NCBI RefSeq assembly: GCF_002261335.1
Contig: NZ_NEVL01000003.1
Coordinates: 372,001 to 436,000 of the forward strand
DNA length: 64,000 bases
DNA from: Bordetella genomosp. 1
GTDB lineage: Bacteria; Pseudomonadota; Gammaproteobacteria; Burkholderiales; Burkholderiaceae_B
Reading direction: 5' to 3'
A model generated the notes under the pieces. The model saw only the letters and a list, made by a program, of their open reading frames with translations. It ran no database searches and was not told where the DNA came from. Positions 1 to 64,000 of this stretch are shown one piece after another (position 1 is the stretch's first letter; each line of letters starts with the position of its first letter). The position numbers and the translations under genes were made by a program.

Positions 1-520
1 CGGGATGGTCGAGGCTGCCTTCGGCCTCGTGATGCTCGAGCACCTCGCGCACCTCGGCCGGCAGCGCGGCGCGCAGCGTGCGGGCGGCCTCGATCCAGAG
101 CGGCAGGGCGGCCAGCGTGTTGCACAAGGACAGCGAGACCACCTGCGGCGCCTGCGTGGCCGCGATCTCGGCACCCAGCATGCCGCCCCAGGAATGGCCC
201 AGCACATGGGCGCGTCGGATGCCGAGCGCGTCCAGCACGGCGTGGAACTCGCGGATGAAGAGTTCGGGCGTCCAGTAGTCGGGCGGCGCGTCGGGACGAT
301 GGGTGGATCGGCCGCAGCCATGCTGGTCGTAGTGCACGACCGGCCGGCCGGTGCTGTCGGCCAGGGCCGCGAGGTTGCGCAGGTAGTCGTGCGCGAAGCC
401 CGGGCCGCCATGCAGCACGACGAGCGGATGCGCGCCGGCCACCGGCGTGTCCGGATGCGTGAGGCGCACCCAGGTGTGTCCGTGGTTGAACGGCACATGA
501 TGTTCAGTGATGACGGGCAA
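1..520 (-). CDS. alpha/beta hydrolase, proline iminopeptidase-like (3' end cut off by window edge)
   Basis: Reads from a TTG start at 520, preceded by a GGAGAC ribosome binding site, off the left edge, leaving about 173 N-terminal residues. The oxyanion-loop motif HGGPG is at residues 37-41 and the nucleophile elbow GHSWGG at 108-113, making Ser110 the likely catalytic serine. This combination is typical of the proline iminopeptidase / amino-acid amidase branch of alpha/beta hydrolases, which release N-terminal residues or cleave amino-acid amides in the cytoplasm. The catalytic Asp and His lie outside the window, so family-level assignment is firm but the substrate is unknown. The next gene leftward cannot be seen; the gene to the right is a separate operon on the same strand. 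Confidence 0.85.
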   Translation of the reverse strand, partial: MPVITEHHVPFNHGHTWVRLTHPDTPVAGAHPLVVLHGGPGFAHDYLRNLAALADSTGRPVVHYDQHGCGRSTHRPDAPPDYWTPELFIREFHAVLDALGIRRAHVLGHSWGGMLGAEIAATQAPQVVSLSLCNTLAALPLWIEAARTLRAALPAEVREVLEHHEAEGSLDHP

Positions 521-726
521 GGTTGTCTCCTATCCGATTGAACGTTGGCGACCGCCTGATGGGCGATCGCCGCACATCCTTTTCGGTGGGGCCTTGCGTG
601 TCAATGCGAACCTAGGGACAACGAGGGGAAGTCGCGCGGAGAATCGGACCCGCTCGAAAACTTTTCGATGCGCAGTGATTCAGGATGCGCGGAGAGGTTG
701 CGCGTGCAACGGGCCGGCGGCGCGCT

Positions 727-2403
727 TCAGGCGAGCCTGCCGTCGGCATCGTGGACCACCCGGCCGCCCACTACCGTGAGCCGGCACGACACCTCGCGCC
801 AGTCGGCCACGGGCGCGGCCAGCGGATCCTGGCTCAGCACCGCCAGGTCGGCGGCATAGCCGGGCGCGAGCGGCCCCTTCCAGTCCTCGTCGAAGGTGAG
901 CCGGGCGCCGGCCACGGTGAAGGCGTGCAGCGCGTCGCGGGGCGCGAGCGCCTGGCGCGCGCCGATGCGGCGGCCCGTGATGCGTTCCTGGCGCGCGGCC
1001 GCGACCCACAGCGTGAAGAAGGGATCGTAGGGAATGTTGTCGGTGGCCAGGGACAGCGGCAGGCCGAGCTCGAGCATGGTGGCATGCGCGACCACCGCGT
1101 CGCCGCCGTCGGGCTCGTCGAGATACGCCGCGCCGCCTTTCCACAGGAAATAGGTGGGAATGGTGGTGACCAGTACGCCGAGCGCCTTGAGCGCGGCGAG
1201 GTCGTCGCGCCGGGCGCGGGCGATGTGCTGCACCACCCAGCGGCGCGGCGCCAGCGCAAAGCGCGCATCGATCTCGCGCAGCACCGGCAGGATCTCGTGC
1301 AACTGGTCCGACACGATCACGTTCACGCGCAGGTCGTGTTCGGCGGCGAGCCAGCACAGGGCGCGAAAATCGGCCGGCGTCACGGCCTGCTCGACGAAGC
1401 CCGACCAGCCGGTGTCGGGCAGGTTGGCGCGCGCGCAGCAGGCCACGGTGGGGTCGCCGCCGTAGGCGATGTGCACCCCGCTCACGCGCAGCCAGCCGTC
1501 GCCCAGGCCACGCCCGCGCGCGGTGGCCGACCAGTCGCGCAAGGCGCGTGCGGCTTCGTCCAGGTCGCCCCAGCTCGGGCTGAGCACGAGGCCGGTGCGC
1601 ATGGTGAGCTCACCGTCCTCCCACAGTTGCCGGTACACGGCGATGGTCTCGGGCGCGCTGCCGTGGCCTTCGTAGATGCTGGTCGTGCCCTGGGCGTGAT
1701 ACAGCGCCTGCGACAGCCTGAGCGCCTTCAGGCGCTCGGCAAAGCCGAAGCGCGGCACGTCCGCCAGCAGGTCGAACTCGAGCGCCGGCCGGTTGTTGTG
1801 TTCGATGATCTGGCCCGTGAGCGCGCCCGCGGCGTCACGGCCGAGCTCGATGCCGCGGCAGCGCGCCGTGCTGTCGGGACGCAGGCCGTTGCGGGCCAGC
1901 GCCAGGCTGTTGAGCGCGGCATGGCCGGGCGGGCGGCCCCAGTTGCCGAACGGTGCCGGGATGTAGACCGGATGGTCGGGCGCCGCGGCATCCAGCTCCG
2001 CGCGGCTGGGCAGGCGGCCCTCGGCCAGCGTCGCCGGCCCGGTGAAGTAATGCGGCGGCGTGCCCACCGGCATGGTCACGATGTATTCGCCGCGGGGCGT
2101 GATGCGCGCCTGGGCCCGCACCACGTCGAGCACGTCGGCCACGCTGCGCGCGTGCGCCAGCGAGGGCCGCAGGTGCTTGAGCCCCTCGCGCTCCATGTGG
2201 GCGTGGGTGTCGTTGAATCCCGGGATGACCGCGGCGCCGTCGAGGTCGAGCGCGCGCACGCCGGCGCCGCGCAGCGCCAGCGCGGCCTCGTCATAGGCGG
2301 CCACGCGGCCGTCGCGCAGCGCGATGGCGTGGGCCTCCGGATGATCCGGGTGGAAGGTGTGGATGCGCGCGTTGTGCAGCACCAGGTCGGCCGGCGCCCG
2401 CAT
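727..2403 (-). CDS. amidohydrolase family protein (YtcJ-like, amidohydrolase_3)
   Basis: A 558-residue metal-dependent hydrolase. The metal-binding signature GFNDTHAHME is near residue 65, and later His-rich segments (VVQHIAR, ATDNIPYDP) fit the TIM-barrel amidohydrolase fold with its flanking beta-sandwich. The family hydrolyses amides, cyclic ureas or related C-N bonds; the substrate here cannot be read from sequence. The ATG overlaps the stop of the upstream permease gene by one base (TGATG), so it is translationally coupled and is the last gene of the ABC operon. It probably processes the compound that the transporter imports. Confidence 0.85.
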   Translation of the reverse strand: MRAPADLVLHNARIHTFHPDHPEAHAIALRDGRVAAYDEAALALRGAGVRALDLDGAAVIPGFNDTHAHMEREGLKHLRPSLAHARSVADVLDVVRAQARITPRGEYIVTMPVGTPPHYFTGPATLAEGRLPSRAELDAAAPDHPVYIPAPFGNWGRPPGHAALNSLALARNGLRPDSTARCRGIELGRDAAGALTGQIIEHNNRPALEFDLLADVPRFGFAERLKALRLSQALYHAQGTTSIYEGHGSAPETIAVYRQLWEDGELTMRTGLVLSPSWGDLDEAARALRDWSATARGRGLGDGWLRVSGVHIAYGGDPTVACCARANLPDTGWSGFVEQAVTPADFRALCWLAAEHDLRVNVIVSDQLHEILPVLREIDARFALAPRRWVVQHIARARRDDLAALKALGVLVTTIPTYFLWKGGAAYLDEPDGGDAVVAHATMLELGLPLSLATDNIPYDPFFTLWVAAARQERITGRRIGARQALAPRDALHAFTVAGARLTFDEDWKGPLAPGYAADLAVLSQDPLAAPVADWREVSCRLTVVGGRVVHDADGRLA

Positions 2404-3278
2404 CACGACACGCTCTGGTACCACGGGAACAGCCGCTTGACGGCCCACACGAAGAGGCGGTCGGCGATGAAGCCGAAGGCACCGAGCAGCACCAGGCCGA
2501 TGAACATGATCTCGACCTGGAACAGCTGGTGGCCCAGCGACATCATGTAGGCGATGCCATGGGTGGAGCCGGACAGCTCGGCCGCGACCAGCACGATCAG
2601 CGAAACCGCGATGGCCTGGCGCACGCCGGCCAGGATGAAGGGCAGGGCGGCGGGCAGAATCACCAGGAACAGCGTGCGCACGCGGCCGGCGCCCAGGGCG
2701 GCGGCGGAGCGCAGATAGACGATGTGGGTATCGCGGATGCCGATGAAGGTGGTGATCCAGATCGGGAAGAACGCGCCCCAGGCGATCAGGGCGACCTTGG
2801 GCAGCTCGCCGATGCCGAACCACAGTACCGCCAGCGGCACCACGGCCAGCGACGGCACCGAGCGAAAGCCGTGCAGCACCGGCTCGCTGAGGTGGTGCAG
2901 CGTCTCGATGCGCGCGGTGAGAAAGCCCGCCGTGATGCCGAGCACCAGGGCAATGGAGAAGCCGCCCGCCGCGCGCGCCAGGCTGGCGCCGATGTGGTGG
3001 GCGAGCTCGCCGGACGCGATCAGGGGCAGGGCGGCCTGCAGCACGCGCGATGGCGGCGGGAACAAGGCCGGGTTCATCCAGGGCAGCAGGTGCGGGATGG
3101 CCTCCCAGGCCGCGAGAAACAGCACGATGCCGGCGACGTTCAGCCACAGCCGGCGGTGGCGGCGGGCGCGCTCGCGCCGCAGATGCTCGCGCTGGAAGCG
3201 TGCGGCCACCGGGTTGGTGCCAGGCGCGGCGGGCGTGGCGGCCGCGGGATCGTCGCGGTCCAGGATCAGCGTGCTCAT
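2403..3278 (-). CDS. ABC transporter permease, SsuC/TauC/NrtB family
   Basis: A 291-residue inner-membrane permease with a hydrophilic N-terminal tail of about 45 residues, then roughly six membrane segments. An EAA-type cytoplasmic loop (around ALGAGRVRTLFLVILP) is the contact point for the ATPase. I chose the ATG at 3278 because it overlaps the ATPase stop as ATGA, a standard coupled junction. The family imports nitrate, sulfonates, taurine, thiamine precursors or aromatic acids. The permease sits between its ATPase and an amidohydrolase in one operon, so an amide- or ring-containing organic compound is a reasonable guess at the substrate. Confidence 0.9.
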   Translation of the reverse strand: MSTLILDRDDPAAATPAAPGTNPVAARFQREHLRRERARRHRRLWLNVAGIVLFLAAWEAIPHLLPWMNPALFPPPSRVLQAALPLIASGELAHHIGASLARAAGGFSIALVLGITAGFLTARIETLHHLSEPVLHGFRSVPSLAVVPLAVLWFGIGELPKVALIAWGAFFPIWITTFIGIRDTHIVYLRSAAALGAGRVRTLFLVILPAALPFILAGVRQAIAVSLIVLVAAELSGSTHGIAYMMSLGHQLFQVEIMFIGLVLLGAFGFIADRLFVWAVKRLFPWYQSVS

Positions 3279-4045
3279 GCGGCGTGCCTGTGGGTGCCGG
3301 CCGCAAGCGCGGCCTCGATCTGGTTGTAGTAGCGCGCGAACTCGAGCGAGCCGCGCTGGCGCGGGTAAGGCAGGTCGATGGCGATGTCGGCCGCGAGCGT
3401 GCCGGGGTGCGGCGCCATGACGACGGCGCGCTGCGCCAGGAAGATCGCCTCGTCGATGTTGTGCGTGACGAACAGCACCGACACGCCGGTTTCCTGCCAC
3501 AGGCGCAGCAGGTCCTGCTGCAGCGTGGCGCGCGTCATGGCGTCCACGGCCGCGAAGGGCTCGTCCATCAGCAGCACCTTCGGTTCGACCACCAGCGACC
3601 GCGCCACCGCGATGCGCTGGCGCATGCCGCCCGAGAGCTCATGCGGATAGCGTTCGGCCGCGTGGGCGAGGCCGACCCGGCGCAGCGCGGCGAGCGCCCG
3701 CTCGCGGCGTTCGCCGGCCGGCACCGATTGCGCGCGCAACCCGAACTCCACGTTCTGGCGCGCGGTCATCCACGGAAACAGCGCGTATTCCTGGAACACC
3801 ACGCCGCGCTCGGGCCCGGGCCGCGTCACGGCCGCGCCGTGGAAGGCCACCGTGCCCTCGGTGGGCTGCAGAAAGCCTGCCAGCAGGTGCAACAGCGTGG
3901 TCTTGCCGCAGCCGGACGGGCCGATGAGACAGACGAACTCGCCGGCCTGCACCTGCAGCGACACGTCGTGCAGCGCCTGCGCGGGGGCATCGCCCCGGGT
4001 CGCGAAGAACTGCGAGACCCGGTCGAACTCGATCAGCGCGGCCAT
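3275..4045 (-). CDS. ABC transporter ATP-binding protein, SsuB/TauB/NrtD family
   Basis: A 256-residue nucleotide-binding subunit. The Walker A motif GPSGCGKT is at residues 42-49, a Q-loop follows, the signature LSGGMRQR lies near 136, and Walker B LLMDEPF near 158, followed by the switch histidine in FVTHNIDEA. All catalytic elements are intact. The gene begins three bases after the binding-protein stop and overlaps the permease start by four bases, so the three transporter genes form one transcription unit. It powers uptake of the same unidentified substrate. Confidence 0.92.
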   Translation of the reverse strand: MAALIEFDRVSQFFATRGDAPAQALHDVSLQVQAGEFVCLIGPSGCGKTTLLHLLAGFLQPTEGTVAFHGAAVTRPGPERGVVFQEYALFPWMTARQNVEFGLRAQSVPAGERRERALAALRRVGLAHAAERYPHELSGGMRQRIAVARSLVVEPKVLLMDEPFAAVDAMTRATLQQDLLRLWQETGVSVLFVTHNIDEAIFLAQRAVVMAPHPGTLAADIAIDLPYPRQRGSLEFARYYNQIEAALAAGTHRHAA

Positions 4046-4048
4046 GGT

Positions 4049-5101
4049 TCAGGACAGCGTGACGCGCTCGGGCGCGGCGGCGGCGAGGGGCGCGTCCTTG
4101 ATCGCGGCGCGGAACAGAGTGCGCAGATCCCCGGCCGGCTTGGGCGAGAGCTTGTTGTCGATCGCCCATTGCGCCTGCACGACCAGGTCTTCGATGAAGC
4201 TGTCGTCGAAACCGACCTTGAACTCGAACACCGAGGTGGCCTGCTTGACCTCGGCCGGCGTGCTGCGGATGCGCGCGGCGATCAGTTCGGGCCAGGCCGG
4301 ATCCTGCGCAATGCGCTTTTCCGCGTCGAGCAGGGCGGCGATGGCGTCGCGCACCAGCGGTCCGCGATTGTCCAGGGTGTTCTGGTTCACCAGCAGCAAC
4401 TGATGGCTGCGGAAAAACTTCTCGTAGCCGGTCTGGGTGAGGAAATAGGCCTTGCCGCCGCTCTGGCGCAAGGCGGCGTTGCCGGCCTGCGCGGTCCAGG
4501 AGAAGGCATCGATGTCGCCCCGCACCAGCGCGCCGATCAGGTCGGTGGGCGCCAGGTTGACCTGGGTCACGTCGCGCTGGCCCAGGCCGGCAAAATCCAG
4601 ATAGCGCGCCAGCGCGTACTGGCCGGAGGTGCCGGCTGGCGTGCCGACCTTCTTGCCCTTCAGGCTGGCGGGATCGTCGGCCTTGATACCGCTGCCCTCG
4701 CGCGCCACGATCTTCATGTCGTAGGAGTAGCGCGAGAAGTTGGCCAGGACGCCGGGCTTGAGGCCCTGCAGCACCGCGAACACGAAGGGCGTGTCGGTGG
4801 TGGTGGAGAAATTGGCGGAGCCGGCCAGCAGGGCCTGCATCGAGTCGCGGCCGGTGGGGAAGTCCAGCACCTTCAGGTCGACGTTGCGGTCTTTCCAGTA
4901 GCCGGCGCTCTCGGCCACGAATGGCAGGGCCCAGGTATAGCCGGCGCTGCCCGAGGCCAGCACGGCCTGCTCGCGGGCCTGGGCCAGCACGGCGCGCGGC
5001 AGCGACACGCCGGCCACCCCGGCGGTTGCGGCCACGCCGATGTTGAAGAGCAGACGCCGCCGCGCGGTGTCGATGGTGGCCAGTTTCTTGAACGAACTCA
5101 T
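4049..5101 (-). CDS. ABC transporter substrate-binding protein, NMT1/SsuA-like, Tat-type signal
   Basis: A 350-residue periplasmic binding protein and first gene of the ABC operon. The start at 5101 gives an N-terminus with the twin-arginine-like motif TARRRLLF, a hydrophobic stretch and a probable cleavage after VLAQA; an upstream in-frame extension to 5245 lacks these features. The body (YTWALPFVAESAGYWKDRNV onward) is typical of the NMT1/SsuA/TauA fold that binds sulfonates, nitrate or pyrimidine precursors. It is divergent from a flavin monooxygenase gene, an arrangement often seen where imported organosulfur or chelate compounds are oxidised. Confidence 0.88.
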   Translation of the reverse strand: MSSFKKLATIDTARRRLLFNIGVAATAGVAGVSLPRAVLAQAREQAVLASGSAGYTWALPFVAESAGYWKDRNVDLKVLDFPTGRDSMQALLAGSANFSTTTDTPFVFAVLQGLKPGVLANFSRYSYDMKIVAREGSGIKADDPASLKGKKVGTPAGTSGQYALARYLDFAGLGQRDVTQVNLAPTDLIGALVRGDIDAFSWTAQAGNAALRQSGGKAYFLTQTGYEKFFRSHQLLLVNQNTLDNRGPLVRDAIAALLDAEKRIAQDPAWPELIAARIRSTPAEVKQATSVFEFKVGFDDSFIEDLVVQAQWAIDNKLSPKPAGDLRTLFRAAIKDAPLAAAAPERVTLS

Positions 5102-5179
5102 GCTGCGTGATCCGAAGTGAGGGGTGTCATAGCTTGCGGTCATGCTAGGGGCGGCTCGTTGCGCGCACAAAGAATATCT

Positions 5180-5220
5180 CGGCATATGCTTGGGGCCGGT
5201 CGGCGCATACCGATATGCCG
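5180..5220. promoter_or_regulatory. inverted-repeat operator candidate in the divergent ABC/monooxygenase promoter region
   Basis: The arms CGGCATAT (5180-5187) and ATATGCCG (5213-5220) are perfect inverse copies 25 bases apart, and a third related half-site TCGGCGCATAC lies between them at 5200-5210. The block sits midway in the 184-base gap between the binding-protein start and the monooxygenase start. It could let one regulator control both directions. No regulator gene adjoins it. Confidence 0.45.
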
Positions 5221-5285
5221 AAAGCGTCGTTCGCGCGCGCCCCACGCGGGACTATGGTGATGGCCTGCAACCCTGGGGCCGCCTC

Positions 5286-6611
5286 ATGCCCGCGCAACGT
5301 CAACTCAGGCTGGGCGCCTTCATGCGCCCGGTCAGCATCCACACCGGCGCCTGGCGCTATCCGGGCGCCCAACGCGACGCCAACTTCAATTACCCGGCGC
5401 TGCGGCGCTATGCGCAGACGCTGGAGCGGGCGCGGTTCGACGCCTTCTTCATGGCCGACCACCTGGCGCTGCTCAACATGCCGATCGAGGCGCTCAAGCG
5501 CAGCCACACGGCGACGTCGTTCGAGCCCTTCACGCTGCTGTCGGCGCTGAGCCAGGCCACCGAGCGCATCGGCCTGGTGGCCACGGCCTCCACGACCTTC
5601 GACGAACCCTTCCACGTGGCGCGGCGCTTCGCCTCGCTCGACCACCTGAGCGCGGGCCGGGCGGGCTGGAACATCGTGACCACGGCCAATCCGGACGCGG
5701 CACTCAACTTCGGCCGCACCGAACAGCCCGACCACGCGCTGCGCTACGCGCGGGCCCGCGAGTTCTACGACGTGGTGACCGGCCTGTGGGACAGCTGGGC
5801 CGACGACGCCTTCGTGCGCGACGCCGACAGTGGCGTGTACTTCGATCCGGCCAGGCTGCACACGCTCGATCACCGCGGCGAGCACCTGTCGGTGAAGGGC
5901 CCGCTGCACATCGCCCGGCCGGTGCAGGGCTGGCCGGTCATCGTGCAGGCGGGCGCGTCAGAACCTGGCCGCCAGCTCGCGGCCGAGACGGCCGAGGTGA
6001 TCTTCGCGGCGCAGCCGACGCTGGCCGATGGACGGGCCTTCTATGCCGACGTGAAGGGGCGCATGGATCGTCTGGGCCGCAATCGCGACCATCTGAAGAT
6101 CCTGCCCGGCGCGCTGGTGGTGGTGGGCGAGACGGCCGAGGCGGCCCGCGCGATCCGGGCGCGGCTGGACAGCCTGGTGCACGAACAGAGCGCGATCGCG
6201 TCGCTGTCCATCGCGCTGGGCTGCGACGCCAGCCGTTTCGATCCGGACGGCAGGCTGCCGCCGATCCCGGAAACCAACGCGAGCAAGAGCAGCCGCGAAC
6301 GCGTCTTGCGGCTTGCCGAGGAAGAGGGGCTGACCGTGCGGCAGCTGGCGCAGCGGCTCGGCGGCTACGGCGGGCTGGCGTTCGTGGGCACCGCTCGCCA
6401 GATCGCCGACCAGATGCAGCAGTGGCTGGAACAAGAGGGCGCCGACGGCTTCAACGTGATGTTCCCGTGGCTGCCGGGCGGGCTCGACGCGTTCGTGGCG
6501 GACGTCATCCCGGAGCTTCAGGGCCGGGGGCTGTTCCGGCGCGAGTACGAAGGCAGCACGCTGCGCGAACATCTCGGCCTGCCGCGGCCGGAGAACCGCC
6601 ACTTTCGCTGA
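5286..6611 (+). CDS. flavin-dependent monooxygenase, NtaA/SnaA/DszA family (luciferase-like)
   Basis: A 441-residue bacterial-luciferase-fold enzyme. Family hallmarks include FMADHLA near residue 57, the AGWNIVTTANPDAALNFG segment, and VQAGASEPGRQLAAETAEVIF, which forms the FMNH2 and substrate pocket in this subgroup. Members oxidise nitrilotriacetate, dibenzothiophene sulfones, alkyl sulfides or pristinamycin precursors with a separate flavin reductase supplying FMNH2; no reductase gene is adjacent. The ATG at 5286 was preferred over an upstream start at 5142 because conserved sequence begins just after it. The gene is divergent from an ABC importer, so the imported compound may be its substrate. 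Confidence 0.88.
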   Translation: MPAQRQLRLGAFMRPVSIHTGAWRYPGAQRDANFNYPALRRYAQTLERARFDAFFMADHLALLNMPIEALKRSHTATSFEPFTLLSALSQATERIGLVATASTTFDEPFHVARRFASLDHLSAGRAGWNIVTTANPDAALNFGRTEQPDHALRYARAREFYDVVTGLWDSWADDAFVRDADSGVYFDPARLHTLDHRGEHLSVKGPLHIARPVQGWPVIVQAGASEPGRQLAAETAEVIFAAQPTLADGRAFYADVKGRMDRLGRNRDHLKILPGALVVVGETAEAARAIRARLDSLVHEQSAIASLSIALGCDASRFDPDGRLPPIPETNASKSSRERVLRLAEEEGLTVRQLAQRLGGYGGLAFVGTARQIADQMQQWLEQEGADGFNVMFPWLPGGLDAFVADVIPELQGRGLFRREYEGSTLREHLGLPRPENRHFR

Positions 6612-6629
6612 GCGGGCGGGTGCCCGCTC
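6610..6629. terminator. GC hairpin between convergent genes
   Basis: A perfect 8-bp stem (GAGCGGGC / GCCCGCTC) with a 4-base loop starts on the last bases of the monooxygenase gene and lies just before the convergent LprI-like gene end. There is no T-run on either side, so this is a weak or Rho-assisted terminator candidate. Confidence 0.4.
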
Positions 6630-6636
6630 GCAAGCG

Positions 6637-7302
6637 TCACTTCACCGGCAGGTAGCTGCCTTCGAGAAAACCGTTGAAGCCGCAATAGGGCCGGTTGCCG
6701 CCTTCGCCGCCGGGCGAGACTTCCTCGACGACCAGCGCATCGCCCTGGCGGCGGAAACGGACCGTCCAGCCCTCGTTGTCGGCGCTGTCGGCCAGCGTGC
6801 CGACGCCGTCCTTGAGCGTGAGCGGGCCTTCCACGTCGCAGAGCCAGCGTGCGTTGTGCGGCTGCGCGCCGTTGGCATGGGCGTGCAGCGTGCCGTCGGC
6901 GGCACGCGTGATCGTCACGCCGCCGATGAGGTTGGCCCACTCGCCCTCCAGGCCGGGGCGCGGCGCGTGCGAAAAGCGCTGCAGGAAGGCATCGCGCTGC
7001 TTCAGGCGGTCGGCCAGCTCTTCCTTGGGCGTGTCGTAGTTGAACGGCCGCTCGAAGGCCGCGTCGCGGCTGCCGATGAAGTAGCGCTGGTCCTGCGCCA
7101 GCGCGGCGGCGGCGGACGTGTCGAAGGCCTTGCGGGCCGCCTGGTAATGGCGCGCGATGCTGGCGTCGCGCTCGGCCAGGGCCGGGTCGGCGCAGATGGC
7201 CTTCTCGACCGCGCTGCGCGCCTTGGCGCAATCGAACGACGGCGCGGCCGCGCAGGAGGCGCCTGCGCTCAGCAGCAGGGCGGCGGACAACAGATGCTTC
7301 AT
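6637..7302 (-). CDS. secreted LprI/DUF1311-like protein
   Basis: A 221-residue exported protein. Residues 1-20 form a Sec signal peptide ending near CAAA. The next stretch, SFDCAKARSAVEKAICADP, is the hallmark of the lysozyme-inhibitor LprI N-terminal (DUF1311) family, with paired cysteines. The C-terminal half, with further cysteines (WLCDVEG, YCGFNG), is not a family I recognise. The ATG overlaps the stop of the upstream SMI1/ankyrin gene (ATGA), so the two are translationally coupled. A role in lysozyme resistance is known for some relatives but is not shown here. Confidence 0.8.
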   Translation of the reverse strand: MKHLLSAALLLSAGASCAAAPSFDCAKARSAVEKAICADPALAERDASIARHYQAARKAFDTSAAAALAQDQRYFIGSRDAAFERPFNYDTPKEELADRLKQRDAFLQRFSHAPRPGLEGEWANLIGGVTITRAADGTLHAHANGAQPHNARWLCDVEGPLTLKDGVGTLADSADNEGWTVRFRRQGDALVVEEVSPGGEGGNRPYCGFNGFLEGSYLPVK

Positions 7303-8528
7303 GGTTGGAACTCCCGTAGACGGGCGATGCGTTCGGCCAGGCCGTCGGCGCCCAGATAATGGCCGAGCTTGCCGCGCTTCACCTTGGCCAGCGCGTCTTC
7401 GTAGTCGGCCAGCAGCGTGTCGCGCGCGGCCACGTAGTCCGCGCCCAGGTCTTGCGGCGCGGCGCCGAGGATGGCGCGGGCCGACGCCTCCGAGCCGCAG
7501 GCCACGCAGCGGGCCACGCCCTTGCCATCGGCCACCGCGCCGCGCGCGAGCAGCAGCGCCACCAGCGCGGGATCGGGCTCGCGGTCGATGCGGTGGATCG
7601 CATCGTCGATGACGGGCGAACCGGCCTCGACCAGCGCGCGCGCGGCGCGCCAGGCCTGGCGCATCAGCGCCACTTCCAGCGGCAGCGCGCTGCCGCGCAG
7701 GGGGCCGTCCAGCGCCACGCCCTGACCGGCCAGCTGGCGTACCAGGCCGGCATCGTCGGTCTTGATCGCATGGTCCAGCGCAATGTGGGCGAGGCGCGGC
7801 TGCGCCGCGATCGTGTTGGCGGCCAGCGGCGCGCGCCAGTCGAGCATGGCCGCGCGATAGAAGACCACCAGGCGGTCGGCGAGTTCGCGCGCCAGGCCAT
7901 GGCCGTCGACGCGCTCGTCGAGGTACTCGAGCAGCCGCACGCCCGCGCTGTCGAGGTCGTCTTCGGGGTCGGTTTCCAGGCACAGGGCCGCGAATGCGGC
8001 GTACAGGTCGGGCGCCACCGTGGCGACGGCGTCCTGCTGCAGCGCGTGGGTCCAGCCGGGAAGACCCTGTTTCCAGGCCACCACGCTGCCCGCCTGCGGA
8101 CCGCCGTTGACGACGACGTAGATGCGATCGCAATACTCGAAGCCGCCGATGGGCAGGTAGTGCAGCTTGCCGTCCCAGGGCGTGCCTTCGTCGTGGGCGG
8201 CCGCTTCGGCGCATTCCTGCTCGTGCTCGATCCAGCCGGCCAGGTCGCGGTAGTGGTCGCTGCCGTCGTAGAACAGCTCGGCCCAGCTCAGGGCTTCCTC
8301 GTTGCCGTCCATCGTGGCGTGCAGGTCATAGGCCAGCTCGCCGCCGGCGGTCAGGCGCCAGAGGTCGAGCAGGGCGGGCGGCAGCGGTCCGGCGCAGAGC
8401 GCCTCGATCTGCGCGATCCGGGCCGGGTCCAGGGGCGGCTGCACGTCGATCAGCACGCGGCCGGCAAACAGGGCGATGCCGTGTTCGCGCAGCACGCGCA
8501 GCTCGTCAGGGGAAAAGGCGTCGCTCAT
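7299..8528 (-). CDS. SMI1/KNR4-type N-terminal domain with C-terminal ankyrin-like repeats
   Basis: A 409-residue cytoplasmic protein. The first 190 residues resemble the SMI1/KNR4 (SUKH) fold: LPPALLDLWRLTAGG near 45, an acidic middle, then LPIGGFEYCDRIYVVVNG. From about residue 225 the sequence changes to short helical repeats (PRLAHIALDHAIKTDDAGLV, LPLEVALMRQAWRAARALVEAG, DPALVALLLARGA) typical of ankyrin-like units. SUKH domains are common in bacterial immunity proteins, but no toxin gene is beside this one. It is coupled to a secreted LprI-like gene. Domain calls are by eye and the function is unknown. Confidence 0.75.
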   Translation of the reverse strand: MSDAFSPDELRVLREHGIALFAGRVLIDVQPPLDPARIAQIEALCAGPLPPALLDLWRLTAGGELAYDLHATMDGNEEALSWAELFYDGSDHYRDLAGWIEHEQECAEAAAHDEGTPWDGKLHYLPIGGFEYCDRIYVVVNGGPQAGSVVAWKQGLPGWTHALQQDAVATVAPDLYAAFAALCLETDPEDDLDSAGVRLLEYLDERVDGHGLARELADRLVVFYRAAMLDWRAPLAANTIAAQPRLAHIALDHAIKTDDAGLVRQLAGQGVALDGPLRGSALPLEVALMRQAWRAARALVEAGSPVIDDAIHRIDREPDPALVALLLARGAVADGKGVARCVACGSEASARAILGAAPQDLGADYVAARDTLLADYEDALAKVKRGKLGHYLGADGLAERIARLREFQP

Positions 8529-8676
8529 GAATGCTTCTGATGAGAGAGGAGGGAACCGCGCGCGGCGCGGCTTGCGGCTGGGAGCATAAGGGCTCGGGCC
8601 CGCGCGTGGCGCGCCAATCCGTGCCCAAATGCAAATGCCTGCAAGCAGCCATGTCGCGGGCGGGCGCGGCAGGCGT

Positions 8677-9915
8677 TCACACGGCCGCCATCGCCTGCAA
8701 CACGCGCTGCCGCAGCCACGCGGTCAGGCCCAGGTTGACCAGCGCCAGCACGAGCAGCAGCCACAGCGTGCCGATCGTGCCGATGTGGGTGATGAGCATG
8801 CCGCAGGCGAGCGGCGTGAGGGCCTGGAAGATCAGCGAGGAACGGGCCAGCCGGCCCATCACGGGCGCGAGGGCGCTGGCCGGCAGCATGGCGAGCGGCA
8901 GCGTGCCGCGCACCAGCGCGCGCAGGCCATTGCCGATGCCGTAGCACACGATGCCCACGGCGGCCGCCTGCGGACTGACGAGGATCAGGCCCAGGCCGAG
9001 CGCGACGAACGCCGCCGAGATCAGGGCCATCCACATCGGATGCAGGTTCTTGATGCTGAAGGTGATGACGCGCATCAGCACCATGCTGGGCCCGATGAGC
9101 GCGCCCAGCGCGATGGCGGAGGCCTGGCTGTGGCCCACCCCCTGCAGCAGCACGATGATCTGCACCGATACCGCCGTCATCAGGATGGCAGCGATGGAGA
9201 ACACGCAGGACAGCAGCCAGTAGGTGCTGCGCGGTACGGTTGCGAGCGCAGCGGTGAGGGCGGCCTTGTCGGCGGCCCTGCCCGCGGCCTTGCCCGCGGC
9301 GGCTGCCGCGTCGGCAGCGGGCGGCGCCGCGGCGGGCAGCGCCTTGAGATAGAGCGGTGTGTTCACGAGCACCAGCACGGCGGCGTAGACGGCGCAGGTG
9401 GCGCGCCAGCCCAGCGGTTCCACCATCCAGGCGAGCACGGGCCAGACCACCGTGGTGGCAAAGCCCGCGATCAGCGTGATCGCATTGATGACCGGGCGCG
9501 CGCGCTGGCGATACATGATGCCCAGCGTGGCGAACAGCGGATCGTACAGGCCGCCCGCCATGCCCGCGCCGATCAGGCACCAGCCCGCGAAGAACACCCA
9601 CAGATTGGGCGCGGCGCCCACCACGCACAGACCGGCGGCGACGATCCAGCCCGAGGCCACCAGCACCTGGCGGCCCTGGCCGCGCGCGATGAAGGCGTTG
9701 GCGCGTGGCGACAACAGGCCGGAGATCAGCACGCCCACGGTCAGGGCGCCGTAGATCCACGACATCGACCACTGCGTGTCGCGATGGATCGGATCGGCCA
9801 GCACCGACAGCAGGAAGAACGAGCCGCCCCAGATCAGGATCTGGGCGATGCCGAGCAGGAAGCTGACGGAGAAGGGAACACGCGCCTCGCTGGCGCCGGC
9901 GGGCGTGGCGCTCAT
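8677..9915 (-). CDS. MFS transporter
   Basis: A 412-residue major facilitator protein with about 12 hydrophobic segments and a long Ala/Lys-rich cytoplasmic loop between segments 6 and 7 (DAAAAAGKAAGRAADKAALT). I took the ATG at 9915 (MSATPAGAS...), since the earlier in-frame extension to 10200 is Pro/Arg-rich junk with no membrane character. The first segment, FLLGIAQILIWGGSFFLLSVLAD, is typical of a subgroup annotated only as MFS. Substrate unknown. It is transcribed alone, with the downstream 148 bases before the SMI1 gene showing no feature. Confidence 0.85.
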   Translation of the reverse strand: MSATPAGASEARVPFSVSFLLGIAQILIWGGSFFLLSVLADPIHRDTQWSMSWIYGALTVGVLISGLLSPRANAFIARGQGRQVLVASGWIVAAGLCVVGAAPNLWVFFAGWCLIGAGMAGGLYDPLFATLGIMYRQRARPVINAITLIAGFATTVVWPVLAWMVEPLGWRATCAVYAAVLVLVNTPLYLKALPAAAPPAADAAAAAGKAAGRAADKAALTAALATVPRSTYWLLSCVFSIAAILMTAVSVQIIVLLQGVGHSQASAIALGALIGPSMVLMRVITFSIKNLHPMWMALISAAFVALGLGLILVSPQAAAVGIVCYGIGNGLRALVRGTLPLAMLPASALAPVMGRLARSSLIFQALTPLACGMLITHIGTIGTLWLLLVLALVNLGLTAWLRQRVLQAMAAV

Positions 9916-10210
9916 GCGGCGCGCACCGCAATGCGTGCCGTGGGGTGCGGGGCTGCGCCGCGGGGCCCCGGGCTGCCTCCGCATGGCGGCGGAAAACAGG
10001 GGTGCGGCGTGCAGCAGGAATCCATGGGGAGACAGCGGGAAGAAGGGCGGGAGACAGGAATGGTAGGCCCGATTGCGGCGGCGGGCAACGTGCGCGCCGG
10101 CGGCCGTCCATTCCGCCGGATCGCCGGCCGGCCCAGGCACCGGTGGCGTGTGCGCGGGCCCTGCGGATCCGCGCGCTCGGCAGGGGCCGCTGCGGCGCAA
10201 ACGTCGGCGA

Positions 10211-11134
10211 TCAGGCTTTCATCGTCGCCGATTCGGCGTTGGCTCGGCGCACGAACTCGACGAAAGCCCTGAGCGGTGCGGGCGTGAAGCGTCGGCCCGA
10301 GTAATAGAGATACGGGCCGGGAAAGCTGGGCCACCACTTGGGCAGGACAGGCACGAGCGTGCCCGCGTCGAATTGCGGGCGCAACCAATCCTCGAACAGA
10401 TAGACGATGCCGGTGCCGGCGCAGGCGGCGTCGATCGCCAGGTCCACCGCACCGCCGATCCGCACCACCAGCGGGCCGGTGGGCTCGAGTTGGTGGCGCT
10501 CGCCGTTGCGTTCGAACTCCCACGGCGGCATGGCGCCGCTCGGGAACCGCCCGCGCAGGCAGGCATGCTGCATCAGGTCGCGCGGATGGCGCGGCGTGCC
10601 GTGGCGCGCCAGGTAGGCGGGCGAGGCGGCGGCCGCGAACCGTTGCACGCGCGGGCCGATCGGCAGCGCGATCATGTCCTGCTCCAGGCTTTCTCCATAA
10701 CGGATGCCGGCGTCGCAGCCCTCGGCCAGGATGTCGACGAAGCTTTCCTCGGCCACCACGTCGAGCCGGATGTCGGGGTACTCGGCGAGAAAGGGCGGGA
10801 CCAGCGCCGGCAGGACCAGGCGCGAGGCGCTGAGCGACACGTTCAGCCGCAGGGTGCCGGCGGGCTGGTCGGCGCTGCGGCTGAAGGTGTCGATGGCCGC
10901 CTCCATCTCGCTCAGCGCGGGGTCGAGCCGCGCCAGCAGGTTGCGGCCGGCCTCGGTGAGCGACACGCTGCGAGTGGTGCGATGCAGAAGGCGCACGCCC
11001 AGGCGCGCCTCGACCCGCCGCAATGCGTCGCTCAGGCGCGAGGGGTTGGTATTGCCCAGCCGCGCGGCCTCGCGGAAGCCGCCCGCCCGGGCCACGGCCA
11101 CGAAGGCATTGAGATCGTTCAGGTCGATGTGCAT
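10211..11134 (-). CDS. LysR-family transcriptional regulator
   Basis: A 307-residue LysR protein. The winged helix-turn-helix occupies residues 1-60 (LNAFVAVARAGGFREAARLG, then VEARLGVRLLHRTTRSVSLTEAG), followed by the two-lobed effector-binding domain from about 90. It is divergent from an aldo/keto reductase gene, and the short gap between them carries a strong inverted repeat. By the usual logic of this family it activates the reductase gene and represses itself. The effector is unknown. Confidence 0.92.
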   Translation of the reverse strand: MHIDLNDLNAFVAVARAGGFREAARLGNTNPSRLSDALRRVEARLGVRLLHRTTRSVSLTEAGRNLLARLDPALSEMEAAIDTFSRSADQPAGTLRLNVSLSASRLVLPALVPPFLAEYPDIRLDVVAEESFVDILAEGCDAGIRYGESLEQDMIALPIGPRVQRFAAAASPAYLARHGTPRHPRDLMQHACLRGRFPSGAMPPWEFERNGERHQLEPTGPLVVRIGGAVDLAIDAACAGTGIVYLFEDWLRPQFDAGTLVPVLPKWWPSFPGPYLYYSGRRFTPAPLRAFVEFVRRANAESATMKA

Positions 11135-11139
11135 TGTCC

Positions 11140-11178
11140 GATAACCCGTACAGGCTGTGCGGATTGTACGGGATTATC
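11140..11178. promoter_or_regulatory. LysR operator between regulator and aldo/keto reductase
   Basis: GATAACCCGTACA (11140-11152) and TGTACGGGATTATC (11165-11178) form an inverted repeat with 13-14 base arms, one base of offset and a 12-base spacer. It starts 6 bases upstream of the LysR ATG and ends 62 bases before the reductase ATG. Size and position fit a LysR-type recognition site controlling both genes. Confidence 0.7.
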
Positions 11179-11240
11179 AACGGGCGGATCCGGCTCTATC
11201 TTGAATGCCTGTTCCTTCCACAGACACCTCGGAGCCCGTC

Positions 11241-12125
11241 ATGACCTCGAATTCTTCCTCTCTTTCCCAAGCCGGCCACTGGCAGCTCGGCAGCCGCCAG
11301 GTCAAGCGCCTGGGCTATGGCGCCATGCAGCTCGCCGGACCCGGCGTGTTCGGCCCGCCCAAGGAACGCGACGCCGCGCTGGCCGTGCTGCGCGAGGCCG
11401 TGGCGGCGGGCGTCGATCACATCGACACCAGCGACTTCTACGGCCCGCACGTCACCAACCAGCTGATCCGCGATGCGCTGGCGCCGTATCCGGACGAGCT
11501 TACGATCGTGACCAAGATCGGGGCGCGCCGCGGCGACGATGCCGCCTGGCTGCCGGCCTATTCGGCCGAAGCATTGACCCGCGCGGTGCATGACAACCTG
11601 CGCAACCTCGGACGTGAAGTGCTCGACGTGGTGAACCTGCGCATCATGTTCGATCCCTTTGCGCCGGCCGAGGGCTCGATCGAGGCGCCGCTCACGGTGC
11701 TGGCCGAGCTGCAGCGGCAGGGCCTGGTGCGCCACGTGGGGCTGAGCAACGTCACCGCGGCCCAGGTGGCCGAAGGCCGCGCGATCACCGAGATCGTGTG
11801 CGTGCAGAATCTCTACAACCTGGCGCAGCGCACGGACGACACGCTCATCGACCAGCTGGCGCGCGACGGCATCGCTTACGTGCCGTTCTTTCCGCTCGGC
11901 GGCTTCAACCCCCTGCAGTCGCAGGCCTTGTCGGACGTGGCGCGCAGCCTCGGCCATACGCCGATGCAGGTGGCGCTCGCATGGCTGCTGCAACGGGCGC
12001 CGAACATCCTGCTGATTCCCGGCACCTCGTCGGTCGCCCACCTGCGGGAGAACCTGGCGGCCGGCGCGATCGTCCTGCCGGACGAGGCGCTCGCCATCCT
12101 GGACGGCATCGGCGCGCGCGCCTAG
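11241..12125 (+). CDS. aldo/keto reductase
   Basis: A 294-residue NADPH-dependent oxidoreductase with the TIM-barrel aldo/keto reductase fold. The Asp in VDHIDTSDFYG and the Tyr next to it, the Lys in IVTKIG, and the segment RHVGLSNVTAAQV correspond to the catalytic and cofactor-binding elements of the family; the C-terminal IPGTSSVAHLRENL binds the 2'-phosphate of NADPH in relatives. The ATG at 11241 follows GGAG with a 6-base spacing, better than the upstream ATG at 11205. Its expression is probably set by the divergent LysR gene. Carbonyl substrate unknown. Confidence 0.92.
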   Translation: MTSNSSSLSQAGHWQLGSRQVKRLGYGAMQLAGPGVFGPPKERDAALAVLREAVAAGVDHIDTSDFYGPHVTNQLIRDALAPYPDELTIVTKIGARRGDDAAWLPAYSAEALTRAVHDNLRNLGREVLDVVNLRIMFDPFAPAEGSIEAPLTVLAELQRQGLVRHVGLSNVTAAQVAEGRAITEIVCVQNLYNLAQRTDDTLIDQLARDGIAYVPFFPLGGFNPLQSQALSDVARSLGHTPMQVALAWLLQRAPNILLIPGTSSVAHLRENLAAGAIVLPDEALAILDGIGARA

Positions 12126-12253
12126 AACCGCCGCGCGCGGTCGGCGGATTGGATGCGCGCGCAACCACGGCGACACGCGGCCGGACGGCGGCAGCGCGGC
12201 CGGGCGCCATGCATTAGCATAGCCACCCATCGCCACGCTCCTCGCCGCCGTCC

Positions 12254-13720
12254 ATGCCGTATCTGATCTGGTCCGTGCCCACCCTGGTCGTCATCGCCGC
12301 CATCGCCAGCGGCCGCGTGTCCACGGTGACCGCGGCCGCGCTCGGCGTGCTGGCCGCGGTGCCGGTGGCGGTGTGGGCGGGGCCACAGGCCGGTTTCGCG
12401 CTCGACGGCGTCGTGCAGGCGCTGCTGCGCGGCGGCTGGATCGGCGTCACGATCGCGCCGTACATCCTGGGCGGGCTGCTGTTCTGGCAATTGGCGGCGC
12501 GGGCCGCCGCGCCCGAGGCCGCGAGCGCCATGCCGGCCGCGCACCGTCTGCCGACACGGGCGCGCCGGCGGCTCGTCTTTTTCGCCTGTTTCCTGGTCGG
12601 GCCGTTTGCCGAGTCGGCCACCGGCTTCGGCGTCGGCATGCTCGGCACCGTCGCCATGATCCGGCCACTGGGATTGGCGCCGCGCCACGTCATGATCTTC
12701 GCCCTGTTGAGCCAGACGCTCATCCCGTGGGGCGCGATGGGCAGCGGCACGATGCTCGCGGCGGCGTACACGCGCATGCCCGCCACCGATCTGGCGCTTT
12801 ACGCGATGCCGCTGGTGGCGCTGCTGATGGGGGTGTGGCTGCTGCTGTTCTGGCGCACCGCGCGCCTGGCAAACCTGGGCGCCGCGCGCGGGGAGTACGC
12901 CGCGGAGGCCGGCTGGATCGCCGCCGCGCTGGCGCTGCTCGCGCTCGCCACCTGGCAGCTGGGGCCCGAGACCGCCTTGCTGGCGGCGTACGGCCCGCTC
13001 ATCGTGTTGCGTTTTCTGGCCGACGAGCGCCCCGATGCGGCGCGGCTGCGGCAGGCCGTGCATGCGGCGCTGCCGTTCGTCGTGCTGATCGGGGCCTTGG
13101 TGCTGACCCGCATGCCGGCCGTGGCCGCGCGGTTGCGCCAGCCCGCGTTCTTGCCCTACGCCGATCTGCCGGCCTGGCAGCCCTTGTTTCACGCCGGCAG
13201 CTGGCTCGTCGCCGGCGGCGTGCTGACCGCGCTGTGGCGTGGACAGGGGCGCACCTTGCCCGCACAGGCGGCGGGCGCGTGGCGCACCGGCCGGAACGCG
13301 GTCTACACGGTCTTCCTGTTTGCCATGATGGCCGAGATCCTGACCGCTGCCGGCATCTCGCAGGCCTTTGCCCGCGGCATGTTCGAGGCCCTGCAGGCAC
13401 AGGCGATCCTGTTCACGCCGGTGCTGTCGGGCGTGTTCGGCATCCTCGCCAACAGCGGCAACGCACCCAACAGCCTGTTCATGCCGTCGCAGGTGGCGCT
13501 GGCGTTGCAGGCCGGATTCAGCGTGCTGGCGGTGGCCGCGATCCAGCACGTGTCGGGCTCGCAGCTCAGCCTGTTCTCACCCGTGCGCATGTCGATCGCG
13601 GCCGGGCTGGCGCAGGGCGCCGGCCAGGAGCGTGCCGTTTATGTGGCGCTGCTGCCTTACGCGCTGGCGGCGGCGCTGCTGCTGACGCTGGCGGCCGGCG
13701 TGCTGATCGGGCTGGGCTGA
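12254..13720 (+). CDS. L-lactate permease (LctP) family transporter
   Basis: A 488-residue integral membrane protein with about 13 hydrophobic segments. The conserved ESATGFGVGMLG motif near residue 118 and SGNAPNSLFMPSQ near 405 are typical of the LctP family of proton-coupled lactate/glycolate symporters. The sequence is shorter than E. coli LctP (about 550 residues), so substrate identity is uncertain. It is monocistronic and faces a convergent small gene. No lactate dehydrogenase gene is in the window. Confidence 0.85.
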   Translation: MPYLIWSVPTLVVIAAIASGRVSTVTAAALGVLAAVPVAVWAGPQAGFALDGVVQALLRGGWIGVTIAPYILGGLLFWQLAARAAAPEAASAMPAAHRLPTRARRRLVFFACFLVGPFAESATGFGVGMLGTVAMIRPLGLAPRHVMIFALLSQTLIPWGAMGSGTMLAAAYTRMPATDLALYAMPLVALLMGVWLLLFWRTARLANLGAARGEYAAEAGWIAAALALLALATWQLGPETALLAAYGPLIVLRFLADERPDAARLRQAVHAALPFVVLIGALVLTRMPAVAARLRQPAFLPYADLPAWQPLFHAGSWLVAGGVLTALWRGQGRTLPAQAAGAWRTGRNAVYTVFLFAMMAEILTAAGISQAFARGMFEALQAQAILFTPVLSGVFGILANSGNAPNSLFMPSQVALALQAGFSVLAVAAIQHVSGSQLSLFSPVRMSIAAGLAQGAGQERAVYVALLPYALAAALLLTLAAGVLIGLG

Positions 13721-13721
13721 G

Positions 13722-13750
13722 CGCCTGCGCACGCCCCGCATGCGGAGGCG
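13722..13750. terminator. hairpin between convergent genes
   Basis: CGCCTGCGCA (13722-13731) and TGCGGAGGCG (13741-13750) pair with one mismatch around a 9-base loop. It lies exactly between the permease stop and the convergent small gene stop. There is no T-run. Confidence 0.35.
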
Positions 13751-13752
13751 GT

Positions 13753-14058
13753 TCAGACGCGCGGGCCCTTGCCGGTGGGCAGCGTGCCGGGCGTATCGTC
13801 CGCGGGCTTGAACACGCCGTCGCGGGAGTCGGCCGCGGGGCCGCCGCCCGCGGGCCGCGTGGCCCGATCCTCGTCCTCGTTGCTGCCCTTGTCCGAGCGC
13901 GCATTCGCGTCGGACAAGCCCTTTTGCACTTTGTCGGCGATGTCGACCTGCGGTTCGGAGGAGGGCTCGGGCGCGGCGGGCTGGCCGGGGTCGTTGCGGT
14001 CCTGGTCCGGCGGCGGGGCCGGTTCGGCGGCCGGGCCGCCTGGCTTGGGGTGGGTCAT
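13753..14058 (-). CDS. small hydrophilic disordered protein
   Basis: A 101-residue protein rich in Pro, Asp, Gly, Ala and Lys with no hydrophobic segment, so it should be intrinsically unstructured. The ATG at 14058 follows GGAGC on the minus strand. The only organised element is a central stretch (VDIADKVQKGLSDANARSD) that could form a short helix. Its C-terminus (DDTPGTLPTGKG) resembles the tail of another small protein at 17356-17622 (DGTLPGGPD). It lies 56 bases downstream of the DUF421 gene, likely co-transcribed. No function assigned. Confidence 0.6.
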   Translation of the reverse strand: MTHPKPGGPAAEPAPPPDQDRNDPGQPAAPEPSSEPQVDIADKVQKGLSDANARSDKGSNEDEDRATRPAGGGPAADSRDGVFKPADDTPGTLPTGKGPRV

Positions 14059-14114
14059 GGGGGGCTCCTGGGTTGCGGCGGTCGTCCGCCGGATGGGGTT
14101 GGCGTGCCGAGCGT

Positions 14115-14636
14115 TCAGGGTTCGTCGAGCGTCGACTCGCCGTCGCCTTGCGCCTGGGCAGCGCGCAGCACGCTGAATTCGCCATTGGATTCGATATACG
14201 CGCGCCTCACCTCGTCGAGCGTGGCGATGCCCTTCAGCCTGAGCTGCTCCATGAGTTCGGAGCGGCTCACGTGTTCGCGCCGCAGGCCCTTGACGTCGAT
14301 GCGTCCGTCGCGCACCAGGCACACGCGGCTGGGCTCGAGCACGCGGCGCAGCCCGGGAAATCGATAGGTCGCGCGATCGAGCACGAAGCTCCATCCGACG
14401 ATGGTGCACACGACGATCACGCCGTCGCCCAACGAATACGAGTCACCCGACATGGCGTTGCCGGCCGCGTCCGCGACCAGCACGAGCACCAGCATGTCGG
14501 CCGTTCCGAGCGAGCCGAGGTCGCGCCGGCCGGAAATGCGCAAGAGGGCGAACAACACCCAGTAGATGGTGGTGCCGCGTACGAACATTTCCAGGAAGCC
14601 GGCTTGAAGCGCAAAGATATCGACAAGCGATTTCAT
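14115..14636 (-). CDS. DUF421 (YetF-like) membrane protein
   Basis: A 173-residue protein. Residues 1-85 contain three hydrophobic segments around the family motif LLRISGRRDLGSLGTADMLVLVLVADAAGNAM. Residues 90-165 form the conserved soluble domain (PSRVCLVRDGRIDVKGLRREHVSRSELMEQLRLKGI). This architecture defines the DUF421/YetF family, found in spore formers and proteobacteria and of unsettled function. The ATG at 14636 starts directly at the conserved region. It heads a probable two-gene unit with the disordered protein. Confidence 0.85.
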   Translation of the reverse strand: MKSLVDIFALQAGFLEMFVRGTTIYWVLFALLRISGRRDLGSLGTADMLVLVLVADAAGNAMSGDSYSLGDGVIVVCTIVGWSFVLDRATYRFPGLRRVLEPSRVCLVRDGRIDVKGLRREHVSRSELMEQLRLKGIATLDEVRRAYIESNGEFSVLRAAQAQGDGESTLDEP

Positions 14637-14915
14637 AGGGGGGTTCCAGTGGGACGTTGCGTGCGCAATCAACCCGCGAGGCCGCGCGCAGAGGCGAGCG
14701 GTGCCGCATCCGTCCTGTTGCGACCACGGGCGACGCGTTAGGCGAAGCAACTGGCGTGCCCATGCGCAAGGCGTTCGCGCCGGGGGGAGCGTCGGTGAGC
14801 ATGGGCACGGCCGATGCTGGGCAGACCGCAGGCCGGGCGCGGGACAGCGCGCCTGATTGCACGGACTGGCTGAAACCACCGGCGCTGCGTGACAGTGCCA
14901 CCCACGGAGATTCTC

Positions 14916-16085
14916 ATGAAGGCACTTTGCTGGCAGGGCAAGCACGATATCCGCTATGAAACCGTTCCCGATCCCGTGATCGAACAGCCGCGCGACGCCA
15001 TCGTGCGGGTCAGCGCCTGCGCGATCTGCGGCTCGGACCTGCATCTGTTCGATGGCTTCATGCCGGACATGCACCACGGCGACATCATGGGCCATGAGTT
15101 CATGGGCGAGGTGGTCGAGGTGGGGCGCGAATGCGGCGGGCTGCAGGTCGGCGAGCGGGTGGTCGTGCCGTTCACCATCACCTGCGGCGAATGCGATCAA
15201 TGCCGGCGCGGCAACTTCTCGGTCTGCGAGCGCACCAATCGCAACGCCGACAAGGCGGCCAAGATGTTCGGCCACACCACCGCCGGCCTGTTTGGCTACA
15301 CCCATCTCACCGGCGGCTACCCGGGCGGGCAGGCCGAGTATGTGCGGGTGCCGTTCGCCGACAGTACCCACATCAAGGTGCCTGACGGCCTGAGCGACGA
15401 TCAGGTGCTGTTCCTGGGCGACGTTCTGCCCACCGGCTGGCAGGCGGCCGCGCAATGCGAGATCCGACCCGAGGACACGGTGGCGGTGTGGGGCGCGGGC
15501 CCGGTCGGGCTGATGACCGTGTTGAGCGCGCAACTACAAGGGGCGCGCCAGGTGATCTGCATCGACCGCGTGCCCGAGCGCCTGCAGATGGCGGCGCAGA
15601 TTGGCGCCGTCACCATCAACTTCGAGGACCAGAGCGTGGTCGAATGCCTGCGCGAACTGACTGCGGGGCGGGGCCCCGACAAGTGCATCGACGCGGTGGG
15701 GCTCGAGGCGCATGCCACCGGCTCGCTCGACGCGATCTACGATCGCGCCAAGCAGGCGGTTGGCGCGGAAACCGACCGGCCGCACGTGCTGCGCGAGATG
15801 ATTTATGTGTGCCGCCCGGCCGGCGTGCTGTCGGTGCCCGGCGTGTACGGCGGCATGATCGACAAGATCCCGTTCGGTGCGTCGATGAACAAGGGCCTGA
15901 CCTGGCGCATGGGCCAGACCCACGTGCGGCGCTGGACCGACGAGCTGACGCAGCTGATCGCGGACGGCGAGATCGACCCGTCCTTCATCATCACGCATGA
16001 AGCGCCCTTGGCGGAGGGGCCCGAGCTCTACAAGACCTTCCGCGACAAGAAGGACGGCTGCGTCAAGGTCGTGCTGCGGCCTTGA
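14916..16085 (+). CDS. zinc-dependent alcohol dehydrogenase, FdhA-like
   Basis: A 389-residue medium-chain dehydrogenase. The catalytic-zinc elements are CAICGSDLH (near 34) and GHEFMGEV (near 63). The structural-zinc cysteines are in CGECDQCRRGNFSVC, and the Rossmann loop is GAGPVGL. The insertion around DAVGLEAHATGSLDAIYDRAKQ and the overall length resemble glutathione-independent formaldehyde dehydrogenases and related threonine/sorbitol-type enzymes. The ATG at 14916 follows GGAGA with 5-base spacing. Transcribed together with or just ahead of the small DUF1488-like gene. Confidence 0.9.
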   Translation: MKALCWQGKHDIRYETVPDPVIEQPRDAIVRVSACAICGSDLHLFDGFMPDMHHGDIMGHEFMGEVVEVGRECGGLQVGERVVVPFTITCGECDQCRRGNFSVCERTNRNADKAAKMFGHTTAGLFGYTHLTGGYPGGQAEYVRVPFADSTHIKVPDGLSDDQVLFLGDVLPTGWQAAAQCEIRPEDTVAVWGAGPVGLMTVLSAQLQGARQVICIDRVPERLQMAAQIGAVTINFEDQSVVECLRELTAGRGPDKCIDAVGLEAHATGSLDAIYDRAKQAVGAETDRPHVLREMIYVCRPAGVLSVPGVYGGMIDKIPFGASMNKGLTWRMGQTHVRRWTDELTQLIADGEIDPSFIITHEAPLAEGPELYKTFRDKKDGCVKVVLRP

Positions 16086-16158
16086 GCGGCGCGCGCGGCC
16101 ATTCCGACAGATGACCGATGGCGCCGTTGCCGCCATCGGCTTGACCAGGAGAGCGAAC

Positions 16159-16425
16159 ATGACGAAATTTACCAAGGACACCGGCGCCCACGTCCGCGAC
16201 GACACCATCGTGTTCCAGATGGAGACAGGCGGCGTCGTGCGCGACTTCGAGATTTCCGGCGCGGTGCTGCGCGAGCATTTCGGCGCCGACGACGATACGC
16301 CGGCAGCGTTGCTGGCCGCCTTCGAACGGGGTGCCGATGAGCTGCGCGAGATCGGCAAGCGCAGCCAGTGGGTGCCCGCCGACGGCCCCATCGAGCTCGG
16401 TGCGGGCGACTTCGAAGCGCGCTGA
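16159..16425 (+). CDS. DUF1488-like small protein
   Basis: An 88-residue soluble protein. The core (VVRDFEISGAVLREHFGADDDTP followed by a helix AALLAAFERGADELREIG) fits the DUF1488 pattern of a short beta segment, a LxxHFGA-like motif and a long helix. The ATG at 16159 has a strong AGGAGAG site 5-6 bases upstream. It lies between the alcohol dehydrogenase and apaH on the same strand, with gaps of 73 and 12 bases, so it may share their transcript. Function unknown. Confidence 0.7.
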   Translation: MTKFTKDTGAHVRDDTIVFQMETGGVVRDFEISGAVLREHFGADDDTPAALLAAFERGADELREIGKRSQWVPADGPIELGAGDFEAR

Positions 16426-16437
16426 GGCACGGACGCC

Positions 16438-17274
16438 ATGCGGGCCACGGCCTGGCTCATCGGCGACGTGCACGGCTGCGACGCCGCGCTGGCAGCACTG
16501 CTTGCCCATCCCGAGCTGCAGGCCGATCCGGACTGCCCGCTCTGGTTCACCGGCGACCTGGTGAATCGCGGCGTGGCGAACGCGGCGACGCTGCGGCGGG
16601 TGCGCGAGCTCGGCGCGCGCGCGACGGTCGTGCTGGGCAACCACGACCTGCGTGCGCTCGCGATCGCGGCCGGCGCACTGCCGCCGGCGGCGGGCGACAC
16701 CCTCCAGGATCTGCTGGACGCGCCGGATGCCGCGGCATTGATCGACTGGTTGCGCAGCCGTCCGCTGGCGTTGCGCGACGGCGACTACCTGCTCGCGCAT
16801 GCGGGCCTTTATCCCGGCTGGGACGGGGAGGAGGCGGTGGCGCGGGCGGCGGAGCTCGAGGCCCTGCTGCGCGAGCCGGGCTGGCGCGCCCACATGCGTC
16901 GCCTCAGCCGCCGCACGGCCGGGCACTGGCGCGACCATGCCAACGGGCCGGACCGCCATGCCTTCATCGCGTGCGCGCTGACCCGCATGCGGCTGTGCGG
17001 TTGTGCGGGCGAGTTGCATTTCAGGGCCGCCGCCACCCCCGGCCACTGGCCGGCCGGCAGCATGCCGTGGTTCGACGCGCCGCGGCGCGCCGATCGCCGC
17101 CTGACGGTGCTGTTCGGGCACTGGGCCACGCTAGGCCTGATGGTCAGGCCCGATGCAATCTGCGTGGACACCGCATGTGTGACCGGCGGCGCGTTGAGCG
17201 CATTGCGCCTGCCGGACCTGAAGCTGGTGCAGGTGTCGAGCACGGCGGGCGGACATCCGGCGCACCCGGGCTGA
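16438..17274 (+). CDS. apaH: bis(5'-nucleosyl)-tetraphosphatase, symmetrical (ApaH)
   Basis: A 278-residue metallophosphoesterase that hydrolyses diadenosine tetraphosphate to two ADP and can decap Np4-RNA. All three metal-binding blocks are present: GDVHGC near residue 9, GDLVNRG near 39 and GNHD near 66, with the later HAGLYPGWD and FGHWATLG blocks typical of ApaH. Length matches E. coli ApaH (about 280). In enterobacteria apaH sits with ksgA and apaG; here it follows a DUF1488-like gene instead. Confidence 0.88.
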   Translation: MRATAWLIGDVHGCDAALAALLAHPELQADPDCPLWFTGDLVNRGVANAATLRRVRELGARATVVLGNHDLRALAIAAGALPPAAGDTLQDLLDAPDAAALIDWLRSRPLALRDGDYLLAHAGLYPGWDGEEAVARAAELEALLREPGWRAHMRRLSRRTAGHWRDHANGPDRHAFIACALTRMRLCGCAGELHFRAAATPGHWPAGSMPWFDAPRRADRRLTVLFGHWATLGLMVRPDAICVDTACVTGGALSALRLPDLKLVQVSSTAGGHPAHPG

Positions 17275-17312
17275 ACCCGACTTGCATGATGGCCAGGCGT
17301 GCGCAGGCGGGT

Positions 17313-17347
17313 GGCGCGGGCCCTCGCTCGGAGGGAGGGCCCGCGCC
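17313..17347. terminator. strong GC hairpin between convergent genes
   Basis: GGCGCGGGCCCT (17313-17324) and AGGGCCCGCGCC (17336-17347) are perfect 12-base arms with an 11-base loop, placed between the apaH stop and a convergent small gene. It lacks a T-run but is stable enough to stop or mark both transcripts. Confidence 0.55.
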
Positions 17348-17355
17348 GGCGCATG

Positions 17356-17622
17356 TCAGTCGTCGCGGTCCGGCGTGGCGGCGGGGCGGCGCTCGGCCGC
17401 GCGTTGGGTGTCGGGACCGCCGGGCAGCGTGCCGTCGCGAGCCTCTCTTTCTTCGATCGCCTCGGCATGGTCGAAGCCGGTGCCCCGACGGCTCTGCGCT
17501 TGTGGCGGGTGGTCGATATCCGGGCCGCTCGCGTCGGCCGGCATCTTGCCGGGACGCAGGGCGCCTGCGTTGGTGTCGGGCTGGCCGGGCAGCCGGTCGG
17601 GTCGGCGGGTGTCATCGGGCAT
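17356..17622 (-). CDS. small hydrophilic disordered protein
   Basis: An 88-residue protein of mostly Asp, Arg, Pro, Gly and Ala without any hydrophobic stretch. The ATG at 17622 is preceded by GGAGGA, a strong ribosome binding site, which supports real translation. Composition suggests an unstructured, possibly stress-related protein. It shares a GTLP-type tail motif with the protein at 13753-14058. No family recognised. Confidence 0.6.
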   Translation of the reverse strand: MPDDTRRPDRLPGQPDTNAGALRPGKMPADASGPDIDHPPQAQSRRGTGFDHAEAIEEREARDGTLPGGPDTQRAAERRPAATPDRDD

Positions 17623-17705
17623 GGTTGGATTCCTCCGCATCGCGCTCGTTTCAGGAAAGCAGCGTCACCGGGCGCGTGGCCCGGCGAAAGTTGTGTGCGC
17701 AAGCA

Positions 17706-18137
17706 TCAGCGCGTGTCGCTAGTGCCGCCCGAGCCGGACGAGGCACCCGAGCCGGGCATGCCGCCCTGGCCGGTGGAGCCCGTGGTGGCGCCCGAGCCGC
17801 CCTGGCTGCCGCGCGTGTCGCTGCCGCCCTGGTGCTTGCGGTCGGTGTTGGCGCCGTCGCGGTCCGGCCGCGCTCGGTCGGTGGGCTTGGGCTGGGTGTT
17901 GCCCACGCCCTGGTTGGCGTTGCCCGAGGCGTCGGACGGTAAGGATTGCCGCGTGCCGTCGTTTTTACCGGCATTGTTCTGGCCGGCGCCCGTGGCACCC
18001 GACTGGGTCGCGCTGCCAGCCCCGTCGGCCGCACCGGAGCCCGCCGCGCCCCCGGCGCCCTGGGCCTGCACCTGCGCCATGGGCCAGGCCAGCAGCAGCG
18101 CGCAACATGCGCCCGCCAGTTTTCGATTGTTAAACAT
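17706..18137 (-). CDS. secreted Gly/Ser-rich low-complexity protein
   Basis: A 143-residue protein. Residues 1-26 (MFNNRKLAG, a hydrophobic core, then VQAQ) form a Sec signal peptide. The rest is Gly, Ser, Asn, Thr and Asp rich with repeated GSG/SGA/GG motifs and no cysteines, so it should be an unstructured periplasmic or surface protein. The start at 18137 was chosen because it begins the signal peptide and follows GAGG. It is divergent from the dehydrogenase operon at 18267. Function unknown. Confidence 0.65.
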   Translation of the reverse strand: MFNNRKLAGACCALLLAWPMAQVQAQGAGGAAGSGAADGAGSATQSGATGAGQNNAGKNDGTRQSLPSDASGNANQGVGNTQPKPTDRARPDRDGANTDRKHQGGSDTRGSQGGSGATTGSTGQGGMPGSGASSGSGGTSDTR

Positions 18138-18266
18138 GATTGGACCTCGCGATCGATTGGAACTAGAAAGGGACGATTGGGCCTGGGGGCCCTGCGGACG
18201 GGGTTTGCAAGCGCCATGCCGGGCAAGGGGCTTGCTGACGGGGCCCGTCCCCACACGGAGCGTGAT

Positions 18267-19103
18267 ATGGACCCGATTAAGAAGGCGTCACCCGTGATTC
18301 CCATCGTGGCGGCCGAAGCGCCCAGCCGGCCTGGTCGGCGCAACGTGCTCAAGGCGCTCACGCTCGGGGTGCCCGGCGCGTTGGCGCTGCCGGGCGCGCA
18401 GGCCCAGACCGCAGCGCCCGCAGGCGCTGCGGCCGCGCCGGCCGAGGCCGTGGCGGCGCCTTTGCGGTTTTTCAACGAGCGCGAGGCCACGCTGATGGAC
18501 GCGATCGCGGCGCGCCTGATTCCGGCCGACGCGCTCGGCCCGGGCGCCAAGGAGGCCGGCGTCACGCGGTTTCTCGACGGGCAGCTCGCGGGCGCGTGGG
18601 GCGCCGGCGATCATCTCTATCGGCAAGGGCCGTTCGAGGCCGGCACGCCGGAGCAGGGATACCAGTTGTCGTTCACGCCCGCCGAGATGTACCGGCGCGG
18701 ACTCGCCGCATTCGACGAGGCGGTGCGCAAGCAGGCCGGCAAAGCGTTTGCCGAGCTCGACGCGAAGGCGCAGGACGAATGGTTGACGGCGCTGCAGCAG
18801 GGCAAGCCCGACCTCGGCCCGCTGCCGGCCGCGGTGTTTTTCCAGGCGCTGCTCGAGGGCACCATGGAGGGCTTCTTCAGCGACCCGCTGTACGGCGGCA
18901 ATGTCGACATGGTGGGCTGGAAGCTGGTGGGCTTCCCCGGTGCATATGCCAGCTTCTCGAACGATATCGAACGCCACGGCGTGGTGTGGCAGGGGCAGCC
19001 GGTGTCGATCGCGCAGGCGCGCGCGCATCACCATGCGCCCGGGGAGGGGCACGCGCCGCCTCCGGGCCAGGCACCCGCTGCGCAAGGAGGCCGGCATGGC
19101 TAA
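18267..19103 (+). CDS. gluconate 2-dehydrogenase subunit 3 family protein (Tat-exported small subunit)
   Basis: A 278-residue small subunit of a membrane-bound GMC-type dehydrogenase. The N-terminus carries a twin-arginine signal (GRRNVLKALTLGVPGAL, cleavage near AQA). The mature part, from FFNEREATLMDAIAARLIPAD, is the gluconate 2-dehydrogenase subunit 3 domain, which escorts the folded flavoprotein through the Tat system. The ATG at 18267 follows CGGAG. Its last 8 bases overlap the start of the flavoprotein gene, so the subunits are made together. His-rich tail (AHHHAPGEGHAPP) is unusual but of unknown meaning. Confidence 0.88.
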   Translation: MDPIKKASPVIPIVAAEAPSRPGRRNVLKALTLGVPGALALPGAQAQTAAPAGAAAAPAEAVAAPLRFFNEREATLMDAIAARLIPADALGPGAKEAGVTRFLDGQLAGAWGAGDHLYRQGPFEAGTPEQGYQLSFTPAEMYRRGLAAFDEAVRKQAGKAFAELDAKAQDEWLTALQQGKPDLGPLPAAVFFQALLEGTMEGFFSDPLYGGNVDMVGWKLVGFPGAYASFSNDIERHGVVWQGQPVSIAQARAHHHAPGEGHAPPPGQAPAAQGGRHG

Positions 19104-20865
19104 GACACTGCCCGCCGTCGATGTCGCCATCGTGGGCGGCGGCTGGACCGGCGCCATCATCGGCAAGGAGCTCGCCGCCAACGGCCAGCGGGTGGTCGTG
19201 CTCGAGCGCGGCGAAGCGCGCTGGCCCGCCGACGACTTCCAGGGCCCGACGGTGCACGACGAGCTCAAGTACACGCGCCGCCACGCGCTGCACCAGAACA
19301 CCGCCACCGAGACCTTCACCTTTCGCAATCACGACGGCCAGAAGGCGTTGCCGATGCGGCGCTGGCAGTTTGCGTATCCGGGCACCCACCTGGGCGGCGC
19401 CGGCAACCACTGGTCGGGTGCCTACTATCGCTTCGATCCCACCGACTTCCGCATGCGCAGCCATTACACCGAGCGCTACGGTGCGAAGATCTTCGACGAC
19501 GACCTCACCTGTCAGGACTGGGGCATCGGCTACGACGAGCTGGAGCCGTATTTCGACCGCTTCGATTACCTGATCGGCGCGTCCGGGGTGGCCGGCAATC
19601 TGCGCGGCCAGAAGCAGGAGGGCGGCAATCCGTTCGAGCCCTGGCGCTCGCGGCCCTATCCGAATCCGCCCATGAAGGTGCCCTATGCGCCGGCGCTGTT
19701 CGGCGAGGCGGCGCGCAGCCTGGGCTATCACCCCTACGTGCAGCCGTCGGCGCTCTGTACGCGGCCCTACGTCAACACGGAGGGGCTGCACATGAGCGCC
19801 TGCGTGTACTGCGGCTTCTGTTCCAACTTCGGCTGCGAGCACTATGCCAAGGCCTCGCCGCAGGTCTGTGTGCTGCCGGTGGCGCTCAAGCTCGACACGT
19901 TCGAACTGCGCACGGGGGCCCACGTGCTGCGGGTCGAGCTGTCGGAAGATCGCAAGCGCGCCCGCGGCGTGACCTATATCGATGCGGCCGGCACCGAGGT
20001 GTTCCAGCCGGCCGAGATCGTGGTGCTGTGCGCCTTCGGCATCAACAACGTGCGCCTGCTGCTGCTCTCGGGCATCGGCAAGCCCTACGACCCGGCGACC
20101 AACACCGGCGTGGTGGGCCGCAACTACACCCACCAGACCACCTCGGGCGTGAATCTGTTCTTCGACGAGAAGACGCACATCAACCCGTTCATGGGCGCGG
20201 GCGCCGTGGCGGTGACGATGGACGACTTCAGCGCCGACAACTTCGACCACGGCCCGCTGGGCTTCGTGGGCGGCGGCTATCTGCAGATCCAGGTGGTGAG
20301 CGGCGCGCCCATCGGCTACCACCCGGTGCCCAAGGGCACGGCGGCGTGGGGTGGCGCGTGGAAGGAGTCGGTGCGCCGCTACTACAACCATTCGGCCTCG
20401 ATCACCATCACCGGTTCGGCGCAGCCGACGCGCGGCGGCTACCTGAGCCTGGACCCGACCTACAAGGATGCGTGGGGGCTGCCGCTGCTGCGCGTGACCT
20501 ACGACTTCCCGGACAACGACATCCGCATGTCGGCCTTCCTGACCGCGCGGGGCGACGAGATCGGCAAGGCCATGCGCGGCGTCGTCCAGACCGAGCCGGG
20601 TCCGCGCAAGAAGCCCTTCACCGCAGCCGCGTATCAGTCCACCCACCTGACCGGCGGCGCGGCGATGGGCGCCGATCCGGCGACCAGCGTCGTCAATTGC
20701 TACGGACAGGTGTGGGACGTGCCCAATGTGTTCGTGACCGGCGCGGCGCTGTTTCCGCAGAACTCCGGCTACAACCCCACCGGCACGGTCGGCGCCACCG
20801 CTTACTGGATCGTCGACAAGATCAAGGCCGACTACCTGAAGTCGCCCGGTCCGCTGGTCACCTGA
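19096..20865 (+). CDS. GMC-family FAD-dependent dehydrogenase large subunit (gluconate/sorbitol dehydrogenase-like)
   Basis: A 589-residue flavoprotein. The FAD dinucleotide fold VAIVGGGWTGAIIGKEL starts at residue 10. THLGGAGNHWSG is the second flavin contact. A cysteine group CVYCGFCSNFGC near 235 resembles the 3Fe-4S site seen in FAD-dependent glucose and fructose dehydrogenases. The C-terminal HLTGGAAMG and NPTGTVGATA blocks carry the catalytic His/Asn region. ATG at 19096 follows AGGAGG. It oxidises a sugar, sugar acid or alcohol in the periplasm, passing electrons to the cytochrome encoded next. Substrate not readable. Confidence 0.9.
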   Translation: MAKTLPAVDVAIVGGGWTGAIIGKELAANGQRVVVLERGEARWPADDFQGPTVHDELKYTRRHALHQNTATETFTFRNHDGQKALPMRRWQFAYPGTHLGGAGNHWSGAYYRFDPTDFRMRSHYTERYGAKIFDDDLTCQDWGIGYDELEPYFDRFDYLIGASGVAGNLRGQKQEGGNPFEPWRSRPYPNPPMKVPYAPALFGEAARSLGYHPYVQPSALCTRPYVNTEGLHMSACVYCGFCSNFGCEHYAKASPQVCVLPVALKLDTFELRTGAHVLRVELSEDRKRARGVTYIDAAGTEVFQPAEIVVLCAFGINNVRLLLLSGIGKPYDPATNTGVVGRNYTHQTTSGVNLFFDEKTHINPFMGAGAVAVTMDDFSADNFDHGPLGFVGGGYLQIQVVSGAPIGYHPVPKGTAAWGGAWKESVRRYYNHSASITITGSAQPTRGGYLSLDPTYKDAWGLPLLRVTYDFPDNDIRMSAFLTARGDEIGKAMRGVVQTEPGPRKKPFTAAAYQSTHLTGGAAMGADPATSVVNCYGQVWDVPNVFVTGAALFPQNSGYNPTGTVGATAYWIVDKIKADYLKSPGPLVT

Positions 20866-20889
20866 GGCCCACGCCAGGAGTGTTTCATC

Positions 20890-21906
20890 ATGGCATCGCA
20901 TCGCGGTATCACTGTGGCAGTGGCGCTGATGTTCGGCCTGCCCATCATCACGCTCATCGCCACGGCCTATCAGATGGTCGGCACGGGCGGCGACGGCCTG
21001 ATCCTGCCCGCCAAGGTGGCGCAGCCGCCGGCCGTGGCGGCGCCACAGGCGTCCGGGGCGGCCGCGCCCGCTGGCCAGACGGCCTCGTCGGGGGCAGCCC
21101 AGGCCCCGGCGCTGCCGGCCGTGGTGGCGGCCGGCAAGGCCCCCGCCGTGCCGGGCCGCAGCGCGCTCGACTTCAGCACGCCGGGCCCGGCCTGGCAGGC
21201 CGGTCTCGCCAAGGGCGACATCGACGCGGGCAAGCGATTGGCGCGCGACGGCAAGCAGGTCACGCGCGATGGCAAGCAGCAGACGCCGGTGCAGGCCTGT
21301 GTGACCTGCCACGGCGCGGCGGGCATCACGCCGCTGGGCGGCGCGTTTCCGAACCTGGCGGGGCTCTCGCAGGAATACCTGGCCAAGCAGCTGTGGGACT
21401 TCCGCGAGGGCACGCGCCCGCATCCGCTCATGAGCGGGATCGCGAAGGCGCTGGACGAACAGGAGATCGCGGACCTGGCGCGCTACTACGGCAGCCTGCC
21501 CCATGCCGCGCCGGACGCGGACCGCGGGCCGGCGGCCAACTTTCCGCAGGCCGCGCGGCTCGACGTGACGGGCGACGGCCCGCGCGCCTTGCCCGCCTGC
21601 GCCAATTGTCATGGCCTGCAGGGGCGCGGCGAGGGCGTGCTGCTGCCGCGCCTGGCCGGCCAGCCGGGCGTGTATTTCGTCGATCAGATGAACGGCTTTC
21701 GCAGCGGCCAGCGCCAGAACGACGACGTGGGCGTGATGCGCGCGTTCGCCCAACGGCTCACACCGGAAGAGATCGTGGCGCTGGCGCGCTATTACGAGAG
21801 CATGGGTACGACGCAGCAGAATGCGGGCGCAGATAACCCGGGCGCGGCACCAGGGGCGGCGGGAGCGGCGCCTGCCGCAGCGGCGCCCGCCGCCGCGCGG
21901 CCCTGA
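20890..21906 (+). CDS. membrane-anchored diheme cytochrome c
   Basis: A 338-residue cytochrome with an N-terminal membrane segment (about residues 8-28), an Ala/Pro-rich linker to residue 95, then two heme c domains with CVTCH near 137 and CANCH near 237. Distal methionines appear in HPLMSG and DVGVMRAF. The tail is again Ala/Pro rich. It lies 24 bases after the flavoprotein gene with its own ribosome binding site. Classic gluconate/sorbitol dehydrogenase complexes use a triheme subunit; this one has two, so the electron path to quinone may differ. Confidence 0.9.
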   Translation: MASHRGITVAVALMFGLPIITLIATAYQMVGTGGDGLILPAKVAQPPAVAAPQASGAAAPAGQTASSGAAQAPALPAVVAAGKAPAVPGRSALDFSTPGPAWQAGLAKGDIDAGKRLARDGKQVTRDGKQQTPVQACVTCHGAAGITPLGGAFPNLAGLSQEYLAKQLWDFREGTRPHPLMSGIAKALDEQEIADLARYYGSLPHAAPDADRGPAANFPQAARLDVTGDGPRALPACANCHGLQGRGEGVLLPRLAGQPGVYFVDQMNGFRSGQRQNDDVGVMRAFAQRLTPEEIVALARYYESMGTTQQNAGADNPGAAPGAAGAAPAAAAPAAARP

Positions 21907-21963
21907 GGCGCGCCGTCCTGTCATGGGGCGATGGTGTGATGGCGCAAGCGCGCCTTGTCCAAT

Positions 21964-22023
21964 GACGCGGCGCTTTGGCGCGGGGCGCTGTCCGGCGCGG
22001 CGCTATCCAGCGCGGCGCTTTCC
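21964..22023 (+). repeat. four imperfect 15-base tandem units
   Basis: Four successive units of the form GCGCGGCGCTnTCC fill the space upstream of the TPR gene (starts near 21964, 21978, 21994 and 22009). Units three and four differ at only a few positions. Probably slippage-generated; no protein or RNA function is evident. Confidence 0.55.
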
Positions 22024-22065
22024 TCATTACACTGTCGCCCATTCATGAAACAGCGGATCACCACG

Positions 22066-22488
22066 ATGCAACTCGACGACGCCCTCCACGAACAGATCAA
22101 GACCCTTTGCGCAGAGGGCGATGCGCACGTGGAGGCGGGCGAGCTCGACGACGCGCTGGATTGCTACGACGAGGCCTGGGACCTGCTGCCCGAGCCCAAG
22201 CAGCGCTGGGAGGCGGCGACCTGGATCCTGGTCGCGATCGGCGACACCTGCTTTCTGGCGGGCGACGGCGAGGCCAGCGCCGAGACCTTCGGCCTGGCGT
22301 TGCAGTGTCCGGGCGGCATCGGCAACCCCTTCATCCACCTTCGCCTGGGCCAGCTGGCGTTCGACGCCGACCAGCTCGATGCCGCGGCCGACGAGCTGAT
22401 GCGCGCCTACATGGGTGCGGGCGCGGAGATCTTCGAGGACGAAGAGCCCAAGTACCTCGAGTTCCTGGGCACGCGCGCCCGGCTGTAG
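22066..22488 (+). CDS. tetratricopeptide-repeat protein
   Basis: A 140-residue cytoplasmic protein built of about three TPR-like helical pairs: ALHEQIKTLCAEGDAHVEAGELDDALDCYDEAWDLLP, then WEAATWILVAIGDTCFLAGD, then NPFIHLRLGQLAFDADQLDAAADEL. The family is widespread in proteobacteria without a fixed role; TPRs usually mediate protein contacts. I chose the ATG at 22066 because homologous proteins of this type begin about here; an in-frame ATG at 22045 would add seven residues. A hairpin terminator follows. Confidence 0.8.
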   Translation: MQLDDALHEQIKTLCAEGDAHVEAGELDDALDCYDEAWDLLPEPKQRWEAATWILVAIGDTCFLAGDGEASAETFGLALQCPGGIGNPFIHLRLGQLAFDADQLDAAADELMRAYMGAGAEIFEDEEPKYLEFLGTRARL

Positions 22489-22511
22489 GCCCGCGCGGTC
22501 GGAAGGGCAGG

Positions 22512-22535
22512 AAGGCCGGGTGCGTCCCGGCCTTT
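22512..22535 (+). terminator. intrinsic terminator after TPR gene
   Basis: AAGGCCGGG (22512-22520) and CCCGGCCTT (22526-22534) form a perfect 9-bp stem with a TGCGT loop and a short T-rich tail. Confidence 0.7.
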
Positions 22536-22615
22536 GTCGTTGTGAAAGGTCGCGGCTGCGACGCTGCGCCTGTTGCGTGTGTCGCGCGTCTCGCCGGCAA
22601 GGCGGGCCGGGCGGC

Positions 22616-23647
22616 TCAGCGCCGGGCGGCGTAGCCCTGCAGGGTGTTGACCACGTTCACGCCGATATCGTCCACCATGTAGCCGCCCTCCATCACGAAG
22701 ACCGTCGGCAGGCCGGCGCCGGCGATGAGCTCGCCGAGGCGGATGAAGTCGCCATTGGTGAGGCGGAAGTGGCTGATCGGGTCGCCCTCGAAGGTATCGA
22801 CGCCGAGCGAAACCACGAGCACGTCGGGCGCGTGCTCCCGGATGCGGCCGAGGCCGTGCGCCAGCGCCTCGCGGTAGGCTTCCCATTCGGTGCCCTGCGG
22901 CAGGGGGTAGTTGGCCGTGTAGCCTGCTCCCCGGCCGGCGCCGGTCTCGCCCAAGTAGCCGGAGAAATACGGATAGCAGACGTGGGGGTCGCCGTGCAGC
23001 GACACGAACAGCACGTCGTCGCGCTCGTGGAAGATGTTCTGCGTGCCGTTGCCGTGATGGAAGTCCACGTCGAGGATGGCCACGCGCGCGGCGCCCTTGC
23101 TGAGCGCGCGTTCGGCGGCGATGGCGGCGTTGTTGAGATAGCAATAGCCGCCCATGTATTCGCGCGCGGCGTGATGGCCAGGCGGCCGACACAGGCCGAA
23201 GGCGCCCGCCTGCCCGGCCAGCACGCGGTCCATCGCGGTGAGGGCGACATTGGCGCTGGCGCTGACGGCGGCCCAGGTGCCAGCCGTGATGGGCGCGCCC
23301 GCATCCATGGCATAAAAGCCCAGCTTGCCATCGATGAAGCCCGGCTCCTCGTCGATCGCGAGGTCGCGCACCGGCCAGATCAGGGGCAGCGCGTCGTGGC
23401 TGCGGCCGGTCGCGGCCCATTCGGACCAGGCGTGTTCCAGGAACGACACGTAGCGCTCGCTGTGGGCCGCCACATAGCAGGCGCGGTCGAACGTGTCCTC
23501 GCGGATCACCTCGCCCAGGCCGCTGGCCCGCACCCGGGCCAGGATCATCTCGGCGCGATCCGGCGCCTCGAAGGAGGGCTTGACGGCGCCATCCTTGAGT
23601 TCGGAACCATGGTGCAGGCGGTGGTCGGGGCTGTAGACGGTGAGCAT
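22616..23647 (-). CDS. histone deacetylase family protein (acetylpolyamine amidohydrolase-like)
   Basis: A 343-residue zinc hydrolase of the HDAC superfamily. LCRPPGHHA near residue 145 carries the catalytic His pair. AILDVDFHHGNGTQNIF near 180 supplies the zinc-binding Asp and His. Later blocks VSLGVDTFEGDP and FVMEGGYM complete the metal site and active-site lid. Bacterial members remove acetyl groups from acetylpolyamines or other acetylamides. I took the ATG at 23647 (MLTVYSPDH), where conserved sequence begins. It is divergent from an Lrp/AsnC regulator that may control it. Confidence 0.88.
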   Translation of the reverse strand: MLTVYSPDHRLHHGSELKDGAVKPSFEAPDRAEMILARVRASGLGEVIREDTFDRACYVAAHSERYVSFLEHAWSEWAATGRSHDALPLIWPVRDLAIDEEPGFIDGKLGFYAMDAGAPITAGTWAAVSASANVALTAMDRVLAGQAGAFGLCRPPGHHAAREYMGGYCYLNNAAIAAERALSKGAARVAILDVDFHHGNGTQNIFHERDDVLFVSLHGDPHVCYPYFSGYLGETGAGRGAGYTANYPLPQGTEWEAYREALAHGLGRIREHAPDVLVVSLGVDTFEGDPISHFRLTNGDFIRLGELIAGAGLPTVFVMEGGYMVDDIGVNVVNTLQGYAARR

Positions 23648-23704
23648 GGGGCGGGCAGGAGCGGGGTTGCGGGACCCGGAATGGTCGCCCACCGGCCTGG
23701 AAAT

Positions 23705-23778
23705 GTCTTTGCTATATTCGCAGCCATCGCGCCTGTGGCGCAAAGACTCTCGCATCAAGGTTCGATATGAGCAAAGAC
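23705..23778. promoter_or_regulatory. Lrp-type operator candidate (three GCAAAGAC half-sites)
   Basis: GTCTTTGC at 23705-23712 and GCAAAGAC at 23740-23747 are perfect inverse copies, and GCAAAGAC recurs at 23771-23778 inside the first codons of the regulator gene as part of the palindrome GCAAAGACTTTGC. The last two sites are 31 bases apart, about three helical turns, which suits a DNA-wrapping Lrp octamer and autoregulation. Confidence 0.55.
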
Positions 23779-24255
23779 TTTGCTTCCGAAACGCTCGACA
23801 CGGTGGATCGTGCCCTGTTGGCCCGGCTTCAGCAGGACGGCTCGCTGTCGAGCTCGGCCCTGGCCGAGGAGCTGTCGCTCACCGTCACGCCTTGCTGGCG
23901 ACGCCGCAAGCGCCTTGAGGAGTTGGGCGTGATTCGCGACTACCCGGCCAATCTCGACCGCCGCAAGCTCGGCTTCGACGTGCTGGCCTACGCCCAGGTG
24001 CGCTTCGGCGACCACTCCGGCGATGCCCCCGACCGCTTCGAGAAGGTGATCCAGGCCCTGCCGCAGGTGCTGGCCTGCCACAAGGTGACCGGGGAGGCCG
24101 ATTACGTACTCACCGTCGTCGCGCGCGACCTGGAGAGCTACGGCCGCTTCGTCGAAGACGTCCTGCGCCGCCAACCCGGCATCGCCGCCATCCAGTCCAG
24201 CCTCGCCCTGCGCGAAGTCAAGGCCGAAACCCGCATCCCCGTCCTCCCCGACTGA
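23767..24255 (+). CDS. Lrp/AsnC-family transcriptional regulator
   Basis: A 162-residue feast/famine regulator. Residues 8-60 form the helix-turn-helix (LDTVDRALLARLQQDGSLSS, LSLTVTPCWRRRKRLEELGVI). Residues 70-155 form the RAM effector domain (VLACHKVTGEADYVLTVVARDLESYGRFV). These proteins sense amino acids and act as octamers. It is divergent from the acetylpolyamine amidohydrolase gene; three repeated half-sites in and upstream of its start suggest self-control and control of that neighbour. Confidence 0.92.
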   Translation: MSKDFASETLDTVDRALLARLQQDGSLSSSALAEELSLTVTPCWRRRKRLEELGVIRDYPANLDRRKLGFDVLAYAQVRFGDHSGDAPDRFEKVIQALPQVLACHKVTGEADYVLTVVARDLESYGRFVEDVLRRQPGIAAIQSSLALREVKAETRIPVLPD

Positions 24256-24279
24256 CCCCCGCGCCGCAGCCGCCCCAAA

Positions 24280-24522
24280 CAAAGGTGTCAGACTGCAATT
24301 TCCCGGGCCGCGCCCCACAGAACAAAGGTGTCAGACTGCATTTTCTGAGAATGCATGCCGCCAAACAAAGGTGTCAGACTGCATTTTTCGAGTCGGCGTC
24401 CGCCCCAACAAAGGTGTCAGACTGCAATTTCCGCTGCGCCTCGCGGCGGGGCTTGTACGGCAAAAATGTAGTCTGACACCTTTGTTTTGGGGCGCGGAAA
24501 TTGCAGTCTGACACCTTTGTTT
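24280..24522. repeat. intergenic repeat cluster 1 (six copies, 4 direct then 2 inverted)
   Basis: Six copies of a 22-26 base element with core AAAGGTGTCAGACTGCA, usually led by AAC and followed by a T-rich ATTTT or AATTT end. Direct copies: 24280-24301, 24321-24344, 24364-24388, 24407-24430. Inverted copies: 24462-24487 and 24498-24522. Spacers of 10-31 bases differ in sequence. The cluster lies between the Lrp gene end and ribA. Opposed copies can pair into long hairpins. Resembles REP/BIME-type elements; no transposase is nearby. Confidence 0.9.
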
Positions 24523-24790
24523 GGCACCGGCGCCAGGCGGACGGCGGGCGTGCTTTCCTGGATCGGAGCCGCTGCCCGGGCGGAACAGGGTGTTCCAATT
24601 CTGTTGGTCTTGCCGGGCGCCGCGCCCCGGCGATACCCCGGCGGCGGGTGCGTGTTTTCGGTGAGAGTCGGAGGGATGCGTTACCCTTCCGACATTGCGT
24701 GCGCCGCACGGGCGATTTCGACCCGGCTGAGCGGCGCGCCAGGCGGCCGCGTGCTGCCCGCAACACCCACATCATCTCCAAGTTTTCGCC

Positions 24791-25438
24791 GTGACCGCTG
24801 TTACTCCGCAAATCCCCGCTCTTCCGCCGTGCGCCACCGTGCGCGCCACGGTGCAACTGCCGATCCGCCTGGAAGATGCCAGCGAAGCCTCGGCCGTCTC
24901 ATTCAGCTTCGACGGGCTGGCCGATGGCAAAGAGCACGTCGCGCTGCGGTTCGGCACGCCGGGCGCCGTGCCGCTGGTGCGCCTGCACTCCGAATGCCTG
25001 ACCGGCGACGTGTTCGGCTCGCTGCGCTGCGATTGCGGCCCGCAGCTCCAGGAAGCGTTGCGCGTGCTGAAAAAGGAGGGCGGTTATCTGCTCTACCTGC
25101 GCCAGGAAGGGCGCGGCATCGGCCTGTATTCCAAGCTCGACGCCTACCGGCTGCAGGAGCAGGGCCGCGACACCTACGCGGCCAACCTTGAACTGGGCCA
25201 TGGCCTGGACGAACGCGACTACACGGCCGCCGCCCAGATGCTGAAGGCGCTCGGCGTGAGCCGCATCGAGCTGCTCACCAACAACCCCGACAAGCGCGCC
25301 CAGCTCGAAGCGCTGGGCATCGCCGTGGACGCCATGCGCCCGACCGGCGTGTTCTCCAGCGTCCACAACCTGGCCTATCTGCAGGCCAAGGTCGAACGCA
25401 CCCGCCATCTGATCCAGCTGGACCAGGACGACTGGTAA
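24791..25438 (+). CDS. ribA: GTP cyclohydrolase II (RibA)
   Basis: A 215-residue enzyme that opens GTP to 2,5-diamino-6-ribosylamino-pyrimidinone phosphate, formate and pyrophosphate, the first step of riboflavin synthesis. The zinc cysteines lie in HSECLTGDVFGSLRCDCG (around residues 68-85). The catalytic block RQEGRGIGLYSKLDAY follows, then TNNPDK. The reading frame has only a GTG start at 24791 before conserved sequence, with no clear ribosome binding site, so a later GTG is possible. It stands alone, away from other rib genes, downstream of the repeat cluster. Confidence 0.92.
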   Translation: MTAVTPQIPALPPCATVRATVQLPIRLEDASEASAVSFSFDGLADGKEHVALRFGTPGAVPLVRLHSECLTGDVFGSLRCDCGPQLQEALRVLKKEGGYLLYLRQEGRGIGLYSKLDAYRLQEQGRDTYAANLELGHGLDERDYTAAAQMLKALGVSRIELLTNNPDKRAQLEALGIAVDAMRPTGVFSSVHNLAYLQAKVERTRHLIQLDQDDW

Positions 25439-25462
25439 GCACGGGCGCGCAGCCCGCGCCGT

Positions 25463-26434
25463 TCAGCGCATGGCCTCGGCCACCAGCACGTGCGAGCGCG
25501 CGCGCTGCGCCGGATCGTAGATGCGGCTGTCGATCATCAACTCGTCGGCGCCGGTGCGCGCCACCACGGCGTCGATCCAGGCGCGCACCTGCGCCTTGTC
25601 GCCGGCCACCGTCATGGCCAGGACCTGGTCCATGACCTGGCGTTCGTGCTCGTGCAGGCCGGCCACGTAGTTCTCCATGGGCCGCGGTAACAGGCCCATC
25701 CGGCCCATGTGCAGATTGAGCATCCACTGCCGATGCGAGCTGGCCAGGAATTCCGCCTCCTCGCGGGTGTCCGCCGCGAAGATGTTCGCGCCCACCATCA
25801 CATACGGCTGCGCCAGCCACTTCGACGGCCGGAAGGTCTTGCGGTAGATGTCGACCGCCTGGTCCAGAAAGCGTGGTGCGAAGTGCGAGGCAAAGGCGAA
25901 CGGCAGGCCGAACGCGGCGGCGAGCTGCGCGCCATAGAGACTGGAGCCCAGGATCCATACCGGCACCTCGTGGGTGCCGGGCACGCCGTGGGCGGCGCGC
26001 CGGCCGTTGTTGGCTAGGTAGTCCATCACCTCGGCCACGTCATCGGAAAACTCGGTCTCGGGCACGCCACGCCGCAGGGCGCGCACCGCCGCGCCCGCGC
26101 TGCCGGGCGCGCGGCCCATGCCCAGGTCGATGCGGCCGGGGTAGAGCGCGTTCAGGGTGCCGAACTGCTCGGCCACGGCCAGCGGCGCGTGATTGGGCAG
26201 CATGATGCCGCCCGAGCCGACGCGGAGGGTGCGCGTCGCCGCGGCGATCCGGTCGATGATGAGCGAGGTGGCGGCCGAGCCGATGCCGGGCATGTCGTGG
26301 TGTTCGGCGATCCAATAGCGCGTGTAGCCCTGCGGTTCGACCGCCTGCGCGAGCTGGGTGGATTCGTCGATGGCGGTGGCGAGGTCTTTGCCTTCGCCGA
26401 TCATCACCAGATCGAGAATGGATAGGGCGGGCAT
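25463..26434 (-). CDS. LLM-class flavin-dependent oxidoreductase (YhbW/MsnO8-like)
   Basis: A 323-residue luciferase-like oxidoreductase. [14 protein letters not shown] at the start, [20 protein letters not shown] near 45, and [23 protein letters not shown] near 72 are typical of the single-subunit MsnO8/YhbW group; GRAPGSAG near 106 helps bind FMN. Substrate and partner flavin reductase are unknown. It lies 48 bases downstream of an Old Yellow Enzyme gene on the same strand, so two flavin enzymes form one operon. Confidence 0.88.
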
Positions 26435-26482
26435 GATGGGATTCCTGTGTTGAGTCGTGGCAATCGGGCGGCGGGCGCTGCG

Positions 26483-27574
26483 TCAGGCAGCGGTCCGGCT
26501 CGCGGAATAGGGGGGATAGTCGGTGTAGCCGCGCTCGCCGCCGCCATAAAAGGCCTCCTTGCCGGCCTCGGCCAGCGGCCAGTCGTGGCGGATGCGGGCG
26601 ACCAGGTCGGGATTGGCGATGTAGGGCCGGCCGAACGCCACCAGATCGGCGGCGCCGGCCGCGATGGCCGCGCTTGCCGATGCCGGGGTGTAGCCGCCCG
26701 CCAGCATGAACGCGCCGCCGAAGGTCTTGCGCAGATCGCGCTGGAAGGCCGCCGGACCCAGGTCGCTGGCGTGCAGGTAGGCGATGCGCCGCTGGCACAG
26801 GGCCCCGGCCAGGCCCAGCCAGGTCGCCTTCTCGGCATCGAAGGGGCCGAGGCCGCCGAGGTGGCCGAAGGGCGTGATGCGCACGCCCACGCGGGCACGG
26901 CCGATGGCGTCGACCACGGCGTCGACCGTCTCGAGCAGGAGTCGCAAGCGGTTCGCAATGGGCGCGCCGCCGTAGGGATCTTCGCGGGTGTTCAGGCCCG
27001 CGTTGATGAACTGTTCGAACAGAAAGCCGTTGCCGGCGTGCAGCTCGACGCCGTCGAAGCCGGCCGCGACCGCATTGCGCGCGGCCTCGCGGAACTCGGC
27101 GATGACCCGGCGCATGCCGGCCAGGTCCAGCGCCAGCGGCGTGGCCACGGGCACTTGCGCCGGCGTGCCGTCGGCGCCGTAGCCATGCACCGTCGCACCG
27201 TCGGCGGCCACGGCCACCGGGCCCACGGGCGCGTGCCCGGCCGGCAGCAGGCTGCCGTGCGACAGCCTGCCCGCATGCCAGAGCTGGACGACGATGCGGC
27301 CGCCGGCCCGATGCACCGCGTCAGTGACCGTGCGCCATCCGGCGATCTGTGCGGCGGTATGGATGCCCGGCGTATCGCGCTGGCCGCGGCCCTGCGCCGA
27401 CACCTGGGTGCTCTCGGTGACGATGAGCCCGGCGCTGGCGCGTTGCGCGTAGTACCGCGCCATGCTCTGCGCCGGCAACGTGTCCGGCGAGCGGGCGCGC
27501 GTCATGGGCGCCATCACCACGCGATTGGGCAACGCCAGGCCGCCGAGTTCGAACGGGCTCAGGAGGGTTGGCAT
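26483..27574 (-). CDS. Old Yellow Enzyme family NADH:flavin oxidoreductase (NemA-like)
   Basis: A 363-residue FMN-dependent ene-reductase. The N-terminus [26 protein letters not shown], the segment [12 protein letters not shown] with the flavin-contacting His, and [28 protein letters not shown] (family motif) are all present; [13 protein letters not shown] near 325 binds the flavin phosphate. It reduces activated C=C bonds, N-ethylmaleimide or nitroesters using NAD(P)H. The probable operon order is a small protein gene, this gene, then an LLM oxidoreductase. Confidence 0.9.
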
Positions 27575-27583
27575 GACGTCGCC

Positions 27584-27778
27584 TCAGCCGTGCGCCGGAA
27601 AATCCGGCGGCAGCGAGCCGGCCAGGCCGTCGACCTGGGCTGGCGTCGGGCGTGCGGGAGGGGTGTCGAGCGGCGGGAACCGGCGCGGTGTCAGCGCGGC
27701 GGGCCGCAACAGCCGGCCGAAGCCGGCGGGGTCGGCACGGTCGATGGGCGGGGGAGCGGCGAGGGAGAAAGCAGCCAT
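27584..27778 (-). CDS. hypothetical small Pro-rich protein ahead of the ene-reductase
   Basis: A possible 64-residue protein (starts MAAFSLAAPPP), very Pro, Ala and Arg rich with no recognisable domain. It ends 9 bases before the ene-reductase start and could be a leader gene for it. No good ribosome binding site precedes its ATG, and GC-rich DNA often leaves such frames open by chance. Confidence 0.35.
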   Translation of the reverse strand: MAAFSLAAPPPIDRADPAGFGRLLRPAALTPRRFPPLDTPPARPTPAQVDGLAGSLPPDFPAHG

Positions 27779-28124
27779 GGCATGCGGATCGGTCAGGGAA
27801 CTGTGACAGTCTGATTGAATCCGCCGCGGGGATAAACCCACGATCACGCCCGACACTCGGGAACCAGATTCCCCAATCAGCCCTGGGGAGCGGGGGCCGG
27901 CGGCGGAGCCGCGGTGGGTAGCCGTCGTCGGAACCCGCGAGCGCGCGGCGACGTTCACCCTGCCTGAGAGGCCGGCATTCAAGCCGCGCCGGAACGGGCA
28001 CGCCGTGGTCAGGATGGGCAAGCGCAGTGCACGACGACGACACCGTGACGCCCAGGGACGAAAAGATCGTTGCGGCCGCTTTTGCGCGCCGTGCGCGACG
28101 CCTTTCGGCCGGGACCGAGCCGGC
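27779..28124. other. 346-base stretch without a gene
   Basis: Lies between the start of the ene-reductase unit and the end of the diguanylate cyclase gene. A small hairpin GGGAA-CCAGA-TTCCC is visible near 27870. The AT-richer part around 27800-27840 may hold the ene-reductase promoter. I see no RNA gene or known riboswitch motif. Confidence 0.4.
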
Positions 28125-29333
28125 TCAGGAGGGCATCGCGGCGATGACCGCGCTGTGGCCCGCGACCTCGACCTCGACGGCGGCGCTCTCGATCCGGTTG
28201 CGCCCGGTCTTCTTGCCCCGGTAAAGCGCGGCGTCGGCCTGCCTGAGGGCGTCCTCCAGGCCATCGGCACCGCGGAACGGCGCCGAGACGCCGATGGTCA
28301 CCGTGCAGCGCAAGGGGGCGTCGGCGCCCGTGACCTGGATGGCCTGGTGTTCGACGCTGGCGCGCAGCCGCTCGGCCAGTGCGAGGGCCTCGGCGCCCTG
28401 CGTCTCCAGCACGACCGCCACGAACTCCTCGCCGCCGATGCGGCCCGTGAGGTCGCCCCGGCGCACGGTGGCGCGCAGCAGATTGGCGATGTGGCAGATG
28501 ACCTCGTCGCCGGCCTGGTGGCCGTGGCCGTCGTTGATCAGCTTGAAATGGTCCACGTCCACCAGCAGCAGACAGGCGGGCGCCGCGTGCCGGGTGTCGA
28601 AATACCGCTTGAGCGCATCCTGCAGGCCGCGGCGGTTGAGCAGGTCGGTCATGGGATCCCGCGCCGCCATGTTGCGCAGGCTGTCCGTGAGGCGCCGCAA
28701 TACCAGCCACACGATCGCGGGCGGCAGGATGGTCGCCAGCGTCGACATATAGATGTAGAAGATCATCTGGAAGCGGCTGTCCATCTGCAGCGCGTCCAGA
28801 CCGCCGTCCAGGATCTTCAGAAACTTCAGCGCGTTCAACACGCAGATGCCGCCGATCAGCAGGGCGAAGAAGAACATCTCGCCGTACAGGTCTTTGGCAA
28901 AGGTCCGCACCCCGTAGATGACGGTGAGCGCCATCACGAAGAACAGCAGGGTCGCCATCGCGGCGAGCATCGCGTAGCGGGCCGCGGGGCCGGCGGTTTC
29001 CTGCACCAGCCATTGCGCGAGCGCGTAGGCCACGGAAAACGCCAGCAGCGGCAGCCACAGCCGCACCGGGCGCCCGAAGAAACGCATGGCGCCCAGCCAG
29101 TAGGCGATCGGTGCCGCCAGCGTCAGCGTGTGATTGAGCACGCTCATCGCGCTCCACGCCGGACCGCCCTCCAATAGTTGGAGGATGTAGGCCAGCGCCA
29201 GCAACAGATTGCCCACGGCAAAGAAGTCCATCCCCATCCTGTTGCCCGGCAGGCGGCGGCTGATCAGCAGGAACATGCCCGAGAAGCACAGCAGATGTGC
29301 GCACAGCATGCCGACGAGGGTGGAGGCAACCAT
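28125..29333 (-). CDS. membrane diguanylate cyclase (GGDEF domain)
   Basis: A 402-residue protein. Residues 1-210 contain about six hydrophobic segments forming a membrane sensor without a recognised input domain. Residues 225-385 are the GGDEF domain: DPMTDLLNRRGLQDAL at its start, VDVDHFKLINDGHGHQAGDEV in the middle, and GRIGGEEF as the active-site signature. RRGD five residues before it is an RxxD inhibitory site, so the enzyme should make cyclic di-GMP from GTP and be product-inhibited. Its start codon lies 45 bases from repeat cluster 2, which therefore sits in its promoter region. Confidence 0.92.
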   Translation of the reverse strand: MVASTLVGMLCAHLLCFSGMFLLISRRLPGNRMGMDFFAVGNLLLALAYILQLLEGGPAWSAMSVLNHTLTLAAPIAYWLGAMRFFGRPVRLWLPLLAFSVAYALAQWLVQETAGPAARYAMLAAMATLLFFVMALTVIYGVRTFAKDLYGEMFFFALLIGGICVLNALKFLKILDGGLDALQMDSRFQMIFYIYMSTLATILPPAIVWLVLRRLTDSLRNMAARDPMTDLLNRRGLQDALKRYFDTRHAAPACLLLVDVDHFKLINDGHGHQAGDEVICHIANLLRATVRRGDLTGRIGGEEFVAVVLETQGAEALALAERLRASVEHQAIQVTGADAPLRCTVTIGVSAPFRGADGLEDALRQADAALYRGKKTGRNRIESAAVEVEVAGHSAVIAAMPS

Positions 29334-29377
29334 AAGGGCAGGGCAGGAGAGGGTCCGGTCCGCGCGCGGCCGACCCG

Positions 29378-29493
29378 AACAAAGGTGTCAGACTACATTT
29401 TCCAGTCCGCCCAAAACAAAGGTGTCAGACTGCAATTTCCAACAATGGTGTCAGACTGCATTTTTCGGCCGAAATTGTAGTCTGACACCTTTA
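29378..29493. repeat. intergenic repeat cluster 2 (four copies, 3 direct then 1 inverted)
   Basis: Same element as at 24280. Direct copies at 29378-29401 (with GACTACA instead of GACTGCA), 29415-29438 and 29441-29465 (CAATGGTGTC variant); inverted copy at 29472-29493. They occupy nearly the whole gap between the diguanylate cyclase start and the LysR gene end. Copies three and four are only 6 bases apart and can fold into a hairpin of about 20 bp that would sit at the LysR transcript end. Confidence 0.9.
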
Positions 29494-29507
29494 TGGGTGG
29501 GGCGGCG

Positions 29508-30425
29508 CTAGCTCATCTTCTCCCACGGCACGCCGTCCTCCCAACACGCCACCAGCAGGTCGATGAACGCGCGGGTGCGTGGCGAGAGGTGGCGCTTGCT
29601 CGGGTAGATCAGGCGGATCGGGTCGGCGGGCGGGCGATAGGCTTCGAGCACCTCGACGAGGTCGCCGCGGCGCAGGTCGTTGCCGGTGATGTAGGTGGGC
29701 AGGTGGATCAGCCCGAACCCGGACAGCGCGGCGGCGCGCAGCGCCTCCGAGCTGTCGATGTTCATGCGGCCCGGACCGTCGCAGATCTCGAGCACGCCCG
29801 CATGCTGAAAGCGCCACGGCATCGGGCGCTGGCCGCTGAGAAAGAAAATGCGGTCATGCTGCGCCAGTTCGGCCGGGGTGGCCGGCACGCCCTTGTCGGC
29901 CAGGTACTGCGGCGAGGCGCAGGTCACGAACTGCTGGCCGCCGATCGTGCGCGACAGAATGCGCGCGTCGTCCTTCACGCCGCCGATGCGAACGGCCACA
30001 TCGATGCCCTCCTCGATCAGGTCCACGTAGCGATCGGTGAACCAGACGTCGGCCTGCAGGTCGGGCCACTTTTTCACGAAGGCGTTGAGCACCGGCAGGA
30101 TGTGGCGCTGGCCGAACGACAGCGGCGCGGTGAGTCGCAGGATGCCGCTGGGCTGGCCGCGGCGCTGCGCCATCGTGGCGTCGACCTCGTCCAGGTCGTC
30201 GAGGATCTGCACCCAGCGCTCGAACACCACCAGGCCTTCGTCGGTCACCGCGAGCTTGCGCGTCGTGCGGTGCAGGAGCCGCACGCCGAGCCGCGCTTCC
30301 AGCCGCGCGACGCTCTTGCCGACGGCCGAACGCGTCAGCCCGAGCGCGGCGGCCGCGGCGGTGAAGCTGCCGTGCTTGACGGCCGAGATGAAGGCGAGCA
30401 TGTCGCCGAAGCGGTTGGATTCCAT
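29508..30425 (-). CDS. LysR-family transcriptional regulator
   Basis: A 305-residue LysR protein. I took the ATG at 30425 (MESNRFGDMLAF), where the winged helix begins; the in-frame extension to 30674 is unlike any domain. HTH: FISAVKHGSFTAAAAALGLTRSAVGKSVARLEARLGVRLLHRTTR at residues 10-55. The effector domain starts near 90 (GILRLTAPLSFGQRHILPVL). It has no divergent partner; the AraC gene upstream is on the same strand. Its target is unknown. Confidence 0.9.
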   Translation of the reverse strand: MESNRFGDMLAFISAVKHGSFTAAAAALGLTRSAVGKSVARLEARLGVRLLHRTTRKLAVTDEGLVVFERWVQILDDLDEVDATMAQRRGQPSGILRLTAPLSFGQRHILPVLNAFVKKWPDLQADVWFTDRYVDLIEEGIDVAVRIGGVKDDARILSRTIGGQQFVTCASPQYLADKGVPATPAELAQHDRIFFLSGQRPMPWRFQHAGVLEICDGPGRMNIDSSEALRAAALSGFGLIHLPTYITGNDLRRGDLVEVLEAYRPPADPIRLIYPSKRHLSPRTRAFIDLLVACWEDGVPWEKMS

Positions 30426-30594
30426 GGAGACCCGGAGGACGGGCGGCCGAGCGCCGCATGTGCGGATCGTAGTCGAAGTGGGGCGGACGAGCGTCTGATG
30501 GCGCGCGTATCGTCGGTGATCGTGTCGGAAGGAAATCGACCAGGGATCGACAAGGAGTCGACGAAGGATCGACGGACGACCACCAACGTGCCCG

Positions 30595-31404
30595 TCATGC
30601 AGAACGGAAGTAGCGTGCCGGTGTGGTGCCGAACATGGCCTTGAACGCGGCCACGAAGCTGGAGGCCGATTCATAGCCGACCTCCAGCGCCACGTTCGTC
30701 ACGCTCTCGCCATAGGCCAGTTGTTCGAGCGCCAGCAGCAGCCGCTGGCGCTGGCGCCAGGCGCCGAACGACATGCCGGCCTGCGCACGGAACAGGCGTT
30801 CCAGCGTGCGCGCGCTTGCGCCGGCGCGCGCCGCCAACGCGGCCAGCGGCTCGCGGTTGGCGGGCTCCCGGCGCAGGATCTCCGCCACGCGCAGCGCGCG
30901 CGCATCGTTGGGGAAGGGCAGGTCCACGGGCGACTGCGGCACCGCGCGCACCTGGTCGATCAGCACCGCCGCGAGCCGGGCTTCGGGGCTGTTGGCCGGG
31001 TAGTCCCAGCGCGCCTCGGCGCAGGCATGCACCACCTCGCGCATGAGCGCAGACACGCCCAACACCAGGCAATAGGTCTCGCGCGGCATGTCGCAGGCGG
31101 CGGGATCGATGTAGAGCACCTGCGTGTGGCAGGGCCGGCGCACGCGTGTGGCGTGCTCGGTGCCGGCGCTGATCCAGATCGCGCGCGTGCTGGGCAGCAC
31201 CCATTCTCCGACCGCCGTCATCACGTGCAGCACGCCGCGGGTGGCGCACAGCAGCTGGTGGCGCCGGTGCACGTGCGGCGGCTGCTCGGTCGGCTGCCAG
31301 ATCTCGGTGCGGCCTACGACCGGCGCGGGGGCGACGTCGGGGTCGGCGTCGGCGTGGGGATCGGCGGCAGGATTTGCGGCAGGATCGGCGGAACGGCGGC
31401 TCAT
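30595..31404 (-). CDS. AraC-family transcriptional regulator with cupin-like sensor
   Basis: A 269-residue regulator. After an Ala/Asp/Pro-rich tail (residues 3-28) comes a cupin-type sensor (PPHVHRRHQLLCATRGVLHVMTAVGEWVLP, then IWISAGTEHATRV). The C-terminal double helix-turn-helix lies at about 170-265 (LAALAARAGASARTLERLFRAQAGMSFGAWRQRQRLL; VALEVGYESASSFVAAFKAMFGTTP). I place the start at 31404 because in-frame codons upstream are just the translated repeat elements. It is divergent from an MFS exporter, a common pairing in which the AraC protein controls the pump. Confidence 0.9.
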   Translation of the reverse strand: MSRRSADPAANPAADPHADADPDVAPAPVVGRTEIWQPTEQPPHVHRRHQLLCATRGVLHVMTAVGEWVLPSTRAIWISAGTEHATRVRRPCHTQVLYIDPAACDMPRETYCLVLGVSALMREVVHACAEARWDYPANSPEARLAAVLIDQVRAVPQSPVDLPFPNDARALRVAEILRREPANREPLAALAARAGASARTLERLFRAQAGMSFGAWRQRQRLLLALEQLAYGESVTNVALEVGYESASSFVAAFKAMFGTTPARYFRSA

Positions 31405-31405
31405 G

Positions 31406-31452
31406 AAAATGCAGTCTGACACCTTTTCAAAAATGCAGTCTGACACCTTTTC
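31406..31452. repeat. intergenic repeat cluster 3 (two inverted-orientation copies)
   Basis: Two copies of the same element at 31406-31427 and 31429-31452, both in the inverted orientation and separated by a single base, directly upstream of the AraC start codon (31404). Read from the AraC strand they would form its 5' leader, and their in-frame translation adds a spurious N-terminal extension. Confidence 0.9.
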
Positions 31453-31558
31453 GGAGGGTGTGGCGGATTATCGACATTATTCGGCTTAGTGTAGACAGAA
31501 CCGCCGGCGCGTCGCGGGTAAGGTGAGGGCTGGCGTTATCGGGTATCGAGGAGTGGCA

Positions 31559-32752
31559 GTGGTGCAGGTCGACACCGCGCGCGGGCAGGCAGGGCCGTCC
31601 GACGCGCAGCAGGTTCAATCATTGAGGGGGCCCCGGCGGGCCACGCAGCTGGCGTTTTTCATCGCCGGCTTCGCGCTTTCGTCGTGGGCGCCGCTGGTGC
31701 CGTTTGCGCAGCAGCGCCTGCAGGCGGACGCGGCCACGCTCGGCACGGTGCTGCTGTGCCTCGGTCTGGGCGGCGTGATCGGGATGCCGGGGGCGGGCGC
31801 GCTGGCCAGCCGGCTCGGTTGCAAGGCGCTGATTCTTGCCGCGGGCGCGATGCTCACGCTGGCCTTGCCGGCCCTGGCCTGGGTCGACACGCCGCTGGCG
31901 CTGGGCGTCTGCCTGATGCTGTTCGGCGCGGCCATCGGCGCCATCGACGTGGCGGCCAACATCCACGGCACCGAAGTGCAGCACCGCGCCCGCCAGCCCC
32001 TGATGTCGGGATTCCACGGGCTCTACAGCATCGGCGGGCTGATCGGCGCGGCCGCCATGACGGGCGCCATCGCGGCCGGCGCCTCGGCGGCCGCCGCCGC
32101 CCTGGGCGCCGGCGTGATCATCGCGCTCTGCCTGATCGTGGCCGCGCCCGGCTTCCTGGCCACGCGCTCGGTGGACAAGGCGCCGCTGCTGGTCGTGCCG
32201 CGCGGCGTGGTGCTCGTGATCGGCCTGCTCGCGATGGTGATGTTCCTCGCAGAGGGGGCGATGCTCGACTGGGGCGCGTTGCTGCTGTCTCAGGCCAAGG
32301 GCGTGCACGTGGGTGTGGCCGGCGCCGGCTATGCCGTATTCGCCTGCGCGATGACGCTGATCCGCCTTGTCGGCGACCGCATCGTGGCCCGCTTCGGCCC
32401 GCGCGCGGTGCTCACGGCGGGCTTCGTGTGCACCGCCGCCGGCCTGGCCACGGCCGCCCTGAGCGGCGCGCTGCCGCTGGTCTACGCGGGCATCGCGCTG
32501 GCAGGCCTGGCCTGCGGCAACGTCGTGCCGGTGCTGTTCTCGCTGGCCGGTCAGCAGAAGATCATGCCGGCCTCGCATGCGATCGCGGCGGCCAGCATCC
32601 TGGGCTATCTCGGCGTCCTGGCCGGGCCCGCGGTGCTGGGCTACGTGGCGCACGCCGTGGGCCTGGTCGACGCCTTCGTCGGATTGGCCGTGCTGGTGCT
32701 GCTCACGGCCCTGGCGATTGCGCGCGTGAGTGGCGCGCGCGGGCGAGCCTAG
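31559..32752 (+). CDS. MFS transporter, YbjJ-like
   Basis: About 397 residues with 12 hydrophobic segments. ATQLAFFIAGFALSSWAPLVPF is membrane segment 1, and GAAIGAIDVAANIHGTEVQ followed by SGFHGLYSIGGLIGA matches the YbjJ/Fsr-like MFS group, where an Asn/His-rich segment 4-5 is conserved. I prefer a GTG at 31559 or 31562, because GAGGAG at 31548-31553 is a good ribosome binding site; a GTG at 31523 is also open. It is divergent from an AraC regulator with two repeats between them. Substrate unknown. Confidence 0.87.
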   Translation: MVQVDTARGQAGPSDAQQVQSLRGPRRATQLAFFIAGFALSSWAPLVPFAQQRLQADAATLGTVLLCLGLGGVIGMPGAGALASRLGCKALILAAGAMLTLALPALAWVDTPLALGVCLMLFGAAIGAIDVAANIHGTEVQHRARQPLMSGFHGLYSIGGLIGAAAMTGAIAAGASAAAAALGAGVIIALCLIVAAPGFLATRSVDKAPLLVVPRGVVLVIGLLAMVMFLAEGAMLDWGALLLSQAKGVHVGVAGAGYAVFACAMTLIRLVGDRIVARFGPRAVLTAGFVCTAAGLATAALSGALPLVYAGIALAGLACGNVVPVLFSLAGQQKIMPASHAIAAASILGYLGVLAGPAVLGYVAHAVGLVDAFVGLAVLVLLTALAIARVSGARGRA

Positions 32753-32815
32753 TCGAGTCCGGCGCGCGGCACGCCCGCGGCGCGCATGACCGCGCCCCAC
32801 AGCCGGACCCAGACG
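32749..32815 (-). pseudogene. possible C-terminal remnant of a Bug-type binding protein
   Basis: The minus strand reads VRLWGAVMRAAGVPRAGLD then a stop overlapping the MFS stop. LWGxVxRAAGV is how many Bug (TctC-like) periplasmic receptors end. No upstream part of such a protein is recognisable, so this would be only the last 20 or so codons of a lost gene. The match is short and may be chance. Confidence 0.3.
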
Positions 32816-33155
32816 GCGCCGGTGGCCCAGAGCGCCGCCAGGCAAGCGGAAGCCCTGCAACCGCCGGTTCGCGTTCGATCCGGGCGCAAAGCGGGGCGAA
32901 GCGCGGGCAGAACGTCGGTCCGAGAGGAGGGTTGAACCGCACATGACGCGCGGTTGTGGCCGCGCCGCAACCGAGTGGCCTCCGCGCGGACGTGGCACGG
33001 CGCTCCCGCCGCCGCAATCGGCCCGCTCGGCTATGATGTCATCAGTGCGGTCGCACCCGGGATCGCGGCAGTGCCGGTCCCGTCCGGCCCCGCCCGCTCT
33101 CACGGCCGCGATTCTTCGCCTCCAACTCCTTCTGCTGCCACCCCAGCCGCCGTCT
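32753..33155. other. 403-base stretch without a gene
   Basis: Between the MFS gene and alaA. Apart from the possible Bug remnant at its left end I see no coding, RNA or repeat feature. The alaA promoter must lie here; a short AT-richer patch near 33030-33045 (GCTATGATGTCATCAG) contains the palindromic core ATGATGTCATCA. Confidence 0.4.
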
Positions 33156-34445
33156 ATGAAGACCATCAACAAATCGAGCAAGTTGGCTCACGTCCTGTAT
33201 GACATCCGCGGACCGATCATGGATCGGGCCAAGCAGATGGAGGACGAGGGCCAGAAGATCGTCAAGCTGAATATCGGCAATCTGGCGGCGTTCGGTTTCG
33301 ATGCTCCCGAAGAGGTCCAGCTCGACATGATCCGCAACCTGCCGAATTCGGCGGGCTACTCGGACAGCAAGGGCAACTTCGCGGCGCGCAAGGCGGTGAT
33401 GCACTACTCGCAGGAGCAGGGCATCAAGGGCGTCACGCTCGAAGACATCTACCTCGGCAACGGCGCCTCCGAGCTGATCGCGATGGCCACCAACGCGCTG
33501 CTCGACGACGGCGACGAGCTGCTGGTGCCGATGCCCGACTATCCGCTCTGGACGGCCGTCACCAGCCTGTCGGGCGGCACGCCGGTGCACTATCTCTGCG
33601 ACGAGAGCCGCGGCTGGATCCCCGACCTGGCCGACATCCGCAGCAAGATCACGCCGCGCACCAAGGGCATCGTGGTGATCAACCCCAACAACCCCACCGG
33701 CGTGCTGTATCCGGAATCGGTGTTGAAGGAGATCGTCGAGGTCGCGCGCGAGCACGGCCTCGTGATCCTGGCCGACGAGGTCTACGACAAGGTGCTGTAC
33801 GACGACGTCAAGCACACCGCGCTCGGCAGCCTCTCGACCGACGTGCTGACGTTGACCTTCAACTCGCTGTCCAAGAGCTATCGCGCCTGCGGCTATCGCG
33901 CCGGCTGGCTGATCGTCTCGGGCGACAAGAGCGCGGCCAAGGACTACATCGAAGGCCTGGACATGCTGGCCAACATGAAGCTGTGCGCCAACGTGCCCGG
34001 CCAGTGGGCCATCCAGACGGCGCTGGGCGGCTACCAGAGCATCAACGACCTGGTGGGCGAGGGCGGCCGCCTGCGCAAGCAGCGCGACCTGGCCTACGAA
34101 CTCATCAGCGCGATTCCGGGCGTGACCTGCGTCAAGCCGCAGGCCGCGCTCTACATGTTCCCGCGCCTCGATCCCAAGGTCTATCCGATCCAGGACGACC
34201 GCCAGTTCTTCCTCCAGCTGCTCGAGGCCACGCGCGTGATGCTGGTGCAGGGCACGGGCTTCAACTGGCATGCCCCCGATCACTTCCGCATGGTGTTCCT
34301 GCCCTACGAACACGATCTGCGCGACGCAATCGGCCGGGTGGCGGCGTTCCTCGAAGACTACCGCAACCGCCATGCGGCGGGTGCGCCGGCGGTGACGGCC
34401 GCCGAGGGCGCCGCCGTCACGCCGCTCAAGAAGGCAGCGCGCTGA
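33156..34445 (+). CDS. alaA: alanine aminotransferase (AlaA-like)
   Basis: A 429-residue PLP enzyme of fold type I. SSKLAHVLYDIRGPIMDRA at the start and LNIGNLAAFGFDAPEE near 45 are signature segments of AlaA/YfbQ. Cofactor-binding motifs are GNGASELI, NPNNPTGVLYP, ADEVYDKVLYDD and NSLSKSYRACGYRAGW, in which the Lys after SLS forms the Schiff base. It interconverts pyruvate plus glutamate with alanine plus 2-oxoglutarate. The last 25 residues (Ala/Pro-rich) extend beyond the E. coli protein. A strong terminator follows. Confidence 0.92.
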   Translation: MKTINKSSKLAHVLYDIRGPIMDRAKQMEDEGQKIVKLNIGNLAAFGFDAPEEVQLDMIRNLPNSAGYSDSKGNFAARKAVMHYSQEQGIKGVTLEDIYLGNGASELIAMATNALLDDGDELLVPMPDYPLWTAVTSLSGGTPVHYLCDESRGWIPDLADIRSKITPRTKGIVVINPNNPTGVLYPESVLKEIVEVAREHGLVILADEVYDKVLYDDVKHTALGSLSTDVLTLTFNSLSKSYRACGYRAGWLIVSGDKSAAKDYIEGLDMLANMKLCANVPGQWAIQTALGGYQSINDLVGEGGRLRKQRDLAYELISAIPGVTCVKPQAALYMFPRLDPKVYPIQDDRQFFLQLLEATRVMLVQGTGFNWHAPDHFRMVFLPYEHDLRDAIGRVAAFLEDYRNRHAAGAPAVTAAEGAAVTPLKKAAR

Positions 34446-34467
34446 GGCGCGAGCATCGTGCACGATG

Positions 34468-34498
34468 AAGAGGCCGCTTTCGAGCGGCCTCTTTGCTT
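34468..34498 (+). terminator. intrinsic terminator of alaA
   Basis: AAGAGGCCGCT (34468-34478), loop TTCG and AGCGGCCTCTT (34483-34493) form an 11-bp perfect stem with a stable tetraloop, then TTGCTTT. Confidence 0.9.
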
Positions 34499-34621
34499 TG
34501 GTGCACGGCGTTTGCCGGGGGGCTGACGCGCACGGGCGGGCGCGATACCGGGCCGCGTGGTGGAGGCCCGCGCGTCGCCCCGGGGATCGGGCGGCTCGCC
34601 GATCCCGTCACGCGAGCCGTT

Positions 34622-35566
34622 TCACGCGAAATCGTAGAGCCGGGCCGCATTGTCGACCAGGATGGCCTGCCGCTCGCGCGCGTCCACCCAACCGCAGAAC
34701 GCGTTGAGCTGCAGGCCGTCGTCGATCGGGTGCAGCGGCTCGCTGGTGGCGAGCTCGCGCGGCCGGCCGGGCCAGGCGCCGCTGTGCGGCCAGTCGGTGC
34801 CCCACAGCATGCGGTCGAGCCGCGTGTCGATGAGTGCGCGCGCAACTTCCCGCGCGGCGCTCGGCGGCCGGCCGTCCTCCCAGGTGGTGAGCCGGTAGGG
34901 CGCCGACAGTTTCACGTACACGTTGCCCGCGCGGATCACGTCCAGCAGGGCTCGGAAGCCGGGCTGCGCGACGCCATGCACCGCGCTGGCTAGCGCGAAA
35001 TGGTCGATGACGACCGGGACGGTGCAGGCCGCCAGCGCGTCGGCCAGCGCCGCCACCACCGGCAGGGTGGTGTAGATCTGCACGTGCCAGCCGAGATCGG
35101 CCACCTGTGCGGCGGTGCGCGCCAGGGCCTGGCGCGCCACGTCGGGGTTGGTCTGGCCGTACGACTGCAGATTGACGCGGGCCCCGCGCACCCCGGCCCG
35201 GTGCAACGCGCGCAGGCCGGCCGTGTCGATGTCGGGCGCGAGCACCGCCACGCCGCGCGAAGCATGGCCGGCCGCATCCAGCGTGGCGAGCGCATCCGTC
35301 ATGCAGCGGTTGTCGGTGCCTTGCGGGCTGGCCTGCACGACCACCGCGCGCTCGATGCCCAGGGCGCGGTGCAGCGCGAGCAGCTCGTCGGTGGTGGACA
35401 GGCCGGGCGTGAACACGCGGTCGGCGGCCAGGGGATACTTGTCGAAGGGGCCGAAGATGTGCACGTGGCAGTCGCAGGCGCCGGGCGGGACGTGCGCGTT
35501 CACCGGGCTGTGCGTGACGCCAAGAACGGTGCGGGCCTTGGCGTCGAGGGTCGGGTTGCTGCTCAT
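34622..35566 (-). CDS. amidohydrolase-2 family hydrolase (LigI/PDC lactonase-like)
   Basis: A 314-residue TIM-barrel metal hydrolase. CDCHVHIFGPFDKYPL near residue 31 carries the metal-binding HxH. Further His/Asp positions occur in VVIDHFALA and MLWGTDWPHSGAW. This pattern matches the 2-pyrone-4,6-dicarboxylate lactonase / 4-sulfomuconolactonase group of aromatic catabolism. It follows a Bug-type periplasmic receptor by 86 bases in one operon, with a divergent LysR gene, so it probably hydrolyses the carboxylic acid brought in by that system. Confidence 0.88.
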   Translation of the reverse strand: MSSNPTLDAKARTVLGVTHSPVNAHVPPGACDCHVHIFGPFDKYPLAADRVFTPGLSTTDELLALHRALGIERAVVVQASPQGTDNRCMTDALATLDAAGHASRGVAVLAPDIDTAGLRALHRAGVRGARVNLQSYGQTNPDVARQALARTAAQVADLGWHVQIYTTLPVVAALADALAACTVPVVIDHFALASAVHGVAQPGFRALLDVIRAGNVYVKLSAPYRLTTWEDGRPPSAAREVARALIDTRLDRMLWGTDWPHSGAWPGRPRELATSEPLHPIDDGLQLNAFCGWVDARERQAILVDNAARLYDFA

Positions 35567-35652
35567 GGGGGAAGCGTCTCGTCAGCGGGCCGCGCGCGGC
35601 CCGGGGTCGTCGGGGTCGGCATGCCGGGGCGCGGTCAGCGCCCCGGCGCCGC

Positions 35653-36633
35653 TCAGCGTGCGTTCTTCAGGCCGGCCTTGTCGATCACGGCAATCCACTT
35701 TTCGCGGTCGGCCTGGTAATAGCGGGTGAACGCCGCGGGGCTGAAGTCCGACAGCGCATAGCCCTGGGCCACCAGCTTCTCGCGGACGTCGGGCAGCTCG
35801 AGCACGCGCCGCACCTCGGCGTTGATCTTCTCGACCATGGCGGGCGGCGTGCCCGCCGGGGCGATCAGGCCGAGCCAGGTCGATACCTCGAAGTCCTTCA
35901 ACCCGGCCTCCGACACGGTGGGCAGCTGGGGCGCGAAGGCGGCGCGCTGCGTGCTGGTCACGGCCAGGGCGCGCAGTCGCTTGTCCTGGATGTAGGGCAG
36001 GGCGGTGGAGGCGTTGGCGAACATGAACGGCAGGCGCTCGGCCAGCATCTCCGTGATGCAGGCCTGTTCGCCGGCGAACGGAATGCTGTGCAACTCGATG
36101 CCGGCGGTCTGCGCGAACAACACGGCGGTCATGTAGGGCGAGGTGCCGATGCCGCCCGAGCAAAAGTCGATCTCGTTGGGCTTGGCCTTGGCCTGGGCGA
36201 TCAGCTCGGGCACCGAATTCGCCTTGAGCAGCGGGCCGGCCAGGAGCACCTGCGGCGCGCTGCCGATCAGCGCCACGCCGGTGAAGTCCTTGAGCGGATC
36301 GAAGCTGGTCACGTTCTGCAGCGTGGGCGCCACGGCGATGGCGGTCTGGCTCGCGAGCAGCAGCGTGGCGCCATCGGGCCGTGCGCGCGCCACGTACTGC
36401 GCCGCGATCACCGAGGCCGCGCCGTTCTTGTTTTCGATCATGACCGCGCGGCCGTCCACCTTCATGTGTTGCGCCACGATGCGCGCCACGGTGTCGGGCG
36501 CGCCGCCCGGCGGGGCGCCAACCACGACGCGGATCGCGCCACCCGGCGCCTCCGGTTCGGCGTGGGCCGGCGCGGCCAGGGCGGCCGTCAGGCCGGCGGC
36601 GCACAACAGGGAAAGCAGCTTGCGTTGCGACAT
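35653..36633 (-). CDS. Bug-type tripartite tricarboxylate transporter substrate-binding protein
   Basis: A 326-residue periplasmic receptor. Residues 1-25 are a Sec signal peptide ending AHAE. IRVVVGAPPGGAPDTVARIVA near 34 is the family's ligand-loop signature, followed by VIENKNGAAS and PLKDFTGVALIG; the C-terminus ends with the usual WIAVIDKAGLK helix. Bug proteins bind di- and tricarboxylates, aromatic acids or nicotinate for TctAB-type carriers. No TctA/TctB genes are next to it, which is common for the expanded Bug families of Alcaligenaceae. It probably delivers a substrate for the hydrolase gene downstream. Confidence 0.92.
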   Translation of the reverse strand: MSQRKLLSLLCAAGLTAALAAPAHAEPEAPGGAIRVVVGAPPGGAPDTVARIVAQHMKVDGRAVMIENKNGAASVIAAQYVARARPDGATLLLASQTAIAVAPTLQNVTSFDPLKDFTGVALIGSAPQVLLAGPLLKANSVPELIAQAKAKPNEIDFCSGGIGTSPYMTAVLFAQTAGIELHSIPFAGEQACITEMLAERLPFMFANASTALPYIQDKRLRALAVTSTQRAAFAPQLPTVSEAGLKDFEVSTWLGLIAPAGTPPAMVEKINAEVRRVLELPDVREKLVAQGYALSDFSPAAFTRYYQADREKWIAVIDKAGLKNAR

Positions 36634-36725
36634 GGTCTCCTCACTGAAGTGAGCGCCGCCAGGCGCTGCGGGCGGGCCCGGCGCTGGCGTGCATCGTTAT
36701 GTGCGGCAAGTGTCGGACGGATCCA

Positions 36726-36755
36726 TTGATATGATCAAATATATAAATTGCGTTG
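36726..36755. promoter_or_regulatory. AT-rich palindromic operator/promoter region of Bug operon and LysR
   Basis: TTGATATGATCAA (36726-36738) is a perfect 5+3+5 palindrome, followed directly by the near-palindrome CAAATATATAAATTG. This is a sharp AT-rich patch in otherwise GC-rich DNA and lies in the 163-base gap between the divergent Bug and LysR genes. It is a good candidate for the LysR binding site and promoter elements. Confidence 0.5.
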
Positions 36756-36796
36756 TTTCATATGGGAAGCGATATGACGTGTCACGGGAAGCCGGC

Positions 36797-37726
36797 ATGA
36801 ATCAACGGGAGATGTCGCTGTTCGAGGCCGTGGCCCGCACGGGCTCGGTGACGCTGGCCGCGGCGGCGACGCGGATGTCGCAACCGGCCGCCAGCGCCAT
36901 GCTCAAAGCCCTCGAAAACAAGCTCGGCTTCGCGCTGTTCACCCGCGAGAAGCGCCGGCTCGCGCTGACCGCCGAGGCGCGCATGCTGTTGCCCGAGATC
37001 GTGACCGCGCTGGCCGCGATGGACAACGCGGAGCGCATGGCGGCCAGCATGCGCGGCAGCGGCCGGCTGCGGCTGCAGGTGGGCGCGGTGGCCGCCGTGG
37101 GCGCCAGCATCCTGCCCGGCGCCATCGCGCGCGTGCAGGCGCAGGATCCCGGGCTGCGGGTGTCGGTGCGCACCGACATGACGCTGGGCGTGGCGGGGTT
37201 GGCGGCCGACGAGCGCATCGACATCGGCGTGGTGATCGGCAACGCCGTGCTGCCCAACGTCGGCCAGCGCACGCTGGGCCGGCTCGGCATCAACGCGGTG
37301 ATGCGCGCGGACCATGCGCTGGCGGCGCGCGCTACGCTGTCGCTTGGCGAGCTGGCGCGGGTGCCCTACATCTCGCTCAGCCGCCACCTCCAGGTCGGCG
37401 CGCTCACCGCGCAGCATTTCGACGCGGCGCAGCTCGTGTTCGAGCCGGTGATCGAGGTCAACCAGTATTCGGCGGCCTGCGCCTTCGCCGAGCGCGGGCT
37501 GGGCGTGGCGATCCTCGACAGCCTGAGCGGCCTGTACGCGCGGCGCCACGGCCTGCACGTGGTGCCGGTGGCGATCGAGCGCACGCTGTCGTTGGACATC
37601 GTGTGGCCCCTCAATCGCGGCATGGGCCGCGCCGCGCGGCAGCTCGAGGCCGGCCTGGCCGAGGAACTGGCCGCGCTGGGCGCGCCCGACGCCGCAGGCC
37701 CTCAGGCGGCGGGCAGGGTGCCGTAG
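36797..37726 (+). CDS. LysR-family transcriptional regulator
   Basis: A 309-residue LysR regulator. I took the ATG at 36797 (MNQREMSLFEAVARTGSVTLAAAATRMSQPAAS), which begins at the HTH domain and follows a GGGAAG site; the longer frame from 36689 runs through the AT-rich promoter. The effector domain starts near 90. It is divergent from the Bug receptor/amidohydrolase operon and very likely controls it in response to the imported acid. Its 3' end overlaps the convergent nitronate monooxygenase gene by 25 bases. Confidence 0.9.
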   Translation: MNQREMSLFEAVARTGSVTLAAAATRMSQPAASAMLKALENKLGFALFTREKRRLALTAEARMLLPEIVTALAAMDNAERMAASMRGSGRLRLQVGAVAAVGASILPGAIARVQAQDPGLRVSVRTDMTLGVAGLAADERIDIGVVIGNAVLPNVGQRTLGRLGINAVMRADHALAARATLSLGELARVPYISLSRHLQVGALTAQHFDAAQLVFEPVIEVNQYSAACAFAERGLGVAILDSLSGLYARRHGLHVVPVAIERTLSLDIVWPLNRGMGRAARQLEAGLAEELAALGAPDAAGPQAAGRVP

Positions 37727-38856
37727 AGCAGGTGGTCGATCAGCTCGCGCACCGAGCGCATGGCCTTGCCGAACGGCAAGGTCGACGCGCCGCGAAAGAA
37801 CAGGCCCCGGCCGACGTCGCCGCGCAAGGCGGCCGCGAGCTTGAGGTCGATGCAGAACTGGCCGAACCGGGCGATGCCGTCGCGCAGGCCGCAGGTGCTG
37901 AGGCAATCCATGCGCTGGCTGCAGCGGCGCGGGTCATTGCGCGTGCCGGCCTGCAGCGCGGCTTCCTGTTTGAGATAGCGCGCCAGCCAGGGCGTATTCA
38001 CGGCGCGCGCCGGCAGGCCCGCCACGCTGACGAACTCGGCCATCTGTTCGGGCTCCGCGTCGATCAGCACGCGCTTGAAGTTCTCGTGCGCGTCGCCTTC
38101 CTGCGTCACCGCGAATGCGGTGCCCACCTGCACGGCGTCGGCACCATGCGAGAGCCAGTGCCGCACCTGGTCGTGACTGCCCACGCCGCCCGCCACGATG
38201 AGCCGGGGTGCGTCCTTGCCCAGGCCCAGGTCGCGGAAAACCTGCAGACAATCGCCCAGCACCCGTGCGAAATCGAAGCGCGCGTCTTGGAGGTCTTCGA
38301 TGCGCGCCGCGCCCAGATGCCCGCCCGCATGTCCCGGATGCTCGATCACCACCGCCTCGGCCACGCGGCCTTTCTTGAGCCACTTGCGCAGCACGGCGGC
38401 CACGCCGCGCGCTTCCGACAGGATCGGAATGAGCGCGACCTTCGGATGGTCGGCCGTGAGCTCGGGCAGGTCCATCGGCAGGCCCGCGCCCATCACGATG
38501 GCGTGGGCGCCGCTGTCGCAGGCCTGGCGCACGAGCGCCGCGTTGTCGCGCACGGCCTTCATCACGTTCACGGCGACCAGGCCCTGGCCCTCGGCCAGCG
38601 CGAGCGCGGCGCGGATCTCGCGGTCGAGCGCCTCGCGATTGGCGGCGTCGATCAGGTCGCGGTCACGGCAGCGCAGCGTGCGCTCGAGCAGGTCGGGATG
38701 GTGGTGGCGCAGATCGACGCTGGCGATCGTGCCGACGGCGTTCTGGCGTGCGACGGCGCCGGCCAGGCGGTGGGCCGACACGCCCACGCCCATGCCGCCC
38801 TGGACAATGGGAAGCAGGTCGCGGCCGGCCAGACGCAGGGAGTTCGGGCGGTTCAT
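37702..38856 (-). CDS. nitronate monooxygenase / 2-nitropropane dioxygenase family protein
   Basis: A 384-residue FMN TIM-barrel enzyme. PIVQGGMGVGVS near residue 16 binds FMN. VIEHPGHAGGH near 190, IVAGGVGSHDQV near 240 and AVQVGTAFAVTQE near 262 are the remaining family blocks. A C-terminal cysteine-bearing region (RRCSQRMDCLSTCGLRD) is extra to classical nitronate monooxygenases and occurs in a subgroup seen near anaerobic nrd genes. ATG at 38856 follows GGAGG. It ends the nrdD-nrdG operon, an odd place for an oxygen-using enzyme, so the true reaction may differ. Confidence 0.8.
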   Translation of the reverse strand: MNRPNSLRLAGRDLLPIVQGGMGVGVSAHRLAGAVARQNAVGTIASVDLRHHHPDLLERTLRCRDRDLIDAANREALDREIRAALALAEGQGLVAVNVMKAVRDNAALVRQACDSGAHAIVMGAGLPMDLPELTADHPKVALIPILSEARGVAAVLRKWLKKGRVAEAVVIEHPGHAGGHLGAARIEDLQDARFDFARVLGDCLQVFRDLGLGKDAPRLIVAGGVGSHDQVRHWLSHGADAVQVGTAFAVTQEGDAHENFKRVLIDAEPEQMAEFVSVAGLPARAVNTPWLARYLKQEAALQAGTRNDPRRCSQRMDCLSTCGLRDGIARFGQFCIDLKLAAALRGDVGRGLFFRGASTLPFGKAMRSVRELIDHLLYGTLPAA

Positions 38857-38918
38857 GGGCGCCTCCGGGAAAGCGGTTGCGGGCGCAACGGGCCCGGGCT
38901 GATCGTGCTGGGGATGTG

Positions 38919-39686
38919 TCATCGGCATTCGAAGGTGGGGAAGAGGGCACGCAGCGCGTGCTGCATGGGCGTGCTCAGGCGCGCCGGCGCGGCGCGGGTG
39001 GCGTCGGTTCTTGCGTTCTGTACGGCAAAGCGGCGCACGCCCCGGCCGGACAGCTCGGTGGCGAGCGCCAGCAGGCGGGGTTCGTCGAGCCAATCGGGAT
39101 GCCAGGTGATGCGGCATTCGGCGTCGCAGCCGCTCGCAAGCAGGTGCGCCAGGCTCTGCACGGCGGGCCCGGCGCTGTTGCGCCGGCCGGTGATCGCGTC
39201 GTAGCCGGCGGCGTCCGCCTTGATGTCCAGGCCGACCCAGTCCAACGCGGGCAGCAGGGCGGCCAGGCGCGCCGGATAGATGCCGGCCGTGTGCAGGCCG
39301 ATGCGAAAACCCAGCGCGCGCGCCGTGTCGACCATCTCGTAGAGGCGCGGTTCGGACAGCGGTTCGCCGCCGGAGAACACGACGCCGTCGAGCAGCCCCC
39401 GGCGCGTGGCCAGGAAGCGTTGGACGTCGCGCCAGTCGTAGTCGGCGCCGCGCGTCTGCAGCGCCGGATTGTGGCAATAGTGGCAGCGCCAGGGGCACCC
39501 GGCGATGAAGACGACGGCCGAGAGGGTGCCGGGCCAGTCTGCCGTGGAGAAGGGCGTGAAGCCGCCGATCGCGGGCGCGTGGCGCGGCAGCGGTCGGGTG
39601 GCCGGGCAGGGCGGCGAAGCCAGCGCACGCCGCGGCCCCGCCACCGGGCGCTCAGCGAGGCTGTTCGACGAAGAAGCGGCGTTCAT
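38919..39686 (-). CDS. nrdG: anaerobic ribonucleoside-triphosphate reductase activating protein (NrdG)
   Basis: A 255-residue radical SAM enzyme. CPWRCHYC near residue 64 supplies the three cysteines of the 4Fe-4S cluster. GGFTPFSTADWPGTLSAVVF precedes it, and VVFSGGEPLSEP and DIKADAAGYDAITG complete the radical SAM core. It uses SAM to create the glycyl radical on the reductase. The annotated ATG overlaps the radical-domain gene by 35 bases; a GTG at 39644, just past that gene's stop, is an alternative start that would remove 14 unconserved residues. Confidence 0.9.
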   Translation of the reverse strand: MNAASSSNSLAERPVAGPRRALASPPCPATRPLPRHAPAIGGFTPFSTADWPGTLSAVVFIAGCPWRCHYCHNPALQTRGADYDWRDVQRFLATRRGLLDGVVFSGGEPLSEPRLYEMVDTARALGFRIGLHTAGIYPARLAALLPALDWVGLDIKADAAGYDAITGRRNSAGPAVQSLAHLLASGCDAECRITWHPDWLDEPRLLALATELSGRGVRRFAVQNARTDATRAAPARLSTPMQHALRALFPTFECR

Positions 39687-39819
39687 TGAACTCGCCTTGC
39701 TTGCCGGTGTTGAAGGACGACACCGGCCGGTGATAGCCCATCACGCGGGTCCAGACTTCGCAGCGCACGCGCTGGCTGTCGTCGAGCGCGGGCTTGGGGG
39801 TGTTGACGCAGGTATTCAT
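39652..39819 (-). CDS. separate glycyl-radical domain of class III ribonucleotide reductase (split NrdD)
   Basis: A 55-residue protein beginning MNTCVNTPKP. The segment CEVWTRVMGYHRPV at residues 20-33, followed by SSFNTGKQGEFNERRFF, is the glycyl-radical motif that normally ends NrdD; Gly28 in RVMGY is the expected radical site. Here the domain has its own start codon, preceded by AAGGAG at good spacing, lies 52 bases after the nrdD stop and is in a different frame, so it is not made by simple readthrough. It must assemble with the large NrdD chain to give an active reductase. The gene is short enough to be missed by gene callers. Confidence 0.88.
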   Translation of the reverse strand: MNTCVNTPKPALDDSQRVRCEVWTRVMGYHRPVSSFNTGKQGEFNERRFFVEQPR

Positions 39820-39871
39820 GGATGGAGCTCCTTGAAAGAACGCGGGCGCACGGCCCGCGCGTGGTGGCGCG

Positions 39872-41878
39872 CTACGCGGCCGCGCAGCACGCGGTTTGCC
39901 GGGCCAGCAGCTCCCCGTCGCACTTGGGGCAGAACTCGTGGTGGCCGGAGAGATAGCCGTGCACCGGGCAGATCGAGAATGTCGGGGTGACGGTGATGTA
40001 CGGCAGGCGGAAGTTCGTCAGCGCGCGCCGCACCAGCGCCTTGCACGCGTCGGCCGACGAGACCGCCTCGTTCATGTAGAGGTGAAGGACGGTGCCGCCC
40101 GTGTACTTGCCTTGCAGCGTTTCCTGCAGCGCCAGCGCCTCGAACGGATCGTCGGTGTGGCCGACCGGCAGTTGGCTGGAGTTGGTGTAGTACGGCTGCG
40201 CCGCGGTGCCCGCCTGCAGGATCGCGGGATAGCGCTTGCGGTCCTCTCGCGCGAAACGGTAGGTGGTGCCCTCGGCCGGCGTGGCCTCGAGGTTGTAGAG
40301 ATGGCCGGTGGCCTCCTGGAACTCGGTCATGCGGGCGCGCACGTGGTCGAGCAGCCGCTCGGCCAGCGCCAGGCCTTCGGGCGTGGTGAGGTCGTGGGCG
40401 TCGCCGCTGAAGTTGCGCACCATCTCGTTGATGCCGTTCGCGCCGAGCGTGCTGAAGTGGTTGCGCAGGGTGCCCAGATAGCGGCGCGTGTAGGGATACA
40501 GGCCCTGGTCGATGTAGCGCTGCACCACCTTGCGCTTGGTCTCCAGCACGTCGCGGCCGAGCGCGAGCAGCCGATCGAGGCGGCGCAACAGGCCGGCCTC
40601 GTCGCCCGCGTGCAGAAAACCGAGCCGCGCGCAGTTGACCGTGACCACGCCCACCGAGCCGGTCTGTTCCGCCGAGCCGAACAGGCCGTTGCCGCGCTTG
40701 AGCAACTCGCGCAGGTCGAGCTGCAGGCGGCAGCACATCGAGCGCACCATGTGCGGCTCGAGGTCGGAGTTCAGGAAGTTCTGAAAGTAGGGCAGGCCGT
40801 AGCGGGCCGTCATCTCGAACAGCAGGGCGGTGTTGGGGTGGTCCCAATCGAAGTCGGGCGTGATGTTGTAGGTGGGGATAGGGAAGGTGAACGCGCGACC
40901 TTTGGCGTCGCCCTGCATCATGACCTCGATGTAGGCGCGGTTGATCATGTCCATCTCGGCCTGCAGGTCGCCGTAGCAGAACGGCATTTCCTCGCCGCCG
41001 ACATAGGGGATCTGCTCGCGCAGGTCGGCCGGGCAGGTCCAGTCGAACGTGAGATTGGTGAAGGGCGTCTGCGTGCCCCAGCGGCTCGGCACGTTGAGGT
41101 TGTAGATCAGCTCCTGCATGCACTGACGCACCGCTTCATAGCGCATGCCGTCGCGGCGGATGAAGGGCGCCATGTAGGTGTCGAACGAGCTGAACGCCTG
41201 CGCGCCGGCCCATTCGTTCTGCAGCGTGCCGAGGAAATTCACGATCTGGCCGATCGCCGCCGACATGTGGCGTGCCGGCGTCGCCTCGACCTTGCCGGGA
41301 ATGCCGTTGAAGCCTTCCACCAGCAGCTGGCGCAGCGACCAGCCGGCGCAGTAGCCGCTCAGCATGTCGAGATCATGGATGTGCAGGTCGCCATCGCGGT
41401 GGGCCTGGCCGGCTTCGGGTGCGAAGACGTTGGATAGCCAATAGTTGGCCGTGACCTTGCCCGCGACGTTGAGGATCAGGCCGCCGAGGCTGTAGCCCTG
41501 GTTGGCGTTGGCGTTCACGCGCCAGTCGCGCTGGTCCAGGTATTCCTCCATGGCGCTCTCCACGTCGACCATGGCGTGCTTCATGTCTCGCAGGCGGGCG
41601 TGCTGTTCGCGATAGACGATGTAGGCCCGCGCCGTGCGCCAGTAGCCCGCGCGCACCAGGGCTTCTTCAGCGGCATTCTGGATCGCTTCCACGTCGGGTA
41701 ACGGGGTCTGCGCCACCACCTCGACCACGTCCAGCGCCACGCGCCGCGCGGTCGCGAGTTCGAATTCCCCCGTAGCCGCCCCGGCCGCCGCCAGGGCAGT
41801 GACGATCTTCTCAGGCTCGAACGCCACGTTGCGACCGTCACGCTTGCGAATATGCTTCAGATTCATCGTGGGCACCAT
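39872..41878 (-). CDS. nrdD: anaerobic ribonucleoside-triphosphate reductase large chain lacking the radical domain (NrdD)
   Basis: A 668-residue chain. An ATP-cone (IRKRDGRNVAFEPEKIVTAL) occupies about residues 8-95. The catalytic ten-stranded barrel follows, with VNCARLGFL and GINEMVRNFSGDAHDL among conserved blocks. The C-terminus has the zinc site CPVH (637-640) and CPKC (650-653), then stops at residue 668 without the glycyl-radical motif, which is encoded by the next gene. E. coli NrdD is 712 residues, matching this chain plus the 55-residue partner. ATG at 41866 is an alternative start. An FNR-type box lies upstream. It makes deoxynucleotides without oxygen. Confidence 0.92.
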   Translation of the reverse strand: MVPTMNLKHIRKRDGRNVAFEPEKIVTALAAAGAATGEFELATARRVALDVVEVVAQTPLPDVEAIQNAAEEALVRAGYWRTARAYIVYREQHARLRDMKHAMVDVESAMEEYLDQRDWRVNANANQGYSLGGLILNVAGKVTANYWLSNVFAPEAGQAHRDGDLHIHDLDMLSGYCAGWSLRQLLVEGFNGIPGKVEATPARHMSAAIGQIVNFLGTLQNEWAGAQAFSSFDTYMAPFIRRDGMRYEAVRQCMQELIYNLNVPSRWGTQTPFTNLTFDWTCPADLREQIPYVGGEEMPFCYGDLQAEMDMINRAYIEVMMQGDAKGRAFTFPIPTYNITPDFDWDHPNTALLFEMTARYGLPYFQNFLNSDLEPHMVRSMCCRLQLDLRELLKRGNGLFGSAEQTGSVGVVTVNCARLGFLHAGDEAGLLRRLDRLLALGRDVLETKRKVVQRYIDQGLYPYTRRYLGTLRNHFSTLGANGINEMVRNFSGDAHDLTTPEGLALAERLLDHVRARMTEFQEATGHLYNLEATPAEGTTYRFAREDRKRYPAILQAGTAAQPYYTNSSQLPVGHTDDPFEALALQETLQGKYTGGTVLHLYMNEAVSSADACKALVRRALTNFRLPYITVTPTFSICPVHGYLSGHHEFCPKCDGELLARQTACCAAA

Positions 41879-41954
41879 ATGTAGTTGGTGAGAGCCAATC
41901 TATCACCACATATAGCGCCCCACACGATTCAATCGCGCGCGCATCCCGTCCCAC

Positions 41955-41968
41955 TTGACGTGCATCAA
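41955..41968. promoter_or_regulatory. FNR/ANR box upstream of nrdD
   Basis: TTGACGTGCATCAA matches the FNR consensus TTGAT-N4-ATCAA in nine of ten defined positions. Its centre is about 83 bases upstream of the nrdD start at 41878 (95 from 41866), so anaerobic activation of the nrdD operon is expected. Confidence 0.7.
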
Positions 41969-42002
41969 ACCCACCCCCGGCAGCTCGCACCGTCCCACCC
42001 AA

Positions 42003-42567
42003 AACAAAGGTGTCAGACTGCATTTATCTGCATAGCCCCGAACCAAACAAAGGTGTCAGACTGCATTTGTCCGTGCGGGCGCATTCCAAACAAAGACAAA
42101 GGTGTCAGACTGCATTTTCCGGTGCAGGCCAGGGGCCGAGGAAAGGTGTCAGACTGCAATTTTTGGGACTGCCGGCGGGCTGTAAATGCAGTCTGACTCC
42201 ATTGTTTTGCGTGTCGAGCCGTTGGACTCGCGATTGGCGGGAGCCGGGAATGGCTCTTGGAGACGTCGTGGGCGTTGCAGCGAGATGCGGCTGCGGAATG
42301 CGGCCGTGGCGTTGCCGCGATTGCGCGATACGCCGAAGGATTGCGGTGTGATGCGTGGTGAGCAGGATCAGCACCGCTTGCCGGCAGGCATTGACGCAGC
42401 GCGATCAGGAGGAGCAACTGCGCAGATCATGGAGTACGCGACTGACGGCGCATCGGAAAATGCAGTCTGACTCCATTGTTGGGTTCGCGCCTGCGCAGAT
42501 AAATGCAGTCTGACACCTTTGTTTGGGCGGCCGGCGGCGCGAAAAATGTAGTCTGACACCTTTGTTT
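42003..42567. repeat. intergenic repeat cluster 4 (eight copies, 4 direct then 4 inverted)
   Basis: Largest cluster of the same element. Direct copies: 42003-42025, 42046-42068, 42096-42118 and 42141-42164. Inverted copies: 42184-42207, 42457-42480, 42500-42524 and 42542-42567. Two inverted copies (42184, 42457) carry GACTCCATTG in place of GACACCTTTG, a shared variant suggesting they duplicated from each other. The 249 bases between 42208 and 42456 are unique sequence with no gene. The whole lies between the divergent nrdD and PRC-barrel genes. Confidence 0.92.
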
Positions 42568-42644
42568 TGGATTGCGAGGTACGAGGGGTAAGAAGCTTGG
42601 TGGGATGGGTCGAGATCGTCTTCTGCTCCCAGGGACGAAATGCG

Positions 42645-42660
42645 CATAATGTATATTATG
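42645..42660. promoter_or_regulatory. AT-rich palindrome upstream of PRC-barrel gene
   Basis: CATAATGTATATTATG has perfect 6-base arms (CATAAT / ATTATG) around GTAT, in a GC-rich setting, 246 bases before the PRC-barrel start. Candidate regulator binding site or promoter for the long leader (42568-42905), in which I see no gene. Confidence 0.4.
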
Positions 42661-42905
42661 TAAAGTAGAGGTTGGACGTTGCGGAGGGATGGATTGGGGA
42701 TTCGGCCTGCTCCGTCTGCTGTCCGGCTGGTACTTCAATGCGCCCTGGTCTGCCTGGTCATGCCGTCGTCCTTACGGTTCGGGTCCGGCGCTTGCTCTGG
42801 GCAGTTTTGCCGGCGTGCGATTCGGGGTGCTGCCTCGATCGTTGCGCGGCATTGGTCAGCCTTTGGCTGCTATCGCGTGCCTTGACCCTGCCCAGGGAGA
42901 TCATC

Positions 42906-43319
42906 ATGCAAATAACCTCCAGCGTTTCCCGGAATGCCGTGCGCCGCTGCGCGCTTGCCCTCGTCGTGGCGTTCGCCGTGCCGGGTGGCGCGGCGATGGC
43001 GCAAGGCGCGCCGCAGTCCATCACCGCCAAGCGCGTTGACGTGGTCGAGCTGGCCACGGGCTACCGCGCCTCCAAGTTGATCGGCGCCGAGGTGATGAAC
43101 GGCGACAAGGACCAGATCGGGACGGTCGACGACGTGATCGTGAGCCCGGCGCAGGAGCCGTATGCCATTTTGTCCGTAGGCGGCTTCCTCGGCATCGGCA
43201 CCCGGCTCGTCGCGGTGCCCTTCAAGGATCTGCAGGTGGCCGACAAGCGGCTGCGGATGGACGGTGCGACCAAGGACAGCCTGCGCGCCCTGCCTGAGTT
43301 CCGCTACGCGAAGGACTGA
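42906..43319 (+). CDS. exported PRC-barrel domain protein
   Basis: A 137-residue protein. Residues 1-33 form a Sec signal peptide ending AMAQG. The rest (YRASKLIGAEVMNGDKDQIGTVDDVIVSPAQEPYAILSVGGFLGIGTRLVAVPFKDLQV) is a PRC-barrel, a small beta-barrel with a conserved IGxVDD motif used as a docking or stress-related module. GGGAGA precedes the ATG at 42906. It is the only gene after repeat cluster 4 and stands alone, convergent with the PepSY gene. Function unknown. Confidence 0.87.
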   Translation: MQITSSVSRNAVRRCALALVVAFAVPGGAAMAQGAPQSITAKRVDVVELATGYRASKLIGAEVMNGDKDQIGTVDDVIVSPAQEPYAILSVGGFLGIGTRLVAVPFKDLQVADKRLRMDGATKDSLRALPEFRYAKD

Positions 43320-43361
43320 CGCCGTTTCGATTCGGCGGCCTCGTCGGGCGCGGCGTCGCCA

Positions 43362-44525
43362 CTACGGTGGCGTCGCGGCGCCGGGCCGGCCCGCCGCTGT
43401 ACGCACCGCGCGCTGTTTCACCGCCCGCCTGCGCCACCACAGCCAGATGCCGCTGATGCCCACGCCACCCAATGCCAGCCCTGCCAGGGCCACGATGGCT
43501 TCGCCGGGCGCGCCGAACAGCTCGCCGGTGTGCAAGGGATAGACCACCGAGTTGATCCGGGTGCCGGCATCGAGCGCATCCCAGCGCTGCGCGGCGAGCA
43601 CGCGGCCGTCGCGCGGGTCGAGCCAGACGGTGGAACGGCCGTTGGGATGGGGGTCGTCGGGCACGCGCAGGCGGATCGCCATGGGCCGGTCGAGATTGGG
43701 CGTGTAGAGGATGAAACCGATCCGGCCTTCGGGAAACGCCGCCAGCGCGGCCGCCGCCATGGCGTCCAGCGAGGCGGACGCAGGCCCGCCGCCCGTCGCG
43801 GCCGAGGGTTTCGGCGTGGCCAGCCGTTCCGGCGCGGCCGGCAGCCTCGGCGCCAGCACGCGCTGCTCGCCCGCGGCCAGCGTGATCCAGTTGCCTATCG
43901 GCCGCCAGGCCAGGTAGGCCCCGGTGGCAATGCTCACCGCCAGCAACAACGCCAGCACCGCGCCGCCGTTGCGATGCAGGTCGAACAAGGCGCGCAGCAC
44001 GCCCTTGTCGAAGGCGATCCGCAGCGACGGCGGCCATTTGCGTGGCCACCAGACGACGAGACCCGAGATCATCAGCACCAGATAGGCCAGCGCCGTCACC
44101 GCGAGGATGGCCTTGCCGGTCTGGCCGAGCATCAGCGCGCTGTGCAGCGTATGGACGATGGCGACGACGCCTTCCTGCTCGCCGCGCCTGCCCTGCTCCC
44201 GGCCGCTGGCCGGATCCAGGTACAGCGTGCCGCGCCACTGCCCCGCCCTCACCCGCACCTGCAGCGTCTCGCCTGCCGCGCGCGGCGGTCCGAACGTGAA
44301 GGACGCACGCGGCCCGAACTCTGCCGCCAGCGTGCGGCGCAGCGATTCCCACGCCTGCGGCCGGGCCGCGGGATCGCCCTCGGCCACGAACAGCGCCGGA
44401 TGCAGCGCCCGATCGAGCGGACGCGCCACCACCAGCAGCGCCCCGGTCAGCCCCGACAGGATCAGAATCCCGCCCAGGCCCAGCGCGAGCCAGCGATGGC
44501 CGGCGAGCCAGACGCGCCGCGCCAT
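43362..44525 (-). CDS. PepSY-associated transmembrane protein (siderophore reductase-like)
   Basis: A 387-residue inner-membrane protein with four hydrophobic segments (near residues 10-35, 140-165, 190-215 and 340-365) and paired HxxxH-type histidines (IVHTLHSALML, FDLHRNGGAV, YPLHTGELFG). It belongs to the PepSY_TM family, whose FsrB/FhuF-like members reduce ferric siderophores at the inner membrane. Its ATG overlaps the stop of the TonB receptor gene by one base (TGATG), so it is translated with the receptor and probably releases iron from the imported chelate. Confidence 0.88.
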   Translation of the reverse strand: MARRVWLAGHRWLALGLGGILILSGLTGALLVVARPLDRALHPALFVAEGDPAARPQAWESLRRTLAAEFGPRASFTFGPPRAAGETLQVRVRAGQWRGTLYLDPASGREQGRRGEQEGVVAIVHTLHSALMLGQTGKAILAVTALAYLVLMISGLVVWWPRKWPPSLRIAFDKGVLRALFDLHRNGGAVLALLLAVSIATGAYLAWRPIGNWITLAAGEQRVLAPRLPAAPERLATPKPSAATGGGPASASLDAMAAAALAAFPEGRIGFILYTPNLDRPMAIRLRVPDDPHPNGRSTVWLDPRDGRVLAAQRWDALDAGTRINSVVYPLHTGELFGAPGEAIVALAGLALGGVGISGIWLWWRRRAVKQRAVRTAAGRPGAATPP

Positions 44526-46921
44526 CAGTAGGCCAGGCGCGCCTGCACGTAGACCATGCGCGGCGCCCCAACCATGCGGCCGCCGTTGGTGTCGACGTTG
44601 CGGGTGTAGTAGCGGCGATCGAACAGGTTGTTCACGCCCACCGCCACCTCGCTGCCCTTCCACTGCGGCAGCTTGTAGCTCAGTTGCGTGTTCCACACGC
44701 TGAAGCCCGGCACCCGGCCATTGCTGGCGTCGGCCGTTTCGCGCTCGGTATTCGCCGTGTCGGAATACTGGCCGCTCTGCGCCGTGGTGTAGAGGTTGAA
44801 GGTCCAGTGGTCGCGGGTGTAGCGCCCGCCCAGCGTGCCGGTCTGGCGCGAATAGAACGGCACGTCGTTGCCTTCGAACTCGCCCGACTTCTGGATCGCC
44901 CGCACGTAGGTGTAGTTGGCGTAGAGATTCAGGCCGGCCAGCGGGCCCGCCTTGTCGAAGTCGTAGTCGATCGCGAATTCCACGCCGTTGTGCGTGGTGG
45001 CGCCGAGGTTGCGGAACACCGCCGGATTGGTGCCGGGGATCGACAGGATCTGGTTGTCGAAGCGCAGGTTGAAGACCGTGAATTCGGTGTGCGTCTGCTC
45101 ACCGGAGTAGCGCATGCCGGCTTCCAGCGTCTTGGCCACCTCGGGGCTCAGCGGATTGGTGGCCGACATCGAGTTCAGCTGCGTGTACTGCACCGCGCCG
45201 AACGAGGTGCTGTAGTTGGTATAGAGCGTGAGCGCGTCGTCCACCAGATACGCCACGTTCAGCGACGGCAGGCCGCGGCTGTTGCGCACGTCGAACGGGG
45301 TGTCGTTGCCGGTGCCGCTGGGCTGGCGGTTGCTGCGAATGTGTTCGTAGCGCACGCCCGGCGTCACGCGCCAGCGGCCGAACGCGATGCGGTCGTCGAG
45401 ATAGATCGACTGCGCCTCGGTTTCGTTGTCGAACACCTGGGCCGCGCCCGTGCGCAGGCCGGTCGCGAGCGACACGGCGTAGCGCCGGTCCTGGCCGGTT
45501 TCCTTGATATAGCGATAGCCCACCGTCACGTCATGCGTCGTCGGGCCCCATTCCAGGCGCTGCGTATAGCGCGGCTCGATGCCCAGCACCTGGTTGTTGC
45601 GCGGCTGGAAATCGTTGCGATTGGCCGCGGCGTTGATGAGCGAGCTCTGGCGCGAGCTGTCGTAGTGATAGACGCGCGCCTCGAATTCCTGGGTTTCCGA
45701 GATCGAATTCAGGTAGCCGACATCGACCTGGTCGCGCTGCCCCTTCCAGTAATCGGTCGTGTGCGTGTTCTGGAACGGATCGTCGCGGTACTGCGCCACC
45801 GTCAGGCCGCCCGGCGTCATCGACTTCACGTCGTAGTGCGCAAACTTGCCGTAGATCTCCGAGCTGGGCGTGAGCTCATAACGCCATTTCAGGGCGACAT
45901 CGTTGTAGCGGTCGTGGCTTGCGTCGCGCCATTGCTCGCCGTTCATCCCCGAGTACATCAGCGCCACGCCCAGGCCGTTGTCGAACTGCGTGCCCAGGAA
46001 ACCGGTGTACTGGGTGTTGGTGCCGCCGTGGCCGAACACGTTGTAGCGCGCCGAGGCGTCTGCCGTGATGTCGCTGGTGGTCGGGATCGCGCGGGTCTTG
46101 AAGTTGATCACGCCGCCGACGTTCTGCGGGCCGTAGCGCACCGCGCCGCCGCCGCGCACCACGTCGATGGCCTCGATGTTGCCCAGGCTCGTGGGCGACA
46201 TCACGAGGTTGGGCTGGCCATAAGGCGCCATGGCCATCGGAATGCCGTCGAGCAGCATGGTGGTGCGAAAGGAGTTGCGCGGGTTGAGGCCGCGGATGCC
46301 CACGTGCAGGCCCACCGAGCTGCCGCTGGCGCTGGTGCTGCCACTGATTTGCACGCCCGGCACGCGGCGCAGCGCATCCGCCACGCTGGTGGCGCCGCTG
46401 TTCTGGATGTCTTCGCGCTTGAGCAGCGTGCGGGCGCCGCCGAAGGTCTGCACGCTGTTTTCCAGGCCCGTGCCGAGCCAGTCGCCGCTCACCTGGATCG
46501 ACTCCAGCGTGTTGGCGCCGCTCGCCGCGCCATTCGAGGCCGTGGTCGCGGCCGCGGCGGCGCCGGGCGCGCGCACCACGTAGCCCTGCCCGCCCTGCGG
46601 CACGGCCACCAGGCCGGTGCCGGCCAGCAGTTTCTCGAGGCCCTCGTCCGCGCCATACCGACCTTCCAGGCCGGCCGTGCTCAACCGGCGGGTGTCTTCT
46701 GGCCGGAACGAGACCGTGATGCCGCCCGCCTTGGCGAACGCGCTCAGCGCCTGGTCGAGCGGGCCGGCCGGGATGCGATAGTCGTGGACGGCGACGGGCT
46801 CCGCCGTTTGCGCGCGCGCCTGGGGCGCCGCCGCGAACGCCGCGGCCAGGCCCAGGGTCAGGCCGGCCAGCCGCAGGAGGCGCTGCGCGTTGCGCGGCTG
46901 GGGGTAGTCTCGAAGTGCCAC
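44525..46921 (-). CDS. TonB-dependent siderophore receptor with signalling domain (FecA/FpvA type)
   Basis: A 798-residue outer-membrane receptor. A signal peptide ends near ARAQ (residue 38). The STN signalling domain follows at about 45-95 (HDYRIPAGPLDQALSAFAKAGGITVSFRPED). The plug begins near 150 (TLLKREDIQNSGATSVADALRRVPGVQ), and a 22-strand barrel ends with the aromatic C-terminus VQARLAY. The STN domain marks it as a transducer that tells FecR when its ferric siderophore is bound. The upstream genes fecR and fecI complete the signalling chain. Confidence 0.93.
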   Translation of the reverse strand: MALRDYPQPRNAQRLLRLAGLTLGLAAAFAAAPQARAQTAEPVAVHDYRIPAGPLDQALSAFAKAGGITVSFRPEDTRRLSTAGLEGRYGADEGLEKLLAGTGLVAVPQGGQGYVVRAPGAAAAATTASNGAASGANTLESIQVSGDWLGTGLENSVQTFGGARTLLKREDIQNSGATSVADALRRVPGVQISGSTSASGSSVGLHVGIRGLNPRNSFRTTMLLDGIPMAMAPYGQPNLVMSPTSLGNIEAIDVVRGGGAVRYGPQNVGGVINFKTRAIPTTSDITADASARYNVFGHGGTNTQYTGFLGTQFDNGLGVALMYSGMNGEQWRDASHDRYNDVALKWRYELTPSSEIYGKFAHYDVKSMTPGGLTVAQYRDDPFQNTHTTDYWKGQRDQVDVGYLNSISETQEFEARVYHYDSSRQSSLINAAANRNDFQPRNNQVLGIEPRYTQRLEWGPTTHDVTVGYRYIKETGQDRRYAVSLATGLRTGAAQVFDNETEAQSIYLDDRIAFGRWRVTPGVRYEHIRSNRQPSGTGNDTPFDVRNSRGLPSLNVAYLVDDALTLYTNYSTSFGAVQYTQLNSMSATNPLSPEVAKTLEAGMRYSGEQTHTEFTVFNLRFDNQILSIPGTNPAVFRNLGATTHNGVEFAIDYDFDKAGPLAGLNLYANYTYVRAIQKSGEFEGNDVPFYSRQTGTLGGRYTRDHWTFNLYTTAQSGQYSDTANTERETADASNGRVPGFSVWNTQLSYKLPQWKGSEVAVGVNNLFDRRYYTRNVDTNGGRMVGAPRMVYVQARLAY

Positions 46922-47034
46922 GGGTCACATCCCTTTCTGTTCATCAATGCGCCGTATGCCGGATGAGCGCAGGCAAAAGGGACACGCGCAGGTGTAACGC
47001 TATGAAACTGCGGGCGCGCCGCAGGCGACTCGGT

Positions 47035-48015
47035 TCAGGGTGCGAGCGTGACCCAGTAACGAGTGCGCGCCACCACGCGCAGGTCGAGCGTAGTGGCCAC
47101 GATGGCCAGCAGCGCGTCGGTATCGTCGAGGCGGAACACGCCGGAGACGCGCCGCGCCGCAACCGCCGGGTCGCAGCGCACGAACCCGTCGCGATAGCGC
47201 GTAACCTCCGCCAGCAGCGCGTCCAGCCGCATGTCGCTGGCCTCGATCACCCCGCGCGTCCAGCCGGGTTCGGCGGCCGGGCGGATCGCGGTGGCGTCGG
47301 GATCGCGCTGGAACGCGCGCGCCGTGAAACGCAGCGACTCGCCGGCGCCCACGATGCGCGTGCCGGGGCCGTCCCGCAGTGTTACCGCGACCCGATGCTC
47401 GAGCACCGTCAGCTCGGTGCTGGGCTCGCCCGCGTCCCATTGCCGCACCACGAAGCGTGTGCCGAGCGCTCGCAGAAAGCCCTGCGGCGTCTCCACGATG
47501 AAGGGCCGCGCCCGGGCGGCCGCGTCGGGCGCCGTGCGCACGTACACCTCGCCCGCGCGCAGCTGCACCCGCCGCGTCTGCTCTGAATACTGCACCTGCA
47601 TCGCGGTATCGGTGTTGAGATGGACCTGGCTGCCATCGGCCAGCCGTACTTCGCGGCGGTCGCCCACCGCGGTGCGATAGCCGCCTTCGGCCGCGCCGTT
47701 CACACGGTGCGCGACCCAGGCCGCGGCCGGCACGGTGAGCCCGAACGCGGCCAGCGTGCGCAGCACCGTGCGCCGGCTCACGCGCGCGCTCCGCGTGAGC
47801 AGCGGCACGCCGAGCGCGGCGGGCACGGCATCGAAATGCTGATTCAGGCGTTGGGCGCGCTGCCAGGCGCGCTCGCGTTCCGGGCTGCCCTCGCGCCAGC
47901 GCTGGAAGGCGGCATGGTCGTCGGGGCCGGCCTCGCCGGAGTGCAGGCGCACGAGCCAGCGGGCCGCCTCGCGTATGACGGCCGCGTCCAGCGGCCTCTG
48001 ATCGGCGGCGCTCAC
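47035..48015 (-). CDS. fecR: FecR-family anti-sigma/signal transducer
   Basis: A 326-residue membrane protein. Residues 10-65 are the cytoplasmic DUF4880-type domain (AARWLVRLHSGEAGPDDHAAFQRWREGSPERERAW). One membrane segment lies at about 82-102, and the periplasmic FecR domain follows (YRTAVGDRREVRLADGSQVHLNTDTAMQVQY). It carries the signal from the TonB receptor to FecI. The start lies 4 bases after the fecI stop. Confidence 0.92.
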   Translation of the reverse strand: MSAADQRPLDAAVIREAARWLVRLHSGEAGPDDHAAFQRWREGSPERERAWQRAQRLNQHFDAVPAALGVPLLTRSARVSRRTVLRTLAAFGLTVPAAAWVAHRVNGAAEGGYRTAVGDRREVRLADGSQVHLNTDTAMQVQYSEQTRRVQLRAGEVYVRTAPDAAARARPFIVETPQGFLRALGTRFVVRQWDAGEPSTELTVLEHRVAVTLRDGPGTRIVGAGESLRFTARAFQRDPDATAIRPAAEPGWTRGVIEASDMRLDALLAEVTRYRDGFVRCDPAVAARRVSGVFRLDDTDALLAIVATTLDLRVVARTRYWVTLAP

Positions 48016-48019
48016 GGCT

Positions 48020-48520
48020 TCAGTGCTCCATCATCGTGAGGCAGATCTCGAACCCCTGGGCCATGTAGCGCTTGACCGTGCGGTCGCTCAGCCCGGTCCG
48101 GGTGGCGATCTCCAGATAGGTGAGGCCTTCGAGCTGGGACAGCACGAACACCTCGCGCGCCTGGGGCGCCAGGTTGCCGAGCATGCGATCGAGCTGCTGC
48201 AGGGCCTGCTGCACGGCCAGCAGCATCTCGGGCGACGCCTCCAGTTCGGGCGGCATGGCCGCCACGGCCTGCATCCAGGCGCGCTCGAGCGAGCGGCGGC
48301 GCCAATGGTCGTTGAGCAGCCCGCGCGCGATCGTCGTCAGATAGGCGCGCGGCTGGCGCAGCGTGCGTACCGCTTCGGGGTTGCGCAGCACCCGCAGAAA
48401 GGTGTCGTGCGCGAAATCCGCGGCCTCGTCGCCCTGCCCGAGCTGATGCCGCCACCACTGGCAGAGCCATTCGTAGTGGTTTTCGCACAGGAGCTGCAAC
48501 GGCTGGAGGGGGTTGGACAT
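48020..48520 (-). CDS. fecI: ECF sigma factor, FecI family
   Basis: A 166-residue sigma factor. Region 2 covers about residues 10-75 (YEWLCQWWRHQLGQGDEAADFAHDTFLRVLRN). Region 4 covers 105-160 (LAPQAREVFVLSQLEGLTYLEIATRTGLSDRTVKRYMAQGFEICL). The ATG at 48520 begins at the normal FecI N-terminus; a longer frame to 48604 covers the promoter. It directs transcription of the receptor operon when iron chelate is sensed and is expected to be repressed by Fur; a Fur-like box lies 80 bases upstream. Confidence 0.92.
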   Translation of the reverse strand: MSNPLQPLQLLCENHYEWLCQWWRHQLGQGDEAADFAHDTFLRVLRNPEAVRTLRQPRAYLTTIARGLLNDHWRRRSLERAWMQAVAAMPPELEASPEMLLAVQQALQQLDRMLGNLAPQAREVFVLSQLEGLTYLEIATRTGLSDRTVKRYMAQGFEICLTMMEH

Positions 48521-48600
48521 GCTATCGAGCGCCCGACGTGCGGCGCGGTGACACACAGAAAAGCCGCCTGCCCGGAGGCCGGGCCGGCGGCGAACACGGC

Positions 48601-48619
48601 GCAAATGATACCAATAACC
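48601..48619. promoter_or_regulatory. Fur box candidate upstream of fecI
   Basis: GCAAATGATACCAATAACC matches the 19-base Fur consensus at 12 positions, including the AATGATA core. It sits 81-99 bases before the fecI start, a sensible place for iron repression. Confidence 0.5.
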
Positions 48620-48786
48620 GTTCGCAACTTCGAGCCCGGCGTGATCGGCTGTTGCGCGGACGCGTCTTGGTCCCGCTCAACCGGGCAAGCTTCTGCGCTG
48701 GGCGACCCGCAGCCGCATCAGTGTTCAGCGAGCCATGGGCGCGTCGCCTGCGCGCCGCCCAGTCGTTTGGCGCTGTGCGAACGCAG

Positions 48787-50001
48787 TCAGGACTCGTGCC
48801 GCGCCCGGCATCGATCGTGCATGCAATGGAGCGCGGAAAGCAATACGGGGACGAGGGCCAGGAAGCCCAATAACGTCGGGATCCGGGCTGCTCCAGCAAT
48901 GTCCCCTGCCCGGCCGATGAACGGCAGCCAGACCAGGAGCAGCAGCCGAGTCACGGATGAGTTCAATGACTCCGCGGTGGCAAACAGGGCTTCTGACTGG
49001 GTCCGCTGGAAGCTCGCGTATAGGTGGATGTGGGCGAGCTTGATGAAGAAGAATGCCAGGCAAAGGAAGCCGGTCGATAGAACCAGCCTGAATGGACCGG
49101 CCGAGTGCGGAATCAGGAAGAAGCAAAGCGGCATTCCCAGTGAGATCATCACCATCTGCGTTCTGGATGCCGCGAGCTTTGTCGCGACGTGAGCGGCCGC
49201 GGATTGCGCCAGCAGAATGCACAGGAATACGAAGCCGTAGACGTACCCAGACCGATCAAATGCTTCCCCGCCAAACAGGATGGGCTGCCAAAATTGGATG
49301 ATCACCTGAAACAGCAGCGCGGTCGTCGCGGTACTCCAAAACAGCAAGGCCGAGCCGGAAGAGAACAGTACACGCTTCAGGGCTGCGCCGAGGCCGGAGA
49401 ATCGATGAACGCCGGTGACAGGGGCGCCAGCATCGATCCGGTCATCGCTAAGCAGTCCGCCAAGTCCCAGCATGGCCACGACTATGAGACCGGCAGCCCA
49501 CCACCAGACGGTCGAGTGGGTTGCGGAAAATAGGGACGAACCTGCGAATGCGGCGATGCCCATCAGCAGGAACTGCCAGCGGTAGAACACGCCGATGACA
49601 TTTTCGTAGTTTTTGTTGTTCTGCTCTTTCTCGTGGGTTGCCAGCAGCAGTGACGTAAACGCACCGCTGAACAAGGCCATGGACAGCGCGTTGAAGACCT
49701 CCGCAATCAGAAACGTGAGGAAAGCATCTCCCGCCGCAGTCATAGCGAGCCAGATTATCGTGAACACCGTGCTGAGCAGGACGGCAGCCTTGCGGCTGTA
49801 CCTATCGGCGAAGTAGCCAAACGGGACGTCGGCGACGAGGATGACGAGCGCCTGAGTCGACTTAATGATTGCGAGATCGCCGATGCTCAAGCCCTTCGAC
49901 ATGAGGTAGATGCTAGAAGTTGCGCCGACCATCATCCTGATGGAGTTTGTAGTGAGGCCGTAGGCCATTGTTCCTCGGCTACCACTCAAGTTTGCGCACA
50001 T
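48787..50001 (-). CDS. MccC-like MFS exporter of the microcin C-type operon
   Basis: A 404-residue major facilitator protein with 12 hydrophobic segments; VADVPFGYFADRYSRKAAVL near residue 57 is the loop 2-3 motif. In E. coli the microcin C operon, mccB is followed by mccC, an MFS pump of similar size that exports the antibiotic and protects the producer. Here the gene follows the mccB-like gene with a 16-base overlap if the ATG at 50001 is used; an ATG at 49968, with GAGGA close upstream, would leave a 17-base gap. Codon use is AT-richer than the surrounding chromosome. Substrate assignment rests on context. Confidence 0.8.
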   Translation of the reverse strand: MCANLSGSRGTMAYGLTTNSIRMMVGATSSIYLMSKGLSIGDLAIIKSTQALVILVADVPFGYFADRYSRKAAVLLSTVFTIIWLAMTAAGDAFLTFLIAEVFNALSMALFSGAFTSLLLATHEKEQNNKNYENVIGVFYRWQFLLMGIAAFAGSSLFSATHSTVWWWAAGLIVVAMLGLGGLLSDDRIDAGAPVTGVHRFSGLGAALKRVLFSSGSALLFWSTATTALLFQVIIQFWQPILFGGEAFDRSGYVYGFVFLCILLAQSAAAHVATKLAASRTQMVMISLGMPLCFFLIPHSAGPFRLVLSTGFLCLAFFFIKLAHIHLYASFQRTQSEALFATAESLNSSVTRLLLLVWLPFIGRAGDIAGAARIPTLLGFLALVPVLLSALHCMHDRCRARHES

Positions 50002-51056
50002 GCTTGGCAGCTTCCACTCTTGTTGCAGTCCTGCACCTCGATTTGGAGACTGCGGGTGTGAATGCCGATTCGCTTGTTGGCAGATAACGGCTCAGCGTAA
50101 CCGCCCAGATATCGCAGAATGTCGTTGGTCGCCATTGCTGCTGCAATGGCGTTAACCGCAACGAAGGACGGGGGCTTTGAGTTCTGATTGATCGACCCAC
50201 AGTAGGCCTTCGAGAGCGTGTCGGTCAGGCTCAGGTCCTGCGTCAGGTTAGCGTTGCAACAGTAGCAACCCGTCCGGTTCGGGATGTAGAAGGGACCGAA
50301 TACGGCAATATCGCCAACGTATCCAATGACCAAGTACGGAAATTTTCCCCTGATTGCATAATCGTTGACCCAAATCGCAATGCTTTCAGGGGTGTCGGCG
50401 GATAAAGCGATGACATCGGCTCGAGGAAGCAACTCAAGCGATTCAGTTCCACTGATTGCCAGCGCGATCCGATCGACTGACACCTCGCTATTTCTTTTTT
50501 CTAGCTCGCGCGCGAGCACGTCGACCTTCGGTTCGCCCAAGTCGCTTTCGCAAAACATATGCTGGCGGGTCAGATTGGATAATTCGATTACGTCGTCGTC
50601 GACCAACGTGAGGTGCCCAATGCCGGCAGTTGCCAAGTTCACTGCGAGATGATTCCCTATGCCCCCGCAGCCAAGAATCACGACATGACTCTGCGCTAGG
50701 TTCTGTTGGACGTCCGCAGGATCGTATGACCAACCGCCGTAATAGAGCAGATGCCTGTTATATCGTTCGAGTGACGCGCTCTCGGCGTCGTCGTAATAGA
50801 CGACGTGATGTTTTTCGACGAGAAAATTGATTGCTTTCAATGCCGAACTCTCCGAGTGCCCCTGCTGTGCCAAATGCTGCAGGACAGCGGCAATGTGCTG
50901 CGGTTTTTTCCAGAAACTGATTGCCTGAAGAATCGGCTCGCAGTCCTTCAGTGTTGGGAAGACAGTTTGTCGTCCTCCAAGCCCGACAATGCACTGGTCA
51001 CCCGAAAATCCGATGAATACGTCCCCTGCGGCTACGAATTTTTTGGGCATGAGCAT
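49986..51056 (-). CDS. MccB-like ThiF/E1-family peptide adenylyltransferase
   Basis: A 356-residue enzyme, the length of E. coli MccB (about 350). An N-terminal domain (1-95) of the kind that clamps the substrate peptide precedes an E1-like fold. LERYNRHLLYYGG (96-108) and the ATP loop GCGGIG (129-134) are followed by LVDDD (151-155), the Asn/Arg pair in ELSNLTRQ, Lys in GEPKVD and Asp in ALSADTPE, all canonical E1 residues. Zinc cysteines are C264/C267 and C350/C353. It should convert the C-terminal Asn of the peptide encoded just upstream to a peptidyl-phosphoramidate-AMP. ATG at 51056 has GAGAG upstream; 51050 is possible. Confidence 0.88.
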   Translation of the reverse strand: MLMPKKFVAAGDVFIGFSGDQCIVGLGGRQTVFPTLKDCEPILQAISFWKKPQHIAAVLQHLAQQGHSESSALKAINFLVEKHHVVYYDDAESASLERYNRHLLYYGGWSYDPADVQQNLAQSHVVILGCGGIGNHLAVNLATAGIGHLTLVDDDVIELSNLTRQHMFCESDLGEPKVDVLARELEKRNSEVSVDRIALAISGTESLELLPRADVIALSADTPESIAIWVNDYAIRGKFPYLVIGYVGDIAVFGPFYIPNRTGCYCCNANLTQDLSLTDTLSKAYCGSINQNSKPPSFVAVNAIAAAMATNDILRYLGGYAEPLSANKRIGIHTRSLQIEVQDCNKSGSCQACAQT

Positions 51057-51092
51057 GACACTCTCTCGAACAAGGGCTTCAAACAATCGGAG

Positions 51093-51131
51093 AAAAAGGA
51101 GGATGCGTCTGTTTAACAAGAACGCACCTCC
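51093..51131 (-). terminator. intrinsic terminator between mccA-like and mccB-like genes
   Basis: On the minus strand GGAGGTGCGT (51131-51122) pairs with ACGCATCCTCC (51108-51098), with one bulged base and a 13-base loop, followed by five T residues (51097-51093). A terminator in this position is a known feature of the E. coli microcin C operon, where it yields abundant short mccA transcripts and limited readthrough into mccB. Confidence 0.8.
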
Positions 51132-51147
51132 AGGTTGCATTGATGGT

Positions 51148-51171
51148 TCAATTGTTGGCAGTGAAGCGCAT
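51148..51171 (-). CDS. microcin C-like precursor peptide, MRFTANN
   Basis: Seven codons then TGA encode MRFTANN. The ATG follows GGAGG with a 5-base spacer, a far stronger site than those of most genes here. The E. coli microcin C peptide MccA is also seven residues, MRTGNAN, beginning Met-Arg and ending in the Asn that MccB modifies. This frame starts 115 bases upstream of the mccB-like start, with a promoter before it and a terminator after it, exactly the order in E. coli. Far too short for gene callers. The product would be a Trojan-horse inhibitor of aspartyl-tRNA synthetase after processing; that activity is inferred. Confidence 0.82.
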   Translation of the reverse strand: MRFTANN

Positions 51172-51545
51172 GGCGACCTCCGTAGGTGGGTGAGAGAATC
51201 AAAAGCGAGAGTTTTCCTTTTCCACGAATTGATCGATGAAAATTCACGCTGCGAATTGAATCTACGTTTCGAGGAAAATGCGGTCAATGCGAACGAGGCT
51301 GACTTTCGAATTTTCCGGACGTGCGCACGTCAGATCTGCGTTAGAGATCCAGGATTTTCGAAGACGCTTTAGCCTGTGGCACCCAGCGCCGCACTCTCAC
51401 TTTGAGCGACAGACTCGGTGGCTAGACACAGAATCCGATAAGCGCCTGTTCTGGCGAGCTCTCGGTAGCCGTCACCGTGCGAGAACCTTAGGGTCTTTGC
51501 TTTGACTATCTAACTATCGGCGGCAAGGCGAGAGCCCGCGGTGAC
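51172..51545. other. 374-base lower-GC leader region of the microcin-like island
   Basis: No gene is supported. It contains the mccA-like promoter (51259-51287) and, further upstream, noncoding DNA of low GC up to the point near 51540 where GC-rich chromosomal sequence resumes. The composition shift marks one edge of the island. Confidence 0.6.
51259..51287 (-). promoter_or_regulatory. sigma70-type promoter of the microcin-like operon
   Basis: On the minus strand, TTGACC (51287-51282) and TAGATT (51264-51259) are separated by exactly 17 bases. Transcription would begin near 51252, giving a leader of about 80 bases before the seven-codon gene. Confidence 0.65.
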
Positions 51546-51728
51546 TCATGCGACTACAGGCCGCGCGGCCCGGTCGTGCCACCACCTGCCCGTCAACTCG
51601 GGCTTGAGTTCGAAGAAGGGCCGCCAGCCCTCGATCCAGTGTTCCGGATCGCGGGCGGCCTCGAACACCGCTTACGGGATGAAGGGCACCGGCCCGGCAT
51701 CGGTGCCGGCGTCGACGCGCTGGGTCAC
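51546..51728 (-). pseudogene. broken remnant of a gene downstream of the 51739-53016 gene
   Basis: A minus-strand frame starts with GTG at 51728, 11 bases after the preceding gene's stop and behind GAGG. It reads MTQRVDAGTDAGPVPFIP, meets TAA (51674-51672), and continues in the same frame as convincing protein sequence AVFEAARDPEHWIEGWR, then PFFELKPELTGRWWHD, to a stop at 51546. Composition is that of real coding sequence. The gene appears inactivated by a nonsense change and perhaps cut short by the island. No family recognised. Confidence 0.5.
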
Positions 51729-51738
51729 GGCACGATCC

Positions 51739-53016
51739 TCATTGACGCGTCCCGGCCGCTGCGGGCGTCACCGCCTGGCGCAGCAGGTCGTAGGTCGTGG
51801 CGCCGGGCAGGCGCGAGAAGAAGTCGTTGCGACTTTCGTTGTCGGCCCAGGCCGACCAGAGCGACACCACCACCAGCAGACCGTCATGCCAGGTCACCCG
51901 GGCCTCGAGGTCGCCGGCGCTCTCGCCGGCTTTGTCGGCCACGGTGAAGCGCAACCGGCGCGCGTCGATGCCCTGCTCCGCCAGCTCGGCGTCGGGCGCG
52001 TTCGATACCAGGGTCAAGGGGCGCGCATCGGGCGTCTGCTTCGAGAAATACTGCTGCAGCATCCGGGGTGCGGCGGTCTCCAGGTCCGGCGCATTGTCCA
52101 TCGGTTGCATCCACAACCAGATCAGCCCCACGTCCCTGCCCTGGCTGCGCCGCACCATGTGCAGTTCGGCCGGCAGGCTGCCCTTGAAATCATTGATGGG
52201 GATCTCCCAGCCCGGCGGCACCGCGATCGTGCGGGTGCGTGCGCCCAGGCGCAGCGGCACCGCCTGCAGCCCGCCGCCGAAGTTGGCCTGCTCGCCATCC
52301 GCAAAGCGCAGCGGCCGCATGAAGGCCACCGCATGGGCGTCGACGTCGCGCAGCTGCGCCTGCCCGGCCTCCGGCGAGCGGCCCTCGCCGAGATCGGCCA
52401 CGAAGTGAATCGCGAGCGCCTCCCGGCCGCGCGCGAAACAGTAGCTGATCAGCGCGCTCCGGGGCTCGCCCTGGGCCGGCTTCATGGCGTAGACCTGCGC
52501 CTCGGTCTGGTCGGGGGCGACCCGCGTGATGCGCGGCGCGTAGCCCGCCACGCGCGCCTCGTAGGTGCAGATCCGCAGCGCGGCGCCCGGCGAACGCAGT
52601 GCGTAGCCGACGATGGTGGTCTCGATGGGGAGCGCGGCGCCGGGCTGGGCGGCGATCTTGCCGATGATCTTGACGCGGCCCAGCGTGCCGGCCTCGGGCG
52701 GCTCCATCGGCACGGTTTCCACCTTGGCCTGGCCCGGCACCGCGGCGCGGAAGTTGAGCGAGGGGATGCCGAAGTCGAACGTGTGCGCGGTCCAGCCGGG
52801 GGCGATGTCGTCGCCGTCGGCTGCCACGCGCTCTGCTGCCGCGACCTGCGTCTCCGCCGCGACCTGCGCCGCGCCCGCCAGCAGCAATGCCGCGCCCACG
52901 AACGCGGCCCATGGCGACGCCGCGCGCCGTATGCGCCGAGGCACAAGCGGTGAGCGCTGCGGGCGGCTCCCGCGACGAACGCGGGCCGGGTCGGCCTGGA
53001 GTCGGTGTTGCGTCAT
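51739..53016 (-). CDS. hypothetical exported protein
   Basis: A 425-residue protein. The N-terminus has an Arg-rich stretch (RRIRRAASPW) before a hydrophobic segment at about 33-52 (AAFVGAALLLAGAAQVAAE), either a long signal peptide or a membrane anchor. The remainder alternates beta-type segments (WTAHTFDFGIPSLNFRAAVP, PPGWEIPINDFKGSLPAELHMVRR) and ends with LPGATTYDLLRQAV. I do not recognise the family. The start at 53016 was chosen over 53157 because the extension is Arg/Ala junk. It probably headed an operon with the broken gene that follows. Confidence 0.75.
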   Translation of the reverse strand: MTQHRLQADPARVRRGSRPQRSPLVPRRIRRAASPWAAFVGAALLLAGAAQVAAETQVAAAERVAADGDDIAPGWTAHTFDFGIPSLNFRAAVPGQAKVETVPMEPPEAGTLGRVKIIGKIAAQPGAALPIETTIVGYALRSPGAALRICTYEARVAGYAPRITRVAPDQTEAQVYAMKPAQGEPRSALISYCFARGREALAIHFVADLGEGRSPEAGQAQLRDVDAHAVAFMRPLRFADGEQANFGGGLQAVPLRLGARTRTIAVPPGWEIPINDFKGSLPAELHMVRRSQGRDVGLIWLWMQPMDNAPDLETAAPRMLQQYFSKQTPDARPLTLVSNAPDAELAEQGIDARRLRFTVADKAGESAGDLEARVTWHDGLLVVVSLWSAWADNESRNDFFSRLPGATTYDLLRQAVTPAAAGTRQ

Positions 53017-53209
53017 TCCGTATCCTGGTGCGGCGCGGGCGCGCATGGCCCCTGCCCTGGGTCTTCGAGCATAACCGAGCTCGCGCGCCGCGGCCGCACG
53101 AGCGCCCCGGCTGCGGCTAAGATGCGCAAGTTGCGCGCGCAACCGCGCGTGTCCCACCCGTCGGCTCCGTCGACACGCGCGCCCGCTCGCGCCATCTCAT
53201 CCAGGCACC

Positions 53210-54178
53210 ATGACCGATTCCGATCCGCACGGCTCCGCTACCCTCGCCCGGACGCTGGCCATCGCCAGCGCCGTCGTCATCGGTCTCGCGTGGCCGCTCA
53301 ATCTCACGCGCTATTGGTCCTTGCTCAGCACGGCGGACGTGCTGCGCTCGCTGGCGCCCCTGCCCGGCGCCATTGCGCTGGGCGCGGCCATCGTCTGGTG
53401 GACGAGCCGGCGCCGCCTCGCCGCGCACGGCCACCCCCGTCTGAGCGTGCGCGCCGTGCTGCCCCTGTTCCTCGTGTTCCAGCTGCTCGCCGTCGTGTTG
53501 GACGTGCTGGCCGGGGCCTCCGGGCAGCGGACGGTCGGCCCGATCATGGCGGTGCTGCGCGCGCTCGGCGCGGCCTCGTGGATGTCGGACGTCGCGTGGA
53601 TGACGACGATCCTCAGCGTGCAGCAGATGCTGCTCTGCTGGCTGCTGCCCTGGCTTGCGGCGCGCGCCACGCTGGCGCTGTGCCTGCGCCGCGGCGCAGG
53701 CGGGCCGCCGAGCGCGTGGGCGCCGTCAGCGGCCGCGTTCGTCGCGTCGGCCACGGCGGTCTTCTATTTCTGGAAGCTGTTCGTCGCCAGCGCCGGCCTG
53801 AATCAGGTGGCGCTGCCCGACGCGCGCCTGGCGCCGCTGGTGGTGGACCTGTACGTCGTGCCGCTCATCACCGCCGCCATCGTCGCGGCCGTCCTGAGCC
53901 GCTGGGCGCCGCTCGCCACGCGCAGCCTGGGCGCGGGCCGGGCGGTCGCGCTGGGCAGCGCCATCTGCGCGCTGACCATCGGCTTTGCCGTGCTGCTGCT
54001 CATCGTGGCGTTGTGGCTGCTGCCCCCGCTCACCGGCCTCAAGCTGCTTTCGCTGGTGGTGGGCAAGCCGCTGCCGATGCTGGCGCTGCACGCGTCCCTG
54101 GTGTGCCTGTCGGCCGTGGTGCTGGCGCGGCTGTTGCTGCGTCCGCGGCCGCGCGCGGCACAGCCCGCCGTGGTTTGA
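53210..54178 (+). CDS. hypothetical polytopic membrane protein
   Basis: A 322-residue protein with about eight hydrophobic segments spread along its length and short polar loops, so it is an integral inner-membrane protein. No transporter motif or conserved catalytic residue stands out. The ATG at 53210 is the only good start. It is divergent from the exported protein at 53016, with a 193-base gap, and convergent with the gene at 54231. Function unknown. Confidence 0.75.
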   Translation: MTDSDPHGSATLARTLAIASAVVIGLAWPLNLTRYWSLLSTADVLRSLAPLPGAIALGAAIVWWTSRRRLAAHGHPRLSVRAVLPLFLVFQLLAVVLDVLAGASGQRTVGPIMAVLRALGAASWMSDVAWMTTILSVQQMLLCWLLPWLAARATLALCLRRGAGGPPSAWAPSAAAFVASATAVFYFWKLFVASAGLNQVALPDARLAPLVVDLYVVPLITAAIVAAVLSRWAPLATRSLGAGRAVALGSAICALTIGFAVLLLIVALWLLPPLTGLKLLSLVVGKPLPMLALHASLVCLSAVVLARLLLRPRPRAAQPAVV

Positions 54179-54230
54179 CGCGGATACGCGCGTTGCGTGT
54201 CCGGCAGCGCCCCACGGCTGCAGCCGGACC

Positions 54231-54665
54231 TCAGTCCCAGCAGACGGTGTAGACGGTGTAGCCCTCGGGCGTGTCGGGCGCGGCGGCGTGCTTGCCATAG
54301 GGCCAGCCGGTGATGATGCCGTCGGCCTCCAGGCCGTCGAGCCATTGCTCGGCGACCTCGGGCGGCGCGCTGGAGATCACATGGATGTTTTCGGCGGCCG
54401 GCCAGTCTTCGCATTCCAGCGCCATGACCCAGTCGCCGTGCAGTCCCACATAGACGCCGAGCACGTCCGGACGTTGCGCGATGGCCTGGAAATGCGCGTG
54501 AATCGCGGCCAGCGGCGGGCGCCCTTCGCCCCATTGATTGGGCGCGATCGACTCTTCCTGGTCGTTGCCCGTGAAGTACGCGTCGAGCGTCACGATGGGC
54601 AGATGGTCTTCGTCGCGCGCGTCCAGCGCTTCGAGTTGGTCGAGCAGGGTCTTGCGCGGGTCCAT
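54231..54665 (-). CDS. hypothetical acidic cytoplasmic protein
   Basis: A 144-residue soluble acidic protein starting MDPRKTLLDQLEALDARDED. GGAGC precedes the ATG at 54665. The middle (WVMALECEDWPAAENIHVISSAPPEVAEQWLDGLEADGI) suggests an alpha/beta fold similar to small proteins of unknown function found across proteobacteria. I cannot name the family. It stands alone downstream of a lipoprotein gene on the same strand. Confidence 0.75.
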   Translation of the reverse strand: MDPRKTLLDQLEALDARDEDHLPIVTLDAYFTGNDQEESIAPNQWGEGRPPLAAIHAHFQAIAQRPDVLGVYVGLHGDWVMALECEDWPAAENIHVISSAPPEVAEQWLDGLEADGIITGWPYGKHAAAPDTPEGYTVYTVCWD

Positions 54666-54753
54666 CGGGGCTCCTGTAGGCGGGCGCGCGCAGCGCGTGT
54701 CTGCGCGGCGGGGGGCCGCAAGAATACCGCAACGGCGCGGGGAATCGTGCCGC

Positions 54754-55020
54754 TCAGCGGCCGAAGGCCTTGCGCAGCCGTTCGGCTTCGGCCAGATTGA
54801 GCCGCCGCGCTTCCTGCTCCGCGTAGTCGCGTTCGCCGCTTTCGTAGCTGCCCTCGTGCATGCACAGGCGGCGACTGATCTTGCACTGGATATCGGCGCT
54901 CGCGGCCGAGGTGGTCGGCCCGGCGGCATCGGCCTCGCGCTTGGGACTGGACGAGCAGCCCGCCACCAGCAACACGAGCGCGGCGGCCGCGCCCAGGTGG
55001 TTCAACAGTTTTACTGCCAT
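54754..55020 (-). CDS. small lipoprotein
   Basis: An 88-residue protein with a lipoprotein signal: a short charged start, hydrophobic stretch, then LVAGCSSS, where the Cys (residue 22) would be lipidated. The mature part has two more cysteines (DIQCKISRRLCMHEG) and a C-terminal helix rich in Glu and Arg (YAEQEARRLNLAEAERLRKA). No family recognised. Its own short transcript is likely. Confidence 0.8.
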   Translation of the reverse strand: MAVKLLNHLGAAAALVLLVAGCSSSPKREADAAGPTTSAASADIQCKISRRLCMHEGSYESGERDYAEQEARRLNLAEAERLRKAFGR

Positions 55021-55165
55021 GCGTGGTCAACCCTGAAAAAAGGCGGTGAATCCCCGTTTATAACAAGCGTTGCGTGAAATTCGCGTCACGTTTGCGCTGC
55101 GCGCGGTCGCGGAAACGCGCTGGCAGCACGGCGGTCACTGTTCAGTGCAATACGCCGCCCGTCGC

Positions 55166-56008
55166 TCAGGCAGGCGAACCGCGCGGCGCGTCGGGGGACG
55201 CGGTGGCGCCCGAGGCGTCCTCGCGCAGGCTCGGCTCGAAGTACAGCACGTCGGTCCAGTACAGCCCGAGCGGATACTCGGTGCTGCGATCGCGGGTGTT
55301 GTCGCAGTCGTCGTCCAGGCGCAGGCCGTGAAACGCCTCCAGCGGGCCGGCCGTGCGCGTGGCGCAGGCCTCCCTGAGCACGCGCGCGGCGTCGCGCAGG
55401 TCGGCGGGCAGCGCGTCGAGCGCCTGCCCCGCCGCCACGCACAGCGCCAGCTCGGCCTCGGCGCGGGCCCGCAAGACATCGGGATCGCTCTCGGACATGA
55501 TTTCCAGCTCGATGGTTTCGAGCTGCACGCGCCGGTCGCGGTGCTGCGCGAGAAACGCGAGGGTTTCGTCGAGCAGCCCCGGCAGCAGGTCGTATGCGCC
55601 GCGCGCAGCCTGCGGCGCCTGTGCCGGCGCGGCCGTGCCGAACCAGCGTTTCAGGCTGGCCACCAGTCCGCCAGTGTGCAAAGACGCGTGCGCAGCGGCA
55701 TGCGCAGCGGTGTGCGCAGCGGCGGGCATCGTCTCTTGGGCGATGTGCTCGCGCAGGATCGCCACGAAGCGCTGGACGCGCGCGTAGCCCGCGTCGAAAT
55801 CGGCATTGATGGCGTACAGCGGCACGGGCTCGTCGTCCAGGCCGTCCGACAGCAGCGAGGCCGACAGCCGGGCGTCGGCCGACGCCAGCAGGCGGAAGCT
55901 GAACGGCACGGCGTACGGCCATTCGGACAGGCCTGCGCAGCTGCGCGGCCGATCCGCGTATTCGGCGGGCTGGTTGTCGAGACTGTAGAGATATGACCGG
56001 TTGGCCAT
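55166..56008 (-). CDS. hypothetical protein beginning MANRSYLYS
   Basis: A 280-residue cytoplasmic protein. MANRSYLYSLDNQP at the start and PYAVPFSFRLLASADAR near 31 recur in a family of unknown function. A His/Ala-rich loop (AAAHTAAHAAAHASLH) interrupts at about 95-112 and looks like a recent short-repeat expansion. The second half is helical (LPGLLDETLAFLAQHRDRRVQLETIELEIM) and ends with an acidic tail. It is divergent from a MarR gene. No function can be proposed. Confidence 0.75.
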   Translation of the reverse strand: MANRSYLYSLDNQPAEYADRPRSCAGLSEWPYAVPFSFRLLASADARLSASLLSDGLDDEPVPLYAINADFDAGYARVQRFVAILREHIAQETMPAAAHTAAHAAAHASLHTGGLVASLKRWFGTAAPAQAPQAARGAYDLLPGLLDETLAFLAQHRDRRVQLETIELEIMSESDPDVLRARAEAELALCVAAGQALDALPADLRDAARVLREACATRTAGPLEAFHGLRLDDDCDNTRDRSTEYPLGLYWTDVLYFEPSLREDASGATASPDAPRGSPA

Positions 56009-56281
56009 GGCGTGCTCCGGGTCGAGATCCGCGCCGGCAACCTCGCGGCCGCCCGCAGCCAGTGGCGCGCGAGGCGCCGGGGAAGCGGCGCCGTCTGGCT
56101 CGACGGCGTGCGGCGCCCATTATGCCAAAGCCGACGCTCCGGCGGCGTCACACCGGACCGGCGCCTCCACGCGGCGCACGGCGCGCATTGGCGCCGGCCG
56201 AGATTCGATGCGACGACATGGATACGTGCTGTGCAACAGGATTATTTATATCGTCATGCGACATACACTACACTCGTCCGT

Positions 56282-56713
56282 ATGCCCCGCTCCCACCGCT
56301 CCGCATCCCGCCCGCCGCTGGCCCCCGCCGACTACGCCCTGCTCTCGGATTTCCGCTATGCCCTGCGCAACTTCATCGCGTTCAGCGAAGACGCGGCGAC
56401 CGCGCTCGGTCTCACCCCGCAGCAGCACCAGGCCATGCTGGCGGTCAAGGGCGCCGGCGGCAGTCTGTACGTGGGCCAGATCGCGGAACGCCTGCACATC
56501 AAACCGCACTCCGCCGCCGAACTGGTGTCGCGCTTGGAGCGCCAGGGCCTGGCGGAGCGGCTCCCCGACGCGGAAGACGGCCGGCGCGTGAGCGTGGTGC
56601 TCACCGGTCAGGCCGAGCATCTGCTGGCCGAGCTCTCCGCCGCGCATCTGGAAGAGCTGCGCGCCATCCGCCCCTTGTTGCAGCGCCTGCTCGGCCGCAC
56701 CGGCGCCGCCTGA
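56282..56713 (+). CDS. MarR-family transcriptional regulator
   Basis: A 143-residue winged-helix regulator. SDFRYALRNFIAFSEDAATALGLTPQQHQAMLAVKG leads to the DNA-binding helices (YVGQIAERLHIKPHSAAELVSRLERQGLAERLP) and wing (DAEDGRRVSVVLT), ending with a dimerisation helix. The ATG at 56282 was chosen because it begins the domain; an AT-rich promoter patch (56240-56280) lies directly before it. Proteins of this type sense phenolics or oxidants. The target is unknown; the divergent neighbour at 56008 is a candidate. Confidence 0.9.
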   Translation: MPRSHRSASRPPLAPADYALLSDFRYALRNFIAFSEDAATALGLTPQQHQAMLAVKGAGGSLYVGQIAERLHIKPHSAAELVSRLERQGLAERLPDAEDGRRVSVVLTGQAEHLLAELSAAHLEELRAIRPLLQRLLGRTGAA

Positions 56714-56875
56714 GCCCGGGCCGTTCCCCCTCCCCCGCCCCTGCGTGCCCGCCCGGCTTGTCCGCGCGGGCCGGCGGCGCTACCGTGGGCTTGTGGCCGC
56801 GTGCCCTCCCGACCGCCATCCGCGGGGCGAAAGCGTGCGGCACGGGGCCTGCCGCGGCCCGCTGAGCGGCTTAAG

Positions 56876-56896
56876 GTATACTCCACCATAGTATCC
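56876..56896 (+). promoter_or_regulatory. FrmR operator (RcnR/CsoR type)
   Basis: ATACT (56878-56882) and AGTAT (56890-56894) flank the pyrimidine-rich centre CCACCAT, the TACT-N-AGTA layout recognised by RcnR/FrmR tetramers. It ends 23 bases before the frmR start, well placed to block transcription of frmR-frmA until formaldehyde is sensed. Confidence 0.7.
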
Positions 56897-56918
56897 ACCG
56901 ACATGGACGGCGAGCCTC

Positions 56919-58365
<1,447 letters not shown>

Positions 58366-58384
58366 GCGGTCGCGACGCCGCATG

Positions 58385-58422
58385 AAAAAGCCGGGATGGT
58401 ACATCACCATCCCGGCTTTTTT
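58385..58422. terminator. bidirectional terminator after frmA
   Basis: AAAAAGCCGGGATGGT (58385-58400), loop ACATC, ACCATCCCGGCTTTTTT (58406-58422): a 16-bp perfect stem with A-run before and T-run after, so it can stop both frmA and the convergent gene at 58446. Confidence 0.93.
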
Positions 58423-58445
58423 CATGTTGCCCTGCCCTGCGCCGC

Positions 58446-59330
58446 TCAGCGTTCGGGCACGTCGTAGCTCACGGCCACGCGGTTGAAGTTGGCGCCGTAC
58501 TGCTTCACGTCGTACTTGTAGGGGGCGCTCTCGCCTGGCTTGAGCTTCTGCACGCGCAAGCGCTCCGAGCGCGCGCCCGTCACCTGGTTCTTGCCGTCGT
58601 AGAGCGTGAAGTAGAGCCGCACCTGCTCGACCGTCTCCTCGCTGGTGTTGGTCACGCGGCCCTCCACCGTGACGTACTTGTACTGGTAGCGCGTCGTGAA
58701 GTTGAGCGTGCCGGTGCCGATGCCCGCCTCGGTACGATCCAGGGTGATGTCGAGCTTGGGGCGGATGCCGGGCAACGGCGCCTGCCTGGCGGGCAGCCAG
58801 TCGGTCTTGGCCTCGGTCACGCGCGCGAAATTGCGCCCTTCGAGCTCCAGCGGCACGCGCTGGCCCGGGTACAGCTGTTCGGGCAAGGGCCAGTTCGGCC
58901 GCAGTTCGAGCTTCTGGGCGCCGTCGTAGATCGCGAAGCGCGGCGTGGGCGCGAGCACGATCATGTCGCTGCTGTTGTTCACCACCTCGGCGTACAGGCG
59001 CGCGCGGCCGATCTCGTCCTCGAGCCGGCGCAGCGGCGTGATCTCGAGCTGGCTGTTGTCGAACAGCTTGAAGTTGTCGTCGAGCAGCTCGGCAGCCGTC
59101 AGCCGCACGTGCTCGACCACGCGGATCTCGGCCGGCTCCACGCGCACGATGCGGCTGGGCTCCACCCGGGCCGCGGGTTTGGCCGGCTCGGCCGTGGCGG
59201 CGCCGCGCGGCGGCTGCGGCTTGAGTTGCTGCCAGCCCGCGTAGCCGGCCGCCGCCACCACGATCAGCGACACCAGGATCACGAGCCGCCGGGCCGGCGC
59301 CTGACGGGCGGGAGTGGGCTTACTTTTCAC
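58446..59330 (-). CDS. hypothetical membrane-anchored protein, FxLYD-like extracytoplasmic domains
   Basis: A 294-residue protein with one N-terminal membrane segment (about 14-32), a Pro/Ala-rich linker, then two beta-rich domains. The second (TVEGRVTNTSEETVEQVRLYFTLYDGKNQV) resembles FxLYD/DUF3426-type immunoglobulin-like domains. The first 11 bases overlap the end of the gene upstream, so the two are coupled, and the second domains of the two proteins look alike, suggesting an old duplication. Function unknown. Confidence 0.75.
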   Translation of the reverse strand: MKSKPTPARQAPARRLVILVSLIVVAAAGYAGWQQLKPQPPRGAATAEPAKPAARVEPSRIVRVEPAEIRVVEHVRLTAAELLDDNFKLFDNSQLEITPLRRLEDEIGRARLYAEVVNNSSDMIVLAPTPRFAIYDGAQKLELRPNWPLPEQLYPGQRVPLELEGRNFARVTEAKTDWLPARQAPLPGIRPKLDITLDRTEAGIGTGTLNFTTRYQYKYVTVEGRVTNTSEETVEQVRLYFTLYDGKNQVTGARSERLRVQKLKPGESAPYKYDVKQYGANFNRVAVSYDVPER

Positions 59331-60207
59331 TTTGCACCATATATTCGTACGCGGCGATACGCCCTTCGCGATAAAGCTTCAAGTGCACCTCGAACGTGGT
59401 CGTGGCCTGCGGCGCCAGGCGATTGGCCTTGGCGTAGCCGGTGCCGGTGCCGATGATGCGGCCGTCCTCGCCATAGAGCACCGTCGTGATCTGCGAGCCG
59501 GTGGTCTCGGTGGTCGACTGATTGGTGAGCAGGCCGATCAGGCGCAGGCTGTTGTCGTTGCGCACCAGCTGCACCTTGCTTGCCTTCACGTCGAGCTGGT
59601 GCGAGCGCGAGGCCGTCGGCGTGTTCACCTGCAGCGTGTAGCCGCTGTGCGCCTCGCTCGGCACCGAGATCGTGACGGGCGTGTATTCGCCCGGCTGCAG
59701 CGTGCGCGCCAGCGGCGAACCATAGGCCGAACCCAGCGCGACCTCGCCCTGGCGGAACGTCGCGGTCACGCGCGGCGCGTCGATGCGACGGCCGGTCTCG
59801 TTGTGGATCATGAACAGCAGCTCGCGGCGGCCGCGCTCGCCCACCTCCTGCACCTCGCCCAGCCGGACCAGACTGGCGTCGATCGGCGGCTCGCGGTGGA
59901 CCGGAGTGGGCGTCGGGCGCGAGGGGGTGAGCAGCGACACCAGCACCGGCACCAGGGTGGTGGCGGCTACGATGGCCACCAGGGCGATCAGGGCGCCCTT
60001 GCCCAGCGTGCGCGGCGCGGCGGCCGGCTGCATGTTGCGCAGGATCTTCTCGAGCCGCTGCGCGACGTCGTCTTCGACCAGGGTGGTGGCGCTGCAATGG
60101 TTGCAGCGATATTCGTTGGGGGCCAGCTTGGTGAACGCGCTGCTGCCGCAGGCCGAGCAGGTCAGCGTCACCGTGTTGATGGTGGTTGGCTTGGGCGTCA
60201 TGGTCAT
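59320..60207 (-). CDS. hypothetical zinc-ribbon membrane protein
   Basis: A 295-residue protein. The N-terminus holds a zinc ribbon, CSACG near 17 and CNHCS near 35, in the cytoplasm. One membrane segment lies at about 70-92. The extracytoplasmic part has beta-domains of the same type as its neighbour (LRLIGLLTNQSTTETTGSQITTVLYGEDG). I chose the ATG at 60207; 60201 is equally possible. Zinc ribbon, membrane anchor and outer beta-domain is a layout seen in uncharacterised proteins of many bacteria. Function unknown. Confidence 0.75.
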   Translation of the reverse strand: MTMTPKPTTINTVTLTCSACGSSAFTKLAPNEYRCNHCSATTLVEDDVAQRLEKILRNMQPAAAPRTLGKGALIALVAIVAATTLVPVLVSLLTPSRPTPTPVHREPPIDASLVRLGEVQEVGERGRRELLFMIHNETGRRIDAPRVTATFRQGEVALGSAYGSPLARTLQPGEYTPVTISVPSEAHSGYTLQVNTPTASRSHQLDVKASKVQLVRNDNSLRLIGLLTNQSTTETTGSQITTVLYGEDGRIIGTGTGYAKANRLAPQATTTFEVHLKLYREGRIAAYEYMVQSEK

Positions 60208-60512
60208 GCGCCGCCGGGCAATCGGCGGGCAGAATGGAGTCTGTAAGCGGATCGGAGGCGCGCAAGAATAGCGCGAAGCAGGCCGGCCTGTGGCCACGCG
60301 GTGGCGCGCGGTGACAACCCCATCGCGCCCCACCCTCCCCGCCAGGCTGGCGTCGCAATGCCGTCAGGGTGCCGGAATGGCCGCGATTTCAAGGCCTTGC
60401 GACACGCGCGCCGGCCCCCCGGAGCACCGCAAGGCCGCGCCGGGGGCTGCCGCAACTGGTTGCACGTGCAACAAACCCGCGCCGCCCCGCGCCGACTCGC
60501 CGGCGTGCCGGC
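60208..60512. other. 305-base stretch without a gene
   Basis: Between the zinc-ribbon gene start and the end of the SDR gene. GC-rich with no coding frame I can support, no repeat and no RNA motif. Presumably holds the promoter for the two-gene unit to its left. Confidence 0.4.
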
Positions 60513-61127
60513 TCACTGGTCGCGCGACCAGCCCACGCGGTAGATGCGGCCGGTCTGCGCGCCCTCGGCGCTCTTGGCATAGGCCAGCGCCGCATCGGCC
60601 GCCGGCACCGGCTTCACACCGCGGAAGTACGGCCCGTACGAAGGCAATGCCTCCTCGATCACGGTCGGGCTCACGGCGTTGATGCGCACCCCGCGCGGCA
60701 ACTCGATGGCCGCGCCGCGCACAAAGCCGTCGAGCGCGCCGTTGACCATCGCCGCCGAGGCGCCGAGCCGGATCGGGTCGTCGTTGAGCAGGCCGCTGGT
60801 GAGCGTGAAGGAGCCGCCGTCGCGGATCGTGGCCAGGCCCAGCATGACCAGGTTGACCTGCCCCATCAGCTTGTTGCGCAGGCCCACGTCGAACTCGGCT
60901 GCCGTGAATTCCGCGAGCGGGCCGAAATGCACCGAGCCGGTGGTGCTGACCAGCGCGTCGAACGCGCCGGCCTGGGCGTACATGGCGCGGATGGACGCCG
61001 CATCCGTGATGTCAACCCGCAGGTCGCCGCTGCCGCGGTTGATGCGCACGACCTCATGCAGCTGGGCGAGTTCGGCCTGCACGGCGCGGCCGATGGTGCC
61101 GCTGGCACCGACGAGAAGAATCTTCAT
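60513..61127 (-). CDS. short-chain dehydrogenase/reductase
   Basis: A 204-residue oxidoreductase, shorter than the usual 250. The N-terminus MKILLVGASGTIGRAVQAEL is the NADP-binding fold, VSTTGSVHFG the NNAG-like segment, and SPTVIEEALP the PG-type loop. The classic Ser-Tyr-x-x-x-Lys triad is not apparent (LTSGLLNDDP, then no YxxxK), so this belongs to the atypical SDR branch that includes short YbjT-like proteins. ATG at 61127 follows AAGGAG. It lies 26 bases after the MFS gene on the same strand, likely one operon. Confidence 0.85.
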   Translation of the reverse strand: MKILLVGASGTIGRAVQAELAQLHEVVRINRGSGDLRVDITDAASIRAMYAQAGAFDALVSTTGSVHFGPLAEFTAAEFDVGLRNKLMGQVNLVMLGLATIRDGGSFTLTSGLLNDDPIRLGASAAMVNGALDGFVRGAAIELPRGVRINAVSPTVIEEALPSYGPYFRGVKPVPAADAALAYAKSAEGAQTGRIYRVGWSRDQ

Positions 61128-61153
61128 GGAAAGGCTCCTTGGGATGAGAGGGA

Positions 61154-62335
61154 TCAGGCGCCGATGGCGCGCTCGCGGCCGGCCAGCGCGCCCATCGCGG
61201 CGCCGATCAGCGCAAGCGCGGCGCACAGCAGCAAGGGTGCGGCCCAGCCGCCGGCGAGGTCGTGCAGCTTGCCCATCGCGATCGGGCCGGCCGCGGCAAG
61301 CAGATAGCCCACGAACTGCGCCATGCCCGACAGCGCGGCGGCCTGCGAAGCGTGGCCGGTGCGCATGGCGATGAACGAAAGGCCGAGGATGATGCCGGCG
61401 CCGGTGCCCACGCCGAACAGCACGGCCCAGAGATAGGCCAGCTGCGGCGCGCCCGCCAGCCCGGCAAGCGCCAGCGCCGAGCACAAGGCCGCGCCGGCGG
61501 CCAGGGCACGCTGGTCGCGCAGCCGCCTCATGAGGGGGCTGATCAACAGGCCCGGCACCGCCGAGGCCAGCTGCAGCGTGCCGTGCACCGAGCCCGCCTG
61601 CGCGGCCGTCATGCCGCCGGACGCCAGGATCGAGGGCAGCCAGCCGACCGCCACGTAGTAGATCGTGGAATTCAGGCCCAGATACAGCGTGACCTGCCAG
61701 GCCAGCGCCGAGTGCCACACCCGGCCGCCGTGCGGCGGCGTGGCGGCATCGCGGCTCGGCGCGGTGCGGTTGCGCAACTGCGGCAGCCATGCCACCAGGG
61801 CCACCGCGGTGAGCAGCGCCAGCAGCGCGAGCGCGCCGCGCCACGCGAAGCGCGACGCCAGCGGCACCATCAACGCCGAGCCGGCCGCGGCCGCCACGCC
61901 CATCGCCAGCGCATACGCGCCGGTGAGCGCTGGCACGTGGCCGGGGAAGTCGCGCTTGACCACGCTGGGCAGCAGCACGTTGCCGGCGGCGATGCCCATG
62001 CCGATGATCCAGGTGCCCACATACAGAAAGCCGGTGCCGCCGGCCGAGCGCAGCAGGATGCCGGCGCCGATCACCACCAGCGCGCCGAACAGCGCGCGCT
62101 CCAGGCCGTATTCGCGCGCCAGCAGCACGCTGAACGGCGACAGCAGCGCAAAGGCCAGCAGCGGCAAGGTGGTGAGCGCGCCGGCCGCCACGGTGTCCAG
62201 CCCCAGGTCGCTCTGGAGCGTGTTGAGCAAGGGCGGCAGGCCGGTGACGGGCAGCCGCAGATTGGCGGCGATCAGCAGGATGCCGGCGATCAGCAACATT
62301 GGATGGGCGGGAACACGAGAAGCAGAGGGAGTCAC
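61154..62335 (-). CDS. MFS transporter, CynX/NimT family
   Basis: About 393 residues, 12 hydrophobic segments. LLIAGILLIAANLRLPVTGLPPLL is the typical opening of the CynX family. The start is uncertain: GTG at 62335 gives a 12-residue tail before segment 1, ATG at 62299 starts inside it; neither has a good ribosome binding site. It is divergent from an AraC regulator whose closest known arrangement is E. coli nimR-nimT, where NimT exports 2-nitroimidazole. Substrate here is inferred only by analogy. Confidence 0.85.
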   Translation of the reverse strand: MTPSASRVPAHPMLLIAGILLIAANLRLPVTGLPPLLNTLQSDLGLDTVAAGALTTLPLLAFALLSPFSVLLAREYGLERALFGALVVIGAGILLRSAGGTGFLYVGTWIIGMGIAAGNVLLPSVVKRDFPGHVPALTGAYALAMGVAAAAGSALMVPLASRFAWRGALALLALLTAVALVAWLPQLRNRTAPSRDAATPPHGGRVWHSALAWQVTLYLGLNSTIYYVAVGWLPSILASGGMTAAQAGSVHGTLQLASAVPGLLISPLMRRLRDQRALAAGAALCSALALAGLAGAPQLAYLWAVLFGVGTGAGIILGLSFIAMRTGHASQAAALSGMAQFVGYLLAAAGPIAMGKLHDLAGGWAAPLLLCAALALIGAAMGALAGRERAIGA

Positions 62336-62424
62336 GGAGATGAGGGCAAGGTGCGTGGAGCCCCCACTGTACGAACACCGGGCCGTGCTGTAATAGAGAG
62401 GGATAGACAATTAATCGCTAAAAC

Positions 62425-63219
62425 ATGACAGCGCGTGCCTCGCTCACCGAATCGCTGTGCCGCTTCGACCCGGACGCCGACACCCGCGCGGCCGTGGCGC
62501 TGCGCGTGGAGGTGCCGCAGCGCGAGGCGGAGCAACCGCTGCACCGCCATCGCAAGGGGCAGCTCGTGATGGCGCTGCGCGGCGGCGTGACCTGCTCCGT
62601 GCCCAAGGCCATGTGGATGGTTCCGCCGCAGCATGCGGTGTGGATCCCGGGCGGCATGCCGCACAGCAACCGCGCCACGGATAACGCCAGCATCTGCTTT
62701 CTGTTCATCGAGCCCGGCGCGGTCGCCCTGCCCGACGAGTGCTGCACGTTGTCGATCAGCCCGCTGGTGCGCGAGCTCATCCTGCACCTGGCCGACCAGC
62801 CCACCGCGGCCGTGCCCGACGAGGCCGGCGCGCGACTGGCGCAGGTGCTGCTCGACCAGGTCGCGGCATGCCCGCTGGAGTCGCTGCACCTGCCCGTGTC
62901 GGGGCATCCGAAGATCCGCCGCATGGTGGACGCGCTGGCGGAGGATCCGGCCAACCGCATGACGGTGGCCGACTGGGCCGCGCGGCTCGCGCTCAGCGAC
63001 CGCTCGCTCGCACGCCTGGTCAAGCGCGAGACCGGCCTGACCTTCGGGCGCTGGCGCCAGCAGTTGCACATGATCGTGGCCTTGCGCCAGCTCTCGGCCG
63101 GCATGTCCGTGCAGCAGGTGGCGGGCAACCTGGGCTACGACTCGGTCACCGCCTTCATCACGATGTTCAAGAAGGCGGTCGGCCAGCCGCCGGGGCAGTA
63201 CTTCGCGGCCCTGCGTTAG
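62425..63219 (+). CDS. AraC-family regulator, NimR-like
   Basis: A 264-residue regulator. A cupin sensor occupies about residues 25-95 (PLHRHRKGQLVMALRGGVTC, VWIPGGMPHSNRA). The double helix-turn-helix lies at 160-260 (MTVADWAARLALSDRSLARLVKRETGLTFGRWRQQLHM; VAGNLGYDSVTAFITMFKKAVGQPPGQYF). The same-length NimR (YeaM) of E. coli controls the divergent CynX-type pump NimT; here too a CynX-type pump is divergent, with 89 bases between. The AT-rich segment 62395-62424 holds the promoter. Confidence 0.9.
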   Translation: MTARASLTESLCRFDPDADTRAAVALRVEVPQREAEQPLHRHRKGQLVMALRGGVTCSVPKAMWMVPPQHAVWIPGGMPHSNRATDNASICFLFIEPGAVALPDECCTLSISPLVRELILHLADQPTAAVPDEAGARLAQVLLDQVAACPLESLHLPVSGHPKIRRMVDALAEDPANRMTVADWAARLALSDRSLARLVKRETGLTFGRWRQQLHMIVALRQLSAGMSVQQVAGNLGYDSVTAFITMFKKAVGQPPGQYFAALR

Positions 63220-63240
63220 CGCCCGCGCGCCGCCCTGCCC

Positions 63241-64000
63241 TCAGCCCGCCGCGGCGTCGAGGTAGGCGGCAAGCCGGGCGCGAAAGGCCGGCTCCACGAC
63301 GGCGCCCACGTTGCAGCGCGACCAGGGCGAGCGCGCGGCCGGGTCGACGCTGAACACGCGCCCCGGCGCCATGATGACCTTGTGCGGCATCAGCCCCTCG
63401 GCCAGCGCCAGAGAATCGTCGAAGCCGGGATAGCGGCACCACAGATAGAGCGAGCTGGACGGTCGCGTGAACACCGTGGCGCCGAGGCCGTCGAGCACGT
63501 CGAGCGCCTGGGCCGTGGCCGCCTCGAGGCGCTGGCGCAGCCGCACCAGATGGCGCGCGTAGTGGCCCTCGCGCAGCATCACGTCGACCATGCGCTCGCT
63601 GTACTCCGAGCTGCTCACGTGGATGAGCGCCTTGAGATCGGCCAGGTCACTCGCCAGCGCCGTGCCGCAGGCGATGTAGCCCACGCGCAGCGCGGCCGAA
63701 AACGATTTGGAGAAGCTGCCCAGGTAGATCACCCGCTCGAGCTGGTCGAGCGCGGCGAGGCGCACGGCCGAGGTGGGCTTGAAGTCGGCCAGCGGGTCGT
63801 TCTCCACGATGGTCAGGTTGTAGCGCTCGGCCAGCTGCAGCAGCTTGTAGGCCTTCGCAGGCGACAGGTCGGAGCCGGTGGGATTGTGCGCGAGCGACTG
63901 GGTGAAGAACAGGCGCGGCTTGTGGCGCTGCAACTGCGCTTCGAGCGCGGCGAGGTCCGGCCCGTCGGGCAGGCGCGGCACGCCCACCATGCGCACGCCG
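63241..64000 (-). CDS. PLP-dependent aminotransferase domain, MocR-like (5' end beyond window)
   Basis: The C-terminal 253 or so residues of a fold-type I PLP protein. HNPTGSDLSPAK, IVENDPLADF, then YLGSFSKSFSAALRVGYI with the cofactor-binding Lys, and the final WSRCNVGAV typical of MocR/PdxR and 2-aminoadipate transaminase families. The N-terminal part, which would show whether a GntR DNA-binding domain is present, lies past the right edge. The frame stays open to the edge, so the ATG at 63996 is not the true start. Confidence 0.85.
   Translation of the reverse strand, partial: GVRMVGVPRLPDGPDLAALEAQLQRHKPRLFFTQSLAHNPTGSDLSPAKAYKLLQLAERYNLTIVENDPLADFKPTSAVRLAALDQLERVIYLGSFSKSFSAALRVGYIACGTALASDLADLKALIHVSSSEYSERMVDVMLREGHYARHLVRLRQRLEAATAQALDVLDGLGATVFTRPSSSLYLWCRYPGFDDSLALAEGLMPHKVIMAPGRVFSVDPAARSPWSRCNVGAVVEPAFRARLAAYLDAAAG

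Follow-up and report, generated by a model that had tools for sequence, protein, structure and literature searches.

A very likely case of a horizontally acquired minimal microcin C-type operon, mccABC, in Bordetella genomosp. 1

The 64,000-nucleotide stretch of Bordetella genomosp. 1 DNA analysed here (the window) very likely carries on its minus strand a minimal operon for microcin C-type biosynthesis, mccABC, acquired by horizontal transfer. This reading is based on the genes, their order, their homology, the predicted fold and the conserved residues of the operon. Judged by sequence, it combines an MccB-type enzyme with conserved catalytic residues, a seven-residue Asn-ending precursor behind a Shine-Dalgarno sequence, a putative exporter, and a hairpin between mccA and mccB.

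The operon begins with a candidate sigma-70-type promoter, TTGACC-17-TAGATT (51259..51287). The 17-bp spacing described in the first-pass annotation is present, but the match (9/12 positions) is not above chance, as 1.0 site of this quality is expected in the 3.2 kb examined. The Shine-Dalgarno sequence GGAGGT (51176..51181) lies 4 nt upstream of the ATG of mccA (51148..51171), the precursor peptide gene; as proposed there, a GGAGG precedes a frame for MRFTANN (ATG CGC TTC ACT GCC AAC AAT TGA) with a C-terminal Asn. It is followed by the hairpin (51093..51131), by mccB (49986..51056), predicted to encode a 356-aa peptide C-terminal nucleotidyltransferase of the E1/ThiF fold, and by mccC (48787..50001), for a predicted 404-aa MFS exporter. 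The 404-codon frame of mccC, also as described before, overlaps the stop of mccB with its start. Two starts are ambiguous: mccB may start at ATG 51056 or 51050, and mccC at ATG 50001 (404 aa) or at ATG 49968 behind GAGG (393 aa). All elements were located at these positions by sequence and translation. No Rfam family reached its gathering score between 47000 and 53000.

Across both strands of the window, MRFTANN is the only ATG...Asn frame of seven codons that has at least 5 bases matching a Shine-Dalgarno sequence ahead of it. When the 400 nt upstream of mccB were dinucleotide-shuffled, such a frame appeared in 1 of 5000 shuffles, and in 0 of 5000 separate shuffles when 6 or more matching bases were required. 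Such a frame with at least 5 bases precedes mccB in 27 of the 38 relative loci scanned, and 3 more (L023-L025) have a seven-codon ATG...Asn frame without a Shine-Dalgarno match of that length. The position of MRFTANN relative to mccB is that of MRTGNAN and others in the relatives. The frame is thus conserved beside related mccB genes; its absence there had been set beforehand as grounds for giving up the reading. No heptapeptide frame was found near mccB in 6/38 (L011, L026, L031, L041, L042, and L043), and 12-codon frames occur in 2/38. No Asn-ending short frame was found in L011, L013, L015, and L016, which are outside the 32-row MccB group described below, and the only candidate in L014 starts with TTG and has no ribosome site. 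None of the papers searched contains MRFTANN; supplementary Table S1 of PMC6495379 was outside the search and may list the peptide. E. coli MccB requires Thr3 of its own peptide (PMC12250964). The Thr of MRFTANN is at position 4, and therefore the Bordetella MccB must read its peptide differently.

The hairpin, GGAGGTGCG...CGCATCCTCC followed by TTTTT, is found at 51131-51093 on the minus strand, where an intrinsic terminator had been annotated; its sequence is confirmed, and by its predicted fold it is a probable intrinsic terminator or attenuator. The computed folding energy of the hairpin stretch is -16.7 kcal/mol (z -2.35; 7/200 shuffles as good), and a 75-nt stretch gives z -2.04 (8/200 shuffles as good). 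The folding beats most shuffles and is not extreme. The hairpin was absent from the list of a terminator scan, in our reading because of its bulge. Among relatives, a filter for T-tailed hairpins found none in 8/23 loci and also missed the E. coli hairpin, and a plain folding test took its place. In this test, the stretch after mccA shows z below -2 in 19 of 27 loci, the Bordetella locus included, and the other 8 fall short of z -2.

Papers from 2014 reportedly describe diverse MccB enzymes and ribosome-controlled termination. A ribosome-controlled antiterminator was tried as a candidate and rejected. The leader, from the presumed start site to slightly past the T-run, was folded twice, once unconstrained and once with the footprint of a ribosome on mccA kept single-stranded, and both folds contain the terminator hairpin. 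Without the constraint, the most frequent partner of GGAG in the ribosome site of mccA is CUCC just past the T-run (~0.4 probability), which gives no support to a switch that works by pairing with the hairpin.

The MccC protein shows 27% identity to E. coli MccC over 237 residues (BLASTP E 5e-16). Pfam MFS_1 matches it below the cut-off (E 9.8e-8), and phmmer matches to the MFS products encoded after mccB at other loci reach E 4e-44. An MFS gene adjoins mccB downstream in 32 of 36 loci. By homology and position, mccC is a putative example of the MFS or ABC export gene expected in a microcin C-type operon.

The operon was probably acquired by horizontal transfer because it is G+C-poor (52% and 59%, range 52-59%, versus 70%), was seen in one genome only, and is missing in two sister species. 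It was observed only in the source genome (G000) across three overlapping samples of 268, 399, and 398 genomes. Both sister species have the fecIR-tonB-pepSY genes, and the operon is missing beside them. Comparison of 48501-48800 with 51251-51760 revealed no direct repeats of 10-16 bases; there is one 10-base G+C-rich inverted match.

Genes for self-protection were sought in the whole genome. As noted in the first-pass annotation, no mccD, mccE, or mccF is found at the locus. No full MccE relative was found genome-wide, where one weak GNAT match (E 8.3e-6) was observed. Two S66 proteins are 28% and 24% identical to MccF, and relatives of these two are present in 14 of the 15 genomes of the genus, counting G000. 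In MccH-type immunity proteins Lys replaces the third His of the HIT motif, and in MccG-type proteins Asp replaces Glu in the S51 triad (PMC7157772 and PMC9239234). The genome encodes three HIT proteins, each with HxHxH, and one S51 protein with a Ser-His-Glu like PepE, read by eye. By motif reading rather than family trees, neither the MccH-type nor the MccG-type substitution is present. One aspartyl-tRNA synthetase (AspRS) scores over the cut-off, with no second one genome-wide; two further matches to the AspRS model, side by side in one open frame, are below it. No dedicated immunity gene was thus recognised in the genome among S66, HIT, S51, MccE, MccF, and a second AspRS, and a generic S66 or S51 activity may contribute to immunity. 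From the gene content, with mccD judged at the locus, the operon is not of the E. coli extended type, with an aminopropyl group and MccE/MccF immunity.

It is unlikely that the intact operon is silent or has been decaying since its transfer and yields no product. Its presence in one genome only, the chance-level promoter match, and the lack of a recognised immunity gene are in line with such a state, but all three frames are open, the ribosome site is intact, and the conserved residues are kept.

The best solved relative of the Bordetella enzyme over residues 15-354 is E. coli MccB (PDB 3h5n), with phmmer E 1.7e-75, versus 3.5e-18 for ThiF, 1e-17 for MoeB, and 1.1e-14 for PaaA. The two MccB proteins are identical at 137 of 349 aligned residues (39%), including the CGGIGNH loop and Arg164, Lys177, and Asp221 (157, 170, and 214 in E. 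coli), which we take to be catalytic. Cys264, 267, 350, and 353, presumably zinc-binding, are invariant in 12-row and 13-row alignments. The nucleotide-binding loop and the four Cys bear out the intact ATP and zinc motifs reported earlier. The predicted model (pLDDT 84.6, built from 13 rows) aligns with MccB crystals over 348-355 columns. With this model, Foldseek placed MccB chains at ranks 1-24 (TMq 0.85-0.88), followed by PaaA (0.68) and MoeB (0.58).

An initial search of the genome contigs with the single protein found no relative; a search with a three-row alignment gave 98, of which 80 were kept. The best of these by E-value is L019 (9e-85, 44% identity). Twenty phage records were matched, none at 80% query coverage, and the 8 listed cover 47-49%. 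In the tree, 32 MccB rows including that of Bordetella were split from 16 other ThiF-superfamily rows with support of 100/99, and the two of the 16 that were checked (L060 and L065) are MoeB by model match. A Pantoea row (L012) was dropped as a PaaA candidate, being equally near MccB (9.6e-26) and PaaA (8.3e-26). The search and tree, which the first-pass annotation had named as decisive between MccB and ThiF/MoeB, fall on the MccB side. Placement in the published major MccB clade refers to the 32-row group of our tree.

The attached nucleotide is most likely AMP, by analogy with the family. Peptidyl-cytidylates occur in the wider family (PMC9239234), and there is a slight chance that the conjugate is a cytidylate, carries a nucleotide that has not been reported, or is cyclised in the manner of PaaA and pantocin A, rather than being a plain peptidyl-AMP. 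However, the model and the phmmer scores are nearer to MccB than to PaaA, and the enzyme groups with E. coli MccB in a tree that contains neither a proven cytidylating MccB nor PaaA. The major MccB clade is associated with 7-aa, rarely 8-aa, Asn-ending precursors and strong Shine-Dalgarno sequences (PMC6495379), and the precursor here has seven residues. It is highly improbable that the gene is a ThiF/MoeB-type sulfur-carrier activator or housekeeping enzyme beside an accidental frame: Pfam reports only ThiF and most of the 25 hits in NCBIfam are to ThiF, MoeB, and E1-type models, but all 25 are below their cut-offs (ThiF 104 bits versus 275; MoeB 85 versus 377), the MccB match starts at residue 15, ahead of the ThiF domain, the crystal alignment and the tree set the protein with MccB, a stronger PF00899 protein exists elsewhere in the genome (C1, 267 bits), and the shuffles rarely give such a frame. 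By curated scores and tree, the enzyme is not a member of the ThiF/MoeB sulfur-carrier enzymes.

For the preferred microcin C-type operon, the chemistry, expression control, export, target, and antibiotic action are inferred from the microcin C family. Most transcription would stop at the hairpin after mccA and leave a short RNA, whose strong ribosome site would yield much fMRFTANN. Occasional read-through would supply a little MccB and MccC. MccB, consuming ATP, would convert the last Asn to iso-asparagine and join it by an N-P bond to the nucleotide. The predicted product is formyl-MRFTANN-AMP, with [M+H]+ 1210.45. MccC would export the peptidyl-nucleotide; in a sensitive cell, the peptide would be imported and trimmed, and the released isoaspartyl-nucleotide would block aspartyl-tRNA synthetase.

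Tentatively, the compound may be a peptidyl-nucleotide with the undescribed carrier MRFTANN, with protection by MccC export alone or by an unrecognised resistance gene, and with an uptake range different from that of E. coli microcin C. The peptide part of microcin C-type compounds governs uptake by target cells, and each new mccA would add to the natural peptides that can carry a Trojan-horse inhibitor of aspartyl-tRNA synthetase. Self-protection of minimal producers was not explicitly checked, according to PMC9239234. A lone minimal operon of foreign appearance, in a genome where no dedicated immunity enzyme was recognised, allows this question to be put cleanly.

Among known systems, the mccABCDE and mccF genes of the E. 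coli plasmid MccC7-H22 (L007) share with the Bordetella operon the order A-B-C, overlapping mccB and mccC, a seven-codon mccA with a Met-Arg start and an Asn end, the hairpin between mccA and mccB, and the 39% identical MccB. The shared order with the internal hairpin, pointed out in the first-pass annotation, is confirmed against this locus. The E. coli peptide is MRTGNAN instead of MRFTANN, the MccC proteins are only 27% identical over the 237 residues, and E. coli has mccD, mccE, and mccF, whereas the Bordetella operon is without them alongside. The E. coli genes are on a small plasmid, while the Bordetella operon is on a 1.88 Mb contig. PaaA of pantocin A (PDB 5ff5), presumably also an E1-like enzyme acting on a ribosomal peptide, is farther than MccB by the TMq and phmmer values given above.

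The minimal published set is mccA, mccB, and an export gene (PMC9239234). Three-gene loci are observed in Dickeya (L022, MISVSSN), Photorhabdus (L028 and L032), Moraxella (L036 and L037), Borrelia (L008, MRGKTLN), and Bartonella (L021 and L030). All share a short Asn-ending peptide, MccB, and an MFS gene. Their peptides have little in common with MRFTANN beyond Met1 and Asn7, and their MccB proteins are 28-43% identical to that of Bordetella. The MFS proteins of the Dickeya, Photorhabdus, and Moraxella loci match the Bordetella one with phmmer E 6e-40 to 9e-44. L019, from an uncultured source (the MAG 'Proteobacteria bacterium' LacPavin, MNSVVRN), has an MFS gene behind mccB, as in Bordetella, but this protein reaches only E 6.8e-24. 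The Bordetella operon looks like a new addition to an antibiotic family already known, not like a system of a new kind. The class, the heptapeptide rule, and three-gene operons have already been published.

A candidate promoter, mccA, a hairpin with a T-run, mccB and mccC follow one another on the minus strand at 51290-48787. The mccA gene has seven codons (MRFTANN) behind GGAGGT. Downstream of the hairpin, mccB is a 356-codon ThiF-family gene, and its end is overlapped by mccC, a 404-codon MFS gene. The first-pass annotation had described a microcin C-type operon here; it was right in both anatomy and kind, its coordinates are correct, and every element was seen at its proposed place. The candidate promoter is not above chance, with one found against 1.0 expected in a scan of the operon stretch. 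In folding, the hairpin behind mccA does better than the bulk of its shuffles: 7 of 200 equal it (z -2.35), or 8 of 200 for a longer stretch (z -2.04).

Across both strands of the 64,000-base window, no seven-codon ATG...Asn frame other than MRFTANN has a Shine-Dalgarno match of at least 5 bases. When the 400 bases before mccB were shuffled 5000 times, such a frame and site arose once. With a single script, a seven-codon ATG...Asn frame and ribosome site were found upstream of mccB in 27 of 38 relative loci; these loci are not independent, as the two members of L007/L009, of L044/L045 and of L048/L049 are the same or nearly so. The known E. coli peptide, MRTGNAN, is among the 27. Frame and ribosome site are thus conserved beside mccB in most of the relatives scanned, as expected of the peptide gene proposed earlier. 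In L037 and L046, more than 300 bases separate the frame from the aligned start of mccB. The Bartonella loci L023-L025 have the frame without a 5-base site match. Two Pasteurellaceae loci, L038 (MGGSVGIGGGFN; 3812; its open mccB piece is short) and L039 (MGGGVGTGGGFN; 3804), show 12-codon, Gly-rich, Asn-ending frames before mccB, which are longer than the range of 7-8 residues that PMC6495379 gives for the major MccB clade. No frame was seen near mccB in 6 of the 38 loci: L011, which is outside the MccB group of the tree described below, L026, L031, and L041, L042 and L043, whose mccB was recovered merely as short open pieces. Folding of the 75 bases behind mccA gave a median z of -2.85 over 27 loci, the window counted, and 19 of these lie below -2; under a stricter filter, 8 of 23 loci have no T-tailed hairpin.

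The E1-like enzyme was earlier claimed to be of the MccB type rather than the ThiF/MoeB type, and three lines of evidence uphold this. In the PDB search the best match by far is E. coli MccB, over residues 15-354 (E 1.7e-75); ThiF (3.5e-18) and MoeB (1e-17) come well behind. The ThiF and MoeB models of NCBIfam match the protein, but below their cut-offs. Of 53 proteins gathered, 5 were set aside as short and 48 went into a tree, in which the protein falls within 32 MccB rows, separated from 16 other ThiF-superfamily rows with support of 100/99; some rows drew warnings from the tool about long branches and about uneven composition. Among the 16, L060 and L065 are MoeB by the NCBIfam check, L012 from Pantoea matches MccB and PaaA of the PDB equally closely, and all the others are unlabelled; the tree held neither a proven PaaA nor a proven cytidylating MccB. 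Structural ranks 1-24 for the AlphaFold2 model (mean pLDDT 84.6, 13-row alignment) are all MccB chains (TM by query length 0.85-0.88), followed by PaaA (0.68) and MoeB (0.58). The MccB alignments cover 348-355 columns, and therefore include the N-terminal part. The nucleotide loop, Arg164, Lys177, Asp221 and Cys 264, 267, 350 and 353 are kept, presumably with the roles they have in E. coli MccB. Within the 32-row group the protein stands alone, without a starred smaller set and with at most 45% identity.

Against E. coli MccC, the MFS protein scores E 5e-16 (27% over 237 residues); its matches to MFS genes behind other mccB genes reach E 4e-44. An MFS gene matching the MccC of the window or of E. 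coli lies behind mccB in 32 of 36 loci, in two pieces in 2 of the 32; none was found there in L011, L033, L034 and L047. Within the stretches examined, two of the 36 loci, L020 and L027, have homologues of mccD and mccE, and none has one of mccF. These counts make the three-gene form the usual one in the sample.

From what is known of the family, a ribosome on mccA would favour termination behind mccA, giving much peptide and little enzyme. The unequal ribosome sites, strong at mccA and merely a GAGAGAG stretch before mccB, fit this ratio. By analogy, MccB would convert the terminal Asn into an N-P linked nucleotide and MccC would export the peptidyl-nucleotide. Processing in the target cell would free an isoaspartyl-nucleotide, which would block aspartyl-tRNA synthetase. 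These steps follow family descriptions in parts of PMC6495379, PMC9239234 and PMC12250964. The computed masses are 1210.45 for fMRFTANN-AMP and 1182.45 for the unformylated form; the calculation reproduces the 1120 and 1177 forms of E. coli microcin C. Folding gives no support to a switch by pairing of ribosome site and hairpin.

Genes of the mccE, mccF, mccH and mccG types were not recognised in the genome by similarity, which does not prove that they are absent. The search for an MccE relative gave one GNAT match (E 8.3e-6). Two S66 proteins are 28% and 24% identical to MccF, with relatives in 14 of 15 genus genomes, this one counted. Three HIT proteins each have the ordinary HxHxH motif, and one AspRS is above the cut-off. 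The one S51 protein has the PepE-type Glu, as read by eye; according to part of PMC9239234, an S51 protein with this Glu gave E. coli no protection. Judged by sequence, none of the S66 and S51 proteins is recognised as dedicated immunity, and they may still act on such compounds.

The G+C content is 52% in the mccA-mccB stretch and 59% in mccC, against 70% in the remainder of the window; at third positions the two values are 0.62 and 0.74, and three neighbours have 0.88-0.91. Among 268 family, 399 order and 398 phylum genomes (overlapping samples; E 1e-30 or 1e-35), the gene was seen solely in the genome of the window, the sole positive control in each. Two sister species retain the neighbouring fecI, fecR, TonB-receptor and PepSY genes (proteins 51-70% identical, main matches), with no match to mccB or mccC within 13 kb. 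In a third sister species, the gene that flanks the operon on its other side is present (58% identical), in a different setting. The simple reading is that the operon was acquired by transfer. No direct repeats were found at its edges, and no mobile-element families among six flanking proteins scanned. A putative viral contig of 42 kb from IMG/VR (L099, 3926-6246) bears MLGKTRN together with a hairpin, mccB and mccC, which makes a phage-like element a possible vehicle for the operon.

The 472-aa protein adjoining the operon (51739-53157) has no Pfam match and a 58% relative in one sister species, in another setting. At 42000-42700, KGVRLHF, SDCI and KQRCQTAF recur in translations of several frames, a pattern that points to a short interspersed repeat in the DNA.

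Borrelia/Borreliella records also carry mccABC-like operons: B. nietonii lp89 (L008, 2581-4904; MRGKTLN), B. garinii lp25 (L010, 2555-4896; MLGKNFN; mccB in two annotated pieces) and a B. californiensis contig (L048/L049, 3586-5895; MLGKKFN; two copies near opposite ends). No mention of MccB, Borrelia and microcin C together was found in the literature searched. Two Chlamydiota MAGs have mccB with heptapeptide frames, METEIGN (L034, 165) and MNTITTN (L040, 252); a MccC-like MFS gene was not recognised within the 4 kb contig of the former. On Acinetobacter johnsonii plasmid pXBB1-8 (L014, 2707-7043), two genes of the ThiF family and one for an ABC transporter lie behind brxL; no precursor gene was recognised there, and the gene order resembles the two-mccB Hyalangium cluster described in part of PMC7157772.

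MRFTANN was not found in the literature searched; a supplementary table of predicted precursors lay outside that search, so the peptide itself may already be listed there. Three things are new here: the host, an MccB branch that stands by itself, and the MRFTANN sequence. The kind of operon is already known, and its three-gene form is the minimal set in print, as given in parts of PMC9239234 and PMC12250964.
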